64,000 bases of DNA from Mesorhizobium sp. J8 (lineage in GTDB: Bacteria; Pseudomonadota; Alphaproteobacteria; Rhizobiales; Rhizobiaceae). Below the pieces are notes generated by a model. The model searched no databases, had not been told where the DNA came from, and was given only the letters and a program-made list of their open reading frames with translations. Location of the stretch: NCBI RefSeq assembly GCF_016591715.1, contig NZ_AP024109.1, positions 434,001 through 498,000 on the forward strand, in the 5' to 3' direction. Below, in pieces: positions 1-64,000 of the stretch (the first letter of the stretch is position 1; each line of letters starts with the position of its first letter). The translations under genes and the position numbers were made by a program.

Positions 1-239
1 GTCGCCGCCACCGCGATCTCCATGGTGATGCGCGCGCCGTAGATCATGCGCGAGATAAGATCGCGGCCGAGATTGTCGGTGCCCAGCCAGTGCGCCGCCG
101 ACATCGGCTCCCAAACGTCACCGACGATCTCGCCATTGCCGTGCGGCGCCACCCAGGGCGCGAAGATGGCGCAGAACGCGAAAGCGCCGGTCAGGATCAG
201 CCCGATCCACGCGGTGACTGGGATTTGTCGTAGCGCCAT
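1..239 (-). CDS. Peptide/nickel-type ABC transporter permease, DppC-like (partial, 3' end off the window)
   Basis: The first 79 residues of an inner-membrane permease are visible. There is a short N-terminal tail, one hydrophobic segment (about residues 10-30), and then the conserved HWLGTDNLGRD stretch typical of DppC/OppC subunits. The rest lies beyond the left edge. The ATG at 239 follows the DppB stop by 51 bp in the same direction, so this is the second permease of the importer encoded by the next two genes. The ATPase genes would be expected further left. The family is secure; the substrate is not known. Confidence 0.85.
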   Translation of the reverse strand, partial: MALRQIPVTAWIGLILTGAFAFCAIFAPWVAPHGNGEIVGDVWEPMSAAHWLGTDNLGRDLISRMIYGARITMEIAVAA

Positions 240-290
240 TCGCCTCAGTTCCCCTTCTCTTGCGTCCGGCCCGTCATTTCGGATGCCCCG

Positions 291-1250
291 TCACTTTGGA
301 TGCCGCAGCCGCGGATTGGCCACGATGGCGGCGATATCGGCGACGATGTTGAGCGTGATGTAGACCGCGGCGAAGATCAGGCCGACCGCCTGCACCACCG
401 GCACGTCGCGTTTGGCGACATGGTCGACCAGATATTGCCCCATGCCGGGATAGACGAAGATCACCTCCACCACGACGACGCCGACGATGAGATAGGCGAG
501 GTTGAGCATGACGACGTTGACGACCGGCGCGATCGCGTTCGGAAACGCGTGCTTGCGGATGATGTCGAAGGGTTTCAGCCCCTTGAGCTCGGCCGTCTCA
601 ATATAGGCCGATTGCATGACGTTGAGGATCGCCGCGCGCGTCATGCGCATCATATGGGCGAGCACGACCAGCGTCAGCGCGGTGGCCGGCAGCACCACGG
701 CCTGCAGCCTTTCGAGAAAAGGCGTTGAGTCGTCCACCGTCGAGATGCTCGGGAAGATCTGCCAGTGCACGGCAAACACGAAGATCAGCACATAGCCGAT
801 GAAGAATTCCGGGAACGATGTCGAGGCCAGCGCCAGGCCGGAGATCAGCTTGTCGACGAAGCCGTTGCGATAGCGCACCGCGATCAGGCCGAGGATGATC
901 GCCAGCGGCACCGCGACGATCGCCGCGCAGGCGGCCAGGAACAGCGTGTTCTTCAGCCGGGTGCTGATCGAGCTCGCAATATCGAGCCCGCTCGACTGCG
1001 CCGTGCCGAAATCGCCATGCAGGATGCCCCAAAGCCAGTGCACGTAGCGTAGCCAGGCCGGGTCGTTGAGCCCGAGCTGCTCGCGCAGGTTGGCCAGCGC
1101 CTCCGGCGTCGCCGACTGGCCGAGGATCGCCTGGGCGACGTCGCCCGGCAGGATCTGCGTGCCGGCGAAGATCAGCACGGAAACGGCCAAAAGAAGAACA
1201 AGGCCCAGCAAGATGCGCTGAGCGACCAATCTCAGGATCGGAGACGACAT
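291..1250 (-). CDS. Peptide/nickel-type ABC transporter permease, DppB-like
   Basis: This 319-residue inner-membrane permease of the DppB/OppB family has the usual family length. The first membrane helix lies near residues 8-30, followed by the conserved LPGD, and further helices lie around 100-125, 140-165, 185-205, 240-270 and 280-305. The cytoplasmic EAA loop that docks on the ATPase is at about 218-240 (ELKGL...HAFPNA). It sits between the substrate-binding protein gene and DppC on one strand, a standard importer arrangement. Linkage to ureide genes hints at a nitrogen-rich substrate, which is inference only. Confidence 0.9.
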   Translation of the reverse strand: MSSPILRLVAQRILLGLVLLLAVSVLIFAGTQILPGDVAQAILGQSATPEALANLREQLGLNDPAWLRYVHWLWGILHGDFGTAQSSGLDIASSISTRLKNTLFLAACAAIVAVPLAIILGLIAVRYRNGFVDKLISGLALASTSFPEFFIGYVLIFVFAVHWQIFPSISTVDDSTPFLERLQAVVLPATALTLVVLAHMMRMTRAAILNVMQSAYIETAELKGLKPFDIIRKHAFPNAIAPVVNVVMLNLAYLIVGVVVVEVIFVYPGMGQYLVDHVAKRDVPVVQAVGLIFAAVYITLNIVADIAAIVANPRLRHPK

Positions 1251-1282
1251 CGGCTACCCGCAATGGTGAAGAAGGGATGACA

Positions 1283-1337
1283 CCCGCCCTTCGGGCGGGC
1301 CATGAAAGCCGGGAAGGGCCGGCTCGCGCCGGCCCTT
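1283..1337 (-). terminator. Two stem-loops between the binding-protein and permease genes
   Basis: Two perfect hairpins fill the gap between the binding-protein stop and the DppB start. One has a 10-bp stem, AAGGGCCGGC (1314-1323) with GCCGGCCCTT (1328-1337) and a 4-nt loop. The other has a 7-bp stem, CCCGCCC (1283-1289) with GGGCGGG (1293-1299). Neither is followed by a clear T-run on the minus strand. Such structures often protect the binding-protein message or partly terminate transcription, so that binding protein exceeds permease. That role is inferred. Confidence 0.6.
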
Positions 1338-1350
1338 CCTTTGTCCTTCG

Positions 1351-2940
1351 TCAAGCCTGCAGCCAGCACTCGATCAGGGCGTGGCCGTTGCTGAGTTCCT
1401 GCGCCGGATTGTCGACCCAGCCTTCGACGCCCTTGCCGGTCGCGTCGACGAACTGGTTGAAGAACGGCACGATCAGGCCGCCTTCGTCGCGCATGATCTC
1501 GCCCATGTCGCGGTAGATCTTCTTGCGCTTGGCTTCGTCGAGCTCGCCGCGTGCCGCAAGCACCATCTTGTCGAAGTCCGGGCGCTTCCAGCGGGTGTCG
1601 TTCCAGTCGGCGGTCGAAAGATAGGCCGTCGAATACATCTGGTCCTGGGTCGGACGGCCGCCCCAATAGGAGAGCGAGAAGGGCTGCTTGTTCCAGACTT
1701 CCGTCCAGTAGCCGTCGCCCGGCTCGCGCTTGATCTCGATCTTGATGCCGGCCTTGGCGCAGCTCTGCTGATAGAGCTGGGCGGCGTCCACGGCGCCCGG
1801 GAACGCGACGTCGGAGGTGCGCAGCAAAATCGAACCGCTATGGCCCGATTTCTTGTAAGCCGCGGCCGCCTTCTCCGGATCGAACTTGCGCTGCTCGAAA
1901 TCGCCTGCGAACAGCGGATAGGCCTTGTTGACGGGCATGTCGTTGCCGACCTCGCCGTAGCCGCGCAGGATCTTGGTCAGCATCTCCTCGCGGTCCATGG
2001 CGAGCTTCAGCGCCATGCGGAGGTCGTTGTTGTCGAAGGGCGCGGTGTCGCAAAACATGTTGAAGGGATAGAAGCCGCGGCCCGAGGCGGCTCGGATGGT
2101 GACGCCGGGCAGCCGCTTGACCAGATCGACGATCTTCGGCTCGACGCGGTTGATCATGTTCACCTGGCCGCCTTGCAGCGCCGCCATGCGCGCCGTCGGG
2201 TCGTTGACGACGACGATCTCGACCTGGTCGGCGTGGCCGTATTTGTCGGCCTGCCAGTAATTGGCGAAGCGCTCGCCGCCATGCTTCACGCCGGGCTGGT
2301 TCACCGTGACCTTGTACGGGCCGGTTCCGATGCCGGCGTCCGGCTTGTCCATGCCGCCATTCGGCTGGATGATCAGGTGATAATCCGCCATCAGGTAAGG
2401 CATGTCGGCGTTCGGGTCCTTCAGCGTGACCACGACATTACCGCCATCGGCCTTGATGGTGTCGATGCTCTTCAGGACGCCGAGCGCGCCCGACTTGGAC
2501 TTTTCGTCGCTGTGGCGCTTCAGCGTCGCCACCACGTCGTCCGGCGTCACTTCCTTGCCATTGTGGAACTGGACGCCCTTGCGGATCTTCATCGTCCAGG
2601 TCTTGGCGTCCTTCGAGCTGCCGATCTCCTCGGCGATGAGATATTCGACGCCGCCGCCCGGCGCGAGCTCGACCAGCGTCTCGCCCCAGCATTTGCCGAA
2701 GGCGAACGGAACCTGACTGAGGAAGGTCGCCGGATCGAGGCTGTTGGTGGATTCACCGCCCTGCAGGCCGGCCTTCAGCGTGCCACCCTTGACCGGGCCG
2801 GCGGCGCGCACGGCGCTGGAGAGCAGCGAGTTGGCGAAAGTGGCGGTGACGCCGAGCGCCGCGGCGCGACCGAGAAAATCGCGACGGCTGAGTTTTCCGG
2901 CCGCGACTCGCCGGCTGAGATAGTCAAGTTCGTTGGACAT
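1351..2940 (-). CDS. ABC transporter periplasmic substrate-binding protein (SBP_bac_5 family)
   Basis: This 529-residue periplasmic receptor belongs to the DppA/OppA type. The N-terminus carries a twin-arginine motif (SRRDFLG, about residues 18-24), then a hydrophobic stretch and a cleavage region ending near VRAAGP, so export by Tat is expected. The body has the family pattern, including WTMKIRKGVQFHNGK near residue 115 and the GTGPYKV region near 205. It is the first gene of the transporter part, 148 bp downstream of the CocE-type hydrolase on the same strand. The ligand cannot be read from sequence; a peptide or ureide-like compound would fit the neighbours. Confidence 0.9.
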   Translation of the reverse strand: MSNELDYLSRRVAAGKLSRRDFLGRAAALGVTATFANSLLSSAVRAAGPVKGGTLKAGLQGGESTNSLDPATFLSQVPFAFGKCWGETLVELAPGGGVEYLIAEEIGSSKDAKTWTMKIRKGVQFHNGKEVTPDDVVATLKRHSDEKSKSGALGVLKSIDTIKADGGNVVVTLKDPNADMPYLMADYHLIIQPNGGMDKPDAGIGTGPYKVTVNQPGVKHGGERFANYWQADKYGHADQVEIVVVNDPTARMAALQGGQVNMINRVEPKIVDLVKRLPGVTIRAASGRGFYPFNMFCDTAPFDNNDLRMALKLAMDREEMLTKILRGYGEVGNDMPVNKAYPLFAGDFEQRKFDPEKAAAAYKKSGHSGSILLRTSDVAFPGAVDAAQLYQQSCAKAGIKIEIKREPGDGYWTEVWNKQPFSLSYWGGRPTQDQMYSTAYLSTADWNDTRWKRPDFDKMVLAARGELDEAKRKKIYRDMGEIMRDEGGLIVPFFNQFVDATGKGVEGWVDNPAQELSNGHALIECWLQA

Positions 2941-3018
2941 TATGGTTCCTCACTCTGGGTATGCGACCTTATGGTCGTTTCTTGCTATTGGAGGAGATAA
3001 TGACCGTAAGGGAAAGCG

Positions 3019-3086
3019 GCAGGCAAGACCGAATGCGACATGCGGTGGCGTAAATCGCACGTCGCATTTGGACCAATCTTGCCTGC
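3019..3086 (-). other. Long imperfect stem-loop between the hydrolase and binding-protein genes
   Basis: A 10-bp perfect arm GCAGGCAAGA (3019-3028) pairs with TCTTGCCTGC (3077-3086). A second inner pairing is GAATGCGAC with GTCGCATTT, which leaves a loop of about 20 nt. It begins just after the CocE-type stop codon and ends about 80 bp before the binding-protein start. No T-run follows on the minus strand, so an RNA-processing or stability role is as likely as termination. Confidence 0.55.
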
Positions 3087-3088
3087 GC

Positions 3089-5074
3089 TCAGACGAGCGC
3101 GCGGGGAATCGCCTGCTCGAAATCGCGTTCGAAGACGAGATTTTCGCCCTCATAGGCTTCGATTCTGGCGCTGACGATGAAGTTTGCGGCGTCGGATCGC
3201 ATCTTGGCAAAGGTTTCGGTCCGCACAGACCATTCGTTGCGCGACAATGTCTGTGTCCAATGCGTGGCTCCGGTGGCCGACAGCGGATCGTCGGGATGGA
3301 TCGCCCATGTCTCGCGCACGATGCTGCCATTGACCAGCCCGTGGTCGAGATCGCGCACCGCGCCGAAATCGTCGGTTATGGAAAGCGTGACCAGGCCGGT
3401 CTTCTCGTCGCGGTCGACATGGCGTTCCGAATTCGCCGGCCGGATCGTCTCGGTCGCCCAGGGCGTCGCGCCTTCCGGCTCGGGAAACGAAACCTCATTG
3501 TCTTTTGCCGGCGGGCGCAGCGGCAGCTTCAGCGTTGCCTGCGCCAGATCGAGCCGCACCGGTTCCGGCGAGGGCCAGATCATCGGCCAGTAGGCGGTGG
3601 AGACGGCGACGCGCAATCTGTGGCCGGCCGGCACCCGGTAGGCGCACTGGTCGAGCACCACGCGCGCCGACACCGTCTCGCCCGGAACAAGCGCTTGCGG
3701 GAACTCATGCGAGTTGCGGTGCGTGAGATTGAGCACGCCGTAGGAGATCAGCTCCGACGCGCCGTCGGGATGCACGTCGCAAAGCCGCACCGCGATGTTG
3801 GCCTGGAGCCGGTCGGAGGCAAGCCGGACCTCGAGTTCCGGCGCCCCGACGATGTCGATCGCCTCGCCGAGTTCCGGCTGGTCGAAGCACACCGACAGCG
3901 CGTCGTCGGGGCGCTGGTCGCCCGGCAGTTCCGGCCCGAAGGTGAAGGGAAAATACTCGCCGCCGGCAAGTCCGCAGGTCTGGGGCGATGCGACGATGGA
4001 GGGTTTCGCGTCCGCTGCAATGAGCTCGATCGCCTCGACCTTGATGTTCGAGGACGGCCATTCCTGTTCCGCCACCCAGCGGCCCGGCCGCTCGGGATGC
4101 CAGCGCGCCGGCCGCACGCTGTCCATCACATAGGCGCGGTAGGCCGGATCGTTCTCGACGCCGGTCGCAGCACCCTTCAGCCAGCGGTCCCACCAGCGCA
4201 GCGCCTCCTGCAGGAAGCCGATGGCCGGATTGGGTCCGGCGTAGTGCGGGTATTTGTGAATCCAGGGGCCGACGATGCCCTTGACCGGCGACTGGATGCC
4301 GGTGACGAGATTGGAGATCGTGTTACGGTAGCCGTCATGCCAGCCGCCGATCGACAGCACCGCCGCCTTGACTGCGGAAAAGTCCTCGCAGATCGAGCCG
4401 CGCTTCCAATAAGCGTCGCGATGCTGGTGGCTGAGCCAGAGCGGCAGGAGGAAAGGCTGGTTTTCCAGCCGGTTCAGCCACAAATCCCGCCAGCGATTGC
4501 CGCCGGCGATCACGGGATCCGGCGGCCGCGACGAATAGGACAGCATCGTCGAGGCCCAGCCGAAATTTTCCAAGAGCAGGCAGCCGCCCTTGTAATGGAT
4601 GTCGTCGGCATAGCGATCGACGGTCGAGCAGAGGCTGATCACCGCCTTCAGCGCCGGCGGCTGCTTCGCCGCCACCTGCAGGCAGTTGAAGCCGCCCCAG
4701 GAAATGCCCATCATGCCGACATTGCCGTTGCACCAGGGCTGAGCCGCCGCCCAGGCGATGACGTCGCAGGCGTCCTGCAATTCCTGCTCGGAATATTCGT
4801 CGTCCATCAGCCCTTCGGAATCGCCATTGCCGCGCATGTCGACACGGATCGAGGCATAGCCCTGCCCGGCGAAATAGGGATGGGTGAGCTGATCGCGGAA
4901 AATGGTGCCGTCGCGCTTGCGGTAGGGCAGATGCTCGAGGATCGCAGGCACCGGATTGTCGGCCGCGTCCTCGGGCATCCAGATACGCGCCGACAGCCGG
5001 CAGCCATCCGGCATGACAATGCCCATGTCGGGAAATTCGACGACCTTGCGAGGGAATTCTGTGACGATTTTCAT
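3089..5074 (-). CDS. CocE/NonD family alpha/beta hydrolase (X-Pro dipeptidyl-peptidase type)
   Basis: This 661-residue serine hydrolase of the CocE / S15 peptidase group probably cleaves an amide or ester. The N-terminal alpha/beta-hydrolase part holds RVDMRGNGDSEG near residues 77-88 and the nucleophile elbow GISWGG with Ser near 125. The C-terminal half is the beta-sandwich typical of CocE and PepX. The start at 5074 is preferred over an upstream ATG because a GGAG lies 10 nt before it. It sits between the CDA-fold deaminase and a peptide-type ABC transporter. Hydrolysis of an imported amide is a reasonable guess; the real substrate is unknown. Confidence 0.85.
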   Translation of the reverse strand: MKIVTEFPRKVVEFPDMGIVMPDGCRLSARIWMPEDAADNPVPAILEHLPYRKRDGTIFRDQLTHPYFAGQGYASIRVDMRGNGDSEGLMDDEYSEQELQDACDVIAWAAAQPWCNGNVGMMGISWGGFNCLQVAAKQPPALKAVISLCSTVDRYADDIHYKGGCLLLENFGWASTMLSYSSRPPDPVIAGGNRWRDLWLNRLENQPFLLPLWLSHQHRDAYWKRGSICEDFSAVKAAVLSIGGWHDGYRNTISNLVTGIQSPVKGIVGPWIHKYPHYAGPNPAIGFLQEALRWWDRWLKGAATGVENDPAYRAYVMDSVRPARWHPERPGRWVAEQEWPSSNIKVEAIELIAADAKPSIVASPQTCGLAGGEYFPFTFGPELPGDQRPDDALSVCFDQPELGEAIDIVGAPELEVRLASDRLQANIAVRLCDVHPDGASELISYGVLNLTHRNSHEFPQALVPGETVSARVVLDQCAYRVPAGHRLRVAVSTAYWPMIWPSPEPVRLDLAQATLKLPLRPPAKDNEVSFPEPEGATPWATETIRPANSERHVDRDEKTGLVTLSITDDFGAVRDLDHGLVNGSIVRETWAIHPDDPLSATGATHWTQTLSRNEWSVRTETFAKMRSDAANFIVSARIEAYEGENLVFERDFEQAIPRALV

Positions 5075-5160
5075 GGGGCGCGCTCCAAAGCGTCGCCACA
5101 TGATGCGGCGACCAACAGCGCGTCATGGGCCAGCCGACGAAATCGGCTGGTCAATCTACG

Positions 5161-5754
5161 TCAGTTCAGCGGGATGTCGTTTTCCGCCTTGCCGGCTTGA
5201 TAGGCATTCGAAAGCTCTTCGTACCGCGCCGCGATTTTCCCGATCCTCGCCTCTAGCCGCTCACGTTCGCCCCCGGGCAGCGCCCGCACCAGCCGGCGGA
5301 TCGAGAAACTTTTCCAATAGGCGTTCTCGGCGTTGTAGCCGCCGGGGTCGAGTGTGAAGACCTCTTTCAGGATCTTGAGGTCGTGCGGGATGGCAAAGCT
5401 GTCGCGCGAATCTTCGTGGCTGAACAGATAGTAGAAATTGTCGAAGCCGGTCCAAGTGATCGCCGACAGGCAGAGCGAGCAGGGCTCGTGCGTGGCGATG
5501 AACAGCGCGTCCTTGGTGTCGACGCGCTCGGCTTTCGGCATCTCGTAGAAGCGCTTCAGGCAATGCACCTCGCCATGCCAGAGCGGGTTTTCCATCTCGT
5601 TGTTGGTTTCGGCCAGCACCAGGGAGCGATCGTCTTTCCGCAGAATGGCGGCGCCGAACAGCTTGTTGCCATGCGCGACGCCTTGCGCCGTCTTCGGCAC
5701 GATGTCGTACTCGATCACGTCGAGCAGGCGGTCGATCAGCGAAACGTCGGTCAT
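5161..5754 (-). CDS. Nucleoside/nucleobase deaminase of the cytidine-deaminase fold
   Basis: This 197-residue zinc-dependent deaminase shows the family zinc site, HGE at about 60-62 (ligand and catalytic Glu) and PCSLC at 91-95. The C-terminal third is longer than in small CDA enzymes and helical, ending in IPLN. It begins 11 bp after the allA stop, so it is almost certainly co-transcribed with ureide genes. A separate amidohydrolase-type guanine deaminase lies at 20136-21449, so this one may act on another purine, pyrimidine or ureide. No substrate can be named. Members are commonly annotated only as nucleoside deaminase. Confidence 0.8.
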   Translation of the reverse strand: MTDVSLIDRLLDVIEYDIVPKTAQGVAHGNKLFGAAILRKDDRSLVLAETNNEMENPLWHGEVHCLKRFYEMPKAERVDTKDALFIATHEPCSLCLSAITWTGFDNFYYLFSHEDSRDSFAIPHDLKILKEVFTLDPGGYNAENAYWKSFSIRRLVRALPGGERERLEARIGKIAARYEELSNAYQAGKAENDIPLN

Positions 5755-5765
5755 GGGAAAGGCTT

Positions 5766-6257
5766 TCAGGGAAGATGGATTTCGTAAGGGTGCGAGAAAT
5801 AAAATTCTTCGAGATTGGAGCCGTCGCCGCCGCGGTCGACGATAATAAAATCCTGTTCCTCGCCGATCGGCGTCAGCACGCCGTGCCAGAGGTTGCGCCG
5901 GTAGTTGATGCCTTGTCCGGGGCCGGCGAGAAAGGCATGCGGCTCGCCCGGCCCGTCCTTGGTGTCATGGCAGACGACGACCAGGAACGGCCGCGGCGAC
6001 AGCGGGATGAAGGCCTGGCTGCCGAGCGGATGGCGCTCGACCATGCCGAGCTTCAAAGGCATCTCGTAGGGCGTCCCGCGCACCATCGAGATCAGCACCT
6101 TGGCATTCGGCCCGGTGGCCTCGGCGGTGGCGAGGTCGTGGTAGCGCATCGCCTTGCCGCCATTGATCGGGTAGCGGTTGTCGCCGCTCATGTCGATGAC
6201 GTCGCCGAACGGCGCGAAGTTCTCGCGGGTCAGCGGTCGGGCGACGATGCGGCTCAC
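5766..6257 (-). CDS. allA: Ureidoglycolate lyase
   Basis: This 163-residue cytoplasmic enzyme splits (S)-ureidoglycolate into glyoxylate and urea, the last step of ureide breakdown. The sequence begins SRIVARPLTRENFAPFGDVI and carries the family core, including the GPGEPHAF region and LWHGVL near 120. The GTG start at 6257 overlaps the TGA of allE (GTGA, 4 bp), indicating translational coupling, and gives the usual family length. A longer upstream frame is rejected because it overlaps the allE coding region. The deaminase gene follows after 11 bp. Confidence 0.93.
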   Translation of the reverse strand: MSRIVARPLTRENFAPFGDVIDMSGDNRYPINGGKAMRYHDLATAEATGPNAKVLISMVRGTPYEMPLKLGMVERHPLGSQAFIPLSPRPFLVVVCHDTKDGPGEPHAFLAGPGQGINYRRNLWHGVLTPIGEEQDFIIVDRGGDGSNLEEFYFSHPYEIHLP

Positions 6258-7129
6258 CGCGCCTTGCCCCCGAGATAGCCGCCCCCAAGATAACCGCCAA
6301 GCCTGGCGTGGCGGTTGACGTCCTTGTAGAGCAGATAGCGGAAATTGCCGGGGCCGCCGGCATAGCAGGCCTGCGGGCAGAAGGCGCGCAGCCACATGAA
6401 GTCGCCGGCCTCGACCTCGACCCAGTCCTGGTTGAGGCGGTAGACGGCCTTGCCTTCCAGCACATAGAGCCCATGCTCCATGACATGGGTCTCGGCGAAG
6501 GGTATGACAGCGCCCGGCTTCAGCGTCACGATGGTGACGTGCATATCATGGCGCATGTCGGCCGGATCGACGAAGCGGGTCGTTGCCCAGCGGCCTTCCG
6601 TGCCCGGCATCGGGCTCGGCGCCACCTCCTGGTCGCTCGAGAAGAAGGCTTCCGGCACGTCGAGGCCATCGACCGCTTCATAGGCCTTGCGGATCCAATG
6701 GAAGCGGGCAGCGGCGCCGCTATCGTTGCGCACCGTCCAGCCACTCCCCGGCGGCAGGAAGGCAAAGCCGCCGGGGGCAAGCACATGCTTTTTGCCGGCT
6801 AGCGAAACAGTAAGCTCGCCCTCGACGACGAACAGCACGCCCTCGGCGCCGGAATCGAGTTCGGGCCGGTCGCTGCCGCCGCCGGGCAGGACCTCGACGA
6901 TATATTGCGAGAACGTCTCGGCGAAGCCCGAGAGCGGCCTGGCGATGATCCAGGCCCTCGTCTTGTCCCAAAAGGGCAGCGGGCTGGTGACGATGTCCTG
7001 CATCACGCCCTTGGGGATGACGGCATAGGCCTCGGTGAAGACGGCCCTGCCGGTCAAGAGCTCGTTCTGGCCGGGATGGCCGCCCTGCGGCGCGTAATAG
7101 GTTCGCTCGGCGGTCTTGATCATATCCAT
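6254..7129 (-). CDS. allE: (S)-ureidoglycine aminohydrolase (bicupin)
   Basis: This 291-residue bicupin converts (S)-ureidoglycine to (S)-ureidoglycolate plus ammonia. It begins TAERTYYAPQGGHPGQNELL, a strong family signature. Two cupin barrels are visible, one around residues 70-135 (GVLFVVEGELTV) and one around 200-265 (MEHGLYVLEGKAVY, then DFMWLRAFCPQACYAGG). The ATG at 7129 has AGGA and GAGGG upstream; a second in-frame ATG lies 6 nt later. The gene follows the PuuE-UraD fusion by 82 bp, a gap that holds a dispersed palindrome, and overlaps allA. Confidence 0.93.
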   Translation of the reverse strand: MDMIKTAERTYYAPQGGHPGQNELLTGRAVFTEAYAVIPKGVMQDIVTSPLPFWDKTRAWIIARPLSGFAETFSQYIVEVLPGGGSDRPELDSGAEGVLFVVEGELTVSLAGKKHVLAPGGFAFLPPGSGWTVRNDSGAAARFHWIRKAYEAVDGLDVPEAFFSSDQEVAPSPMPGTEGRWATTRFVDPADMRHDMHVTIVTLKPGAVIPFAETHVMEHGLYVLEGKAVYRLNQDWVEVEAGDFMWLRAFCPQACYAGGPGNFRYLLYKDVNRHARLGGYLGGGYLGGKAR

Positions 7130-7147
7130 GGGGTCCTGACCCTCAGA

Positions 7148-7190
7148 GCAATTCCAGGAAAGTGTGAAGCGGTCTTCCGTCGGGAATTGC
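7148..7190. repeat. Dispersed palindromic element, full copy
   Basis: A 43-bp element bounded by GCAATTCC and GGAATTGC, with AGGAAA...GTGTGAA...CGG inside. It lies in the 82-bp gap between the puuE-uraD and allE genes. A near-identical full copy is at 53628-53669, and a half copy starts at 36920. It is probably a small intergenic repeat family of this genome. Confidence 0.7.
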
Positions 7191-7211
7191 GTCAACAAAA
7201 ACAACAAACGT

Positions 7212-8636
7212 TCAGAGCGGGAGCATGTCTTTCAGTCGAAGCAGCGCGATGCGTTCGACCTGTTTGCAGGCGGTTTCGAACTCGGTGCCGCGGCTGTTGC
7301 CGATCCGCGCCTCGAACTCCGCCAGGATTTCGTCCTTGGTCTTGCCCTTGACCGCGATGATGAAGGGGAAGCCGAAGGTGGTGACATAGGCGGCGTTGAG
7401 TTTCGAGAACAGCTCGCGCTCCTTGTCGGTCAGCGCGTCGAGTCCGGCGGAGGCCTGTTCTTTGGCCGATTCCGGGGTCAGCCGCTTGGCCGCCGCAAGC
7501 TTGCCGGCAAGGTCCGGGTGAGCGTTGAGCACGGAAAGCCGCTCGGCTTCGCTCGCTGCGCGGAAGACGCGGCAGAGCGCGTTGTGCAGGCCGCCGGCAC
7601 TGTCATGCGCCGGGCCGAGCTCCAGCTCGTAGGCGCGCTCGGCGATCCAGGGCGAATGCTCGAACACGCCGCCGAAGGTGTGCACGAATTCCTCGAACTC
7701 CATCCGTGATGGGCGCAGCGCCGGCGCCTCGTAGGGATGCGTTTCGCGCCAGTGCCTGGCGATATCGATGCGCCGCGTCAGCCACACTTTGTCATGCGAC
7801 TTCACATAGTCGACGAAGCGCTTCAATGCCGCCACCCGTCCGGGGCGGCCGACCAGCCGGCAGTGCAGGCCGATATTCATCATGCGCGGCCGCCCTGCCT
7901 TGCCCTCGGCATAGAGCGTATCGAAGCTGTCCTTCAGATAGGCGAAGAACTGGTCGCCGGAGTTGAAGCCCTGCGGCGTCGCGAAACGCATGTCGTTGGC
8001 GTCGAGCGTGTAGGGGATGATGAGCTGCGGCTTCTCCAGCCCGTCGCGGTCGAACCAGTAGGGCAGCTCGTCGTCATAGGTGTCGGAGACGTAGTCGAAG
8101 CCGCCCTCCTCGGCGACGAGACGCACCGTGTTCACCGAGGTGCGCCCGGTGTACCAGCCCGTCGGCCGTGCGCCGGTCACTTCGTAGTGCAGCCGGATGG
8201 CCTCATCGAGGTCGCGCTTTTCATCCTCGGCGGCATGGTCGCGGTAATCGATCCATTTCAGCCCGTGCGAGGCGATCTCCCAGCCGGCCTCCTGCATCGC
8301 TGTGACCTGATCTGGCGAGCGGGCGAGCGCGGTGGCGACGCCGTAGCAGGTCACCGGCACCTGCGCTTCGGTGAAAAGCCGGTAGAGCCGCCAGAAGCCG
8401 GCTCGAGCGCCGTATTCGTAGATGGATTCCATGTTCCAGTGACGCTGGCCGACCCAGGGCGCCGCGCCGACGATCTCCGACAGGAAGGCCTCCGAAGCCT
8501 TGTCGCCGTGCAGCACGCAGTTCTCGCCGCCTTCCTCGTAGTTGACGACGAATTGCACCGCGACATGCGCGCCGCCGGGCCATTTCGGGTCCGGCGGATT
8601 GGCCCCGTAACCGCGCATGTCCCGATCGTAACGCAT
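7212..8636 (-). CDS. Bifunctional allantoinase (PuuE-type) and OHCU decarboxylase fusion
   Basis: This 474-residue protein has two domains. Residues about 1-305 are a polysaccharide-deacetylase-fold allantoinase of the PuuE type, beginning YDRDMRGYGANPPDPKWPGG, with VNYEEGGE near 31 and the IGLHCRLVGRPGR region. Residues about 310-474 are 2-oxo-4-hydroxy-4-carboxy-5-ureidoimidazoline (OHCU) decarboxylase, with FGGVFEHSPW, LNAHPDLAGKLA and FGFPFIIAV. The decarboxylase makes (S)-allantoin and the allantoinase opens it to allantoate, so two consecutive steps are joined, though in reversed domain order. The ATG at 8636 has AGGAG 6 nt upstream; the open frame extends further but lacks support. It heads the minus-strand ureide genes, divergent from uraH. 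Confidence 0.93.
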   Translation of the reverse strand: MRYDRDMRGYGANPPDPKWPGGAHVAVQFVVNYEEGGENCVLHGDKASEAFLSEIVGAAPWVGQRHWNMESIYEYGARAGFWRLYRLFTEAQVPVTCYGVATALARSPDQVTAMQEAGWEIASHGLKWIDYRDHAAEDEKRDLDEAIRLHYEVTGARPTGWYTGRTSVNTVRLVAEEGGFDYVSDTYDDELPYWFDRDGLEKPQLIIPYTLDANDMRFATPQGFNSGDQFFAYLKDSFDTLYAEGKAGRPRMMNIGLHCRLVGRPGRVAALKRFVDYVKSHDKVWLTRRIDIARHWRETHPYEAPALRPSRMEFEEFVHTFGGVFEHSPWIAERAYELELGPAHDSAGGLHNALCRVFRAASEAERLSVLNAHPDLAGKLAAAKRLTPESAKEQASAGLDALTDKERELFSKLNAAYVTTFGFPFIIAVKGKTKDEILAEFEARIGNSRGTEFETACKQVERIALLRLKDMLPL

Positions 8637-8823
8637 GGCTGCTCCTGCCCGACTGTTGCACTGAAGATATCCAAAGGAGTGCCGCAGCATTCCCCCGAAA
8701 ATTTTTGAAAGTGCTTTTTGCCGCACTCCGCTCGACCAGGGCTTATGCATCGCCTTTAATTGGCGCACAATTGACCTGAAACGTACCGGCCAATCGGTCG
8801 TGCTGGAAAATGGGAGGCGGCCA
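8637..8823. promoter_or_regulatory. Divergent promoter region between puuE-uraD and uraH-xdhABC
   Basis: This 187-bp non-coding region must hold promoters for both halves of the purine cluster. It contains an inverted repeat GGAGTGC (8676-8682) with GCACTCC (8723-8729) flanking an A/T-rich core (AAAATTTTTGAAA). It also has the short palindromic piece TTTAATTGGCGCACAATTG near 8755. Either may bind a regulator, possibly the LysR protein at 17855-18775. GGGAGG just upstream of 8824 is the uraH ribosome site. Confidence 0.45.
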
Positions 8824-9198
8824 GTGGCAGAAACGTCGAAAGCCGATGGTGGGCGCCTGACGACCCATGTGCTCGACACAGCGACCGGCCGGCCGGCAAA
8901 GGGCCTGTCGATCGGCCTTTTCCGCATCGAGGGCCAGAGCCGCACGCATCTCAAGACCGTCGCCACCAACGACGACGGCCGCTGCGACGCGCCGTTGCTC
9001 GCCGGCGCCGATTTCCACGTCGGCGAATATGAGCTGGTTTTCGCCGCGGGTGATTATCTGCGCGGCCAGGGCATGAAACTGCCTGACCCCGCTTTCCTGG
9101 ACGTGGTGCCCATCCGATTCGGCATGGCGGAGGCGCGGCACTACCACGTGCCGCTCTTGATTTCGCCCTATGGCTACTCGACCTATCGGGGGAGCTGA
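8824..9198 (+). CDS. uraH: 5-hydroxyisourate hydrolase (transthyretin-related)
   Basis: This 124-residue enzyme hydrolyses 5-hydroxyisourate, the product of urate oxidation, to OHCU. Diagnostic ends are present: [14 protein letters not shown] near residue 10 and the C-terminal YRGS tetrapeptide. The GTG at 8824 is chosen because GGGAGG lies 7 nt upstream; another GTG at 8800 has none. The stop is 3 bp before xdhA, so the gene leads a uraH-xdhABC operon. The product passes to the decarboxylase domain of the divergent fusion gene. Confidence 0.93.
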
Positions 9199-9201
9199 CA
9201 C

Positions 9202-10677
9202 ATGGCAGAGATCCGCAACGAGATACGCTTCATCCTGAACGGCAGCGACGTGGCTCTGAGAGACATCGCGCCCGATGCGACCCTGCTGGACTGGCTGCGG
9301 CTCAACCGCTCGCTGCGCGGCACCAAGGAAGGCTGCGCCGAGGGCGATTGCGGCGCCTGCACGGTGCTGGTCGGCAAGATTGCCGGCGACGGCCTCGTCT
9401 ACGAAAGCGTCAACGCCTGCATCCGCTTCATGGGCTCGCTCGACGGCACCCATGTCGTCACCGTCGAGCATCTGCGCGGCGAGCCTGGCAAGTTGCATCC
9501 CGTGCAGCAGGCGATGGTCGATTTCCACGGCTCGCAATGCGGCTTCTGCACGCCGGGCTTCGTCATGTCGCTCTATGCGCTCTGGATGAAGACGCCCGAT
9601 CCGTCCAACGCTGCGATCGAAAAGGCGCTGCAGGGCAATCTCTGCCGCTGCACCGGCTACGAAGCGATCATGCGCGCCGCGCATGCCATCTCGAGCTACG
9701 GCAAGGCGGCTAAGGATCCGCTGGCCGTGGAGCGCAAGGACATCACCGCGCGGCTGGAGGCATTGCGCGATGGCGCCAGGGTCGAGGTCGACGCGGGCAA
9801 GGCGCGATTGATCGTGCCGGCCGATGTCGACGATTTCGCCGCCGTGCTCGAGCAGGAGCCGGCCGCCACCATCGTCGCGGGCTCGACCGATGTCGGCCTT
9901 TGGGTCACCAAGCACATGCGCGACATCTCGCCGGCGGTCTTTATCGGCGGGCTCGAGGGCCTGCGCACAATGTCGGAGAAGGATGGCGTGATCACCATCG
10001 GCGCCGGCGTCACCTACAGCGAGGCTTTCGAGTCGCTATCGAAGCGCATACCGGCGCTGGGACCGCTGGTCGACCGCATCGGCGGCGAGCAGGTGCGCAA
10101 CATGGGCACGATCGGCGGCAACATCGCCAACGGCTCGCCGATCGGCGACACGCCGCCGCCGCTGATCGCGCTCGGCGCTCGGCTCACCCTGCGCAAGGGC
10201 AAGACCCGCCGCACGATCCCGCTCGAAACCTTCTTCATCGCCTATGGCAAGCAGGACCGTCAGCCCGGTGAGTTCGTCGAGGCGATCCATGTCCCGGTGC
10301 CGGCAAAGGGCACGAAGTTTGCCGTCTACAAGGTCACCAAGCGGCGCGACGAGGATATCACGGCGACGCTCGGCGCATTCTACCTAACCTTGGCCAAGGA
10401 CGGCACGGTGGCCGACATCCGCATCGCCTATGGCGGCATGGCGGCGACGCCGAAACGCGCCACTGCGGTCGAGAAAGCTCTTGTCGGCAAGACCTGGAAC
10501 GAAGCGACGGTGGAGGCCGCGATGGCCGAATACGCCAGGGATTTCACGCCGCTGACCGACATGCGGGCGAGCGCCGAATACCGGGCGCTGGCGGCGAGGA
10601 ACCTGTTGCTGCGCTTCTTTGTCGAGACCACCGGCACCAAGGCGCCGTTGCAGGTCTCCCGCTACGAGGCTGCCTGA
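9202..10677 (+). CDS. xdhA: Xanthine dehydrogenase small subunit (2Fe-2S and FAD)
   Basis: This 491-residue subunit carries the electron-transfer centres of xanthine dehydrogenase, which oxidises hypoxanthine and xanthine to urate with NAD+. The plant-type 2Fe-2S domain has C45, C50, C53 and C73. The second 2Fe-2S domain has C113, C116, C148 and C150 (CGFC and CRC). The FAD domain spans about 185-490, with VAGSTDVGLWVTK and GGNIANGSPIGD. All cluster cysteines are intact. Its stop shares one base with the xdhB start (TGATG). Confidence 0.96.
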   Translation: MAEIRNEIRFILNGSDVALRDIAPDATLLDWLRLNRSLRGTKEGCAEGDCGACTVLVGKIAGDGLVYESVNACIRFMGSLDGTHVVTVEHLRGEPGKLHPVQQAMVDFHGSQCGFCTPGFVMSLYALWMKTPDPSNAAIEKALQGNLCRCTGYEAIMRAAHAISSYGKAAKDPLAVERKDITARLEALRDGARVEVDAGKARLIVPADVDDFAAVLEQEPAATIVAGSTDVGLWVTKHMRDISPAVFIGGLEGLRTMSEKDGVITIGAGVTYSEAFESLSKRIPALGPLVDRIGGEQVRNMGTIGGNIANGSPIGDTPPPLIALGARLTLRKGKTRRTIPLETFFIAYGKQDRQPGEFVEAIHVPVPAKGTKFAVYKVTKRRDEDITATLGAFYLTLAKDGTVADIRIAYGGMAATPKRATAVEKALVGKTWNEATVEAAMAEYARDFTPLTDMRASAEYRALAARNLLLRFFVETTGTKAPLQVSRYEAA

Positions 10678-13049
10678 TGACCAAGCACGTCCCCAACCTC
10701 AAGGCGCAGAAGATTTCCGGCGGCGTCGCCAGCGACCAGCGCCATGATTCCGCGCACAAGCATGTCAGCGGCACGGCGGTCTATATCGACGACATGCCGG
10801 AGCCGGCCGGCACGCTGCATGGCTGCCTAGGCCTCTCCACCGCGACGCATGCGACGATCACGAAGATGGACCTCGCGGCCGTGCGCGCCGCGCCCGGTGT
10901 CGTCGATGTGCTGACGGCAAAGGACGTGCCGGGCGAGAACGACATTTCCCCGACCGGTCGTCATGACGAGCCGGTGCTCGCCGACGGCAAGGTCGAGTTC
11001 TACGGCCAGCCGATCTTCTGCGTCATCGCCGAGACACGCGAACAGGCCCGCCGCGCCACTAGGCTGGCCAAGGTCGAATACGAGCAACTGCCCTTCGTCA
11101 CTGACATCGGCGCGCTCGACCCGCGCAAGGATAAGCTGGTCACGCCACCGCTCACATTGAGGCGCGGCGACGCGGCGACTGCGATCAAGGCGGCCCCCCG
11201 CAAGCTCAAGGGCAAGATGCGCGTGGGCGGCCAAGAGCACTTCTATCTCGAAGGCCATATCGCCATGGCCGTCCCCGGCGAGGACCACGACGTCACCATC
11301 TATTCCTCGACCCAGCATCCGAGCGAAGTCCAGCATATGGTGAGCCATGCGCTGGGTATCCCGAGCAATGCCGTTACGGTGGAAATCCGCCGCATGGGCG
11401 GCGGCTTCGGTGGCAAGGAAACGCAGGGCAACCAGTTCGCGGCGCTCGCCGCGATCGCCGCCAAGCGCCATCGTCGCGCGGTCAAGATCCGGCCCGACCG
11501 CGATGACGACATGACCGCCACCGGCAAGCGGCACGATTTCCTGATCGACTATGAGGTCGGCTTCGACGACGACGGCAACATCCTCGGCGTCGACTTCATG
11601 TTTGCCGCGCGCTGCGGCTTCTCGTCGGACCTCTCCGGTCCGGTCACCGACCGCGCGCTGTTCCACTGCGACAACACCTATTTCTGGCCGGCGGTGCACG
11701 CCCAATCGGCGCCGCTCTACACCAACACGGTTTCCAACACCGCCTTTCGCGGCTTCGGCGGCCCGCAAGGCATGATTGGCGCCGAGCGCGTCATCGACGA
11801 GGTGGCCTTTGCCCTCGGCAAGGATCCGCTCGAGATCCGCAAGAAGAATTTCTACGGCACAAGCGGTGAAAAGGGGGGCGACCGCAACATCACGCCTTAT
11901 CACCAGGTGGTCGAGGACAATGTCATCCAGCGCATCGTAGCCGAGTTGGAGGCGAGCTCGAATTATGCGCGGCGCCGGCGCGAGATCAGTGCCTTCAACG
12001 CCAACAGCCGGTTCGTCAAGCGCGGCCTGGCGCTAACGCCGGTCAAGTTTGGCATCTCCTTCACCGCCACGCATTACAATCAGGCCGGCGCGCTGGTGCA
12101 TGTCTACACCGACGGTTCGGTTCACCTGAACCATGGTGGCACCGAGATGGGGCAGGGCCTCTACCTCAAGGTGGCGCAGGTCGTGGCGGAGGAGTTCCAG
12201 ATCGACCTTGACCAGGTGAAGATCACCGCCACGACCACCGGCAAGGTACCGAACACCTCGGCCACCGCGGCTTCCTCGGGTTCCGACCTCAACGGCATGG
12301 CGGCGCAGAACGCCGCACGGCAGATCAAGGACCGGCTGACCAACTTCGCTTCGGAAAAATACCAGGTGCCGCGCGATCAGGTGCTGTTCCTCCCCAACCG
12401 GGTTCGCATCGGCAACCAGGAGATACCCTTCGGCGATCTGGTCAAGCAGGCCTATATGGCCCGCATCCAGCTTTCGGCCGCCGGCTTCTACAAGACGCCG
12501 AAGATCCACTGGAACCGCGACAAGGGCGAGGGCCGCCCCTTCTACTACTTCGCCTATGGCGCTTCCTGCTCGGAAGTCTCGATCGACACGCTTACGGGCG
12601 AATATGTGGTCGAGCGCACCGATATCCTGCACGAGACCGGCCGCTCGCTGAACCGCGCCATCGACCTCGGCCAGGTCGAGGGCGGCTTCATTCAGGGCAT
12701 GGGCTGGCTGACCACCGAGGAACTGTGGTGGGACGACAAGGGCCGCCTGCGCACCCATGCGCCGTCGACCTACAAGATCCCGCTCGCCTCCGACCGGCCG
12801 AAAATCTTCAACGTCACGCTGGCCGACTGGTCGGAGGCGAACGAACCGACCGTGCATCGCTCCAAGGCCGTCGGCGAGCCGCCTTTCCCGCTCGGCATGT
12901 CGGTCCTGCATGCATTGTCGGACGCGGTCGCCAGCGTCGCGGATCACAGGATCTGCCCGCGCCTCGACGCGCCGGCAACGCCTGAACGGGTGCTGATGGC
13001 GATCGAGCGCCTGAAGCGGGAAGCCTCAGGCCGGCCTGAATCTGCCTAA
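10677..13049 (+). CDS. xdhB: Xanthine dehydrogenase molybdopterin-binding subunit
   Basis: This 790-residue catalytic subunit binds the molybdenum cofactor and the purine substrate. Visible signatures include GGQEHFYLEGH near 183, GGGFGGKETQ near 240, AFRGFGGPQG near 360, and KAVGEPPFPLG near 730, which holds the catalytic Glu of the family. Length matches two-subunit bacterial enzymes such as that of Rhodobacter capsulatus. Its start overlaps xdhA by one base and xdhC follows after 37 bp. Confidence 0.96.
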   Translation: MTKHVPNLKAQKISGGVASDQRHDSAHKHVSGTAVYIDDMPEPAGTLHGCLGLSTATHATITKMDLAAVRAAPGVVDVLTAKDVPGENDISPTGRHDEPVLADGKVEFYGQPIFCVIAETREQARRATRLAKVEYEQLPFVTDIGALDPRKDKLVTPPLTLRRGDAATAIKAAPRKLKGKMRVGGQEHFYLEGHIAMAVPGEDHDVTIYSSTQHPSEVQHMVSHALGIPSNAVTVEIRRMGGGFGGKETQGNQFAALAAIAAKRHRRAVKIRPDRDDDMTATGKRHDFLIDYEVGFDDDGNILGVDFMFAARCGFSSDLSGPVTDRALFHCDNTYFWPAVHAQSAPLYTNTVSNTAFRGFGGPQGMIGAERVIDEVAFALGKDPLEIRKKNFYGTSGEKGGDRNITPYHQVVEDNVIQRIVAELEASSNYARRRREISAFNANSRFVKRGLALTPVKFGISFTATHYNQAGALVHVYTDGSVHLNHGGTEMGQGLYLKVAQVVAEEFQIDLDQVKITATTTGKVPNTSATAASSGSDLNGMAAQNAARQIKDRLTNFASEKYQVPRDQVLFLPNRVRIGNQEIPFGDLVKQAYMARIQLSAAGFYKTPKIHWNRDKGEGRPFYYFAYGASCSEVSIDTLTGEYVVERTDILHETGRSLNRAIDLGQVEGGFIQGMGWLTTEELWWDDKGRLRTHAPSTYKIPLASDRPKIFNVTLADWSEANEPTVHRSKAVGEPPFPLGMSVLHALSDAVASVADHRICPRLDAPATPERVLMAIERLKREASGRPESA

Positions 13050-13086
13050 ACGTGCAATTCCAGGCGCAAAACGCTATATTTCCAGG

Positions 13087-13992
13087 ATGGAAATGCGGAC
13101 GATGAACTCGAAGGTGCAAAGCCTGAAGGCGTTTCTCGGCCAAGCTGGCCGGGTTGCCCTTGTCGAGGTGGCGGCCACGAAAGGCTCGACGCCGCGCGAG
13201 GCCGGCGCCTTCATGCTTGTCTCGACATCGGCCATTTTCGGCACCATCGGTGGCGGCCAGCTCGAATATATGGCGATCGACAAGGCGCGGCAGATGCTTG
13301 GCAGAGGTACGCGATCTTCGGCCAATGAAGCCCGCATTGAGGTCGATGAAGTCTGCGCCACGCTAGACGTCCCGCTTGGGCCGGAGATCGGTCAATGCTG
13401 CGGCGGGCGCGTCGAGGTGTCGATCCGCCTTGTTGACGGGACAATCGAGGAAAAGCTGATCGCCGACGCTAAGTCCGAAGAAGCACATCTGCCGCATGTC
13501 TATCTCTTCGGCGGCGGCCATGTCGGCCAGGCGCTGGCCGCGTCGCTGGCGCTGCTGCCGGTCCACGTCGTCGTGGTCGAGACCCGATCCGAAGCGCTGG
13601 AGGCCATGCCGGAAACGGTGCAAACGCGATTGACGCCGATGCCCGAAGCCGTGGTGCGCGAGGCGCCGCCGGGATCGGCTTTCGCCATCCTCACGCACGA
13701 CCATGCGCTGGATTTCCTGATCGTCGCCGAAGCGCTGAAGCGCGGCGACACCGCTTATGTCGGCATGATCGGCTCGAAGACCAAGAAGGCCACCTTCCGG
13801 AACTGGTTCCTGAAGTCGGCCGAGGGCAGCGAAGCGCAGCTCGATCGGCTGATCTCGCCGATCGGCGGCAGCATCGTGAAGGATAAGCGCCCGCCGGTGA
13901 TCGCCGCGCTTGCGGCCGCCGAGATCATGACGGCGCTGGTGTCGCGCGCCTCGGATGCGCCAGCCGGCGCAGAAAAGGCGATGGCCGGCTGA
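13087..13992 (+). CDS. xdhC: Xanthine dehydrogenase accessory protein (molybdenum cofactor sulfuration/insertion)
   Basis: XdhC binds molybdenum cofactor and helps load the sulfurated form into XdhB. The 301-residue protein shows VAATKGSTPREAGAFM near 28, GTIGGGQLE near 56, QCCGGRVE near 103, the Rossmann-like LFGGGHVGQALA near 140 and YVGMIGSKTKK near 222, all typical of the family. Three in-frame ATGs (13087, 13093, 13102) are possible starts. AGGA just before 13087 favours the second or third, so the N-terminus is uncertain by up to five residues. Confidence 0.93.
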   Translation: MEMRTMNSKVQSLKAFLGQAGRVALVEVAATKGSTPREAGAFMLVSTSAIFGTIGGGQLEYMAIDKARQMLGRGTRSSANEARIEVDEVCATLDVPLGPEIGQCCGGRVEVSIRLVDGTIEEKLIADAKSEEAHLPHVYLFGGGHVGQALAASLALLPVHVVVVETRSEALEAMPETVQTRLTPMPEAVVREAPPGSAFAILTHDHALDFLIVAEALKRGDTAYVGMIGSKTKKATFRNWFLKSAEGSEAQLDRLISPIGGSIVKDKRPPVIAALAAAEIMTALVSRASDAPAGAEKAMAG

Positions 13993-14000
13993 TCCAGCCG

Positions 14001-14024
14001 GCCGGGCAAGGACAGCGTCCCGGC
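14001..14024. terminator. Weak stem-loop between convergent xdhC and dps
   Basis: GCCGGG (14001-14006) pairs with CCCGGC (14019-14024), followed on the plus strand by a T-rich stretch (TATTCTTTCT). It lies just after the xdhC stop and touches the dps stop codon, so it could end the uraH-xdhABC transcript. The stem is only 6 bp and the loop is 12 nt. Confidence 0.4.
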
Positions 14025-14512
14025 TATTCTTTCTCCTGCGTGTGCGCTTCCAGGAACCACAGCAATTTGTCGAGCGAACGCGAATAGGCGGTGAAGATGT
14101 CGGCGGTATCGGCATCGCCGGCGTCGTCCGCTTCGTCGATCGCTTCGCGCGCCAGCTTGGCGGCCGTGGCATAGCGGTCGATCAGCGCCGCCAGATGATC
14201 CTTGGTCTTGTGGATGTCAGTCGGATAGGGTTTTAGCTTCGTCGCCTTCGACACGTCCTGCGAAGTGCCGTGCGCGGTGCCGCCGAGCTGCACGGCGCGC
14301 TCGGCGATGATGTCGACATGGCCGTCGATCTCCTCGCGGAATTCATCGAGCATCTCGTGGATGGCGATGAATTGCGGACCCTTGACGTTCCAGTGCGCCT
14401 GCTTGGTGATCAGCGCCAGGTCGATGGCGTCGGCAAGCCTGGCGTTGAGCAGATCGATCGATTCCTTCTTGGCGTCGGATTTGAGGTCGTTCTTGGTGAC
14501 GATGGCGTCCAT
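14024..14512 (-). CDS. dps: Dps-family DNA-binding ferritin
   Basis: This 162-residue miniferritin stores iron and shields DNA from peroxide. The inter-subunit ferroxidase site is visible as KQAHWNVKGPQFIAIHEMLD (about residues 36-55). A lysine-rich N-terminal tail (TKNDLKSDAKKE) fits DNA contact. The ATG at 14512 has CAGGAG 8 nt upstream; an upstream in-frame start at 14626 lacks one and adds unrelated residues. It is convergent with xdhC. Xanthine and urate oxidation generate reduced oxygen species, so the proximity may be useful, but no shared control is visible. Confidence 0.93.
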   Translation of the reverse strand: MDAIVTKNDLKSDAKKESIDLLNARLADAIDLALITKQAHWNVKGPQFIAIHEMLDEFREEIDGHVDIIAERAVQLGGTAHGTSQDVSKATKLKPYPTDIHKTKDHLAALIDRYATAAKLAREAIDEADDAGDADTADIFTAYSRSLDKLLWFLEAHTQEKE

Positions 14513-14736
14513 GGTCGGCTCCTGTCGCGCTGCGTCGATTGATGAGAGCTGAAGGCGGCCCGGACGACCGCCAACCGTGAGAACGGCGATAGGCCGAATT
14601 TCGTTCCGCGTTGGGTCGATGCCCACGGCGCTGATCGCAGATGTGACTGGCGCTCACCGCTGCTCGCCGCTTTCTTCATTTCCCAAACCGGTCCGAAACG
14701 TGTTTGTTGCGCCGCACGGACAACGAGGCCAAGAAC

Positions 14737-15567
14737 ATGGATGTACTGAGGATCGCAGCCTTTTCGGATGGGAACACCGGCGGCAATCCCGCCGGCGTGG
14801 TGATCGGCGAAGCCTTGCCGGATGCGTCCGACATGCAGCGCGTCGCGGCCGAGGTCGGCTTCTCGGAAACCGCTTTCGCCGCGCCCGAGGGCGAACGCTG
14901 GCGCGTGCGCTATTTTTCGCCGGAGTCGGAAGTGCCGTTCTGCGGCCATGCCACCATCGCGCTCGGCGCGGCGCTGGTCAGGAAATTCGGCGACGGCGTC
15001 TTCAAGCTAGCGCTCAACCAGGCCGACATCACCGTCGAAGGCTTTCGCGACGGCGCCAATGTCGCCGCAGCGCTGCAATCGCCGCCGACGCGCAGCCAGC
15101 CGGCTTCGTCGGAGCTGGCCGGCGAGGCGCTCGCCTTGTTCGGGTACGAGCCGGGCGATCTCGATCCCGCCATCCCGCCCGCGCTCATCCATGGCGGCGC
15201 CGATCATCTCGTGCTGGCGCTGAAGTCGCGCGAGGCACTGGCTGCCATGGCCTATGATTTGAAGCGGGGCCGGTCCTTCATGCGGCGCGAAGGCCTGGTC
15301 ACGATCCTGCTCGCCTATGCCGAGACGCCGCGCCTGTTCCACACCCGCAATCCTTTCGCGTCCGGCGGCGTCTACGAGGATCCGGCGACCGGCGCCGCAA
15401 CCGCTGCCTTTGCCGGCTATCTGCGCGATCTCGGCTGGCCGCATGGCGGCGCCATCGAGATCGTCCAGGGCGAGGATATGGGCATGCGCTCGCGTCTCCA
15501 TGCCGATATCCCGCCGGCGCCGGGCAGCTCGATCCGGGTTTCCGGGACGGCTCGGCTGATGGACTGA
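14737..15567 (+). CDS. PhzF-family isomerase/epimerase-like protein
   Basis: This 276-residue protein has the diaminopimelate-epimerase-like fold of PhzF. Family signatures are SDGNTGGNPAGVV near residue 10, PFCGHATIALG near 70 and EDPATGAATAAFAGYL near 215. The catalytic Glu of true PhzF fits the GFSETAF segment near 40. The ATG at 14737 with GAGG 8 nt upstream is used. It stands alone and divergent from dps. No phenazine genes are nearby, so the substrate is unknown. Confidence 0.85.
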   Translation: MDVLRIAAFSDGNTGGNPAGVVIGEALPDASDMQRVAAEVGFSETAFAAPEGERWRVRYFSPESEVPFCGHATIALGAALVRKFGDGVFKLALNQADITVEGFRDGANVAAALQSPPTRSQPASSELAGEALALFGYEPGDLDPAIPPALIHGGADHLVLALKSREALAAMAYDLKRGRSFMRREGLVTILLAYAETPRLFHTRNPFASGGVYEDPATGAATAAFAGYLRDLGWPHGGAIEIVQGEDMGMRSRLHADIPPAPGSSIRVSGTARLMD

Positions 15568-15571
15568 GGCT

Positions 15572-16822
15572 TTAAACCGGCCGTTTCAGGCCGAGATGCT
15601 CGCGCAACGTTCGGCCTTCATAGTCCTTGCGGAACAGGCCTCGCCGCTGCAGCTCCGGCACCACCAGCGTCGCGAAGGCGTCCAGCTCGCCCGGGAACCA
15701 GGACGGCATGACATTGAAGCCGTCGGCCGCGCCGCCTTCGAAGCGGGCTTGCAATTCGTCGGCGATCTCTCCGGCCGTGCCGACGATCCGCCAATGGCCG
15801 CGCGCGCCGGCAAAATAACGCGCGAGCTCGCGGATCGAGAGCCCGTCGCGGCGCGCCTGCTCGATGACCAGCGCCTGCCGGCTTTTCATGCCTTCGCTCT
15901 CCGGCAGTTCGGGCAGAGGCCCGTCGATCGGATAGCGCCAGAGGTCGGAGATGCTGAGATAGCTGGAGAGCAGCGCCACGCCGACATCGTCGGGGATCAG
16001 CTCCTGCAGCGCATCGTATTTCGCCTGCGCCTCGCCCTTCGTGGCGGCGACGATCGGCGCCACGCCGGGCATGATCTTCACATCGTCCGGCTGGCGTCCG
16101 TAAGCGGCGAGCCGCCCTTTGAGGTCGTCATAGAAGGCCTTGGCCTCCTCGAAGGTCTGCGCTGCGGAAAACACGACATCGGCGGTGCGCGCGGCCAGAT
16201 CCTTGCCGTCATTGGATGCGCCGGCCTGCACCATCACCGGCGCGCCTTGCGGCGACGGCGGGATGTCGAGCGGGTCGCGCACCGAGAAGCTTTCGCCGTC
16301 ATGGCCGGCTGGCTTGCGGTGCCAGAGCCCGGTGATAACCGTGGCGAACTCGCGCGCCCGCGCATAACGGTCCGCATGCGGCCGCAAACCCGTCGCGCCG
16401 AAATTCGCGGCCTCGATGGGGCTCGCCGAGGTTACGAGATTCCAGCCGGCGCGGCCGCCGCTCAGATTGTCGAGCGAGGCGAACATGCGCGCCAGCCCAT
16501 AGGGCTCGTTGTAGCTGGTCGACGCGGTGGAAACCAAGCCAATCCGCTCGGTCTGCGCGGCCAGCGCCGAGAGCAGGCTGATCGGCTCGAAACCGATCGA
16601 GCGCGAGGTTTGGCTGGCAATGTTGACATTGGCTTCGCGCAGGCCGGCGGCGTCCTCGCAGAACACCATGTCGAACTTCGCCGCTTCGGCGGTCCGCGCC
16701 AGTGCGATGTAATGATCGATGTCGATGCCGGCCGTGACATGCGCGTCCGGATGGCGCCAGGCGGCGATGTGATGGCCGGTCGCCCACAGGAACAGGCCGA
16801 GCTTCATCTGGCGCGCGGTCAT
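15572..16822 (-). CDS. LLM-class flavin-dependent monooxygenase (NtaA/SnaA/DszA type)
   Basis: This 416-residue TIM-barrel protein belongs to the reduced-flavin-dependent oxygenases that act on chelators, sulfonates and sulfur heterocycles. It starts MKLGLFLWATGHHIAAWRHP after five residues. The family core includes the flavin-site strand near 50 (KFDMVFCEDAAGL), ERIGLVSTASTSYNEPY near 93 and GGRAGWNLVTS near 122. Its start overlaps the stop of the upstream LLM gene (ATGA). No flavin reductase gene is adjacent. It is convergent with the PhzF gene, 4 bp apart. The substrate is unknown. Confidence 0.88.
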   Translation of the reverse strand: MTARQMKLGLFLWATGHHIAAWRHPDAHVTAGIDIDHYIALARTAEAAKFDMVFCEDAAGLREANVNIASQTSRSIGFEPISLLSALAAQTERIGLVSTASTSYNEPYGLARMFASLDNLSGGRAGWNLVTSASPIEAANFGATGLRPHADRYARAREFATVITGLWHRKPAGHDGESFSVRDPLDIPPSPQGAPVMVQAGASNDGKDLAARTADVVFSAAQTFEEAKAFYDDLKGRLAAYGRQPDDVKIMPGVAPIVAATKGEAQAKYDALQELIPDDVGVALLSSYLSISDLWRYPIDGPLPELPESEGMKSRQALVIEQARRDGLSIRELARYFAGARGHWRIVGTAGEIADELQARFEGGAADGFNVMPSWFPGELDAFATLVVPELQRRGLFRKDYEGRTLREHLGLKRPV

Positions 16823-17778
16823 GGCCTGCGATCCTCACTCAACCCAAGGCGATCTCGCAGCGTCTTTCCGGATCTTGCCTTGGCAAATCCTTGTCGCTCG
16901 AGGTCTGGCAGCAATCGCTCGATGAAATCCTTCAAAGCGGCAGTCCGAGCCTCCACATTCAGAGCGATGCCGTCGCAGCCGGATGAGAGGCATAGCTCCT
17001 TCAGCTTACGGCCATCGAATTCCGGCCGCGCATCGGCCACCGCCAGCACCTTCATCGTCGCCGGATTGCGCCCCGCTTCATGCGCTCTACGTTTGATTTC
17101 ATCGCTGGTCGCTTTCGCGTCCGGTTCACGCTTGTCCAACAGAACGGCATCGGCGCGGCGGCTGACGAAATCGAGCTCGGTTTCTGAGAGGCCGGACATC
17201 ACCAACACTGGCACGCCTTGCGGCGAGCGGGCGACATTAAGCGGCCCTCGCACTGAAAAGAATTCTCCCGTGAAGTCAATCAGATGCATCTTGTCGGGAT
17301 CGTGGAAGCGGCCTGATACCTTGTCGAACAACAAGGCATCGTGCTCCCAACTGACCCACAAGAGCCGTACGATGTTGATGAATTCCTCGGCGCGGCGGCG
17401 AAAGTCATCGTCTGAAAACCCCTCCGGCCGGCTGAAATTCGCCGCCTCGCGCGGGTTCTGCCTCAGTGTCGCGTTCCAGCCGATGCGGCCATGGCTGATG
17501 ATGTCCAGCGAAGCAAACCGGCGTGCCAGATTGTAGGGTTGATGCGCCAGCGTCGAGGCGCTGGCCACGAGGCCGATCTTCTCGGTCACGGTCGCCAGGG
17601 CGGCCAACAGCGTCGTCGCTTCGAACGGACTGGTGGACGGCGCGTCGGCGGCGTCGGAAATGACGACCATGTCGACGCCTGCCGCTTCCAAGTCCCGCAC
17701 GAAAGCGCTGATCTGGCCGAAGTCCAAGATGTCTTGACTGTCGGTGACGGCGATGTCGAGCGAAACGGCGAGATGCAT
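16819..17778 (-). CDS. LLM-class flavin-dependent oxidoreductase (short paralogue)
   Basis: This 319-residue relative of the next gene has the same barrel signatures (TEKIGLVASASTLAHQPYN near 66, ISHGRIGWNATL near 95, GPLNVARSPQGVPVLV near 180). It is about 100 residues shorter, close to the length of LLM members that lack some insertions. It is translationally coupled to the longer gene by a 4-bp overlap, so the two products likely act on the same compound or as a heteromer. Nothing in the context names the substrate. Confidence 0.85.
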   Translation of the reverse strand: MHLAVSLDIAVTDSQDILDFGQISAFVRDLEAAGVDMVVISDAADAPSTSPFEATTLLAALATVTEKIGLVASASTLAHQPYNLARRFASLDIISHGRIGWNATLRQNPREAANFSRPEGFSDDDFRRRAEEFINIVRLLWVSWEHDALLFDKVSGRFHDPDKMHLIDFTGEFFSVRGPLNVARSPQGVPVLVMSGLSETELDFVSRRADAVLLDKREPDAKATSDEIKRRAHEAGRNPATMKVLAVADARPEFDGRKLKELCLSSGCDGIALNVEARTAALKDFIERLLPDLERQGFAKARSGKTLRDRLGLSEDRRP

Positions 17779-17854
17779 CGCATCAACCTAAGTACGGCGG
17801 TGTTCAAGGCAAGCCCGGGGGACTAGACCAGCGCCCCATCACTTTCCGGCCAGG

Positions 17855-18775
17855 TTACTTCCCCGCCAAGATATCCTTGATCAGCCGTTGGCAGCGCTCG
17901 GCCATGAAGTCGAGCAGCAGCCGCACCTTCGGGTCCTGCAGCTTCTTGTGCGGGTAGACGGCGGCGAATTGCACCGGCGTCGGTGGCGTCTGAGGCAGGA
18001 TCACCTTCAGCCGCTGGTCGCGGATGAACGGCTCCACCTCGAAGCGCGGCTTGTTGATGATGCCGCGCCCCGATAGCGCCCAGCCGGTCAGCACGTCGCC
18101 GTCGTCGGTGTCGTATGGGCCGTGCACCTCGAATTTCTGCACGCCGCCTGGCGTCTGCAGCGTCCAGACGAATTCGCGCGCGCCGGCATAGCGCAGCATC
18201 AGGCAATCGTGCTTCTTGCCGACCAATTCCTGCGGCTCGGCCGGTTCGCCGCGCGCTTGCAGATATTTCGGCGCCGCCACCAGCACGCGCTCGCATTCCA
18301 TGATGCCGCGCATCCGGAGGCTCGAATCCTCGATGATGCCGAGGCGGAAGGCGACGTCGATGCCTTCCTTCATGATGTCGACATTGTGGTCGGAGAGCCT
18401 CAGCCGCACCTCGATATCGGGGTATTTGTCGTGGAAATCCGGGATGCCGGAAGCGATCAGCCGGCGGCCGAGGCCGAGCGGCGCCGTCACCCGGATGGTG
18501 CCGCGCGGCTGGCCGGAAAGGGCCGCGACTGCGGCTTCAGCCTCGGTGATCGCATCCAGCACCTGCTTGGCGCCGGTGTAGAACACCGTGCCGTGCTCGG
18601 TCGGCATCAGCTGCCTTGTCGTGCGGTTGAACAGCCTGACGCCCAGGTGTTTTTCCAGTTCCTTGATGCGGTTGGAGGCGACGGCCGGTGAAATGCGCAT
18701 GTCGCGCCCCGCCGCCGACAGGTTGCCGAGCTCGACGACTCGGACGAAGACGGCGATGTTGTCGAGATAGGCCAT
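17855..18775 (-). CDS. LysR-family transcriptional regulator
   Basis: This 306-residue regulator has an N-terminal winged helix-turn-helix (about residues 18-45, with LSAAGRDMRISPAVASNRI) and a periplasmic-binding-like effector domain from about 90 onward. It is divergent from puuD across 131 bp, the classic LysR layout, and is therefore the best local candidate to control urate oxidation and perhaps the whole purine cluster. The effector would be expected to be a purine or ureide, which is inference. Confidence 0.9.
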   Translation of the reverse strand: MAYLDNIAVFVRVVELGNLSAAGRDMRISPAVASNRIKELEKHLGVRLFNRTTRQLMPTEHGTVFYTGAKQVLDAITEAEAAVAALSGQPRGTIRVTAPLGLGRRLIASGIPDFHDKYPDIEVRLRLSDHNVDIMKEGIDVAFRLGIIEDSSLRMRGIMECERVLVAAPKYLQARGEPAEPQELVGKKHDCLMLRYAGAREFVWTLQTPGGVQKFEVHGPYDTDDGDVLTGWALSGRGIINKPRFEVEPFIRDQRLKVILPQTPPTPVQFAAVYPHKKLQDPKVRLLLDFMAERCQRLIKDILAGK

Positions 18776-18807
18776 GCGTGGCTCTCATGCGGCTGCGTGG
18801 GGCACCC

Positions 18808-18828
18808 TATTATTTTTTATTTTTTTTT
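18808..18828. promoter_or_regulatory. A/T-only tract with T6 and T9 runs in the lysR-puuD promoter region
   Basis: A stretch of 21 bases without G or C, including T6 (18813-18818) and T9 (18820-18828), lies in the 131-bp divergent gap of a GC-rich genome. It could be an UP-element, part of the LysR operator region, or a slippage-prone homopolymer. No clean T-N11-A dyad was found nearby. Confidence 0.45.
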
Positions 18829-18906
18829 GAAAGTCATCGCGCACCTCGCCTCTTTTCGTTTGCGCGCCAGACCGTAAAGTCGCTCTCATCGGCAGGGACG
18901 AGTGCA

Positions 18907-20133
18907 ATGATGGATTTCGCGATTTTCTGGGACTGGCTGAGCTTTGCGGTCCGCTGGCTGCATGTCATCACCGGCATCGCCTGGATCGGCTCGTCCTTCT
19001 ATTTCGTCGCGCTCGATCTTGGCCTGCGCCAACGTCCGGGCCTGCCCGTCGGCGCTTTTGGCGAAGAGTGGCAGGTGCATGGCGGCGGCTTCTATCACAT
19101 CCATAAATATCTGGTGGCGCCTGCCGAGATGCCGGAGCACTTGACCTGGTTCAAATGGGAATCCTACGCCACCTGGCTGTCGGGCTTCGCCATGCTCTGC
19201 GTCGTCTACTATGCCGGTGCCGATCTCTTCCTGATCGATCCCAACGTGCTCAACATCTCGGTGCCGGTCGGCATCCTCTTGTCGCTGGCCACCATCGGCG
19301 TCGGCTGGATCGTCTACGACCTGCTCTGCCGCTCGCCGCTCGGCAAAAGCGACACCGGACTGATGCTGGTGCTATACTGCGTGCTGGTCTTCATCGCCTG
19401 GGGGCTGACGCATCTCTTCACCGGCCGCGCCGCTTTCCTGCATCTCGGCGCCATCACCGCCACGATCATGTCGGCCAACGTCTTCATGGTCATCATCCCC
19501 AACCAGAAGATCGTCGTCGCCGACCTGATCGCCGGCCGCAAGCCCGACCCGAAATACGGCAAGATCGCCAAGCAGCGCTCGTTGCACAACAACTACCTGA
19601 CCTTGCCGGTCCTGTTCCTGATGCTGTCGAACCACTACCCGCTGGCCTTCGGCACTCAGTTCAACTGGGTCATCGCCTCGCTGGTGTTCATCATCGGCGT
19701 TTTGATCCGGCATTATTTCAACACCGTGCATGCCAGGAAAGGCAACCCGACCTGGACCTGGTTGGGTGCCGCCGTGCTGTTCATGATCATCATCTGGCTG
19801 TCGACGGTACCGAAGGTGCTGACCGGCGAGCCGAAGACCTCGGCCGCGTCCACCGCTGCGCAGGTCTATATGGCTTCGGACCATTTCCCGGCCGTGCGCG
19901 ACACCGTGCTCGGCCGTTGCTCCATGTGCCACGCGCAAGAGCCGGTCTATGAGGGCATCTACCATGCGCCGAAGGGCGTGCTGCTCGACACGGACGAGCG
20001 CATCGCCGAGCATGCGCGGGAGATCTATATCCAGGCCGGCCGGGCGCACGCCATGCCGCCCGCCAACGTCACCCAGATCACCGACCAGGAACGGGCCCTT
20101 CTGGTAGCCTGGTTCGAAGGCGCCGGAAAGTAA
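18907..20133 (+). CDS. puuD: Urate oxidase, membrane-bound cytochrome c-linked type
   Basis: This 408-residue inner-membrane protein oxidises urate to 5-hydroxyisourate. It has about eight hydrophobic helices in residues 1-310 (beginning WDWLSFAVRWLHVITGIAWIG), then a C-terminal cytochrome c domain. The haem-binding CSMCH lies near residues 338-342 and AHAMPP supplies a likely axial Met. Electrons therefore probably enter the respiratory chain rather than making peroxide, as established for this family. The ATG at 18907 follows GGGACGAG; upstream frame is not credible. guaD starts 2 bp after the stop. Confidence 0.95.
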   Translation: MMDFAIFWDWLSFAVRWLHVITGIAWIGSSFYFVALDLGLRQRPGLPVGAFGEEWQVHGGGFYHIHKYLVAPAEMPEHLTWFKWESYATWLSGFAMLCVVYYAGADLFLIDPNVLNISVPVGILLSLATIGVGWIVYDLLCRSPLGKSDTGLMLVLYCVLVFIAWGLTHLFTGRAAFLHLGAITATIMSANVFMVIIPNQKIVVADLIAGRKPDPKYGKIAKQRSLHNNYLTLPVLFLMLSNHYPLAFGTQFNWVIASLVFIIGVLIRHYFNTVHARKGNPTWTWLGAAVLFMIIIWLSTVPKVLTGEPKTSAASTAAQVYMASDHFPAVRDTVLGRCSMCHAQEPVYEGIYHAPKGVLLDTDERIAEHAREIYIQAGRAHAMPPANVTQITDQERALLVAWFEGAGK

Positions 20134-20135
20134 GC

Positions 20136-21449
20136 ATGACCTCGAAACTTCTGCGCGGCCGTACACTTACGTTCCTGCGCTGGCCGGAAACCTTCGACGA
20201 CCATTCCGCCTGGCGCTACGAGGAAGATGGCGCTCTGCTGATCGACAATGGCAAGATCGTCGCCGCCGGCTCCTATGCGGATGTCACGAAGAAGGCGGGC
20301 GCCGGCGTCGAGACGGTCGACCATCGACCGCATCTTATCTTGCCGGGCTTCCTCGATGCGCACGTTCATGTGCCGCAGATGCAGATCATCGCCTCCTACG
20401 GCGCCGAGCTGCTCGACTGGCTGAATAAATACACGTTTCCGGAAGAGTCGAAGTTCCAGAACGCCCAGCATGGGCGCCGCATTGCGCGGCTGTTCCTCGA
20501 CGAGATGCTGCGCCACGGCACGACGACGGTCGCGGCCTACTGCTCGGTGCACAAATCGTCGGCGGAAGCCTTCTTCGCCGAGTCGCATGAGCGCAACATG
20601 CTCAACATCGCCGGCAAGGTGATGATGGACCGCAACGCGCCGGACGGCGTGCTCGACACGCCGCAGACCGGCTATGACGACACCAAGGCGCTGATCGCCG
20701 AATGGCACGGCAAGGGCCGCCAGCTCTATGCCGTCACGCCGCGCTTCGCAATCACGTCGACTCCGGAGCAGATGGAGATGGCGGGCGCGCTCTGCCGCGA
20801 GCACCCCGACCTCCACATGCAGACGCATCTGTCGGAAAACCACGCCGAGATCGCCTTCACCCAGGAGCTCTATCCCTGGTCGCACGACTATACCGACGTC
20901 TACGAACACTACGGACTGCTCGGCAAGAAGAGCCTGTTCGGCCACTGTATCCATCTGTCCGAACGCGAGGCGGATGCGCTTTCAGGCTCCGGCTCGGTCG
21001 CGGTGTTCTGCCCGACCTCCAACCTTTTCCTCGGCTCCGGCCTGTTCGATTACCAGCGTTACCGCCGGCGCGAGAAGCCGCTCAGGATCGCCGCGGCCAC
21101 CGATGTCGGCGGCGGCACCAATTATTCGATGCTGCGCACCATGGATGAGGGGTACAAGGTGATCGCGCTGAATGGTGAGAAGCTGAACCCCTTCCAATCC
21201 TTCTGGCAGCTGACCCGCGGCAATGCCGAGGCGCTGTCCGTGGCCGACAAGGTCGGCACGCTGGACGAAGGCACCGATGCCGATATCGTCGTGCTCGATG
21301 CCCATGCGACGCCCGGCATGCGGCTCAGGATGGAGACGGTGGAGGCACTGGCGGAAGAGCTGTTCCTCCTGCAGACGCTTGGCGACGACCGCGCCGTGCG
21401 CGAGGTCTATGTCGCGGGCCGGCCCGCAAAGAGCGCGATGGTTGCGTGA
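20136..21449 (+). CDS. guaD: Guanine deaminase (amidohydrolase type)
   Basis: This 437-residue zinc amidohydrolase converts guanine to xanthine, the substrate of XdhAB. Metal and substrate motifs are in order: GFLDAHVHVPQ near 70 (HxH), the QTHLSENHAE segment near 229, GHCIHLSE near 268 and AATDVGGGTNYSML near 315 with the metal-binding Asp. It begins 2 bp after puuD, so the two are one transcript. The length matches bacterial enzymes of the E. coli GuaD type. Confidence 0.94.
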   Translation: MTSKLLRGRTLTFLRWPETFDDHSAWRYEEDGALLIDNGKIVAAGSYADVTKKAGAGVETVDHRPHLILPGFLDAHVHVPQMQIIASYGAELLDWLNKYTFPEESKFQNAQHGRRIARLFLDEMLRHGTTTVAAYCSVHKSSAEAFFAESHERNMLNIAGKVMMDRNAPDGVLDTPQTGYDDTKALIAEWHGKGRQLYAVTPRFAITSTPEQMEMAGALCREHPDLHMQTHLSENHAEIAFTQELYPWSHDYTDVYEHYGLLGKKSLFGHCIHLSEREADALSGSGSVAVFCPTSNLFLGSGLFDYQRYRRREKPLRIAAATDVGGGTNYSMLRTMDEGYKVIALNGEKLNPFQSFWQLTRGNAEALSVADKVGTLDEGTDADIVVLDAHATPGMRLRMETVEALAEELFLLQTLGDDRAVREVYVAGRPAKSAMVA

Positions 21450-21525
21450 GCTTTGACGCGCTCTTCGCTTGACCCGGCGTCAGTCATCGGCCAAAGCGTG
21501 CGTCGACATTTGACAGGGGAACGCC

Positions 21526-22029
21526 ATGGCCACCGCCGACGACATCGCTCTGATCAAGAAACAGGAAGCCACACTGGTCTTTCCGGCCTTCGACGAGGCT
21601 GTCGCCTTCAAAATCGGCTCCGCCATCAGGGACCGGGCCCTGAAGGAAGATCTGCCTATTATCGTCGACATCAGGACCTTCGACCGGCCGCTCTTCTATG
21701 CCGCGATGCCTGGCTCCAACGCCTCCAATCCGGACTGGGCGCGGCGCAAGATCAATGTCGTGAAGCGGTATCTCACAAGCACCTATCGCCTGGTGCTGGA
21801 GCAGCAGCGCCCCGACCGAACCTTCAAAATCGGTGAAGGCCTGGACATTGCCGACTATGTGCTGGCCGGTGGTGGCTTCCCCGTCACCGTCAAGGGCGCA
21901 GGCGTGATCGGTGTCATCGCCGTTTCGGGCCTGCCCGAGCGCGAGGACCACGGCGTCGTCGTCGAAGCGATCTGCGCCCATCTTGGCATCGATGCGGGCG
22001 CGCTCGCGCTGCCGCCGGAAGACAAATGA
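21526..22029 (+). CDS. UPF0303 / haem-degrading-domain-like (GlcG-HbpS fold) protein
   Basis: This 167-residue cytoplasmic protein of the UPF0303 family has a fold shared with GlcG and HbpS. Recognisable parts are the N-terminal [26 protein letters not shown], and the C-terminal [21 protein letters not shown]. The ATG at 21526 has AGGGGA 6 nt upstream. Its stop overlaps the start of the glycerate kinase gene (ATGA). GlcG-like proteins occur with glycolate/glyoxylate genes, which fits the glyoxylate produced by AllA, but the biochemical role is unknown. Confidence 0.85.
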
Positions 22030-23285
22030 CCGATCCAAAAACCTTCCTCACCTCGATCTTCAATGCCGCCGTCGCCGCCGCCGACCCGGAAAAGACGATC
22101 CGCAATCATTTGCCGGCAAAGCCGAAGGGTCGCACCATCGTCATCGGCGCAGGCAAAGGCTCGGCGCAGATGGCGGCGGCCTTCGAGCGCGTCTGGGACG
22201 GTCCGATCGATGGCCTTGTCGTCACCCGCTACGGTTATGGCGCCAGATGCGAGCGCATCGAGATCATCGAGGCGGCGCACCCGGTGCCGGACGCCGCCGG
22301 CCTCGAGGCCTCGCGCCGCTTGCTCGAGAAGGTGCGGGGCCTGACCGCCGACGATCTGGTGGTGGCGCTGATCTCCGGCGGCGGTTCGGCGCTGCTGCCT
22401 TCGCCCGCGCCCGGGTTGACGCTTGCCGATGAGATCGCCGTCAACGAGGCGCTGCTTGCCTCCGGCGCGCCGATCGCGGCGATGAACACCATCCGCAAAC
22501 ATGTCTCGACCATCAAGGGCGGACGCCTGGCTGCCGCGGCGCATCCGGCGAAGGTCGTATCGTTGGTCGTCTCCGACATCCCGGGCGACAACCCGGCACT
22601 GGTCGCCTCGGGGCCGACCGTTCCCGACACTGGCAGCCGCGCGGACGCGCTGGCCTCGATCGCCGCCTACGGCATGAAGCTTCCGGCGTCGGTCATGGCG
22701 CACATAAATTCGCCGGCCGCCGAAGCGCCGCGTCCCGACGATCCGCGCTTCGCGGGCAATGAGGTACACCTGACCGCCTCCGCCGGCGTCTCGCTGGAAG
22801 CCGCCGCCGCCGAAGCGAAGCGGCAAGGCATCGAGGCCGTCATCCTGTCGGATGCGATCGAAGGCGAAGCGCGCGAGGTCGGCGGCGTGCATGCCGCAAT
22901 CGCGCGCGAGGTAGCGACGCGCAACCGTCCCTTCAAGAAGCCGGTGCTGATCCTCTCCGGCGGCGAGACGACGGTGACGCTGCGCGCCAAGGGCAAAGGC
23001 GGCCGCAATTCCGAATTCCTGCTCGCCTTTGCCATCGGCATCGACGGCGTCGACAGTATCAACGCTCTGGCCGCCGATACCGACGGCATAGACGGCTCGG
23101 AGAACAATGCCGGCGCCTTCGCCGACGGCTCGACCGTGGCACGCATGCGCGCGGCAGGCGTTGACGCCAAGGCGATGCTTGCCGGCAACAACGCCTGGAC
23201 GGCCTTCAATGCGGCCGGGGATTTGTTCGTGCCGGGGCCGACGGGCACGAATGTGAATGATCTGAGGGCAATTCTGGTCCGCTAG
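22026..23285 (+). CDS. Glycerate 2-kinase (GckA/TtuD, MOFRL family)
   Basis: This 419-residue kinase phosphorylates D-glycerate to 2-phosphoglycerate. It has the N-terminal DUF4147-type domain ([12 protein letters not shown] near 40, [16 protein letters not shown] near 118, [13 protein letters not shown] near 155) and the C-terminal MOFRL domain ([10 protein letters not shown] near 315, [18 protein letters not shown] near 345). Glyoxylate from ureidoglycolate can reach glycerate via tartronate semialdehyde, so the gene would close the carbon route of purine use. The start overlaps the UPF0303 gene by 4 bp. Confidence 0.92.
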
Positions 23286-23439
23286 GCTTGGCTCGGCCCG
23301 GCAGTTTTGAGATTCAGGTCAGGCCGAGTCGAAAATGGTGGGTTCCGAGAACCGGGCGGAGCATACTTTTCGTACGTGAGCACCGGAAGCGCAGGACGCC
23401 GCCATTTGCAGGCCCGCCTCACCTGAAGATCAATACTGC
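23286..23439. other. Intergenic structured element between convergent genes
   Basis: This 154-bp non-coding gap separates glycerate kinase from udgX. It contains a small perfect hairpin, GGTTC-CGA-GAACC (23341-23353), and a run with ACTTTTCGTACGTGAGC near 23370. The overall sequence resembles an intergenic element I believe recurs in rhizobial chromosomes, often mistranslated as small proteins on the minus strand. It could be a repeat, a terminator region for both genes, or an RNA. No promoter or gene is evident. Confidence 0.4.
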
Positions 23440-24903
23440 CTAGGCAGCCATCAGCTGCTTGACCTTCCGCATATCCTTCAAGAACCGCTCCCGCTCCGCC
23501 TCCTTGTCCTCCTGCTCGCGGATGCGCAGGATGAAGGATGGGTGGATGGTCAGGAACACGCGCAAGCCGTCCTCGCGCTGGATAACGTCGCCGCGCATCT
23601 TGGTGATCGGCACCGCTTTGCCGAGCAGCGACTGCGCCGCCGTCGCGCCGAGCGCCACCACGAGGTTTGGCTTGATCAGGTCGAGCTCCTTGTCCAGCCA
23701 CCAGCGGCAGGCCTGGATCTCGCCGGCATTGGGCTTGGAATGGATGCGCCTTTTGCCGCGCGGCTCGAATTTGAAATGTTTCACCGCGTTGGTCACATAG
23801 ACCTTGCGGCGGTCGATTTCGGCGTCGTCCAAAATGCTGTCGAATATTCTGCCCGCCGGACCGACAAAGGGCTTGCCGGCCAGATCCTCCTGGTCGCCCG
23901 GCTGTTCGCCAACGAAGACCACGTCGGCATTTTCCGGTCCCTCGCCGAACACCGTTTGCGTGGCATCGCGCCAGAGCGGGCAGCGGCGGCAGCCTTTCGC
24001 CTCCTCGCGCAACTCCGGAATATCTTCGGCTTCAGGCGCAACAACATCGGACGGCCCGGGCGTTGGCCAGTGCTTGGCCTTCACCTTGGCGTGGTGCGGG
24101 GCTGGGGTGGTTGGCATCCGGTCGATCATGGCTGACGCAGCCTTGTCCGCTCCTGCTATCAAATCTGGAATGAGCGAGGCCTCCGGAAGGTTCCGCCAAT
24201 ATTTCTTCGGCATCTCCCTCTGCATCGCCTTCACCTTGAGGCGAGCCGGGTTGAAGATGTTTTCGAAATAGGTTCGCCACAGCGCCTCGGCGTCATCCTC
24301 GGCTGGTGCGTCGCGCTTGCCGGCTCCCGGGCCGATTGCCAGCCGCTCGCCGTTCCAGTCGGCGGAAGCGTGCGGCGAGAGTATCGTCCAGCGCATGCCG
24401 GTGAAGCGGCGCACGAAGAAATCGGCATTGCGCTCGACGATGAAATGGTCGGGCTCGAACCACGCGACATAGCGCTCGTCCGTGCCTTCGCCGATCTTCC
24501 GGAAGCGCACGAAGGCGCGCATCTTGTGGATATCGCGGTGGACCGCCTTCTCCATTGCCTCCAGCTTGCGGATATCCGGATCGGAAGCGATCGAGAGCAA
24601 CATCGGCTCAGAACGCAGCCGCCAGAGCAGCCGATAAAGAAAGCCGAAGCGCTCGGGGTCGCAATGGCAGATGACCGTCTCGGCCCGATCGATGAAGTCG
24701 CGCGGAACGACAAGGCGAGCATCGGGCTTCGCGGCCGGCAAATCATCGACCCGGCATTCACTATCCGGGACCTGCCATGCGACGCTTTCCGGCCTTATGT
24801 CGTTCGTCGCCAACCGGCGCGCCGCGTCGCGCCAGCCGGCAAAATCGGTTTCGCTGTCGAGCCGGACGAGATGGGTGGCGAGGTTGAGTTGAGTGCTTGC
24901 CAT
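23440..24903 (-). CDS. DUF4130 domain fused to UdgX-type uracil-DNA glycosylase
   Basis: This 487-residue two-domain protein has, at about 60-250, the DUF4130 region seen in proteins linked to a radical-SAM partner (FLYRLLWRLRSEP, then RDIHKMRAFVRFR). Residues about 295-487 are a uracil-DNA glycosylase-superfamily domain with motif GEQPGDQED (332-340) and the UdgX loop KRRIH (384-388). In characterised UdgX that His bonds covalently to the deoxyribose after uracil removal. Fe-S ligands appear as C305, C308 and C399, with H376 (VKHFKF) where family-4 enzymes have Cys. It starts 2 bp after the radical-SAM stop, so the two are coupled. Confidence 0.93.
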   Translation of the reverse strand: MASTQLNLATHLVRLDSETDFAGWRDAARRLATNDIRPESVAWQVPDSECRVDDLPAAKPDARLVVPRDFIDRAETVICHCDPERFGFLYRLLWRLRSEPMLLSIASDPDIRKLEAMEKAVHRDIHKMRAFVRFRKIGEGTDERYVAWFEPDHFIVERNADFFVRRFTGMRWTILSPHASADWNGERLAIGPGAGKRDAPAEDDAEALWRTYFENIFNPARLKVKAMQREMPKKYWRNLPEASLIPDLIAGADKAASAMIDRMPTTPAPHHAKVKAKHWPTPGPSDVVAPEAEDIPELREEAKGCRRCPLWRDATQTVFGEGPENADVVFVGEQPGDQEDLAGKPFVGPAGRIFDSILDDAEIDRRKVYVTNAVKHFKFEPRGKRRIHSKPNAGEIQACRWWLDKELDLIKPNLVVALGATAAQSLLGKAVPITKMRGDVIQREDGLRVFLTIHPSFILRIREQEDKEAERERFLKDMRKVKQLMAA

Positions 24904-24905
24904 GG

Positions 24906-26141
24906 TCAGAACAACGAAAGCTGCTCGCAGGAGCGGGTGATCGCCTGGCGCAGGCCGGCCTTGTCGGTCAGCGCGCCCGGCGACCAGCCTTCCGCGACGA
25001 TGAAGGGCCGCACCTTGGCGACCGAATTGCAGAGGCGTCCGAGATCCTCCAGCCGCAGCCGCCGGTAACGGCGTGTCTCGATGATCCTGTCGACCACCTT
25101 GGCACCGAGGCCGGGAACGCGCAGCAGGGCTTCGCGCTCGGCGCGATTGACGTCGACCGGAAACCGGCCGCGATTGCGCAGCGCCCAGGCAAGCTTGGGG
25201 TCGATGGCAAGGTCGAGCATGCCGTCGCTGCTCCCGGCCAGGATCTCCGGCTGCGAGAAGCCGTAAAACCGCATCAGCCAGTCGGCCTGGTAGAGCCGGT
25301 GCTCACGCATCAGCGGCGGCCTGCGCAATGGCAGCGCCGAAGACGAATCGGGGATCGGGCTGAAGGCGGAATAGTAGACGCGGCGCAAATGATAGCTGCC
25401 ATAGAGCCGGGCGCTGGCGCGCAAGATGCCGTCGTCGGATGTCTTGTCCGCGCCGACGATCATCTGCGTCGATTGGCCTCCCGGCGCGAAACGCTCCCGC
25501 CTGCGGCTCTGCATTGTCGGCTCGGCTTTTTCCTCGATCTTGCGGCGCAGCTTGGCCATCGATAACCGGATCGTTTCCGGCTTCTTCTCCGGCGCCAGCT
25601 TCTTCACGCTCTCGTCGGTCGGCAATTCGACATTGATCGACAGCCGGTCGGCATAGAAACCGGCCCTTTCGATCAGCTCGGCCGACGCTTCGGGAATGGT
25701 TTTCAGGTGAATATAGCCGCCGAATTTTTCCTCGATCCTGAGCCGCCGCGCCACCTCCACCATCTCGCCCATCGTCTCGTCCGGCGAGCGGATGACGCCT
25801 GACGACAGGAACAGTCCCTCGATGTAGTTACGGCGATAGAAATCCATGGTGAGCTTCACCACCTCCTCGACGGCGAAGCGAGCGCGCCGCACATTCGAGG
25901 ACGAGCGGTTGATGCAATAGCTGCAATCGTAGATGCAGAAATTGGTCAGCAGGATTTTGAGCAGCGAAATGCAGCGCCCGTCCGGCGCGTAGGAATGGCA
26001 GATGCCGGAACCCTCGGTCGAGCCGATGCCCCCCGATCTCAGCGAGTCGCGTTTCGTCGATCCAGACGATGCGCAGGAGGCGTCGTATTTGGCGGCATCG
26101 GACAGGATCGCCAGTTTTTCGCGGACGGAAAGCACAGCCAT
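24906..26141 (-). CDS. Radical-SAM protein of the UdgX-linked putative DNA repair/modification family
   Basis: This 411-residue protein has the radical-SAM cluster motif C69-X3-C73-X2-C76 (CIYDCSYC). Extra conserved cysteines occur before it (C23 in YDASCASSGS, C48, C57). The C-terminal region near 335-375 (LRVPGLGAKVVDRII) is a helix-hairpin-helix, a DNA-backbone-binding element. Members of this family are known as neighbours of UdgX and DUF4130 proteins, and no reaction has been established as far as I know. The start matches the family N-terminus (REKLAILSDAAKYD). A LexA box lies immediately upstream. Confidence 0.92.
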   Translation of the reverse strand: MAVLSVREKLAILSDAAKYDASCASSGSTKRDSLRSGGIGSTEGSGICHSYAPDGRCISLLKILLTNFCIYDCSYCINRSSSNVRRARFAVEEVVKLTMDFYRRNYIEGLFLSSGVIRSPDETMGEMVEVARRLRIEEKFGGYIHLKTIPEASAELIERAGFYADRLSINVELPTDESVKKLAPEKKPETIRLSMAKLRRKIEEKAEPTMQSRRRERFAPGGQSTQMIVGADKTSDDGILRASARLYGSYHLRRVYYSAFSPIPDSSSALPLRRPPLMREHRLYQADWLMRFYGFSQPEILAGSSDGMLDLAIDPKLAWALRNRGRFPVDVNRAEREALLRVPGLGAKVVDRIIETRRYRRLRLEDLGRLCNSVAKVRPFIVAEGWSPGALTDKAGLRQAITRSCEQLSLF

Positions 26142-26143
26142 TT

Positions 26144-26158
26144 GTTCATGATATGTTC
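26144..26158. promoter_or_regulatory. LexA (SOS) box, alphaproteobacterial GTTC-N7-GTTC
   Basis: The plus strand reads GTTCATGATATGTTC, that is GTTC (26144-26147), seven bases, GTTC (26155-26158), a perfect match to the alphaproteobacterial LexA direct repeat. It starts 2 bp upstream of the radical-SAM start codon. TATAGC on the minus strand (26172-26177) could be a -10 element, which would place the box at the transcription start, a repressing position. Only the box itself is certain; its function is inferred. Confidence 0.75.
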
Positions 26159-26229
26159 CAGAAATGCAATTGGCTATAACTTTTGATTGCCGTCGGCAAA
26201 ACGTGATCGCCGCGACACGAGACAGAGGC

Positions 26230-27636
26230 TCACACCTCGTGCAGGTAGAGATGGTAATCCAATTCGCTGACGGTGCGGGCGACGCGCAAATATTCGGCCT
26301 GCTTGATCGCCACGAAGGTCCGGTGCAGGTCGGGGCCGAGCGCCGACTTCAGGAAATCGGAGCCCTTGGCCGCTTCGATCGCGGCGCGCCAGTCGGCCGG
26401 CATGGTCGATTTTTCGGTCGCCTGTTCGTAGCCGTTGCCGGTCGTTTCGGGGCCGGGATCCAGACCTTCATCCAGGCCTTTGACGATGCCCGCCAGCACC
26501 GTCGCCGCCACCAGATAGGGATTGGCGTCGACGCCGGACGGCCGGTGCTCGATGCGGCGGTTCCTGGCGTCACCCGCCGGCACGCGCAGCGCCACCGAAC
26601 GGTTGTTGACACCCCAGGTCGGCGCCACCGGCGCGTAGGATTGCGAGACGAAACGGCGCCATGAATTGGCGTGCGGCGCAAACACCAGCATCGATTCCGC
26701 CATGGCGTGGATCAGCCCGCCAAGCGCGTTGAGCAGCCTGGGCGACCATTTCTCGCCGGTGGCCTCGGTGAAGACGTTGCGGCCGGCATCGTCCTGCAGC
26801 GAGACGTGGAAATGCATGCCGGAGCCCGCATAGGCCTCGATGGGCTTGGCCATGAAACAGGCGGTGACGCCGTGCCGGCGCGCCTGCGCCCTGACCAGCC
26901 GCTTCAGCATGACGAGGTCGTCGGCCGCCCGCATCACGTCCTTGCGGTAGTTCAGCGTCAGCTCGTACTGGCCGGGCGCGTATTCCGAAATGACGGTCTC
27001 GGCCGGAATGCCCTGCGCCTTGGCCGCGGCATAAATGTCGGAAAGCAGCGGCTCCATACCATGCAGATGGTCGACCGAATAGACTTCTGTCTTGGCCGAG
27101 CGTCGGCCGTCGAGCACCGCGCGTGCGGGCTGCACCTTGCCATCCGCGTCGCGCTCGTTGGACAGCAGGAAAAATTCCAGCTCGAAGGCGCCGGCCGGAT
27201 GCAGGCCGCGCGCCGCAAGCAGTTCCACCTGCCTTGCCAGCACGAGCCGCGGGTCGGAGGTCATCGGCTGGCCGTCGAGGTGGTACATCGACATCAGCAC
27301 CTGGCCGCGCGCCGGGTTGGTGCCGAAGAGCGGCGCCAGAGTGCCCGGGATCGGCCATGCCCTGAGATCGCCGTCGCCGGTGTCCCACACCAGCCCGGTC
27401 TCGTGCACGTCCTCGCCCGTGATGTCGAGGCCGAGGATCGAGATCGGCAGGTGCCGGCCGTTCTCGAAAATGCCCATCAACTCGTGCCGGCGCACGATCT
27501 TGCCGCGGCCGATGCCGTTGGCGTCGGTGAGCACGATGTCGAACGCCTCTATGTCGGGATGGGCGTCGAGAAAGGCTTTTGCCTCGGCGGGCGTCGAGCC
27601 TGAAGGAGACGTGTTTACGGCGTTCGGATTGTCCAT
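26230..27636 (-). CDS. Glutamine-synthetase-family ligase (gamma-glutamylpolyamine/amine synthetase-like)
   Basis: This 468-residue protein has the glutamine synthetase fold. The N-terminal beta-grasp part holds DIVLTDANGIGRGKIVRR near 33. The catalytic part has AFELEFFLL near 148, SEYAPGQYELTL near 213 and AGSGMHFHVSL near 272. Then come NSWRRFV near 325, VNNRSVALRVP and RIEHRPSGVDANPYL near 365. It resembles PuuA/GlnT-type ligases rather than nitrogen-assimilating GlnA, and lacks the GlnA adenylylation-site context. It follows the aminotransferase gene by 11 bp, so the two likely share an amine or amino-acid route. The upstream extension of the frame is ignored. Confidence 0.87.
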   Translation of the reverse strand: MDNPNAVNTSPSGSTPAEAKAFLDAHPDIEAFDIVLTDANGIGRGKIVRRHELMGIFENGRHLPISILGLDITGEDVHETGLVWDTGDGDLRAWPIPGTLAPLFGTNPARGQVLMSMYHLDGQPMTSDPRLVLARQVELLAARGLHPAGAFELEFFLLSNERDADGKVQPARAVLDGRRSAKTEVYSVDHLHGMEPLLSDIYAAAKAQGIPAETVISEYAPGQYELTLNYRKDVMRAADDLVMLKRLVRAQARRHGVTACFMAKPIEAYAGSGMHFHVSLQDDAGRNVFTEATGEKWSPRLLNALGGLIHAMAESMLVFAPHANSWRRFVSQSYAPVAPTWGVNNRSVALRVPAGDARNRRIEHRPSGVDANPYLVAATVLAGIVKGLDEGLDPGPETTGNGYEQATEKSTMPADWRAAIEAAKGSDFLKSALGPDLHRTFVAIKQAEYLRVARTVSELDYHLYLHEV

Positions 27637-27647
27637 GGCCGCTTTTC

Positions 27648-29030
27648 TCACGCCGCAAGCTTGCCGGCAACCGCGGCGAAGGCGGCGATCAGCCGGCTTA
27701 CCTGCGCGGACGTTGTCACCGGCGAGATCAGCATCATGTTGTGGAACGGCGCGATCAGCACGCCGCGATTGACGAGCGCCACATGGATGGCGGCTTCGAG
27801 CTCCGGCGCATGCGCCTTCTCGGCCTCGCCGCCATTGTGCAACGGTCCCGGCGCGCAGATGAATTCGACACGCGCGCCGACCCGCGCCACATGCCAAGGC
27901 AACTTGTTTCGCTGGATCACGGCGGAGAGCCCCGCATCGAGCCGGCGCGCCAGCCGCTCCATATGGGCGTAGGCTTCATCCGTCATCACCTCTTCCAGCG
28001 TCGCGCGCATCGCCGCGAATTGCAGCGGATTGGCCGACAGCGTCGTGCCCATGCCGGAATAGCCGGGTTCCTTGGTCCGGTTGTAGGCGCCGTAACGCGT
28101 GGCGATCTCCTCGCTCATGCCCCAGATGCTTGCCGGCACGCCGCCCGCCACCGGCTTGCCCAGCACGAACAGGTCCGGCTCCAGCCCGTGTTCGCGGATA
28201 TAGCCGCCGGGGCCGGTGGAGATGGTGTGCGTCTCGTCGATCAGGAGCAGCGTGCCGGCCGCACGGGTCAGCCGCCGCAGCGCGTCGTGGAAGCCCGGTT
28301 CCGGCAGCACCATGCAGGAATTGGTCAGCACCGGCTCGGTGATGACGCAGGCGACATCGCGGTCCGCAAGCGCCGCTTCCAAGGCAGGGATGTCGTTGAA
28401 CTCGACGACCTTGGTCGCCCGCGTGAGATCGCGGAATTCGCCGGCCAATCCAGGCCGGTTGACCGGCTTGCCGTCGATCAGCCGCACCATCGTCTCGTCG
28501 ACCGAGCCGTGATAGCAGCCGTTGAAGACCAGGATCTTCTCGCGCCCGGTCACGGCGCGGGCGACGCGCAGCGCGAAGCGGTTGGCGTCGGTGGCGGTGG
28601 TGGCGATCTGCCAATAGGGCAGGCCGAAGCGCTGCTGCAGAAGCGGGCCGATCGCCAGCGCGTCCTCGCTGGGCAGCATGTAGGTCAGGCCGCGCGCGGC
28701 CTGCCGGCGGATGGCGCGCGCGACCGCCGGCGGCGAATGGCCGAGCATCGAGCCGGTGTCGCCAAGGCAGAAATCGTCGAGCCTGTTGCCGTCGATATCG
28801 GTGATGGTGGCGCCTTTGGCGCCGTCGACCAGGATCGGAAACGGCGTCGGCCAGTCGGTCATCCAATGCATCGGCACGCCGCCGAGGAAGCCGGCGATGC
28901 CGTTGCCAAGCTTCGCCTCGGATTTCGGCCGCGCCTTGCGGAAGGCAGCCACCTCCGCCTCGCGCAGCTCGGCGATGCGGGCGATGTCGATGCCGCCGAT
29001 GGAATTCCTGGAACTGTCCGATGCCTGCAT
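27648..29030 (-). CDS. Class III PLP-dependent aminotransferase
   Basis: This 460-residue fold-type I aminotransferase resembles glutamate-1-semialdehyde aminomutase and ornithine/GABA transaminases. FNGCYHGSVDE lies near 155, the cofactor Asp is in LLLIDETHT near 260, and the Schiff-base Lys is in FVLGKPVAGGVP near 290. The ATG at 29030 has GAGGGG 6 nt upstream. The longer frame would run through the octamer array and is rejected. It is the first gene of a pair with the GS-like ligase. Substrate unknown; polyamine or omega-amino-acid degradation is plausible. Confidence 0.88.
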   Translation of the reverse strand: MQASDSSRNSIGGIDIARIAELREAEVAAFRKARPKSEAKLGNGIAGFLGGVPMHWMTDWPTPFPILVDGAKGATITDIDGNRLDDFCLGDTGSMLGHSPPAVARAIRRQAARGLTYMLPSEDALAIGPLLQQRFGLPYWQIATTATDANRFALRVARAVTGREKILVFNGCYHGSVDETMVRLIDGKPVNRPGLAGEFRDLTRATKVVEFNDIPALEAALADRDVACVITEPVLTNSCMVLPEPGFHDALRRLTRAAGTLLLIDETHTISTGPGGYIREHGLEPDLFVLGKPVAGGVPASIWGMSEEIATRYGAYNRTKEPGYSGMGTTLSANPLQFAAMRATLEEVMTDEAYAHMERLARRLDAGLSAVIQRNKLPWHVARVGARVEFICAPGPLHNGGEAEKAHAPELEAAIHVALVNRGVLIAPFHNMMLISPVTTSAQVSRLIAAFAAVAGKLAA

Positions 29031-29116
29031 GAATGCCCCTCTGTTTCGCGCGGCACTCTGCCCATCGCTTGGCAAAACTGCAATTGGCCGTGGTGGGGGC
29101 GGGCGTTGGCTCAGGG

Positions 29117-29212
29117 AGTAGGGGAGTAGGGGAGTAGGGGAGTAGGGCAGTAGGGCAGTAGGGCAGTAGGGCAGTAGGGCAGTAGGGCAGTAGGGCAGTA
29201 GGGCAGTAGGGG
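29117..29212. repeat. Octanucleotide tandem array, 12 copies of AGTAGGG(G/C)
   Basis: Twelve perfect head-to-tail 8-bp units run from 29117 to 29212: three AGTAGGGG, eight AGTAGGGC, one AGTAGGGG. The AGTAGGGC unit is a rotation of AGGGCAGT, the octamer of the hypervariable HOOF-print loci of Brucella, a relative in the same order. Four degenerate units in opposite orientation follow at 29236-29267 and reach the stop codon of the WD40 gene. The array sits in the gap between the WD40 stop and the aminotransferase start, and copy number probably varies between strains. Confidence 0.95.
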
Positions 29213-29265
29213 AGGTGCTCGACCGCTGTCTCCCCACTCCCTTACTGCCTTACTCTCCTATTCCC

Positions 29266-30240
29266 CTAGGCAGTGATATCGATCACGCCGCAGTCGCCGG
29301 CGGCACTTCCGAATACGATGCGGCGCTCGTCCTTGTCCCACATCATCGAGGTGATGGCGCCCTTGCCGGGACGGCGCAGCAGCACTTCCTTGGCGTCGGC
29401 GAAGCGCGCCGCGATCACCATGCCGTCCTCATAGCCGATGGCGGTGACCTCCTGGCTCGGATGGCAGGCGACACAGGTCACCATGGTGTTGCCGCGTGTG
29501 CCGAGCTCCAGCGGCGCCTTGCCCATGGGGCCATCCTTGGCTTGGAACGGCCAGACGATCGCCGCCGGCGCGCCCGAGCTCGCCAGCCATTTGCCCTTCA
29601 CGCTCCAGGACAGGCTCTTCACCTTGCCGGGATAGCCCGACATGCGCATGTGCTTGCCGTCGGCGAGCTTCCAGCCATGCAGCGCGTTTTCCTGCATGGT
29701 GGTGACGAGGAAGGCGCCGTCCGGCGAAAAGGTGATGCCGGTATGGGCGCCGGCCCATTCGAGCTCCACCGGCTTGCCTTCGGCGGCCGGGAAATGCAGC
29801 GTTGCGCCATTGTAGCGGGCAACGCCGAACCGCATGCCCTTGGGCGAGAAGGCCAGCCCCTCCACAGAGCGCGGATGCGCGAATTCCTTGATCTTGCCGT
29901 CGGCGAAACGCACGAAGGCGGTCTTGCCGGAGGCATAGGCGATCGCGCCCTGCGGTCCGGTGGCGACGCTGGTCACCCATTTTCTGCCGGCGCTTGCGAG
30001 TTCGCTCACCTCGCCGCCGGCCTTCACGGCAAACACCTTGCCGTCCTCGCCGCCGGTGACCAGCCGGTCGTTGGCCGCGTCATGAAAGGCGGCAAGCAGG
30101 CCGTCATTAGCCTGCACCGTCTTCTGCCCATTGTCCAAGCGATGGATCGCGCCGTCGGCCAAGGCGAAATGCGGCACGTCGTTGAGGAAGGCGGCGGCCA
30201 CGCAATGGCCTTCGAGATCAAGCGGGGCGACTGTGGGCAT
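29266..30240 (-). CDS. WD40-repeat beta-propeller protein
   Basis: This 324-residue protein is built of repeated beta-propeller blades (for example LVTGGEDGKVFAV, VEGLAFSPKGMRFGVA, TGITFSPDGAFLVTT, VKSLSWSVKGKWLASS, ITSMMWDKDERRIVFGSA). Each ends in the S/G-D or hydrophobic strand pattern of WD40 units, giving about six to seven blades. No signal peptide is seen. The ATG at 30240 is used; the upstream frame crosses a palindromic repeat. It lies downstream of the CobW-type metallochaperone on the same strand, separated by that repeat, which may link it to metal handling. Function unknown. Confidence 0.85.
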   Translation of the reverse strand: MPTVAPLDLEGHCVAAAFLNDVPHFALADGAIHRLDNGQKTVQANDGLLAAFHDAANDRLVTGGEDGKVFAVKAGGEVSELASAGRKWVTSVATGPQGAIAYASGKTAFVRFADGKIKEFAHPRSVEGLAFSPKGMRFGVARYNGATLHFPAAEGKPVELEWAGAHTGITFSPDGAFLVTTMQENALHGWKLADGKHMRMSGYPGKVKSLSWSVKGKWLASSGAPAAIVWPFQAKDGPMGKAPLELGTRGNTMVTCVACHPSQEVTAIGYEDGMVIAARFADAKEVLLRRPGKGAITSMMWDKDERRIVFGSAAGDCGVIDITA

Positions 30241-30287
30241 GCAAACGGTCCGTTCGAGATTAGCCAGCGCGGCCAGGTGCGACCTTG

Positions 30288-30434
30288 CCTTCTCCCTTTG
30301 TGGGAGAAGGTGGATCGGCGCGCAATGCCGAGACGGTTGAGGGGGTGGGTGACGGATCGCCGTCATCGCCGAGCTGCAGCACCCCTCATCCGACCTCGCT
30401 TCGCGAGGCCACCTTCTCCCACAAGGGAAGAAGG
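30288..30434. repeat. Large intergenic palindrome, RIME-like mosaic element
   Basis: The outer arms are 30288-30313 and 30409-30434, near-perfect inverted copies that each also fold on themselves (CCTTCTCCC with GGGAGAAGG). A central hairpin CCTCGC...GCGAGG lies near 30394-30408. The total is about 147 bp between the WD40 and CobW genes. Structure and location fit the large palindromic intergenic elements (RIME) described in rhizobia. A partial relative is at 40446-40467. Confidence 0.7.
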
Positions 30435-30470
30435 AAGAACGGGCAGCGCTAGCGCTTGAAAGTCAGGAAA

Positions 30471-31511
30471 TCAAGCCGCCTGGCAGGCCTCGAAGCTCTT
30501 CCTGAGCCGCTCCGCATCGAGATCGCGGCCGATGAAGACCAGCCGGCTCTCGTGCTTCTCGCCGTCCTTCCAGGGACGCTGGTGGTCGCCCTCGAGGATC
30601 ATGTGCACGCCCTGCAGCACATAGCGATCCTCGTCGCCCTTGAGCGCGATGATGCCTTTCAGCCGCAGGATGTTCGGCCCTTCCATCTGGGTGACCTTCT
30701 CGATCCAGGGGAAGAACTTCTTCGGGTCCATCTCGCCGCCGCGCAGCGACACCGACTTTACCGTCACATCATGGATGTCGGAAGCATGATGGTGATGGTG
30801 ATCGTGCCCATCATGATCGTGGTGGTCGTGATCATGGTCGTGATGATCGTGGTCGTGCGCGTCGAGGAAATGCGGATCGTTTTCCAGCGCGCGCGACAGG
30901 TCGAAGGCGCCGCGGTCGAGCACTTCGTTAAGCGCAACGCCCGAGCGCTGCGTGCGATGGATCTTTGCCGCCGGATTGATGGCGCGGACCGTCGCTTCGA
31001 CCTTTTCCAGCTCTTCAGGCGTGACGAGGTCGGTCTTGTTCAGCACCACAACGTCGGCGAAGGCGATCTGGTCCTCGGCTTCTTTGGAATCCTTCAAGCG
31101 CAGCGGCAGATGCTTGGCGTCGACCAGCGCCACCACGGCATCGAGCTTGGTCTTGGTGCGCACGTCGTCATCCATGAAGAAAGTCTGCGCCACCGGCACT
31201 GGATCGGCGAGCCCCGTAGTCTCGACGACGATGGCGTCGAAGCGGCCGGGCCGGCGCATCAGGCCTTCGACGACACGGATCAGGTCGCCGCGCACCGTGC
31301 AGCACACGCAGCCATTGTTCATCTCGTAGATTTCCTCGTCGGATTCGACGATCAGGTCGTTGTCGATGCCGATCTCGCCGAACTCGTTGACGATGACGGC
31401 ATAGCGCTTGCCGTGGTTCTCCGACAGGATGCGGTTGAGCAGCGTCGTCTTGCCCGCGCCGAGATAGCCGGTGAGAACGGTTACGGGGATTTGCGTCTGT
31501 GCATCGCTCAT
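30471..31511 (-). CDS. CobW/COG0523-family GTPase, probable zinc metallochaperone
   Basis: This 346-residue G3E GTPase has the P-loop GYLGAGKT (15-22), the metal-binding CVCC (68-71), ETTGLADP near 99 and the NKTD guanine-specificity motif near 157. A very His/Asp-rich linker at about 218-245 (HDHDHHDHDHDHH and similar) suggests metal storage or delivery. The C-terminal CobW domain follows. Members of this subgroup are often induced by zinc starvation. A 12-bp tandem repeat lies right before the start, and the WD40 gene is downstream. The partner enzyme is unknown. Confidence 0.9.
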   Translation of the reverse strand: MSDAQTQIPVTVLTGYLGAGKTTLLNRILSENHGKRYAVIVNEFGEIGIDNDLIVESDEEIYEMNNGCVCCTVRGDLIRVVEGLMRRPGRFDAIVVETTGLADPVPVAQTFFMDDDVRTKTKLDAVVALVDAKHLPLRLKDSKEAEDQIAFADVVVLNKTDLVTPEELEKVEATVRAINPAAKIHRTQRSGVALNEVLDRGAFDLSRALENDPHFLDAHDHDHHDHDHDHHDHDGHDHHHHHASDIHDVTVKSVSLRGGEMDPKKFFPWIEKVTQMEGPNILRLKGIIALKGDEDRYVLQGVHMILEGDHQRPWKDGEKHESRLVFIGRDLDAERLRKSFEACQAA

Positions 31512-31883
31512 GGTTTGCCTCGAAAATCTTGGCGAAAATCTTGGATTGTCGGCCTCATATAGGATGTGGGGGCGGCTTTTGCACGCCTCAAACCGATAGG
31601 CCAGCCATCCGTTTGCCTCGGCAGCCGGACCGGGACGGAAAATTGGTGTCGAGGGTGGAACTTGGCAGGGCTCCTGCGGCAGCCGCGCCAAGCCGCTGTG
31701 AATCGCGCCGGTTCAAAAGTCGTTTGTCATCTAACTGAAATAAACATCTGGCATCACCTGCGCGGGCACCGCAATGCTTGCCGGCAAAGCGTTCCGCAAG
31801 CCGGATTCTTAGAGATCGTCATTTGCCAACCATCGGGCAGCCTCTATGCTGGCCGTGCCGGTTGGGCCGAAGAGGGAATGGCC
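31512..31883. other. Divergent intergenic region between the CobW-type GTPase and MarR genes
   Basis: This 372-bp region has no credible gene. It holds a tandem 12-mer at 31521-31544, then unremarkable GC-rich sequence, and then two shorter A/T-richer patches near 31715-31755 and 31805-31835 that could carry promoters. GAGGGA at 31872-31877 is the ribosome site for the MarR gene. No clear Zur-box palindrome was found by eye. Confidence 0.5.
31521..31544. repeat. Perfect 12-bp tandem repeat CGAAAATCTTGG x2
   Basis: CGAAAATCTTGG occurs twice without spacing at 31521-31532 and 31533-31544, 9 to 33 bp upstream of the GTPase start codon (31511). Its position over the leader suggests an operator or a recent slippage duplication. 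Confidence 0.6.
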
Positions 31884-32357
31884 ATGGCCAAGGCGGACAA
31901 GACAGCGACAATGAGCCGGCTGCATTCGGCGGCGAGGTTGGCGCGCACGGCGCTCGCGGCGCGGCTTCTGGCGCATGGTTTCTATGCCGGCCAGGACCAG
32001 ATCATGCTGGCGCTCGACCGCGAGGACGGCCAGACCCCCGGCAACCTCGCCGGCAAGCTCGGCGTGCGGCCGCCGACCATCACCAAGACGATCAACCGGC
32101 TGCAGGCGCAGGGTTTCCTCGAAAAGCGCGCCTCCAACGCCGACGCCCGCCAGGCCCATATCTTCCTGACCGAGTCCGGCCGCGAAACCATTCGCGCCAT
32201 CGAGAAGTCGGTCAAGAAGACCGAGAAGCAGGCGCTGAGGGGCCTCGACAAGAAGGACCAGAAGGCGCTGTTCAAGCTGCTCGCCCGCATCGAGGCGAAT
32301 TTGTCGAACGAAGATCTGGTCCTGATCGACGACGACGCGGAGATGGACGAAGCGTAA
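31884..32357 (+). CDS. MarR-family transcriptional regulator
   Basis: This 157-residue winged-helix regulator has the recognition region at about residues 55-80 (LAGKLGVRPPTITKTINRLQ), followed by the beta-wing (KRASNADARQAHIFLTESG) and dimerisation helices. The C-terminus is acidic. Two ATGs 6 nt apart are possible; the second (31884) is used because GAGGG lies about 7 nt upstream, while the first abuts it. It is transcribed alone and convergent with the AraC gene. The target is unknown. Confidence 0.88.
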   Translation: MAKADKTATMSRLHSAARLARTALAARLLAHGFYAGQDQIMLALDREDGQTPGNLAGKLGVRPPTITKTINRLQAQGFLEKRASNADARQAHIFLTESGRETIRAIEKSVKKTEKQALRGLDKKDQKALFKLLARIEANLSNEDLVLIDDDAEMDEA

Positions 32358-32363
32358 GCGCGA

Positions 32364-32457
32364 CGCGCAGCGTCGTCGCTCCACGCACCGCGTCAGCGTT
32401 GTGAGCCCGCCGCGCAGCGTCGTCGCTCCGCCCGACCCGTTAGCGTTGTAAGCGACG
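32364..32457. repeat. Imperfect 47-bp tandem duplication after the MarR gene
   Basis: Two units of 47 bp (32364-32410 and 32411-32457) share an identical first 19 bp (CGCGCAGCGTCGTCGCTCC) and a similar end (G-TAGCGTTGT-AG type). The second unit extends 18 bp into the 3' end of the AraC gene. The units can also fold through GCGTCGC/GCGACGC arms, so the region may end both convergent transcripts. Confidence 0.65.
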
Positions 32458-33321
32458 CTGACGCGCCGCGCTCACCAGCGTCGCCCAGCGCCCCGGCGTC
32501 ATGCCGAACGCCTTCTTGAAATGCCGGTTGAAATGGCTCTGGTCGCTGAAGCCGGCGCCGGCGGCGATTTCAGCCAGCGACTCGCCCTCGGCGATCATGC
32601 GCCGCGCTTTTTGCAGCCGGCGCATCAACAGGAAGCGATGCGGGCTGGTCGAATAGGTGGCGCGAAAATGGCGCGACAGCGCGTAGCGGTCGAGGCCGGT
32701 GACGGCCTCCAGCTCATCGGAATGCACTGCACGCTCGGCATTCTCTTCCAGATAGTCGCGCGCAAGCGTCGCCGCGCGCCAGGCGGTCTTGCTCGCTGAC
32801 TTTGCCGGCTTTCCCGCGTGGCGCCTCAGATGCTGCGCCAGTTGCGAGACGAAATCCGCCACGAACAGGTCGCCGAGCTCTTCGTCCAACGGCGCCAACG
32901 CCGAGAGCAGCGTGTCCCGCAGCGCCGGATCGTCGACCACCGCCTCACGCACGAAAGGCAGCGGCTCGCCGCCAAGGCAGTCGAGCAGCAGGGATGGCTC
33001 CAGGTAAAGGATCCTGTAGCGCAGCCCATCCTCCGTGCCGGCGCCGCCATCGTGCAATTCGTCCGGATGCAGCACGATCGCCTGGCCGGGCAGGCTGTGT
33101 TGCAGCGCGCCGCGATAATGGAAGCGCTGCACGCCGTTGAGTGTCACGCCGATGGCATAAGTGTCGTGCCGGTGCAGCTCGAAGGCGTTGCCGTGGAAGC
33201 GCGCCTCGATGCGTTCGAGGCCAAGCCCGCCCGGCGCCGGGACGATGCGATCGCCATTGGCCGCACCCGCGCACGAACGTTCAAGACCTTCCTTCGCTTC
33301 CGCGCCTAGAGCCTGCGCCAT
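32440..33321 (-). CDS. AraC-family transcriptional regulator
   Basis: This regulator of about 293 residues has an N-terminal cupin-like sensing domain (FHGNAFELHRHDTYAIGVTLNG region) and a C-terminal double helix-turn-helix. AraC signatures include LARDYLEENAERAVHSDELE, GLDRYALSRHFRATYSTSPHRFL and AGFSDQSHFNRHFKKAFG. The start at 33321 is preferred over 33348 because the latter overlaps the opposite gene and lacks a ribosome site. It is divergent from the DUF2000 gene and may control it and the EamA transporter. Confidence 0.88.
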   Translation of the reverse strand: MAQALGAEAKEGLERSCAGAANGDRIVPAPGGLGLERIEARFHGNAFELHRHDTYAIGVTLNGVQRFHYRGALQHSLPGQAIVLHPDELHDGGAGTEDGLRYRILYLEPSLLLDCLGGEPLPFVREAVVDDPALRDTLLSALAPLDEELGDLFVADFVSQLAQHLRRHAGKPAKSASKTAWRAATLARDYLEENAERAVHSDELEAVTGLDRYALSRHFRATYSTSPHRFLLMRRLQKARRMIAEGESLAEIAAGAGFSDQSHFNRHFKKAFGMTPGRWATLVSAARQRRLQR

Positions 33322-33366
33322 CGCCCTGTTCCGCCCGTCATGGGCCATCCCGGAGTCTCAATCTTG

Positions 33367-33774
33367 GTGTTCGATACGAAAATTGCAATTGTCCTGAGAG
33401 ACGATCTGCCGGTGTGGCAGAAGCTCAACGTCACCGCGTTCCTGACCAGCGGCATCGTCGCGCAGTTCCCCGAGATCATCGGCGAGCCCTATCGCGATCG
33501 CGCCGGCAACCTCTACAACCCGATGTCGATCCAGCCGGTCATCGTCCTGTCGGCCGACGTGGCGACGCTGGGCGCCATCCATCGCCGGGCCTTGGAGCGC
33601 GGCGTGACCACATCCGCCTATGTCGAGGAGATGTTTTCGACCGGCCACGACGTAGCCAACCGCGCGGTATTCGCCCAATTCGCGCCGGACGACGCCAAGA
33701 TCGTCGGCATCGCCTTACGCGCCGAAAAGAAGCTCGTCGACAAGATCACCAAGGGCGCCCGCATGCATGGCTGA
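33367..33774 (+). CDS. DUF2000-family protein
   Basis: This protein of about 135 residues fits DUF2000, a small family with a peptidyl-tRNA-hydrolase-like fold and no established function. Features are FDTKIAIVLRDDLPVWQKLNV at the N-terminus, the PMSIQPVIVLSA core and ALERGVTTSAYVEEMF near 80. The start is uncertain: GTG at 33367 or TTG at 33364, both downstream of GGAG, fit better than ATG 33340, which overlaps the divergent AraC gene. AraC and DUF2000 probably form one regulatory unit. Confidence 0.75.
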   Translation: MFDTKIAIVLRDDLPVWQKLNVTAFLTSGIVAQFPEIIGEPYRDRAGNLYNPMSIQPVIVLSADVATLGAIHRRALERGVTTSAYVEEMFSTGHDVANRAVFAQFAPDDAKIVGIALRAEKKLVDKITKGARMHG

Positions 33775-33893
33775 ACGGGCGGGCATTGTTGCAGCGGCCG
33801 CATTTGGTCCGGCCAAGCCGGACAATTGGCTTGCCGGCAAGCTTTGATTGCCGCAAAGGTGGGCCTCCGCCTCTGCTTTCTCTCGGCCCGAAT

Positions 33894-34835
33894 TTGTCTG
33901 CTTCCCGAACCCAAGACGACAGCGCAACGCCCCCCGCGGCGATGCTTTTGATGCTTTGCGTCTATGTCTGCTTCACCTTCCTCGACACCTCCAGCAAATA
34001 CCTAGTGCTGGCCGGCGTCTCGGCGCTGGTCGTCGCCTGGGCTCGTTTCGCCGTACATGTGCTGCTCGTCGGCCTCTTCCTGCGCGGCTGGCGCGAGCCG
34101 GCGCGCTTTCGCGCCAACAACCTGCCGGCGCATATATTGCGCGGCTGCATGCTTTTCGGCTCGACAATGTTCAACATCCTGGCGCTGAAGACGCTGCAGC
34201 TTGCCGAAACCACCTCGATCTATTTCTTCGGCCCGATGGTCATCACCGCCCTTGCCGGCCCGTTGCTCGGCGAATGGGCCGGCTGGCGGCGCTGGCTGGC
34301 GATCCTCGCCGGCTTTGTCGGTGTCCTGATCATCACCCGGCCCGGCGTCGGCGTGTTCGGCATCGGCCATCTCTTCGCGCTCTGCTCGATGCTGTCGAAC
34401 AGCTTCTACGTCATCATGACGCGGCGCATGTCCTCGACCGAAACATCCGAAAGCCTGATCCTATTCTCGGCGCTCGCGCCGTCGGTGCTATTGGCGCCGA
34501 TGCTTGCCTTCTCGCCGACGCTGCCGCACGGCGGCTTTCAATGGTTCATCGTCCTGATGCTGGGCGTCTTCGGCGCCGGCGGCCACTATCTGCTGGTCAG
34601 GGCCTATCGGCTGGCGACCACGACGCAACTGGCGCCTTTCCCATACTCGCAGATGGTGTGGATGATCATCTCCGGCTGGGTGATCTTCCACCAGTTCCCC
34701 GACCGCTGGACCTTGCTCGGCGCCGCCATCATCGTTGCCAGCGGCCTCTACATCATCCACCGCGAGCACAGGCTCCGCGTGCGCAACTCCGCCTCACTCG
34801 ACACCGAGGCCGAGGCACTGGCGAAAAAACTTTGA
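33894..34835 (+). CDS. EamA/DMT-family membrane transporter
   Basis: This protein of about 313 residues has ten predicted membrane segments in two EamA repeats, in the layout of drug/metabolite exporters. The N-terminal half includes LCVYVCFTFLDTSSKYLVLAG, and the repeat junction is near 150 (ITRPGVGVFGIGHLFALCSMLSN). The start is weakly defined: TTG at 33894 gives a normal family length, and ATG 33942 would remove 16 residues. Neither has a good ribosome site. The cargo is unknown. Confidence 0.85.
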   Translation: MSASRTQDDSATPPAAMLLMLCVYVCFTFLDTSSKYLVLAGVSALVVAWARFAVHVLLVGLFLRGWREPARFRANNLPAHILRGCMLFGSTMFNILALKTLQLAETTSIYFFGPMVITALAGPLLGEWAGWRRWLAILAGFVGVLIITRPGVGVFGIGHLFALCSMLSNSFYVIMTRRMSSTETSESLILFSALAPSVLLAPMLAFSPTLPHGGFQWFIVLMLGVFGAGGHYLLVRAYRLATTTQLAPFPYSQMVWMIISGWVIFHQFPDRWTLLGAAIIVASGLYIIHREHRLRVRNSASLDTEAEALAKKL

Positions 34836-34863
34836 TTTGGTCCCGATCAATGGCATAAGGCCG

Positions 34864-34880
34864 AATTTAAACAATTTAAA
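34864..34880. promoter_or_regulatory. Direct repeat AATTTAAA-C-AATTTAAA, candidate LacI operator
   Basis: AATTTAAA is repeated perfectly at 34864-34871 and 34873-34880, each containing the palindrome TTTAAA, in otherwise GC-rich DNA. It lies 9 bp upstream of the first possible start of the LacI gene. Autoregulation by LacI binding, or a promoter element, are the two likely readings. Confidence 0.5.
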
Positions 34881-34888
34881 GACCTGCA

Positions 34889-35938
34889 TTGAGAGACCCT
34901 GGGGAGCGAAGGGCACTGGCACAGAAGATCAAGCTTTCGACGATCGCGGATGCGCTCGGTGTGTCCACGGCAACGGTATCGCTGGCGTTGCGCGACAGCC
35001 CGCTGGTCGCAGGCGCCACGCGCGAGCGCATCAAGGAGCATGCCCGCGCCATCGGCTATATCTACAACCGCCGTGCCGCTTCGCTGCGCACCTCGCGCTC
35101 CGGCATTGTCGGCGTCGTCGTTCACGACATCATGAACCCGTTCTTCGCCGAGATCCTGCGCTCGATCGAAAGCGAGCTCGACCGCAGCCGGCAGACGTTC
35201 ATCCTCTCCAACCATTACGACCAGCTGGAAAAGCAGCGCACCTTCATCGACACGCTGCTGCAGCTCGGCGCCGACGGTGTCATCATGTCGCCGGCCATCG
35301 GCACGCCGGCCGAGGACATCATCATGGCCGAGGAAAACGGCCTGCCGGCGGTGCTGATCGCGCGCACCGTTGCCGGCGCGGACGTGCCGGTGTTCCGCGG
35401 CGACGATGCCTATGGCACGGCACTGGCCACCAATCACCTGATCTCGCTCGGCCACAAGCGTATCGCCATGGTCGGCGGCACCGACCAGACCTCGACCGGC
35501 CGCGACCGCTACCAGGGTTATCTCAACGCGATGGAGGCGGCCGGCCTGGAGGTGAAGCCGTCCTGGCGCATTCCGGGGCCGCGCACCAAGCAGGCGGGGT
35601 TCGAGGCCGCGGGGCAGTTTCTGGCGCTGAAGGACAAGCCCACGGCCGCATGCTGCTGGAACGACCTGGTCGCGATCGGGTTGATGAACGGCATCGCGCG
35701 CGCCGGCCTCGTGCCCGGCGTCGATATTTCGGTCACCGGCTACGACGATCTCGAGGAGGCGGCCATCGCGACACCGGCGCTGACCACGGTCTGGAACGGG
35801 CAGCGCGAGGTCGGCCGCCGCGCCGCGAGCGCCTTGCTCGACAAGTTGAACGGGCAGGCAGTGCGGCCCTCGCAGGAGCTGATCAAGCCGGAACTGCATG
35901 TGCGGCAGTCGACCGGCAAGCCGGTGGAGCGTGCATGA
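34889..35938 (+). CDS. LacI-family transcriptional regulator
   Basis: This repressor of about 349 residues has an N-terminal LacI helix-turn-helix (IKLSTIADALGVSTATVSLALRD, hinge near 60) and a periplasmic-binding-like core (GIVGVVVHDIMNPFFAEIL, then SVTGYDDLEEAAIATPALTT). The start is uncertain. TTG at 34889 gives 349 residues, but CTG at 34916 has GGGGAG and AAGG upstream and would begin AQKIKLSTIADALG, a typical family N-terminus. It overlaps the following dehydrogenase by 4 bp, so the two are coupled. Confidence 0.9.
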   Translation: MRDPGERRALAQKIKLSTIADALGVSTATVSLALRDSPLVAGATRERIKEHARAIGYIYNRRAASLRTSRSGIVGVVVHDIMNPFFAEILRSIESELDRSRQTFILSNHYDQLEKQRTFIDTLLQLGADGVIMSPAIGTPAEDIIMAEENGLPAVLIARTVAGADVPVFRGDDAYGTALATNHLISLGHKRIAMVGGTDQTSTGRDRYQGYLNAMEAAGLEVKPSWRIPGPRTKQAGFEAAGQFLALKDKPTAACCWNDLVAIGLMNGIARAGLVPGVDISVTGYDDLEEAAIATPALTTVWNGQREVGRRAASALLDKLNGQAVRPSQELIKPELHVRQSTGKPVERA

Positions 35939-36918
35939 CCAGGCCTGAAGGAAAATTGCCGGTCGCCATCCTGGTGCCCGCCGATTTCAACGACCATGCC
36001 GTCGGCCGCATCGACAAGGCGTTCGAGCCTGTGCGGATCGAACGCGCCGATCCCGGGCTGGTGACGGAGGAGATGCGCGCCAAGGTACGCGGCATCGCCT
36101 CCTACGCGGGCATCAGCGCGGCGATGATCGACGCGCTGCCCAATCTCGAGATCATCGCCAGCTTCGGCGTCGGCTACGATTCCATCGACGCCAGTCACGC
36201 GGCCAAGCGCGGCGTCATGGTCACCAACACGCCCGACGTCCTGACCGAGGAGGTCGCCGACACCGCCATCGGCCTTTTGATCAACACCGTTCGCGAGCTC
36301 TACGCCGCCGAGAAATGGCTGCGCGACGGCGATTGGGTGAAGAAGGGCAATTATCGCCTGAGCCGGCTTACCTTGCGCGGCCGCAGCGTCGGCATTTTCG
36401 GCATGGGCCGCATCGGCCGGGCCGTCGCCCGCCGCCTCGAAGCCTTCGGCCTGCCGGTCGCCTACCACAACCGCCGCAAGGTCGAAGGCCTGCCTTACGA
36501 CTACCATGCCACTTTGAAGGGGCTTGCCGAGGCCGTCGACACGCTGATCTGCGTTGCGCCGGGCGGCGCCGCCACCGAGAAGGCGATCAATGCCGAAATC
36601 TTGTCGGCGTTGGGTTCGAACGGCGTCTTCGTCAATATCGGCCGCGGCTCGACGGTCGACGAGGCAGCGCTCGCCGCCGCCCTCGAAAGCAGCACCATAG
36701 CCGCCGCCGGGCTCGACGTCTTCGCCGACGAGCCGAATGTATCGCGGGCCCTGCTCGACGCCCCCAACGCTTCGCTCCTGCCGCATGTCGGTTCAGCGTC
36801 GGTCCACACCCGCCGCGCCATGGCGGATCTCTGCGTCGACAATCTCGTCGCCTGGTTCACAGAGCGCCGGCCGCTGACGCCCGTGCCGGAGACGATCAAC
36901 GTCAAGCCGCGCGGCTAG
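35935..36918 (+). CDS. D-2-hydroxyacid dehydrogenase (hydroxypyruvate/glyoxylate reductase-like)
   Basis: This 327-residue NAD(P)-dependent dehydrogenase has the Rossmann motif GIFGMGRIGRAVARR near 147-161 and catalytic Arg in NIGRGSTVDEAAL near 236. The Glu is in DVFADEPNV near 265 and the His in LPHVGSASVHT near 284. All catalytic residues are present. The likely substrate is hydroxypyruvate, glyoxylate or a related 2-keto acid. ATGA overlap with the LacI gene indicates that the repressor controls this enzyme. Confidence 0.9.
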   Translation: MTRPEGKLPVAILVPADFNDHAVGRIDKAFEPVRIERADPGLVTEEMRAKVRGIASYAGISAAMIDALPNLEIIASFGVGYDSIDASHAAKRGVMVTNTPDVLTEEVADTAIGLLINTVRELYAAEKWLRDGDWVKKGNYRLSRLTLRGRSVGIFGMGRIGRAVARRLEAFGLPVAYHNRRKVEGLPYDYHATLKGLAEAVDTLICVAPGGAATEKAINAEILSALGSNGVFVNIGRGSTVDEAALAAALESSTIAAAGLDVFADEPNVSRALLDAPNASLLPHVGSASVHTRRAMADLCVDNLVAWFTERRPLTPVPETINVKPRG

Positions 36919-36919
36919 A

Positions 36920-36957
36920 GCAATTCCAGAAAAAGCGTGAGCGGTTTCAACCCATGG
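36920..36957. repeat. Half copy of the dispersed palindromic element
   Basis: The element starts GCAATTCCAGAAAAAGCGTG just after the dehydrogenase stop and keeps the GAGCGGTTTC core, but lacks the closing GGAATTGC arm seen at 7148-7190 and 53628-53669. Confidence 0.5.
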
Positions 36958-37072
36958 ACGTCGAACTGCTCCGGACGCTTCCGCCACATGTGTTAATGCT
37001 TGCGAAGCAGATTAACCGCCGCTTAACCCTTTGAATTCATTCTTCATACATAATTGAGTGTGGAGAAGCGGC

Positions 37073-37462
37073 GTGAAGCTGGTTGCCGGGTTGGCTGTGT
37101 CGGTTGCGTTGTTCGGAGGCGCGCATGTCCTGTATGGCGGCCAAGGCCAGAGCACGGCTGTCGAGACCGCCTCGTCAAGCGCCTATCGATTGACGGCCAA
37201 TGGCGACGAAGCCGCCTGCGCCGTGCAGCGGGGAGCTCGGGTCTCGGACGGCCTGTCGCGGCTCGACGTCGCTCCGGACTGCCGCAAGCTGATGCCCGGC
37301 ATCGAGCGTGTGAAATTCTGGCGCGAGCAGGCGGACGGCTCGGTCGCTTTCAGCGAGAACGGCATGGACGCTATCGTCACCTTTGGCGTCGCCGATGGCG
37401 ACGGCTACGAATCCTACGCGCCCGCCGCGCCGCTTCTGGCGCTGAATAGCGGCAGCCAGTAG
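37073..37462 (+). CDS. Secreted protein resembling AprI/Inh metalloprotease inhibitors
   Basis: This 129-residue protein has a signal peptide (KLVAGLAVSVALFGGAHVLYG). The mature part has two cysteines about 27 residues apart and a W in KFWREQADG. It then has DGSVAFSENGMDAIVTF and a final SYAPAAPLLAL, which together fit the small beta-barrel of the Inh family that blocks serralysin-type proteases. The GTG at 37073 has GGAG 8 nt upstream; an earlier GTG has none. No protease gene is nearby. The family call is moderate; it may simply be an uncharacterised periplasmic protein. Confidence 0.6.
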   Translation: MKLVAGLAVSVALFGGAHVLYGGQGQSTAVETASSSAYRLTANGDEAACAVQRGARVSDGLSRLDVAPDCRKLMPGIERVKFWREQADGSVAFSENGMDAIVTFGVADGDGYESYAPAAPLLALNSGSQ

Positions 37463-37575
37463 TCCCTAGGCGTGGTCTTTTTGCAACTTCGGATCGGAAA
37501 ACATCTCTGAGGTGCTCGCCTGTCTTGCAACGCAACCAAAGCCGATTAGGTGTATCGTAGCTTTGGGGTGCTTAA

Positions 37576-38250
37576 ATGAAGTCCTTTCTTCTTGCTTCGA
37601 CCATTCTTGCCTTGTTTCCGGCCAGCGCCTTTGCGGCCGACGCGCTTTCTCCTGCTGCTCCGGCAGCTTATGAGTGGAGCGGCTTCTATGGCGGCGTCCA
37701 ACTCGGCTATGGCTGGGGCAAGGTAAAGAGTCACGATTCTGAGATGGCCACTGGCTTTTCCGATTGGGCCGACTCCTGGAAAAGCGATGGAGTCCTGGGT
37801 GGCATTCATATCGGCTACAACCAGGCTTACGATCAATTCGTCCTTGGCGCCGAAGCCGACATTGAAGCCTCGGGAATGAGCGGATCAGTGGATTCGGCAT
37901 TTGCAGGCAACATCAAGACCAAGATCGACGTACAGGGCTCGCTGCGGGCGCGCCTTGGTTATGCGATGGGGCCGGCTCTTCTTTACGCTACGGGCGGTCT
38001 CGCCGTCGCTCACTTCGACACCAAATATGATGATGGCGTAACAACTGATAGCTCATCCCACACCAAAGCCGGTTGGACAGTGGGCGCAGGCGTCGAGTAT
38101 GCATTCACGCCGAACTGGACGACGCGCGTCGAATATCGCTACAGCGATTTCGGCAAATTTACTGACAATCCGGCAACCGACGGCGGGTTTCTTTACCCCA
38201 CCGACGTGACGACGCACGCCGTGCGCGTCGGCTTCAGCTACAAGTTCTGA
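37576..38250 (+). CDS. Outer-membrane beta-barrel protein, Omp25/Omp31-like
   Basis: This 224-residue protein has a cleavable signal peptide ending in AFA-ADA and an eight-stranded barrel pattern typical of rhizobial and Brucella Omp25/31 proteins. Examples are YEWSGFYGGVQLGYGWG near 31, GVLGGIHIGYNQAYDQFVLGAEAD near 73, GSLRARLGYAMGPALLYATGG and TPNWTTRVEYRYSDFG. It ends in VGFSYKF, with a C-terminal aromatic recognised by BamA. It has its own short leader and a terminator-like stem follows. Probably an abundant structural porin-like protein. Confidence 0.9.
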   Translation: MKSFLLASTILALFPASAFAADALSPAAPAAYEWSGFYGGVQLGYGWGKVKSHDSEMATGFSDWADSWKSDGVLGGIHIGYNQAYDQFVLGAEADIEASGMSGSVDSAFAGNIKTKIDVQGSLRARLGYAMGPALLYATGGLAVAHFDTKYDDGVTTDSSSHTKAGWTVGAGVEYAFTPNWTTRVEYRYSDFGKFTDNPATDGGFLYPTDVTTHAVRVGFSYKF

Positions 38251-38257
38251 TCTCGAA

Positions 38258-38278
38258 AGGCGGCTTGAAGCGCCGCCA
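38258..38278. terminator. Stem-loop between convergent omp and amidotransferase genes
   Basis: GGCGGC (38259-38264) pairs with GCCGCC (38272-38277) around a 7-nt loop, in the 30-bp gap between two convergent stops. A/T-richer flanks (GAAA on one side, ATTCTATT on the other) suit termination in both directions. The stem is short. Confidence 0.5.
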
Positions 38279-38280
38279 TT

Positions 38281-39072
38281 CTATTCCGCTGCGGCGCGGG
38301 CGCCCGTCTTTGCCGCCGCATGCAGCCGCACGGCGTCGCCGAAGGCCTTGAAGATCTTGGCGGAATTGCTGTCCGATTTCACCCAGTATTCGGGGTGCCA
38401 TTGCACGCCGACCGCAAAGGCCCGCGCATCCTTGACGGAGACCGCTTCGATCGTGCCGTCGGTGGCCAAAGCCTCGATTTGCAGTTTCGAGCCGAGCCGG
38501 TCGATTCCCTGCCGATGCAGCGAGTTGACCTTGATGTCTCCGGCGCCGAACACGCCGGCAAGGCAGCTTCCCGGCTTGATCGAGACCGTCTGATGGATGG
38601 CGAAGCGCTCGTCCTGATTGTCGCTCACCGGCGCGCGGTGATCGAGCGAGCCTTCCCGCTCCTGGATTTCGGTGCCCAGCGTGCCACCAAGCGCAACGTT
38701 CAGCTCCTGGATGCCACGGCAGATGGCAAGCAGCGGCACGCCGCGCTCGAGCGCCTTGCGGATCAGCGGCAGCGTGGTGGCGTCGCGCGCCGGATCGTAG
38801 GGGCCGTTGGCTTCGCTCGGGTCGCCATCGTAAAGCGAGGGATGGACGTTGGATTTCGAACCCGTCAGCATGACGCCGTCGACGGACGACAGCAATTCGT
38901 CTAGGTCGAGCCGGTCGCCGAAGGACGGCACCAGCAGCGGGAACACGCCGGCGCCCGTGATCGCGGCTTCCAGATATTGCTGGGGCGCGGCGTGCCAGGT
39001 GTAATTGTCGAACTGGCGGACGTCGGTCGAGACTGCGACGAGCGGCTGCTGCATTTTGGGTTTGGTTTCCAT
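38281..39072 (-). CDS. Class I glutamine amidotransferase, gamma-glutamyl-GABA hydrolase-like
   Basis: This 263-residue protein of the peptidase C26 group includes E. coli gamma-glutamyl-gamma-aminobutyrate hydrolase. The nucleophile Cys is in LLAICRGIQELNVALGG near 116, and the His-Glu pair is in GVQWHPEYW near 228. The start at 39072 is used; ATG 39054 is possible. This activity completes the gamma-glutamylated polyamine route that the GS-like ligase at 26230-27636 could start, although the genes are not adjacent. The name PuuD for this hydrolase should not be confused with urate oxidase PuuD. Confidence 0.87.
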   Translation of the reverse strand: METKPKMQQPLVAVSTDVRQFDNYTWHAAPQQYLEAAITGAGVFPLLVPSFGDRLDLDELLSSVDGVMLTGSKSNVHPSLYDGDPSEANGPYDPARDATTLPLIRKALERGVPLLAICRGIQELNVALGGTLGTEIQEREGSLDHRAPVSDNQDERFAIHQTVSIKPGSCLAGVFGAGDIKVNSLHRQGIDRLGSKLQIEALATDGTIEAVSVKDARAFAVGVQWHPEYWVKSDSNSAKIFKAFGDAVRLHAAAKTGARAAAE

Positions 39073-39195
39073 CAGGCCAAGGATTTGTTCTGCCTATAAA
39101 ATAAGCGATCCGCCGCGGCTTTTCCATGGCAAGTTTCGCCGCCTCGCATGGGCCAGGCAAGCGGATATTAGACTATAGTTGCAGTGGGCCGCTGA

Positions 39196-40431
<1,236 letters not shown>

Positions 40432-40445
40432 GAAGGTTAGCCCTT

Positions 40446-40467
40446 CTTCCCGTATAGAGACGGGGAG
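40446..40467. repeat. Stem-loop after dctP, partial RIME-like arm
   Basis: CTTCCCGT (40446-40453) pairs with ACGGGGAG (40460-40467, one G-U) around a 6-nt loop, 15 bp after the DctP stop. The sequence resembles one arm of the 30288-30434 element. It may end the DctP transcript, though no T-run follows. Confidence 0.45.
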
Positions 40468-40519
40468 AGGGGCGCTGTTCTCGGCGGTTTCGCCAATCGC
40501 CGACCTGCAAGACCGCGTC

Positions 40520-41548
40520 TCAGCCCCGATCCGGCACCACCAGCACCTTGACCTCGCCCGGCGCCGGCGGGCTGGCGATCACCTGCGGCGCTTCTCCCAG
40601 GCTGACCTGCCTCGATATCAGCCTGTCGACCTCGATCGCTCCGGAGGCGATCAGTTGCGCCGCCCTGCCATGCGTGAATGGGTTGAGGAAGGAGCCCAGC
40701 ACCTTCAATTCGCGGAACAGAAGATCGAACGGCTCGATTTCCACCTTCATGCCTTGCGGCACGACGCCGACGATGACGACCGTGCCGCCGGCCCGAGCCA
40801 TGCGCACCGACTGCTCTACCGTGTCGCGAACGCCGGCGCATTCCAGCACCACGTCGGCACCGCCGGGCACCAGGCCCTTCGGGCCGGCGACGGCCGCGAT
40901 CGGGTCGCCGGCGCCTGGGTCGATCGTCGCGGTCGCGCCGAGCGCCTCGGCAAGCGCGCGGCGGGAGGCCTGCCTGGTCGACAGGATGATGGTTGCCGCG
41001 CCCGCGAGCTTGGCCAACTGCACGACGAGCAGGCCGATGACGCCGCCGCCGAGCACCACGACCGACGCGCCCGGCCGGATCGCGGCAAGGTCGACGCCAT
41101 GGAGGCAGCAGGCGAGCGGCTCGCAGAAGGCGCCATGCGTCGGCTTGAGGTTTGCCGGCAGCCGGAAGGCCTGCTTGTGCGGCATCAGCACGTAATCGGC
41201 GAAGCCGCCGTCGCGATGGATGCCGATGGCGCGCAGATTGCTGCAGAGATTGACGCGGCCGGCATGGCAATGGGCGCAGCGCCCGCAGGCGATGTTGGGA
41301 TCGCCGGTGACGCGGTCGCCGACGGCAATCCCCGACACCGCCTGGCCGACAGCTTCGACGATGCCGGAGAATTCATGGCCGAGCGTCACCGGCGGCGTGC
41401 AGGGAAACTCGCCGTGGAAGAGGTGCCGGTCGGTGCCGCAGACGCCGCAGGCCTCGATCCGCACCAGGACGTCCTCCGGTCCCGGCGAAGGCTTGTCCAC
41501 TTCGCGTAGCGCGATGCTGCCGATTGCTTCCAGCCGGACGGCTCTCAT
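40520..41548 (-). CDS. Zinc-dependent alcohol/polyol dehydrogenase (MDR superfamily)
   Basis: This 342-residue medium-chain dehydrogenase has catalytic zinc residues in ACGVCGTD near 33 and GHEFSG near 57, and structural zinc cysteines in CGRCAHCHAGRVNLC near 87-101. The NAD-binding glycine motif is VVLGGGVIGLLVVQLA near 163. It resembles sorbitol, threonine or 2,3-butanediol dehydrogenases. It lies 12 bp downstream of dctM on the same strand, so it most likely oxidises the compound imported by the TRAP system, a polyol or hydroxy acid. Confidence 0.9.
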   Translation of the reverse strand: MRAVRLEAIGSIALREVDKPSPGPEDVLVRIEACGVCGTDRHLFHGEFPCTPPVTLGHEFSGIVEAVGQAVSGIAVGDRVTGDPNIACGRCAHCHAGRVNLCSNLRAIGIHRDGGFADYVLMPHKQAFRLPANLKPTHGAFCEPLACCLHGVDLAAIRPGASVVVLGGGVIGLLVVQLAKLAGAATIILSTRQASRRALAEALGATATIDPGAGDPIAAVAGPKGLVPGGADVVLECAGVRDTVEQSVRMARAGGTVVIVGVVPQGMKVEIEPFDLLFRELKVLGSFLNPFTHGRAAQLIASGAIEVDRLISRQVSLGEAPQVIASPPAPGEVKVLVVPDRG

Positions 41549-41560
41549 GACGTGGTCACC

Positions 41561-43360
41561 TCAATTGAAACTCGGCGGCTTCGAAAGGTCGGGCGCCGGC
41601 GTCGCCGGCTTGGCAGGCGTGGTGTCGCCGAAATTCGGCGGCTGTGACAGATCGGGCGTGCCGGGCGCGGCAGGGGCGGGGGCGCCGCCATTGGCCGGAG
41701 CCGCGCCATTGTCCGCCGGCGGCGTGCCGAGCGGCGACAGCGACGGCATGTCGGGCAGCTTGAGATCGATCGTGCTGGGCTCCACCACGGCGCCCTTGTA
41801 GCGCATCACCATCTGCGGGAAGGCGATGGTGAGCCCGATCATGATCACCTGGATCAGGACGAACGGCACGGCGCCCCAATAGATCTGCCCGGTGGTAACA
41901 GGCGCGATCTGCTTCCCGGTGATTCGATCGAGATAAGGCACGCGAGCCGCGACCGAACGCAGGTAGAACAGCGCGAAGCCGAAGGGCGGATGCATGAAGC
42001 TGGTCTGCATGTTGACGCCGAGCAGCACGCCGAACCAGATCAGGTCGATGCCGAGCTTGTCGGCGGCAGGCGCCAGAAGCGGCACGATGATGAAGGCGAG
42101 CTCGAAGAAATCGAGGAAGAAGGCGAGCACGAAGACCAGGATGTTGACGCCGATCAGGAAGCCTGTCTCGCCGCCGGGCAGCGAGGTCAACAGGTGCTCG
42201 ACCCAGATATGGCCGTTGACGCCGTAGAAGGTGAGCGAAAAGACGCGCGCGCCGATCAGGATGAACAGCACGAAGGAGGAAAGCCTGGTCGTCGAGGCCA
42301 GTGCCTGGTTGACGACTTCCCTCGTCAGGCGGCCTTTCATCGCCGCCATGATGAGCGCGCCGACAGCGCCCATGGCGCCGCCTTCGGTCGGCGTGGCGAT
42401 GCCGAGGAAGATCGTGCCCAGCACCAGGAAGATCAGTGCCAGCGGCGGGATCAGCACGATCACCACCTGCTGCGCCAGCTTGGACATCATGTTGATGCGG
42501 AGCCGCTGATCGACGATGGCAACGACATAGATGACGATGACGCCGACGGCGAAGCCGAGGATGTCGGCGTTGTCGCCGTGCGTCGGCGCGAGATAGCGAT
42601 AGGCGCCGTAGGAGATGGCGCCGGTGATGAGCAGCGCCACGATCAGCGACAGCACGCCGTGGCCGAGCGTGCGGGCTTCGAGCGGCAGCGCCGGCATCGA
42701 GTTCGGCCGGACGATCGACATGATCAGGATATAGAGCATGTAGATGCCGGTCAGCACGAGGCCGGGGATCAGCGCGCCGGCATACATGTCGCCGACCGAG
42801 CGTCCGAGCTGGTCGGCAAGCACGATCAGCACCAGCGACGGCGGGATGATCTGGGCGAGCGTGCCGGAGGCGGCGATGACACCGGACGCCAGCCTGCGGT
42901 CATAGCCGTAACGCAGCATGATCGGCAGCGAGATCAGCCCCATGGCGATGACGGAGGCGGCGACCACGCCGGTCGTGGCGGCAAGCAGCGCGCCGACGAA
43001 GATCACGGCATAGGCAAGCCCGCCGCGGATCGGCCCGAACAGCTGGCCGATCGTGTCGAGCAGGTCCTCGGCCATGCCGGAGCGTTCGAGCACGATGCCC
43101 ATGAAGGTGAAGAAGGGTATCGCCAGGAGCGTGTCGTTCGACATCACCCTGGTGCCGTAGAAATTGTCGGGCAGCGCATGCAGCAGCGGCCAGGCAAGGT
43201 TGATCGACCCGCCGGAATAGGGCGAGACCAGCACGCCGATGAAGAAGAACAGCAAGCCATTTGCGGCGAGCGAGAAGGCGACGGGATAGCCGATCAACAG
43301 GAAGACGATCAGCGAGGCGAACATGATCGGCGCCATGTTCTGCGCGATGAATTCGATCAT
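41561..43360 (-). CDS. TRAP transporter large permease, DctM family, with low-complexity C-terminal tail
   Basis: This 599-residue inner-membrane permease is longer than the usual DctM of about 430. The N-terminal 530 residues carry the family helices and motifs (VAFSLAANGLLFFFIGV near 28, IPFFTFMGIVLERSGMAEDLL near 82, ATPTEGGAMGAVGAL near 325, and the FFLDFFELAFIIVPLLAP segment near 415). The extra length is an insert near 210-290 and a Pro/Ala/Gly tail from about 538, in which PDLSQPPNF and PDLSKPPSF recur. The start overlaps the dctQ stop (ATGA). Confidence 0.92.
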   Translation of the reverse strand: MIEFIAQNMAPIMFASLIVFLLIGYPVAFSLAANGLLFFFIGVLVSPYSGGSINLAWPLLHALPDNFYGTRVMSNDTLLAIPFFTFMGIVLERSGMAEDLLDTIGQLFGPIRGGLAYAVIFVGALLAATTGVVAASVIAMGLISLPIMLRYGYDRRLASGVIAASGTLAQIIPPSLVLIVLADQLGRSVGDMYAGALIPGLVLTGIYMLYILIMSIVRPNSMPALPLEARTLGHGVLSLIVALLITGAISYGAYRYLAPTHGDNADILGFAVGVIVIYVVAIVDQRLRINMMSKLAQQVVIVLIPPLALIFLVLGTIFLGIATPTEGGAMGAVGALIMAAMKGRLTREVVNQALASTTRLSSFVLFILIGARVFSLTFYGVNGHIWVEHLLTSLPGGETGFLIGVNILVFVLAFFLDFFELAFIIVPLLAPAADKLGIDLIWFGVLLGVNMQTSFMHPPFGFALFYLRSVAARVPYLDRITGKQIAPVTTGQIYWGAVPFVLIQVIMIGLTIAFPQMVMRYKGAVVEPSTIDLKLPDMPSLSPLGTPPADNGAAPANGGAPAPAAPGTPDLSQPPNFGDTTPAKPATPAPDLSKPPSFN

Positions 43361-43962
43361 GGGCGGGCCTCGCCCGCGATCGCCTTGGCTTCCTCGGCCA
43401 GCGCCTTTGCCTCGAGCTCGGCCTGCTCATGCGCCGACACGAAGGGGTTGGGATCGTCCATGTCGCCGCGCATGATGGCGATCTTCTTGATGATCTCGGA
43501 AACCCCCTGCAGCGCGAGCAGGAAGAAGCCGGCCAGCAGGATGGCCTTGGCCGGCCACACGATCAGCCCGCCGGCATTGGTCGACATCTCGCCGCTGCGG
43601 AAGGACAGCGACACATAAGGCACGAAATAGATCACCATCAGCACGACGAAGGGCATCAGGAAGAACAAGTGGCCGAAGAGGTCGATCCAGTGCTGCACGC
43701 GCCGCGGGAACATGCCGTAGACGATATCGATGCGGATATGATCGTTCTGCTTCAGCGTGTAGGCGGCAGCCAGCATGAAGGCGGCGCCGAACAGATACCA
43801 TTGCAGCTCCAGCCAGGCATTGGAGGAGGTATCGAACACCTTGCGAATGACGGCGTTGCCGGCGCTCACCAGGATCGCGAGCAGGATCAGCCAGGAGACC
43901 CAACGGCCGATGAACTCATTGATGCGGTCGATCGTCCTGGATAGAGCGAGCAGCCCTGCCAT
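43357..43962 (-). CDS. TRAP transporter small permease, DctQ family
   Basis: This 201-residue four-helix subunit has helices near residues 20-45, 58-78, 95-118 and 138-160. Conserved parts are WLELQWYLFGAAFMLAAAYTLKQNDHIRIDI (split across 50-80). The C-terminal tail is charged and Ala-rich. The ATG at 43962 with AGGGAGG upstream is used; the longer frame is not supported. It heads a dctQ-dctM-dehydrogenase operon that faces the dctP gene. Confidence 0.9.
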   Translation of the reverse strand: MAGLLALSRTIDRINEFIGRWVSWLILLAILVSAGNAVIRKVFDTSSNAWLELQWYLFGAAFMLAAAYTLKQNDHIRIDIVYGMFPRRVQHWIDLFGHLFFLMPFVVLMVIYFVPYVSLSFRSGEMSTNAGGLIVWPAKAILLAGFFLLALQGVSEIIKKIAIMRGDMDDPNPFVSAHEQAELEAKALAEEAKAIAGEARP

Positions 43963-44133
43963 GCATTGTCCTCCCTGACCATGCGGCGCGCCCGATTCCC
44001 CCTCCGGTGTCGCGCCGCTTGGCCCAACGATATGCAGTGCGTGGTCCGGCAGGTCAACATGACAAAGCCGCTGCAAACAGATCGGCGCGCCGGACAGCGG
44101 CGGAATGCCGCCGCCTGACGCCGCGTCATGCAA

Positions 44134-44184
44134 CGAAAGTCTGTGGGCAGCGAAAGTCTGGAGACAACGAAAGTCTGGGGCTCA
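44134..44184. repeat. Three 17-bp spaced copies of CGAAAGTCTG
   Basis: CGAAAGTCTG occurs at 44134-44143, 44151-44160 and 44168-44177, each 17 bp apart, just downstream of the LivH stop. The intervening 7 bases are not conserved. The phasing of less than two helical turns does not point clearly to an operator; replication slippage is the simplest origin. Confidence 0.65.
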
Positions 44185-45087
44185 GGCGATCTTGGCCTGG
44201 TCGCGCCCGGCGCCGATCAGCACCAGCATGGCGACGAGGAAGAGATAGATCCAGGCGTCGCGCCATTCGAGCGGGAAGTAGCCGGCCCAGAGCGATTCCG
44301 CCATGCCGAAGGCCGCGGCGCCAAGCGCCGCCTTGAGCGGCGACAGATAGCCGCCGACCGCCGTCACAAACAGGATCTTGAGGCCATAGGTCAGTCCGGT
44401 GCCAAAGGAGACATTGCCGTAATAGAGACCGGCAAGCACGCCGGCCAGGGCGGCGCAGAAGCCGCCGAACAGCACGGCGCGGCGGAACACCGCGGTGACG
44501 TCGATGCCGCACATCGCCGCCGCTTTCGGATCGTCGGAGACGGCGCGCCAGGCGCGGCCGAAGCGCGAATGCGAGAACAGCCAGGCCGCCAGCGCAACAA
44601 TCGCGATGACACAAGCGCAGTCGAGCAGCTGGATGACAGTGAGCGTGACCTTGAAGTCCTCGCCCCGGGCAAAGATTACCGGGGTGGCGAGCATCGGCGG
44701 CAGCCAAAGATCATGCGTGTCGGCGGCGATGCGGCTCGCCTCCGACAAGAAGAGCAGGATGCCGAGCGTCGTCACCACGATCGCGTTGGGCGAGCGGTCG
44801 GCGAACCTCTCGAAAACGCTGCGCGACAGGACGTGGCTGATCAGCGCCGCGTAGAGGATGGCCGCGGCGACGCCGAGCGCCACCGCGGCGGCGAGCGTCA
44901 GCCACAGCGCCTGATAGCCGAAGGCGGCGGTCAGGATCATCGTTTGGCCGCAGAAGGCGAACAGCGCGCCGTAAGCCAGGTTCGTGCGATGCAGGATGCC
45001 GTTGGTCAGCACATAGCCGAAGGCGAGCAGCGCATAGAGCGCCCCCGAATGCAGCCCGTTCAGCACCTGCTGGAAGAAATAGAGCAT
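44182..45087 (-). CDS. Branched-chain amino acid-type ABC permease, LivH-like (orphan)
   Basis: This 301-residue inner-membrane permease has the LivH start (YFFQQVLNGLHSGALYALLAFGY), about eight helices, and the cytoplasmic SRFGRAWRAVSDDPKAAAMCGID loop that contacts the ATPase (near 170-195). The FGTGLTYGLKILFVTAVGG segment near 230 is typical. No livM, livG, livF or livK gene is next to it, so it must work with components encoded elsewhere or be a remnant. It is divergent from the CGNR regulator across 93 bp. Confidence 0.87.
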   Translation of the reverse strand: MLYFFQQVLNGLHSGALYALLAFGYVLTNGILHRTNLAYGALFAFCGQTMILTAAFGYQALWLTLAAAVALGVAAAILYAALISHVLSRSVFERFADRSPNAIVVTTLGILLFLSEASRIAADTHDLWLPPMLATPVIFARGEDFKVTLTVIQLLDCACVIAIVALAAWLFSHSRFGRAWRAVSDDPKAAAMCGIDVTAVFRRAVLFGGFCAALAGVLAGLYYGNVSFGTGLTYGLKILFVTAVGGYLSPLKAALGAAAFGMAESLWAGYFPLEWRDAWIYLFLVAMLVLIGAGRDQAKIA

Positions 45088-45180
45088 GCGATATCCCGCG
45101 GGTCGTGTGACGCGACCTTGGCGAACCGTTACATTCGGAATCTAACTTGTCAAACACGTTTTATCGGTTAGATTTCAGTC

Positions 45181-45789
45181 ATGACGGTATCCTGGACCCC
45201 GCACCGCTTCACCGGTGGCATCCTTGCGCTCGACACGGCGAATACCGTTGTGCTGCGCAACGATCCGCAAAAGTCCTTCGACCGTTTCGACGACCCGGCC
45301 GAGATCGCCCGCTTCGCCGAGGCGGCGAGTGGTTTTCGCGCCGCCGAACTCGGCGGCCGGCGGCTGCGCGCGCCCGAACCGGGCGAGATAAAACCGACCG
45401 TCATCTCGATCCGCGAAGCGACCGATCGGCTGTTTCGCCACGCCGTCTCGAGCGGCGCGCTCGCGACCAGCCTCCTGCCGGATTTCCTTACGGCCTGCGC
45501 CGGCGGACTGTCCGGCAGCGCGACCGAGATCGGGACGCCGGGCCGGCCTTTCGGCGATCCGGCAACGCCGATTGCCTTCGAGGCGGCCTTGGCCGTCTCG
45601 GCGCTGTCGCTGCTGCGCGACGAAACGGTGGCGCGGCTGCGGATCTGCCCCAATTGCAGCTGGCTGTTCGTCGACCGCAGCCGCAACGCCAGCCGGTTGT
45701 GGTGCGACATGGCCGTTTGCGGCAACCGCCAGAAGGCAAACCGCCATTACCGCCGCCGTACAGCGGCGAGGGAGGTCGGCAATGCTTAG
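45181..45789 (+). CDS. CGNR zinc-finger protein with ABATE domain, probable regulator
   Basis: This 202-residue protein has the N-terminal ABATE-type domain (LALDTANTVVLRND near 14) and the C-terminal CGNR zinc finger, CPNCSWLFVD followed by CGNRQKANRHYRR near 158-196. The four cysteines of the finger are present. CGNR proteins are thought to bind DNA and stress signals. It overlaps the following lipoprotein gene by 8 bp (ATGCTTAG), so both are translated together, and is divergent from livH. Confidence 0.88.
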   Translation: MTVSWTPHRFTGGILALDTANTVVLRNDPQKSFDRFDDPAEIARFAEAASGFRAAELGGRRLRAPEPGEIKPTVISIREATDRLFRHAVSSGALATSLLPDFLTACAGGLSGSATEIGTPGRPFGDPATPIAFEAALAVSALSLLRDETVARLRICPNCSWLFVDRSRNASRLWCDMAVCGNRQKANRHYRRRTAAREVGNA

Positions 45790-46312
45790 GAAGTTGTCGC
45801 GTTCGGCCTTGGTCGGCGCAGCCCTGGTCGCCGCTGTCGCGCTCGGCGCTTGCCGCGACACCGGCAAGGACCAGCTCTTTGCCATTTCCGGCAAGCTGTT
45901 CGAGTTCAACTACCGGCTGGCGATCGCCACCTATGTCATCACGCTGAAGCCGTTGCGGCCGATGGTCGATGGCCAGGTTGCGGTGGTGAGCTTCCAGAAC
46001 CCGGCGGGCGGCGACCCGCTCATCGTCAACCAGAAGATCTGGCCGAAGCTGCCGCACATCACGCTCACCAGCCCGCCGCTCTCCTGCGTGGTCAAGGACA
46101 AGCCCTACAAAGTCTCGATCCGCATCGAGGATGCCAGCGGCACGTTGCTGCAAAGCATCGACACCACCATGACCTCGTCGGAGGACCAGACGATGCTGCC
46201 GGACCGGCCCTTGGTGATCGGCCCGAAATACGAGCTCAATCCGGACCTTGCCGGCCACCCGGACGGCAAGCTGCCCGACGAGCAGAAGCCGGATTGCCCG
46301 AAAGCGACCTGA
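45782..46312 (+). CDS. Predicted lipoprotein of unknown function
   Basis: This 176-residue protein has a lipoprotein signal: a positive N-terminus (MLRKLSRS), a hydrophobic core and the lipobox LGAC with Cys near residue 25. The mature part has no family I recognise; it appears beta-rich (VVSFQNPAGGDPLIVNQK, SIRIEDASGTLLQSIDTT) and ends in a Pro/Lys-rich tail. Overlap with the CGNR gene suggests joint expression. The start codon falls within the last codons of the upstream gene, without a separate Shine-Dalgarno. Confidence 0.8.
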   Translation: MLRKLSRSALVGAALVAAVALGACRDTGKDQLFAISGKLFEFNYRLAIATYVITLKPLRPMVDGQVAVVSFQNPAGGDPLIVNQKIWPKLPHITLTSPPLSCVVKDKPYKVSIRIEDASGTLLQSIDTTMTSSEDQTMLPDRPLVIGPKYELNPDLAGHPDGKLPDEQKPDCPKAT

Positions 46313-46327
46313 AATGCGCGGCGTGGA

Positions 46328-46354
46328 GCAATTCCACCGTTTCCGTGAAACGGT
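46328..46354 (+). terminator. Stem-loop after the lipoprotein gene
   Basis: ACCGTTTC (46336-46343) pairs perfectly with GAAACGGT (46347-46354) around a 3-nt loop, preceded by GCAATTCC as in the dispersed element family. It lies 16 bp after the stop codon, and a T-rich stretch (AAATTTTTGTT) comes about 20 bp later. Terminator or degenerate repeat copy. Confidence 0.45.
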
Positions 46355-46562
46355 GAAACCGTCCCTGTCGCGAAATTTTTGTTCCTCACGAAGCGGTTAG
46401 CATGATCTTGCATGCGCCGCCGGCTACTCGCCAGACCGTTTGTTGCGTGTTATCTGGCCTCTGCGATTTTGTTTGACCTCACCGCCAAGGGACGAAAGAC
46501 TGCGGTGTCCCACTCCGACGTTGGCTGCCTGATTTGAGGCGCCTCCGCAGAGGAAATACCTG

Positions 46563-49500
46563 ATGACGCTGCACGACGTCGCGCTCGACGACAAGTTCGA
46601 CCTTGGGAAGGAGCGCGTCTTCCTGTCCGGCGCGCAAGCGGTCGTGCGCATGCTTCTAATGCAGCGCGAGCGCGACCGCCGCGCCGGCCTCAACACGGCA
46701 GGCTTCGTCTCCGGCTATCGCGGCTCGCCGCTGGGCGGCCTCGACATGCAGTTGTGGCGGGCGAAGAAGCAGCTCGCGCAAGCCGACATCGTCTTCCGGC
46801 CCGGCCTCAACGAGGAACTCGCCGCCACCGCCTGCTGGGGCTCGCAGCAGACCGAGTTGCTGGGCGAGGGCACGCATGATGGCGTCTTCTCCGTCTGGTA
46901 CGGCAAGGGCCCGGGCGTCGACCGTTCCGGCGACGTCTTCCGCCACGCCAATCTGGCGGGCTCCTCGAAACATGGCGGCGTGCTTGCCCTGATGGGCGAC
47001 GACCATATGGCCGAATCGTCGACCAACGCGCATGCCACCGAATTCCTTTTCGTCGACACCATGGTGCCGATCCTCAACCCGGCCGGCGTCCAGGAGATCA
47101 TCGATTACGGCCTCTACGGCTTTGCCATGTCGCGCTTCGCCGGCACCTGGGCGGCGATCAAATGCGTCAAGGACAACATCGAATCGACGGCCTCGGTCGA
47201 CGCCTCGATCGAGCGGCTGAACATCGTCATTCCCGAATTCGACATGCCGCCGGGCGGCCTGAACATCCGCCACGAGATCGACATGCTCGGCCAGGAAGAG
47301 CGGCTGCATGAATACAAGCGCGCCGCCGCTTCCGCCTTCATCCACGCCAACGGGCTGAACCGCATCGTCTATTCCGGCGGCCGCAATCCCAAGCTCGGCG
47401 TCATCACCATCGGCAAGAGCTATCTCGACGTGCGCCAGGCGCTGGAGGATATCGGCATCGACGAAGCGGCCGCCAACCGCATCGGCATCCGCCTGTTCAA
47501 GGTCGGCTGCCCGTGGCCGCTCGACTTCCAGCATATCGCCGAGTTCGCGCGCGGCCTCGACACCATCGTCGTCGTCGAGGAGAAGCGTTCGCTGATCGAG
47601 GTCCAGCTGCGCGAGAACCTCTACGGCACCGCCGTCCAGCCGGTGATCGTCGGCAAGAAGGACGAGCGCGGCGACTGGCTGTTTCCGGCCAAGGGCGCGC
47701 TCGACCCGAACGAAATCGCCATCGCGCTCGGCGAGCGCATCCTGCGCACCATCGGCCCCTCGGAAGAGATCGCCGCCAGGGTGGCCAAGCTGCGCCAGTT
47801 CCAGGCGATGCTCGCCGACACCGTCGACATCGGCTCGCGCACGCCTTTCTTCTGCTCGGGCTGCCCGCACAATTCATCCACCAAGGTGCCGGACGGCTCG
47901 TTGGCCGCCGCCGGTATCGGCTGCCACTTCATGGCGCTGTGGATGGACAGGAACACGGTCGGCTTCACCGCCATGGGGGGCGAGGGCGCGCAATGGGTCG
48001 GACAGGCGCCGTTCTCCAAGCGCGACCACATCTTCCAGAATCTCGGCGACGGCACCTACAACCATTCCGGCGTGCTGGCGATCCGTTTCGCGCTGTCTTC
48101 CGGCGCCAACATCACCTACAAGATCCTCTACAACGACGCCGTCGCCATGACCGGCGGCCAGCCGCATGAGGGCGGTCTCACCGTCGATATGATCGCCAGG
48201 CAGGTGCGCGCCGAGGGCGTCGACCGCATCGCCGTCGTCACCGACGAGCCCGACAAATATGCCGGCAAGGCCGATTTCCCGGCAGGCATAACCATCCATC
48301 ACCGCGACGATCTCGATCTCGTCCAGCGCGAATTGCGCGACGTGAAGGGCGTCTCGGTGCTGATCTACGATCAGACCTGCGCCGCGGAAAAGCGCCGCCG
48401 CCGCAAGCGCGGCACCTTCCCCGATCCGGACAAGCGCGTCTTCATCAACGAACTCGTCTGCGAAGGCTGCGGCGATTGCGGCGTGCAGTCCAACTGCGTC
48501 TCCATCCAGCCGGTCGAGACCGAATTCGGCCGCAAACGCCGGATAGACCAGTCGAGCTGCAACAAGGACTTTTCCTGCCTCAACGGCTTCTGCCCGTCCT
48601 TCGTCACCGTGCATGGCGGCAAGATCCGGAAGGCCGAAGGCATTGCCGGCAAGGCCGATCCTCTCGACGGCGTGCCGGCGCCGGCCGAGTTCCGCATGGG
48701 CAACCAGGGCTGGGCCGGGATCATCGACGGGGTCGGCGGCACCGGTGTCGTCACCGTCGGCGCGGTGCTCGGCATGGCCGCGCATTTGGAAGGCAAGGGC
48801 TGCGGCATGATCGACATGGCCGGCCTCGCCCAGAAGGGCGGCTCGGTGTTCACCCATGTCCGCATCGCCCCGACGCCCGAGGACATCCATGCCATTCGCG
48901 TTTCGGCCGGCAAGGCCGACCTCGTGCTCGGCTGCGACCTCGTCGTCTCCGGCGCCAAGAAGGTGCTGGGCGCGGTGCGCGAGGGTCACACGATCTTCCT
49001 CGCCAACACCGCCGAAATCATGCCCGGCGAGTTCACCCGCTCCGCCGACTTCTCGCTGCCGGTCGAGCGGCTGAAGAAGGCGATCCGGGCGGCCGCCGGC
49101 GACGACAAGGCGCATTTCTTCGACGCCACCCGCACGGCAACCGCGCTGTTCGGCAATTCGCTCGGCGCCAACATGTTCATGCTGGGCTTCGCCTTCCAGC
49201 ATGGCGGCCTCCCGCTGTCGGCGCAAGCCGTTGAAAAGGCGATAGAATTGAACGGTGAAGCGGTGGCGATGAACATCGCGGCTTTCCGCTGGGGCCGCCG
49301 CGCCGCGCATCAGCCCGATTTCGTGCGCGGTCTTGTCGCCCAAACCGGCAAGCCGGCGGTAAAACCGGCCGAGACGCTGGACGATGTCATCGCCCGCCGC
49401 GTCGCCTTCCTCACCGCCTATCAGAACGCCGCCTACGCCAGGCGCTATGCCGACCGGGTGGCGGCGTTGCGGACCGCCGAAGCCAAGGCCGTGCCAGGCT

Positions 49501-50036
49501 CGACCGCGGTGACCGAGGCCGTCGCTAGGAACCTCTTCAAGCTGATGGCGATCAAGGATGAATATGAGGTTGCGCGGCTCTATACCGACGGCACCTTCGC
49601 TGCCGACCTCGCCAAGCAGTTCCAGAGCTACGAGAAGCTCGAATTCCACCTCGCGCCGCCGATCCTTGGGCGGCGCGCCAATGACGGCAAACCCCGGAAG
49701 TCGAGTTTCGGCCCGTGGATGATGAAGGGCTTTCGGCTGCTGGCGGCGATGAAGTGCCTGCGCGGAACCGCCTTCGATCTTCTCGGCTACACGGCCGAGC
49801 GACGCATGGAGCGGCAGTCGCTGAGAGACTACGAGGCCGATCTCGACCTGATCGCCGCAGCACTTGCGCCGGGCAGGGTGGAGGCCGCAACCGCTCTAGC
49901 CTCCGTGCCGGCGCTGATCCGCGGCTACGGCCATGTCCGGCAGGCCAGCGCCGCGAAGGCAGCGGGCGAGCGTGCGCGGCTGATCGAGCGTCTGGCCCAG
50001 GCTCCGGCGGAGCAGGCGCTTCGCGCGGCGGAGTGA
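46563..50036 (+). CDS. Indolepyruvate ferredoxin oxidoreductase family protein (fused subunits)
   Basis: This 1157-residue thiamine-diphosphate enzyme should decarboxylate 2-oxo acids from aromatic or branched amino acids to acyl-CoA. It has the pyrimidine-binding domain at the N-terminus (GFVSGYRGSPLGGLD near 47) and the TPP domain with CSGCPHNSSTK near 430 and AMGGEGAQWVG near 475. A cysteine-rich iron-sulfur region follows (CEGCGDCGVQSNC near 632, CNKDFSCLNGFC near 663). The gamma-type domain (GVGGTGVVTVGAVLG near 725) and a helical C-terminal extension complete it. All expected cofactor residues are present. It is a single-gene transcript. Confidence 0.92.
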   Translation: MTLHDVALDDKFDLGKERVFLSGAQAVVRMLLMQRERDRRAGLNTAGFVSGYRGSPLGGLDMQLWRAKKQLAQADIVFRPGLNEELAATACWGSQQTELLGEGTHDGVFSVWYGKGPGVDRSGDVFRHANLAGSSKHGGVLALMGDDHMAESSTNAHATEFLFVDTMVPILNPAGVQEIIDYGLYGFAMSRFAGTWAAIKCVKDNIESTASVDASIERLNIVIPEFDMPPGGLNIRHEIDMLGQEERLHEYKRAAASAFIHANGLNRIVYSGGRNPKLGVITIGKSYLDVRQALEDIGIDEAAANRIGIRLFKVGCPWPLDFQHIAEFARGLDTIVVVEEKRSLIEVQLRENLYGTAVQPVIVGKKDERGDWLFPAKGALDPNEIAIALGERILRTIGPSEEIAARVAKLRQFQAMLADTVDIGSRTPFFCSGCPHNSSTKVPDGSLAAAGIGCHFMALWMDRNTVGFTAMGGEGAQWVGQAPFSKRDHIFQNLGDGTYNHSGVLAIRFALSSGANITYKILYNDAVAMTGGQPHEGGLTVDMIARQVRAEGVDRIAVVTDEPDKYAGKADFPAGITIHHRDDLDLVQRELRDVKGVSVLIYDQTCAAEKRRRRKRGTFPDPDKRVFINELVCEGCGDCGVQSNCVSIQPVETEFGRKRRIDQSSCNKDFSCLNGFCPSFVTVHGGKIRKAEGIAGKADPLDGVPAPAEFRMGNQGWAGIIDGVGGTGVVTVGAVLGMAAHLEGKGCGMIDMAGLAQKGGSVFTHVRIAPTPEDIHAIRVSAGKADLVLGCDLVVSGAKKVLGAVREGHTIFLANTAEIMPGEFTRSADFSLPVERLKKAIRAAAGDDKAHFFDATRTATALFGNSLGANMFMLGFAFQHGGLPLSAQAVEKAIELNGEAVAMNIAAFRWGRRAAHQPDFVRGLVAQTGKPAVKPAETLDDVIARRVAFLTAYQNAAYARRYADRVAALRTAEAKAVPGSTAVTEAVARNLFKLMAIKDEYEVARLYTDGTFAADLAKQFQSYEKLEFHLAPPILGRRANDGKPRKSSFGPWMMKGFRLLAAMKCLRGTAFDLLGYTAERRMERQSLRDYEADLDLIAAALAPGRVEAATALASVPALIRGYGHVRQASAAKAAGERARLIERLAQAPAEQALRAAE

Positions 50037-50178
50037 ACGCGCCGCCCGGCCGATTGTTGCCGAAGATTCTCTGATCTGCCCCTCGGTTTGGTAACTTCGG
50101 CAACCGAGGTCAGGCCGCTGTTCTAAGCCTTTCTTAAGGCGGGCGTGGCATTAGAGGGCGTAGTGTTGGGCCAGCGAC

Positions 50179-52494
50179 ATGGGCAGAACAAAGACCGAGA
50201 ACATCCCGGCGGATGTCTATATCCAGTTCGTGCGGGCATTGTTCGACAACGCCGGCATGGTGGCGATCGGCGGTGTATGCTACTGGATTCTCGGTTTCAT
50301 GGTCTACCTGCGTACGCAGGATCTGCTTTATCTGACGTTGGCTTTCGTTCTGCTATCGGCCAGCCTCTGGCGGTACTTCAGCATCCGAAGCTTCCATAGA
50401 ACAGGCGGCATTATAGCAAGTGTCGCAGAGGCAGAAGCGATAGAGCGCAATTATATTCTCAAAGGCAGCGCGCAGGGCCTCGCATTGGGGTCATTCTGCT
50501 TCGTGTCGATCTATCTGCGTCCTGATCAATTTGCTGAACTGGCGTCGGTGTCGTTGTCGTTGACCACCCTGGTAACGGTTGTCGGACGAAGCTACGGGTC
50601 CATGCGCATGGTCCAGATTTTTTCCTTGACCCTCGTCGGGCCGGCGGCTCTTGCGCTCATCCTTCGCACGGATATGCCCTCTGTCGTCCTCGGCTTGATG
50701 ATCATCCCGCTGACGTTCGTCACCATCAGCAGCGCCGACCATGTCCGCAACGTGCTCTTCTCCGCGGTCGTCGGCCACAAGCAGGCCAGGAACCTGACAC
50801 GCCGGTTCGATCGCGCGCTCAACACCATGTCGCACGGCCTTGTCATGCTGGGTCCGGACGGGCGCGTCGCGGTGGCCAATGCCGAAGCCGCCCGCCTGAT
50901 GTCGCTGAGATCGGGCGATGCCTTGCTCGGACGCTCCATTCACGGCCTTTTGATGCGCGGCGTCGCCGGCGGCATGCTGGCGCCGAAAGACTGCCGCTAC
51001 ATCGAGGCGCAGCTGACGCGCGCCCTGCGTGAAGGCCGCGACCGCAAGGTGCTTGTTTCGCTGGCCAATGGTCAGCATTACGAATTCTCCGCCCGCGAAG
51101 GCAGCCAGGAACTGGGCGTCATCACCTTCGAGGACGTGACGGTGCGCGTCGAGGCGGAGGAAAAGATCCGCTTCATGGCGCGCTACGACAATCTGACCGG
51201 ACTGCCGAACCGCGCCTATTTCCACGAGCTTGTCGGCGAGGCGATGGCCTCCGGCGACCAGGACCGGCTCTGCGGTCTGGCGGTGCTCGATCTCGACGAC
51301 TTCAAGAGCGTCAACGACACGCTCGGCCATCCGGTCGGCGACGGGCTGATCTATGCCGTGGCCGAGCGCCTCGCGGCGATTGCCGGGCCGGGCATCACCG
51401 TCAGCCGCTTTGGCGGCGACGAGTTCATGGTCTTCTTCGACCGCGTCGAGGACGAGAGCCATCTCAGCACCCTGCTTGACCAGATATTCGCGGACCTGCA
51501 GGGCGAGGTGGACGTAGCCGGCCACGGCTTGCGCATCCAGGCCAGCGGCGGCGCTGTGCTTTCCAAGGTCAAGGACACCGATGCGGACACCATGATCGTC
51601 AAGGCGGACCTTGCCCTCTACAAGGCCAAGGAGCTCGGCAAGAACAGCTGGCGGCTGTTCGAGGCGGCCATGGATGCCGCTTTCCGCAACCGCCAGCTGA
51701 TGAAGGCTGATCTGCGCAATGCCGTGCAGGCCAAGGATTTGCGCGTCGTCTATCAGCCGATCGTTTCCGTCAGCACCATGCGCATCGCCAGTTGCGAGGC
51801 GCTGTGCCGCTGGGATCATCCCGATCTCGGCCCGATCTCGCCCAGCGTTTTCATTCCGCTTGCCGAGGAGATGGGCATCGTTTCCGAGATCAGTTCTTTC
51901 GTGCTGGAGGCCGCGTGCGCCGAATGCGCCAAATGGCCGGCTCAGACCAGCGTGTCGGTCAACCTGTCGGCCAAGGACTTCCGCAATCGCGATATCGTCC
52001 AGAAGGTCAGCGATGCTTTGGCCAAATCGGGCCTTGCGGCGCATCGGCTTGAAATCGAGGTTACCGAGACCGCGTTGCTGGACGATAAGTCGCTGACGCG
52101 CGAATCGATCGAGGAACTGAAGGCGCTCGGCGCGCGCATCGCGCTCGACGACTTCGGCACCGGCTATTCCAGCCTCAGCTATTTGCACAAGCTGCCGCTC
52201 GACAAGATCAAGATCGATCGCTCATTCCTGGTCGATTTGAACCAGAACCGGCAGTCGCTAGATCTCCTGAAGGGGATCGTCGGCCTGTCCCGGACGTTGG
52301 GTCTTTCGGTCACCATAGAAGGGGTCGAGACCTTCGAGCAACTGAAGACGCTGGTCCATCTGGTCAAGCCGGACTTCCTGCAGGGCTTCCTCTTCGGCGC
52401 CGCGCTCAGCGCGTCGGGCATCGAGACCATGTCGAGCGTCACGTGGCCGTTTGCCGCGGATTTGTATATCGCCGGCAAACGAACAGCCAGCTGA
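50179..52494 (+). CDS. Membrane-bound GGDEF-EAL protein (c-di-GMP synthase/phosphodiesterase) with PAS domain
   Basis: This 771-residue protein has about five N-terminal helices (residues 20-190), then a PAS-like sensor (about 205-310, ALNTMSHGLVMLGPDGRVAV). The GGDEF domain has an intact RFGGDEF near 409-415 and no obvious RxxD inhibitory site. The EAL domain has CEALCRWDHP near 539 and DDFGTGYSSLSYL near 657. Both catalytic motifs look intact, so either activity is possible. The signal sensed is unknown. An acyltransferase gene follows after 334 bp. Confidence 0.93.
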   Translation: MGRTKTENIPADVYIQFVRALFDNAGMVAIGGVCYWILGFMVYLRTQDLLYLTLAFVLLSASLWRYFSIRSFHRTGGIIASVAEAEAIERNYILKGSAQGLALGSFCFVSIYLRPDQFAELASVSLSLTTLVTVVGRSYGSMRMVQIFSLTLVGPAALALILRTDMPSVVLGLMIIPLTFVTISSADHVRNVLFSAVVGHKQARNLTRRFDRALNTMSHGLVMLGPDGRVAVANAEAARLMSLRSGDALLGRSIHGLLMRGVAGGMLAPKDCRYIEAQLTRALREGRDRKVLVSLANGQHYEFSAREGSQELGVITFEDVTVRVEAEEKIRFMARYDNLTGLPNRAYFHELVGEAMASGDQDRLCGLAVLDLDDFKSVNDTLGHPVGDGLIYAVAERLAAIAGPGITVSRFGGDEFMVFFDRVEDESHLSTLLDQIFADLQGEVDVAGHGLRIQASGGAVLSKVKDTDADTMIVKADLALYKAKELGKNSWRLFEAAMDAAFRNRQLMKADLRNAVQAKDLRVVYQPIVSVSTMRIASCEALCRWDHPDLGPISPSVFIPLAEEMGIVSEISSFVLEAACAECAKWPAQTSVSVNLSAKDFRNRDIVQKVSDALAKSGLAAHRLEIEVTETALLDDKSLTRESIEELKALGARIALDDFGTGYSSLSYLHKLPLDKIKIDRSFLVDLNQNRQSLDLLKGIVGLSRTLGLSVTIEGVETFEQLKTLVHLVKPDFLQGFLFGAALSASGIETMSSVTWPFAADLYIAGKRTAS

Positions 52495-52828
52495 CCGGAT
52501 TTCCGGGCAAAGCGCAAAACGGCTTCCACTTTGCAGAATTGCGACCTGTATTGAGGGCCCGCCAAATATATTGGCCGCTACAGGACAAGTGTAGGCTGGC
52601 ATGCCTTCGGCGCATTCGAAGCTCTGACTTCGAAACGACTTCGTCGATTATAATTGGTTGGCATTAGACGGTCGCTCGCGTCGTGATTTGCTTTTTCGCC
52701 CATGATCAGCGAAATTGGGCGCCAGGCATTAAGGTTAACGAGAGGTAAATCAGCAATATCGAATTTTCAGCTTGTGTCTCATTTCAACTCGAATAGCCTT
52801 AGTCGCAGGCGGAATTCGAGGACTGACA
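52495..52828. other. Intergenic region before the FeeM-like gene
   Basis: This 334-bp region has no credible gene. It contains a palindrome GCCAA-ATATA-TTGGC (52561-52575), a possible operator, and A/T-richer patches near 52645-52660 and 52725-52790 that may carry the promoter of the acyltransferase. GAGGA 7 nt before 52829 is that gene's ribosome site. Confidence 0.5.
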
Positions 52829-53590
52829 ATGGATGCTGCGAGGAAGAGTGCGTCGGCCGACGCCAGCGCGAGGATGGACTCCGCGCTCAACCGGTCGATG
52901 ATGGAACTCCTGGATCATGTCGAATATCGTCTCATCACGGGGGGTGAAGATCAGGAGGCGATCTATCGGCTCCGCTACAATTCCTATCGGCGCTCAGGTA
53001 TGTGTGGCCCGATCGCGAGTGGGATGTTCGAGGATCGCTGGGATAATCTGCCCAACGCCTATCGGTTCGGTGTCTATTGCTATGGCCAATTGGTCAGCAC
53101 ACTGCGTTTCCATTATATTACCAGTGCGCAGCCATACTCGCCTTCGGTCGACGCCTATCCCGAGGTCCTGCTCCCGCGCCTCGCCCGCGGCGAAACCTTC
53201 ATCGACGGAACCCGCTTCGCAGCCGATCCCGACAGCGCGCCGGCACCCGGCGTGCTGCCTTTCCTGACACTCAGGATTGCCATGGTCGCCTCCTGTTATT
53301 TTGGCCAGGACTCCGTACTGACGCCGGTGAAGATGGAGCATTCCGCTTTTTACGTCCGTTACTTTCAGGCCGTGCAGAGGACAGAGGGTAAAGTATTTCC
53401 GGGCGTTCTTCCCCCGCTCGCACTGTTCGAAATCCCGGCCGGCGAAAACATGCGCCTGACGCTCAAACGACTTCCGTTCTTCAGGTCGACGCCCATGGAA
53501 CAGCGGCTGATGTTCGGCAATCCGGCCATCAACCGGCTGACACCCCTCTCGATCGTACCGACGGCGAAATACTATCGCGCCGCCGCCTGA
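52829..53590 (+). CDS. N-acyl amino acid synthase FeeM-like acyltransferase
   Basis: This 253-residue protein with an acyl-homoserine-lactone-synthase-like / GNAT fold resembles the FeeM group, which joins fatty acyl chains from acyl-ACP to amino acids. Features include the N-terminal VEYRLITGGEDQEAIYRLRYNSY, the LVSTLRFHYI strand near 87, FIDGTRFAADPD near 122 and the RIAMVASCYFGQDSVLT helix near 145. The ATG at 52829 has GAGGA upstream. It follows a GGDEF-EAL gene, which raises the possibility of lipid signalling linked to c-di-GMP, but no direct evidence joins them. Confidence 0.75.
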   Translation: MDAARKSASADASARMDSALNRSMMELLDHVEYRLITGGEDQEAIYRLRYNSYRRSGMCGPIASGMFEDRWDNLPNAYRFGVYCYGQLVSTLRFHYITSAQPYSPSVDAYPEVLLPRLARGETFIDGTRFAADPDSAPAPGVLPFLTLRIAMVASCYFGQDSVLTPVKMEHSAFYVRYFQAVQRTEGKVFPGVLPPLALFEIPAGENMRLTLKRLPFFRSTPMEQRLMFGNPAINRLTPLSIVPTAKYYRAAA

Positions 53591-53627
53591 CCTTGCAGCC
53601 ATGAACCTTTCGCCGGCTGTGGCGTTG

Positions 53628-53669
53628 GCAATTCCAGGAAAAATGTGAACGGTTTCCGGCCGGAATTGC
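53628..53669. repeat. Dispersed palindromic element, full copy
   Basis: A 42-bp copy of the element at 7148-7190: GCAATTCC AGGAAAAATGTGAA CGG...CC GGAATTGC. It lies between the acyltransferase and the DUF3096 gene. Sequence between the arms differs at a few positions from the other full copy. Confidence 0.7.
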
Positions 53670-53710
53670 GTCAACAAGCTCCGCTGCCAGTCGAATGAAA
53701 GGATTCCCGC

Positions 53711-53860
53711 ATGACCATCCACTCGCTCGCGCTGACGCCGCTGATCTCGCTGATTGCCGGCGTGCTGATCCTGGTGATGCCGCGGCTGCTCAACTACATC
53801 GTCGCGCTCTACCTGATCGTCGTCGGCCTGCTCGGCCTTTTCCCCCACCTCGCCGGCTGA
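53711..53860 (+). CDS. DUF3096 small membrane protein
   Basis: This 49-residue protein (MTIHSLALTPLISLIAGVLI start) consists of two hydrophobic helices, residues 8-23 and 29-46, joined by MPRLLNYI. This length and pattern match DUF3096, a family of tiny inner-membrane proteins with no known role. The ATG follows a weak ribosome site. It stands between the FeeM-like gene and the oxidase subunit gene. Confidence 0.8.
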   Translation: MTIHSLALTPLISLIAGVLILVMPRLLNYIVALYLIVVGLLGLFPHLAG

Positions 53861-54006
53861 ATCCCCCTCGCCGCGCCGACGAAGGAACGCGTTCAATTTC
53901 AACTTTCGTTTGAGGCTCTTGTCGCTGGCCGTGCGGCAATAGCGCCATTGCTCTTGGTTCGGCTTTTCGCTATGTGCCTCACAGGCATTTTCGAAGGGGT
54001 ACTTCC

Positions 54007-54231
54007 ATGGCTGATCACTCGCCGACCGGTCCTGTCGAGCTTGGCGCGCAGATGGACTATGCCGAGCATGACCGTACCTACAAGGCCTTCCTCGGCCTTG
54101 CCAAATACGGCTCGCTGGTCTGCGCCGCCATCCTTATCGCTATGGCCTTCGGCTTCTTCGTTGGCGGCTTTTTCTCGGCGACCATCCTGTTCATCCTGAT
54201 CATGGCCGTCGGCACTCTCATTCTGCGGTAG
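54007..54231 (+). CDS. aa3-type cytochrome c oxidase small subunit IV
   Basis: This 74-residue protein fits the bacterial aa3-type oxidase subunit IV family. A polar N-terminus (ADHSPTGPVELGAQMDYAEHDRTY) leads into one long membrane helix pair region (about 35-72). The ATG at 54007 has GAAGGGG 5 nt upstream. The main oxidase genes are elsewhere. It precedes the transhydrogenase operon by 85 bp on the same strand and may share its transcript. Confidence 0.88.
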   Translation: MADHSPTGPVELGAQMDYAEHDRTYKAFLGLAKYGSLVCAAILIAMAFGFFVGGFFSATILFILIMAVGTLILR

Positions 54232-54316
54232 ATTTCCCAAGCCAATTGCACTCGACGTCACCGGACGTCCCGGCCGACGCCTTGCGCAACAAGGTTCCAG
54301 CCGAAAGGATCATCCG

Positions 54317-55567
54317 GTGGGACAGATAGTATTCATCCCTCGTGAGGTCGACCCGAACGAGCCGCGCGTCGCGGCCTCGCCGGAGACGGTCAAACGCCTG
54401 ACGGGTATCGGCTTCGACGTGATCGTCGAAAAGGGCGCCGGCCTCGGTTCCCGCATCCCCGACCAGGATTTCATTGCTGCCGGGGGCACCATCGGAACGG
54501 CGGCCGACGCCAAGAACGCCGATGTCGTGCTGAAAGTGCGCCGTCCGACGGATGCGGAGCTGAAGGGCTACAAGCCGGGCGCCGCCGTCATCGCCATCAT
54601 GGACCCCTACGGCAACGATGCCGCGGTGGCCGCCATGGCCAAGGCCGGCATCACCGCCTTCTCCATGGAATTCATGCCGCGCATCACCCGCGCGCAAGTG
54701 ATGGACGTGCTGTCCTCGCAGGCCAATCTCGCCGGCTACCAGGCGGTGATCGACGCGGCCGCCGAATATGATCGCGCGCTGCCGATGATGATGACGGCGG
54801 CGGGCACCGTGCCGGCGGCGAAAGCCTTCATCATGGGCGTCGGCGTCGCCGGACTGCAGGCGATCGCCACGGCGCGCCGCCTCGGCGCGGTCGTCACCGC
54901 CACCGACGTTCGCCCGGCGGTGAAAGAGCAGGTGCAGTCGCTCGGCGCCAAGTTCTTGGCGGTCGAGGACGAGGAGTTCAAGGCGGCCGAGACCGCCGGC
55001 GGCTACGCCAAGGAAATGTCGAAGGAATATCAGGCCAAGCAGGCGGCGCTGACGGCCGAGCACATCGCCAAGCAGGACATCGTCATCACCACCGCGCTGA
55101 TCCCCGGCCGCCCGGCGCCGAAGCTGGTGTCGGCCGCCATGGTCGCCTCGATGAAGCCGGGCTCGGTGATCGTCGATCTTGCGGTCGAGCGCGGCGGCAA
55201 TGTCGAGGGCGCGGTGCCCGGTAAGGTCGTGACCACCGAGAACGGGGTCAAGATCATCGGCCACCTCAACGTGCCTGGCCGTGTCGCCGCCTCCGCCTCG
55301 CTGCTCTACGCCAAGAACCTCTACGCCTTCCTCGAGACCATGGTCGACAAGACGACCAAGACGCTCGCCATCAAGCGCGACGACGAACTGGTCAAGGCGA
55401 CGATGTTGACCGATGGCGGCAAGGTCGTGCATCCCAATTTCGCCAAGGCGGAGGAGCCGCGCACCGAGCCGGCGGCCATTCCGGCGACGACCATGGTTGC
55501 CGATGCCGCCGATGCCAAGCCGGCGGCAAGGAAGAAGGCCGCAGCCAAGCCTAAGGGGACCGCGTGA
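54317..55567 (+). CDS. pntAA: NAD(P) transhydrogenase subunit alpha part 1
   Basis: This 416-residue cytoplasmic NAD(H)-binding domain I of proton-translocating transhydrogenase has the [15 protein letters not shown] start, the [14 protein letters not shown] helix near 140, and the Rossmann region [18 protein letters not shown] near 173. [17 protein letters not shown] follows near 260. The C-terminal Ala/Lys-rich tail is a linker. The GTG at 54317 has AAGGA 7 nt upstream. Its stop shares a base with the pntAB start. Confidence 0.95.
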
Positions 55568-55992
55568 TGGACGCCTTGCAGAAAGCCCTCGACCAGCTCG
55601 ATCAGGCGACCGCCGCCGTTAGGCTCGCGGTGCAGGATCTCGCCAACAATGCGCCGGGCGCGGCCGATGCCGCCGGCGGCGCGGCGCACGCGCTCTCGGG
55701 CGGCGCCATCGATCCCTTCGTCTTCCGCTTCGCCATCTTCGTGCTGGCGATCTTCGTCGGCTATTATGTCGTCTGGTCCGTGACGCCGGCGCTGCACACG
55801 CCGCTGATGGCCGTCACCAATGCAATCTCTTCCGTGATCGTTGTCGGCGCGCTGCTCGCGGTCGGCATCGCGGCTTCCGGCCTTGCGGCGGGCTTCGGCT
55901 TCGTCGCTCTGGTGCTGGTCTCGGTCAACATCTTCGGCGGCTTCCTGGTGACCCAGCGCATGCTCGCCATGTACAAGAAGAAGGAAAAGTGA
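55567..55992 (+). CDS. pntAB: NAD(P) transhydrogenase subunit alpha part 2
   Basis: This 141-residue membrane domain II part has a hydrophilic N-terminal 50 residues followed by about three to four helices (residues 55-72, 80-104, 108-130). The family core [25 protein letters not shown] is visible in pieces near 57. Splitting of the alpha subunit into two genes is typical of alphaproteobacteria. The ATG at 55567 overlaps the pntAA stop by one base, and pntB starts one base after the stop. Confidence 0.93.
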
Positions 55993-55993
55993 C

Positions 55994-57391
<1,398 letters not shown>

Positions 57392-57414
57392 GCCGTATAA
57401 CAGGCGTCAAAAAG

Positions 57415-57440
57415 AAAGGCCCGGCATTTGCCGGGCCTTT
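57415..57440. terminator. Bidirectional rho-independent terminator between pntB and gyrB
   Basis: AAAGGCCCGGC (57415-57425) pairs perfectly with GCCGGGCCTTT (57430-57440) around a 4-nt loop. A T-rich run follows on the plus strand (CTTTTG) and on the minus strand (CTTTTTG), so it can end both convergent transcripts. It is the clearest terminator in the window. Confidence 0.92.
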
Positions 57441-57462
57441 CTTTTGACTGTGTAAGGCGCGC

Positions 57463-61659
<4,197 letters not shown>

Positions 61660-62643
61660 TTAGCGGTCGGCGATCGGCCGGCGCTGCTGGAACTGGCCGG
61701 CGGCGCGGAAGCGCCACAGATAGCTGGGCAGTATGGTGGCGACCGCCTGCGGCTGGATGCCGAGACCGGCAAGCGTCCTGGCTGCCTTGGCGGCTTCATC
61801 CGAGACGATGTTGTGCTCGCGCAACTGGAGCACCTGGTCCTTGGTCAGGAGCGGATTGGGCAGCAACTGAAGGATCGACGCCTGGATGTTCGCGACCCAC
61901 CACGGCACTGGCACCAGGAGGCGCCTGCGCTCGATCACGGCAAGCATCTCCTCCATGCATTCCTTGAACGTCAGCACCTGCGGGCCGCCGAGTTCATAAA
62001 TCTGGCCGCCCTTGACATCGCCGTCGACCGAGCGCGCGATCGCCTCGGCGACGTCGCCGACATAGACCGGCTGCAGCTTGTTCTGCCCGCCGCCGATCAG
62101 CGGCAGGACGGGCGAGAGGCGCGCCATGCCGGCGAAGCGGTTGAAGAAGCGGTCCTCCGGTCCGAAATTGATCGAAGGGCGGAAGATGACGGCATCGGGA
62201 ATCGTCTCGAACACCGCCTTTTCGCCGAGCGCCTTGGTGCGTGCGTAGTCGGACGGCGAATTGAGATCGGCGCCGAGCGCCGAGATCTGGGTGAGGCCGG
62301 CGCCGACCGAGCGGGCGGCCTCGGCGACGGCGCGCGCGCCGAAATCGTGCACGGCGCCGAACTTCTGACGCCCGGTCTCATGCAGGATGGCGACGAGGTT
62401 GACGACATGGTCGGCGCCCTGCACCGCGCGGTCGACCGACCAACGCACGCGCACATTGGCCTGCACCGGCTGGATCTGGCCGACATTGCCGAGCGGCTGC
62501 ACATGGCCGGCAAGATCGGGCCGCCGGCAGGCGACACGGATGCGGTAGCCGCGCTTGGCGAGCGCCCGCACGACATGGCGACCGACGAAGCCCGAGCCGC
62601 CGAAGACGACGACGAGCTTGGGGGTCTGCAGGATTTCGGTCAT
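61660..62643 (-). CDS. NDUFA9-like complex I-associated SDR protein
   Basis: This 327-residue extended SDR protein has the nucleotide motif VVVFGGSGFVGRHVV near 10-24, and SALGADLNSPSDYARTKALGE near 131 in place of a classical YxxxK active site. It belongs to the NDUFA9 group, an accessory NADPH-binding component of respiratory complex I found in alphaproteobacteria and mitochondria. The ATG at 62643 has GGAG 7 nt upstream. The frame continues upstream toward the Ldh gene but the gap contains a terminator. Confidence 0.88.
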   Translation of the reverse strand: MTEILQTPKLVVVFGGSGFVGRHVVRALAKRGYRIRVACRRPDLAGHVQPLGNVGQIQPVQANVRVRWSVDRAVQGADHVVNLVAILHETGRQKFGAVHDFGARAVAEAARSVGAGLTQISALGADLNSPSDYARTKALGEKAVFETIPDAVIFRPSINFGPEDRFFNRFAGMARLSPVLPLIGGGQNKLQPVYVGDVAEAIARSVDGDVKGGQIYELGGPQVLTFKECMEEMLAVIERRRLLVPVPWWVANIQASILQLLPNPLLTKDQVLQLREHNIVSDEAAKAARTLAGLGIQPQAVATILPSYLWRFRAAGQFQQRRPIADR

Positions 62644-63023
62644 GACTGGCTCCGCGCGCGTGCTTGGCTGAAGCCGTTTCTTAATCCGTTTCTCGCCAAA
62701 GGCAAAGAGCGACCGGAGGTCGCCATTGCGTTGTTTTTGGACCTGCCCGGAGCGCCCCTCCTGCAGCGGTTGAAGAAAGCAGAAAACCCCGCCGAAGCGG
62801 GGTTTTCCGGGCAGTGTCCGCGCCGAAACAGGGTCCAACGAGGCGGCCTGACCTGAGACGGTATCAAGGTGGCGTGAAGCAAGCACGCCCGCCCCCGCCC
62901 TGAACGCCCGGCGCGGCGCCGCCAGCCGCGAGCCGGACGAAGCCGACCAAGGCGGCTCGCGGCGTGGGGTGCCGGATATGGGTGGAGTCAGGCGGCGAAA
63001 AAGGTTCGACAGCGTGGGAAAAA
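62644..63023. other. Intergenic region between the Ldh-family and NDUFA9-like genes
   Basis: This 380-bp region has no convincing gene. It contains a terminator stem at 62783-62806 and, closer to the NDUFA9-like start, sequence that should carry its promoter. The part next to the Ldh stop (about 62880-63000) is GC-rich and featureless. Confidence 0.5.
62783..62806 (-). terminator. Rho-independent terminator after the Ldh-family gene
   Basis: AAAACCCCGC (62783-62792) pairs perfectly with GCGGGGTTTT (62797-62806) around a CGAA loop. Read on the minus strand the stem ends in GGGGTTTTCTGCTTTC, a T-rich tail. It lies 220 bp after the Ldh stop and 140 bp before the NDUFA9-like start. Confidence 0.8.
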
Positions 63024-64000
63024 TCAGGCCGAATAGCGCTCGGCGAATTCCGAAATGCGCTGCACGACCGCCCTGGACGTGGTGATGCCGCGCGCCTTTG
63101 CCTTCTCCGCGGCTTCGGCGCGGGAGCGGCCGGGAATATGCACGCCATAGCGCCGCCGCAGCCGGTCGAGCTGGTCCTTCATGCGCTGCTCGAAATCCGG
63201 GTCGAGCAGTTTTGGCTCGATGGCCAGGACAAAAAGGCCGGTGCCGGGGCTGTCGGGCCCGCCGGTGAACCAGGGCGCGTCGAGCGACCAGTTGGCGCCG
63301 GAAATGCCGGCGGCCAGCACCTCGACCATCAAAGCGATGTTGGCGCCGCGCTGGCCACCGAATGCGAGCATCGCACCCTTCATCGCCGCCGCCGGATCGG
63401 TGGTCGGATTGCCGCTGGCGTCCAGCGCCCAGCCTTCGGGGATCTTCTTGCCGTCTTCGGCCGCCTTGCGGATGTTGACGAAAGCGGTGGCGCTCGACGA
63501 CTGGTCGATGACCAGCGGCGGCCCGTCGGCGGCCGGCGAGGCGAAGGACATCGGATTGGTGCAATAGACCGGCTTGACCGAGCCTGAACCGGCCAGCACC
63601 GCCGGCCCGTTGGTGGCGGCGAAGGAGACCAGCCCCTGTTCCGCCAGCCGGCCGGTGAAATACCCGAGCGCGCCGCATGTATAGGCGTTCTTCTGCGAGA
63701 AGATCGAGACGCCGAACAGTTTTGCCGCCTTGATCAGGTCATCGATCGTGCGGTCGAAGCCCGTATGGGCAAGCCCGCCGCGCGCGTCGGAGAGGTAGAC
63801 GGCGAGCGCCGGCCGGGTGACCACCGGATCGGCATTGCCGTCGATGCGGCCGGCTTCGAGCGCTTCCAGATAGTCGATGAAATGCGACAGCCCGACCGTC
63901 GACAGGCCTTCCGCCTCCGCGGCGATGATGGAAGCGGTCAGCGACTGCGCCGCCTCCTCATTGGCGCCGGCGCCGAGCGCCGCCATCCGGCATAGGCCTG
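63024..64000 (-). CDS. Ldh-family (malate/L-lactate/ureidoglycolate dehydrogenase superfamily) oxidoreductase, partial
   Basis: At least 320 residues of an NAD(P)-dependent enzyme of the Ldh_2 family (YlbC/AllD, MdcB, DpkA-like) are present; the N-terminus runs off the right edge, since the frame stays open to 64000. Motifs include GLSTVGLSHFIDYL, FSQKNAYTCGALGYFTGRLA and YCTNPMSFASPA. The DQSSSATAFVNIRKAAEDG region, WALDASGNPTTDPAAAMKG and FGGQRGANIALMVEVLA follow. The family includes ureidoglycolate dehydrogenase, interesting given the ureide genes 55 kb away, but malate or imino-acid reductase is equally possible. Confidence 0.88.
   Translation of the reverse strand, partial: GLCRMAALGAGANEEAAQSLTASIIAAEAEGLSTVGLSHFIDYLEALEAGRIDGNADPVVTRPALAVYLSDARGGLAHTGFDRTIDDLIKAAKLFGVSIFSQKNAYTCGALGYFTGRLAEQGLVSFAATNGPAVLAGSGSVKPVYCTNPMSFASPAADGPPLVIDQSSSATAFVNIRKAAEDGKKIPEGWALDASGNPTTDPAAAMKGAMLAFGGQRGANIALMVEVLAAGISGANWSLDAPWFTGGPDSPGTGLFVLAIEPKLLDPDFEQRMKDQLDRLRRRYGVHIPGRSRAEAAEKAKARGITTSRAVVQRISEFAERYSA

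Follow-up and report, generated by a model that had tools for sequence, protein, structure and literature searches.

Comparison of 136 loci leads us to the view that the two-gene operon on the minus strand of the window (the whole 64-kb stretch of DNA analysed here, from the 6.69-Mb, one-contig genome of Mesorhizobium sp. J8) has a radical-SAM protein and a DUF4130 protein as its core unit, that the UdgX domain fused to the latter looks like an optional accessory, and that the operon is very probably induced by the DNA-damage (SOS) response. We hypothesize that it is an SOS-induced DNA-lesion module, in which the radical-SAM protein would be the catalyst, DUF4130 its constant partner and UdgX an accessory, a proposal for and against which we see roughly equal weight. 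Our additions are the division into core and accessory, the test of a second LexA-type box, the pattern of cysteines and, tentatively, a fold for DUF4130; the reading of the regulation is right but already known.

The radical-SAM gene (24906-26141, minus strand) encodes a protein of 411 residues, which scores 569.1 bits against the NCBIfam model TIGR03916, rSAM_link_UDG (cut-off 343.5), and so belongs to that family; it also matches the Pfam family Radical_SAM, PF04055, with 43.9 bits (cut-off 29.5). After a gap of 2 bp follows a gene for a protein of 487 residues (23440-24903, minus strand), which is a DUF4130 family member by its score of 205 bits against TIGR03915 (cut-off 112.25) and 135.8 bits against PF13566 (cut-off 27), and which scores 330.5 bits against the UdgX model TIGR03914 (cut-off 189.95). 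Pfam is concordant with NCBIfam for Radical_SAM, DUF4130 and UDG in the operon, which thereby matches all three of the linked TIGR03916, TIGR03915 and TIGR03914 models over their cut-offs. The open reading frames and family scores bear out the original prediction of two genes 2 bp apart, encoding a helix-hairpin-helix (HhH) radical-SAM protein and a DUF4130-UdgX fusion. Plasmid records of Caballeronia, Phaeobacter and Rhizobium have a gene order identical to that of J8. The J8 operon, in which no distinguishing feature was seen, is a typical member of a widespread TIGR03916-linked family. An anti-phage defence system was also considered and rejected, as neither protein matched any PADLOC anti-phage family at E values up to 0.01; among the PHROGs, only the UdgX part found a match, to a phage DNA polymerase family (E 1e-5).

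A box of the LexA type, GAAC-N7-GAAC on the gene strand (GTTCATGATATGTTC on the plus strand), lies at 26144-26158 (minus strand) and ends 2 bp upstream of the radical-SAM ATG, which confirms the perfect GTTC-N7-GTTC predicted directly before the first start codon. We rejected bare motif counts as evidence: the window holds 2 copies against 1.76 expected, and the genome 134 against 177 for the reversed pattern. The other perfect copy in the window (41955-41969, minus strand) is in line with chance expectation. Nor do we count a conservation line over 15 rows, as these had been selected by the motif. The box is beyond chance by its position, not by its count. We assembled 48 alphaproteobacterial loci, being all TIGR03916 loci over the cut-off in a sample of the order (33 of 150 genomes, the J8 window included) and a sample of the class (17 of 241 genomes, two of them already in the order set). 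A box within 150 bp upstream of the start is found in 46 of the 48, where about 0.13 would be expected at the density of the J8 genome, with 43 in the J8 orientation and three in the opposite one. The latter (L011, L014 and L016) lie further upstream, at -97, -96 and -52, and their 15-mer is that of the J8 plus strand. The two loci that lack a perfect box are L019, where a one-mismatch copy is present, and L039. A spacing of 7 occurs in 32 of the 33 order-set loci, and each other spacing from N0 to N15 in at most one. Within the genus, more than half of the sampled genomes are without the gene (51 of 119 carry a TIGR03916 gene over the cut-off), and all 29 loci examined, out of 50 others, have the box at -16 or -17. 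Absence of the box from close relatives would have told against the prediction; the box is kept where the operon exists.

The genome's own SOS genes carry related sites. At lexA, a perfect box stands 61 bp ahead of where the LexA domain match begins (0.08 expected in the locus), and a one-mismatch box stands 58 bp before the recA ATG; the recA locus holds three one-mismatch copies against 3.35 expected, so that this site alone is not beyond chance. The radical-SAM gene has the features of a member of the alphaproteobacterial LexA (SOS) regulon, namely a GTTC-N7-GTTC near the start that is conserved in relatives.

A scan of named genomes gave 592 confirmed loci, of which we examined the best 80 by similarity to an Acetoanaerobium protein; these non-alphaproteobacterial loci come mostly from Clostridia, with some from Bacilli, Hymenobacter, Geobacter and others. 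The alphaproteobacterial GAAC-N7-GAAC box is found in one of these 80. By contrast, GAAC-N4-GTTC, which we take to be the Gram-positive LexA box, occurs within 150 bp in 31 of the 80 in strict form (shuffle mean 0.13) and in 46 in relaxed form (shuffle mean 0.43), against none (strict) and at most six (relaxed) for any other spacing from 0 to 11. No relaxed GAAC-N4-GTTC lies within 200 bp in 33 of the 80. Two LexA dialects each have their box at the radical-SAM gene, and LexA-type control is therefore independently supported; the same conservation under two different motifs favours both the SOS control and the DNA-damage role that had been predicted.

For relatives, such control is already in print. 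We presume that COG4277 is an HhH protein and that it is the same radical-SAM family as TIGR03916. According to the available text of PMC8565304, LexA controls a COG1573-COG4277 operon in Bacteroidetes; for Verrucomicrobia and Alphaproteobacteria it refers to Erill 2016 and Paes da Rocha 2008 as showing the same. The available text of PMC3828012 predicts such control for CAC3343-CAC3344 of Clostridium acetobutylicum. As far as these texts describe them, both operons likewise place a radical-SAM or HhH protein and a neighbour under LexA, but through LexA motifs other than that of J8. The partner in the Bacteroidota and Clostridia loci compared here is a stand-alone DUF4130 without UdgX, whereas in J8 it is a fusion. 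According to the portion of PMC13130816 available, such a radical-SAM gene also rises when Acinetobacter is dry, a condition under which recA does so as well.

The partner of the radical-SAM protein is where the loci differ. Of the 136, 44 have a DUF4130-UdgX fusion and 92 have no UdgX nearby, a mix that reflects sampling. When the 80 non-alphaproteobacterial loci were scanned with home-made DUF4130 and UdgX profiles (E up to 1e-4), DUF4130 was present in the fetched stretch of 77 and UdgX in that of none. With the start codons chosen, DUF4130 starts no more than about 200 bp from the radical-SAM gene in 66 of the 77 and up to 1.9 kb from it in the others; the DUF4130 genes of L063 and L081 look broken or cut. 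In L071, L087 and L094, DUF4130 is on another contig of the same genome. Across 25 chosen genomes from this set (six metagenome-assembled by title, the others isolates or strains), UdgX exceeds the cut-off in one, where it is unlinked, and ten others have sub-cut-off matches only. The 48 alphaproteobacterial loci divide into 41 with the fusion and seven with DUF4130 alone; two of these seven genomes have UdgX elsewhere, five have none over the cut-off, and six of the seven loci keep the box. The wording of PMC8565304, whose available text places a UDG in the Bacteroidetes operon, counts against UdgX as an accessory; against it we set six Bacteroidota loci (L053, L077, L117, L124, L128 and L132), which have DUF4130 and no UdgX. 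Nor was a UdgX match found anywhere in the four Bacteroidota genomes searched.

In a tree of the radical-SAM proteins, built with a reduced set of rows, the fused rows do not form one clade (p-AU 1e-5 for a group picked after an earlier quick tree) and four changes are needed, three of them forced. Except for L039, the unfused alphaproteobacterial rows nest among fused ones, a pattern most simply explained by UdgX having been lost repeatedly. The radical-SAM protein and DUF4130 exceed their cut-offs in exactly the same 33 of the 150 order genomes. Adjacency accounts for part of this co-occurrence; the three unlinked cases are independent of it. It is because DUF4130 is constant and UdgX mostly missing that we propose the radical-SAM protein and DUF4130 as the core.

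No recurring third gene was found among 56 scanned neighbours, which comprise 55 of 101 candidates (none from alphaproteobacterial loci) and one photolyase ORF: a Pfam family is common to at most three of them (GGDEF, Cpn60), and rad3/DinG-like helicases account for two. These helicase genes lie just 3' of the pair in L086 (2916-5276; titled Faecalicatena) and L126 (6213-8597; titled Blautia). In Heliobacterium chlorum (L071), a class II photolyase-type gene (5730-7019) lies 3' of the radical-SAM gene and DUF4130 is unlinked.

The radical-SAM CX3CX2C motif of the J8 protein (C69, C73 and C76; 25914-25937, minus strand) is present in all 67 aligned proteins, and the pattern occurs somewhere in all 136 radical-SAM ORFs. 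Upstream, residues 23-57 (25971-26075, minus strand) hold the additional C23, C48-H49 and C57, which are invariant in the 67 aligned proteins and may bind a second Fe-S cluster. J8 shares both sets with its TIGR03916 relatives, and the six-cysteine pattern is found in 135 of the 136 ORFs. Looser single regular expressions missed C48-H49 in nine of the 136 rows, eight of which do have the Cys-His pair, L056 being the exception, and missed PGxG in three. The C-terminal HhH region (residues 313-358; 25068-25205, minus strand) is the part of the predicted architecture that stands less firmly: it has weak PDB sequence matches to a ComEA-related chain and to RuvA chains, while its Pfam scores of 23.7 and 23.8 fall under the cut-off of 27. 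In the predicted structure, the stretch with the N-terminal cysteines is modelled poorly; its best fold matches are to HydE, lipoyl synthase and biotin synthase, and those to lipoyl synthase take in the N-terminal region (model 5-291). Foldseek also matches MiaB and RimO, and weaker fold matches include pyruvate formate-lyase activase and peptide-modifying enzymes. Identity to HydE, biotin synthase and lipoyl synthase is 10-18% in the aligned part, and the J8 protein differs from them in its HhH C-terminus, cysteine layout and DNA-damage control. No spore-photoproduct-lyase family stands among its 11 NCBIfam matches at E values up to 0.1, a comparison with family profiles only; families absent from the VIA-align listing were not counted as excluded.

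The DUF4130 domain, delimited by profiles and model, takes up residues 1-242 of the second protein (24178-24903, minus strand). Its predicted structure (md69a266adb62, pLDDT 86.8) aligns with RecJ/Cdc45/DHH phosphoesterases over residues 5-201, from which we tentatively propose a RecJ/Cdc45-like fold. Unlike those enzymes, DUF4130 has no DHH-type catalytic Asp/His motif among the positions that at least 75% of 65 sequences share, its few invariant residues being R, F and E, and its profile finds no significant match to RecJ (local E 0.15; reversed profile 0.64) or to NrnA (0.79; reversed profile 0.48), where the positive control, RecJ against NrnA, gave 95%. A PDB sequence search for solved structures returned one match, at E 0.9. 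The available text of PMC3765255 predicts that DUF4130 is an enzyme related to mutagenesis, connects it with SplB-like photolyases and UDGs, and raises a possible modification of thymines.

The UdgX domain, placed by profile and alignment, follows at residues 244-481 (23461-24174, minus strand). Besides its score over the TIGR03914 cut-off, it shares with 6ail and related UdgX chains the UDG domain, the GEQPG and HPS motifs and the KRRIH loop (residues 384-388; 23740-23754, minus strand), whose histidine we take to be the cross-linking histidine of UdgX, 6ail being presumably the enzyme from Mycobacterium smegmatis. This histidine keeps its position across all 44 distinct UdgX sequences of the scanned loci (49 entries with duplicates), and the longer pattern HPSxxLR failed in five of the 44. 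The loop is the R-loop named in PMC10359453, as far as its available text goes. Solved UdgX chains listed are of 205-229 residues and without DUF4130, whereas in J8 the domain is fused behind DUF4130 in a radical-SAM operon.

We propose the following course of events. LexA bound at 26144-26158 would repress the operon until DNA is damaged, a step to which the comparison of loci gives good support. The radical-SAM protein would then act as catalyst, splitting SAM at the CX3CX2C cluster, probably with use of a second cluster on C23, C48 and C57, while its HhH part would tether it to DNA; the 5'-deoxyadenosyl radical would take a hydrogen atom from a damaged nucleotide. DUF4130 may bind nucleic acid without being a catalyst itself, as a RecJ/Cdc45-like module that presents DNA in single-stranded or gapped form, a tentative assignment. 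Where fused, UdgX would find uracil and cap the resulting abasic site, and in general would not be a target of the radical chemistry. Because many carriers are by title gut-type anaerobes (Lachnospiraceae, Oscillospiraceae and others), the lesion is probably chemical rather than a UV dimer alone. That the pair amounts to a new kind of DNA repair, with a two-cluster enzyme and an inactivated RecJ/Cdc45-like partner, SOS-driven across phyla and with UdgX repeatedly fused or shed in Proteobacteria, is possible, and we would lean against it.

The original prediction had suggested that radical chemistry might process the adduct that UdgX forms with DNA. Release or processing of this covalent adduct by the radical-SAM enzyme would suit an operon of two genes in which the fused UdgX domain retains the KRRIH loop, the histidine conserved in all 44 distinct UdgX sequences, and the UDG listed for the Bacteroidetes operon in the available text of PMC8565304. 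We nevertheless hold it to be highly improbable, given that UdgX is in none of the best 80 of 592 non-alphaproteobacterial loci and over the cut-off in one of 25 of their genomes, that DUF4130 stands alone in seven of the 48 alphaproteobacterial loci, with no UdgX over the cut-off in five of the seven genomes, and that the fused rows fail to group as one clade (p-AU 1e-5). As a general role it is rejected, since the core pair occurs without UdgX: 92 of the 136 loci have none nearby, and most such genomes checked have none elsewhere. Direct reversal of a pyrimidine photoproduct, in the manner of spore photoproduct lyase, appears unlikely to us. The link of DUF4130 to SplB-like radical-SAM photolyases (PMC3765255, available text) and the photolyase gene downstream in Heliobacterium (L071) speak for it. 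Against it speak the 11 NCBIfam matches (E up to 0.1), with no such lyase family among them, the best folds (HydE, lipoyl synthase and biotin synthase) and the many carriers whose titles point to anaerobes from gut or sediment.

Lipoyl synthase has the cysteine motif CX4CX5C. Its fold matches over the N-terminal region (model 5-291), together with MiaB and RimO among the Foldseek matches and the three extra conserved N-terminal cysteines, are what an enzyme inserting sulfur or another group into a base, as an SOS-time mark on DNA or RNA, would lead one to expect. Such a role is distinctly unlikely, however, as the cysteine spacing is unlike the lipoyl synthase motif, the cysteine stretch is poorly modelled, and the operon has two genes, with no recurring third gene among the neighbours scanned elsewhere. 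It is quite improbable, in turn, that the radical-SAM protein modifies a protein, DUF4130 or another DNA-bound one, instead of DNA: the HhH part and the invariant R, F and E of DUF4130, which in our judgement do not resemble a modification site, weigh more with us than the strict co-occurrence with a fast-evolving DUF4130 and the weaker fold matches to pyruvate formate-lyase activase and peptide-modifying enzymes.

The split between core and accessory moves the question from the resolution of UdgX adducts to the lesion that the radical enzyme targets, and pairs free of UdgX offer simpler systems for bench work. The operon type is widespread and repeatedly under LexA. To our knowledge, a radical enzyme that acts on DNA damage other than the spore photoproduct would be unusual. 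A search of the literature on UdgX, COG4277, DUF4130 and TIGR03916, with subscription papers mostly outside it, found no paper on the reaction of the radical enzyme in the texts available.

Possible traces of decay were seen in three genomes. One of the same genus (G123) has a short relic of DUF4130, interrupted by an in-frame stop (C1:5487547-5487696), and no radical-SAM match, likely a remnant of operon loss judging from its sequence. Another of the same order (G046) has a short relic of the radical-SAM gene (model 1-39), likewise with a stop (C1:4966150-4966266), and DUF4130 over the cut-off is not among its matches listed. In a further genome of the genus (G456, C20:39637-40829), the radical-SAM gene is in two overlapping pieces, from a broken frame or an assembly error.

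Some records carry labels that may mislead. The pair in CAKLQH020000003.1 (L060), filed as 'Acinetobacter phage MD-2021a', is surrounded by glyQ, glyS and other housekeeping genes, and the record looks like a bacterial chromosome. The plasmid records NZ_CP084075.1, NZ_CP154629.1 and NZ_CP077849.1, of 2.1-3.7 Mb, may be chromosomes. Phaeobacter accounts for 58 of the 158 matching plasmid records. On a plasmid of Phaeobacter inhibens (L058), about 5 kb separate the operon from a cisplatin-response ligase with its exonuclease, and a topoisomerase IB lies in between, surroundings that by predicted gene content are a plasmid-borne DNA-repair cluster.
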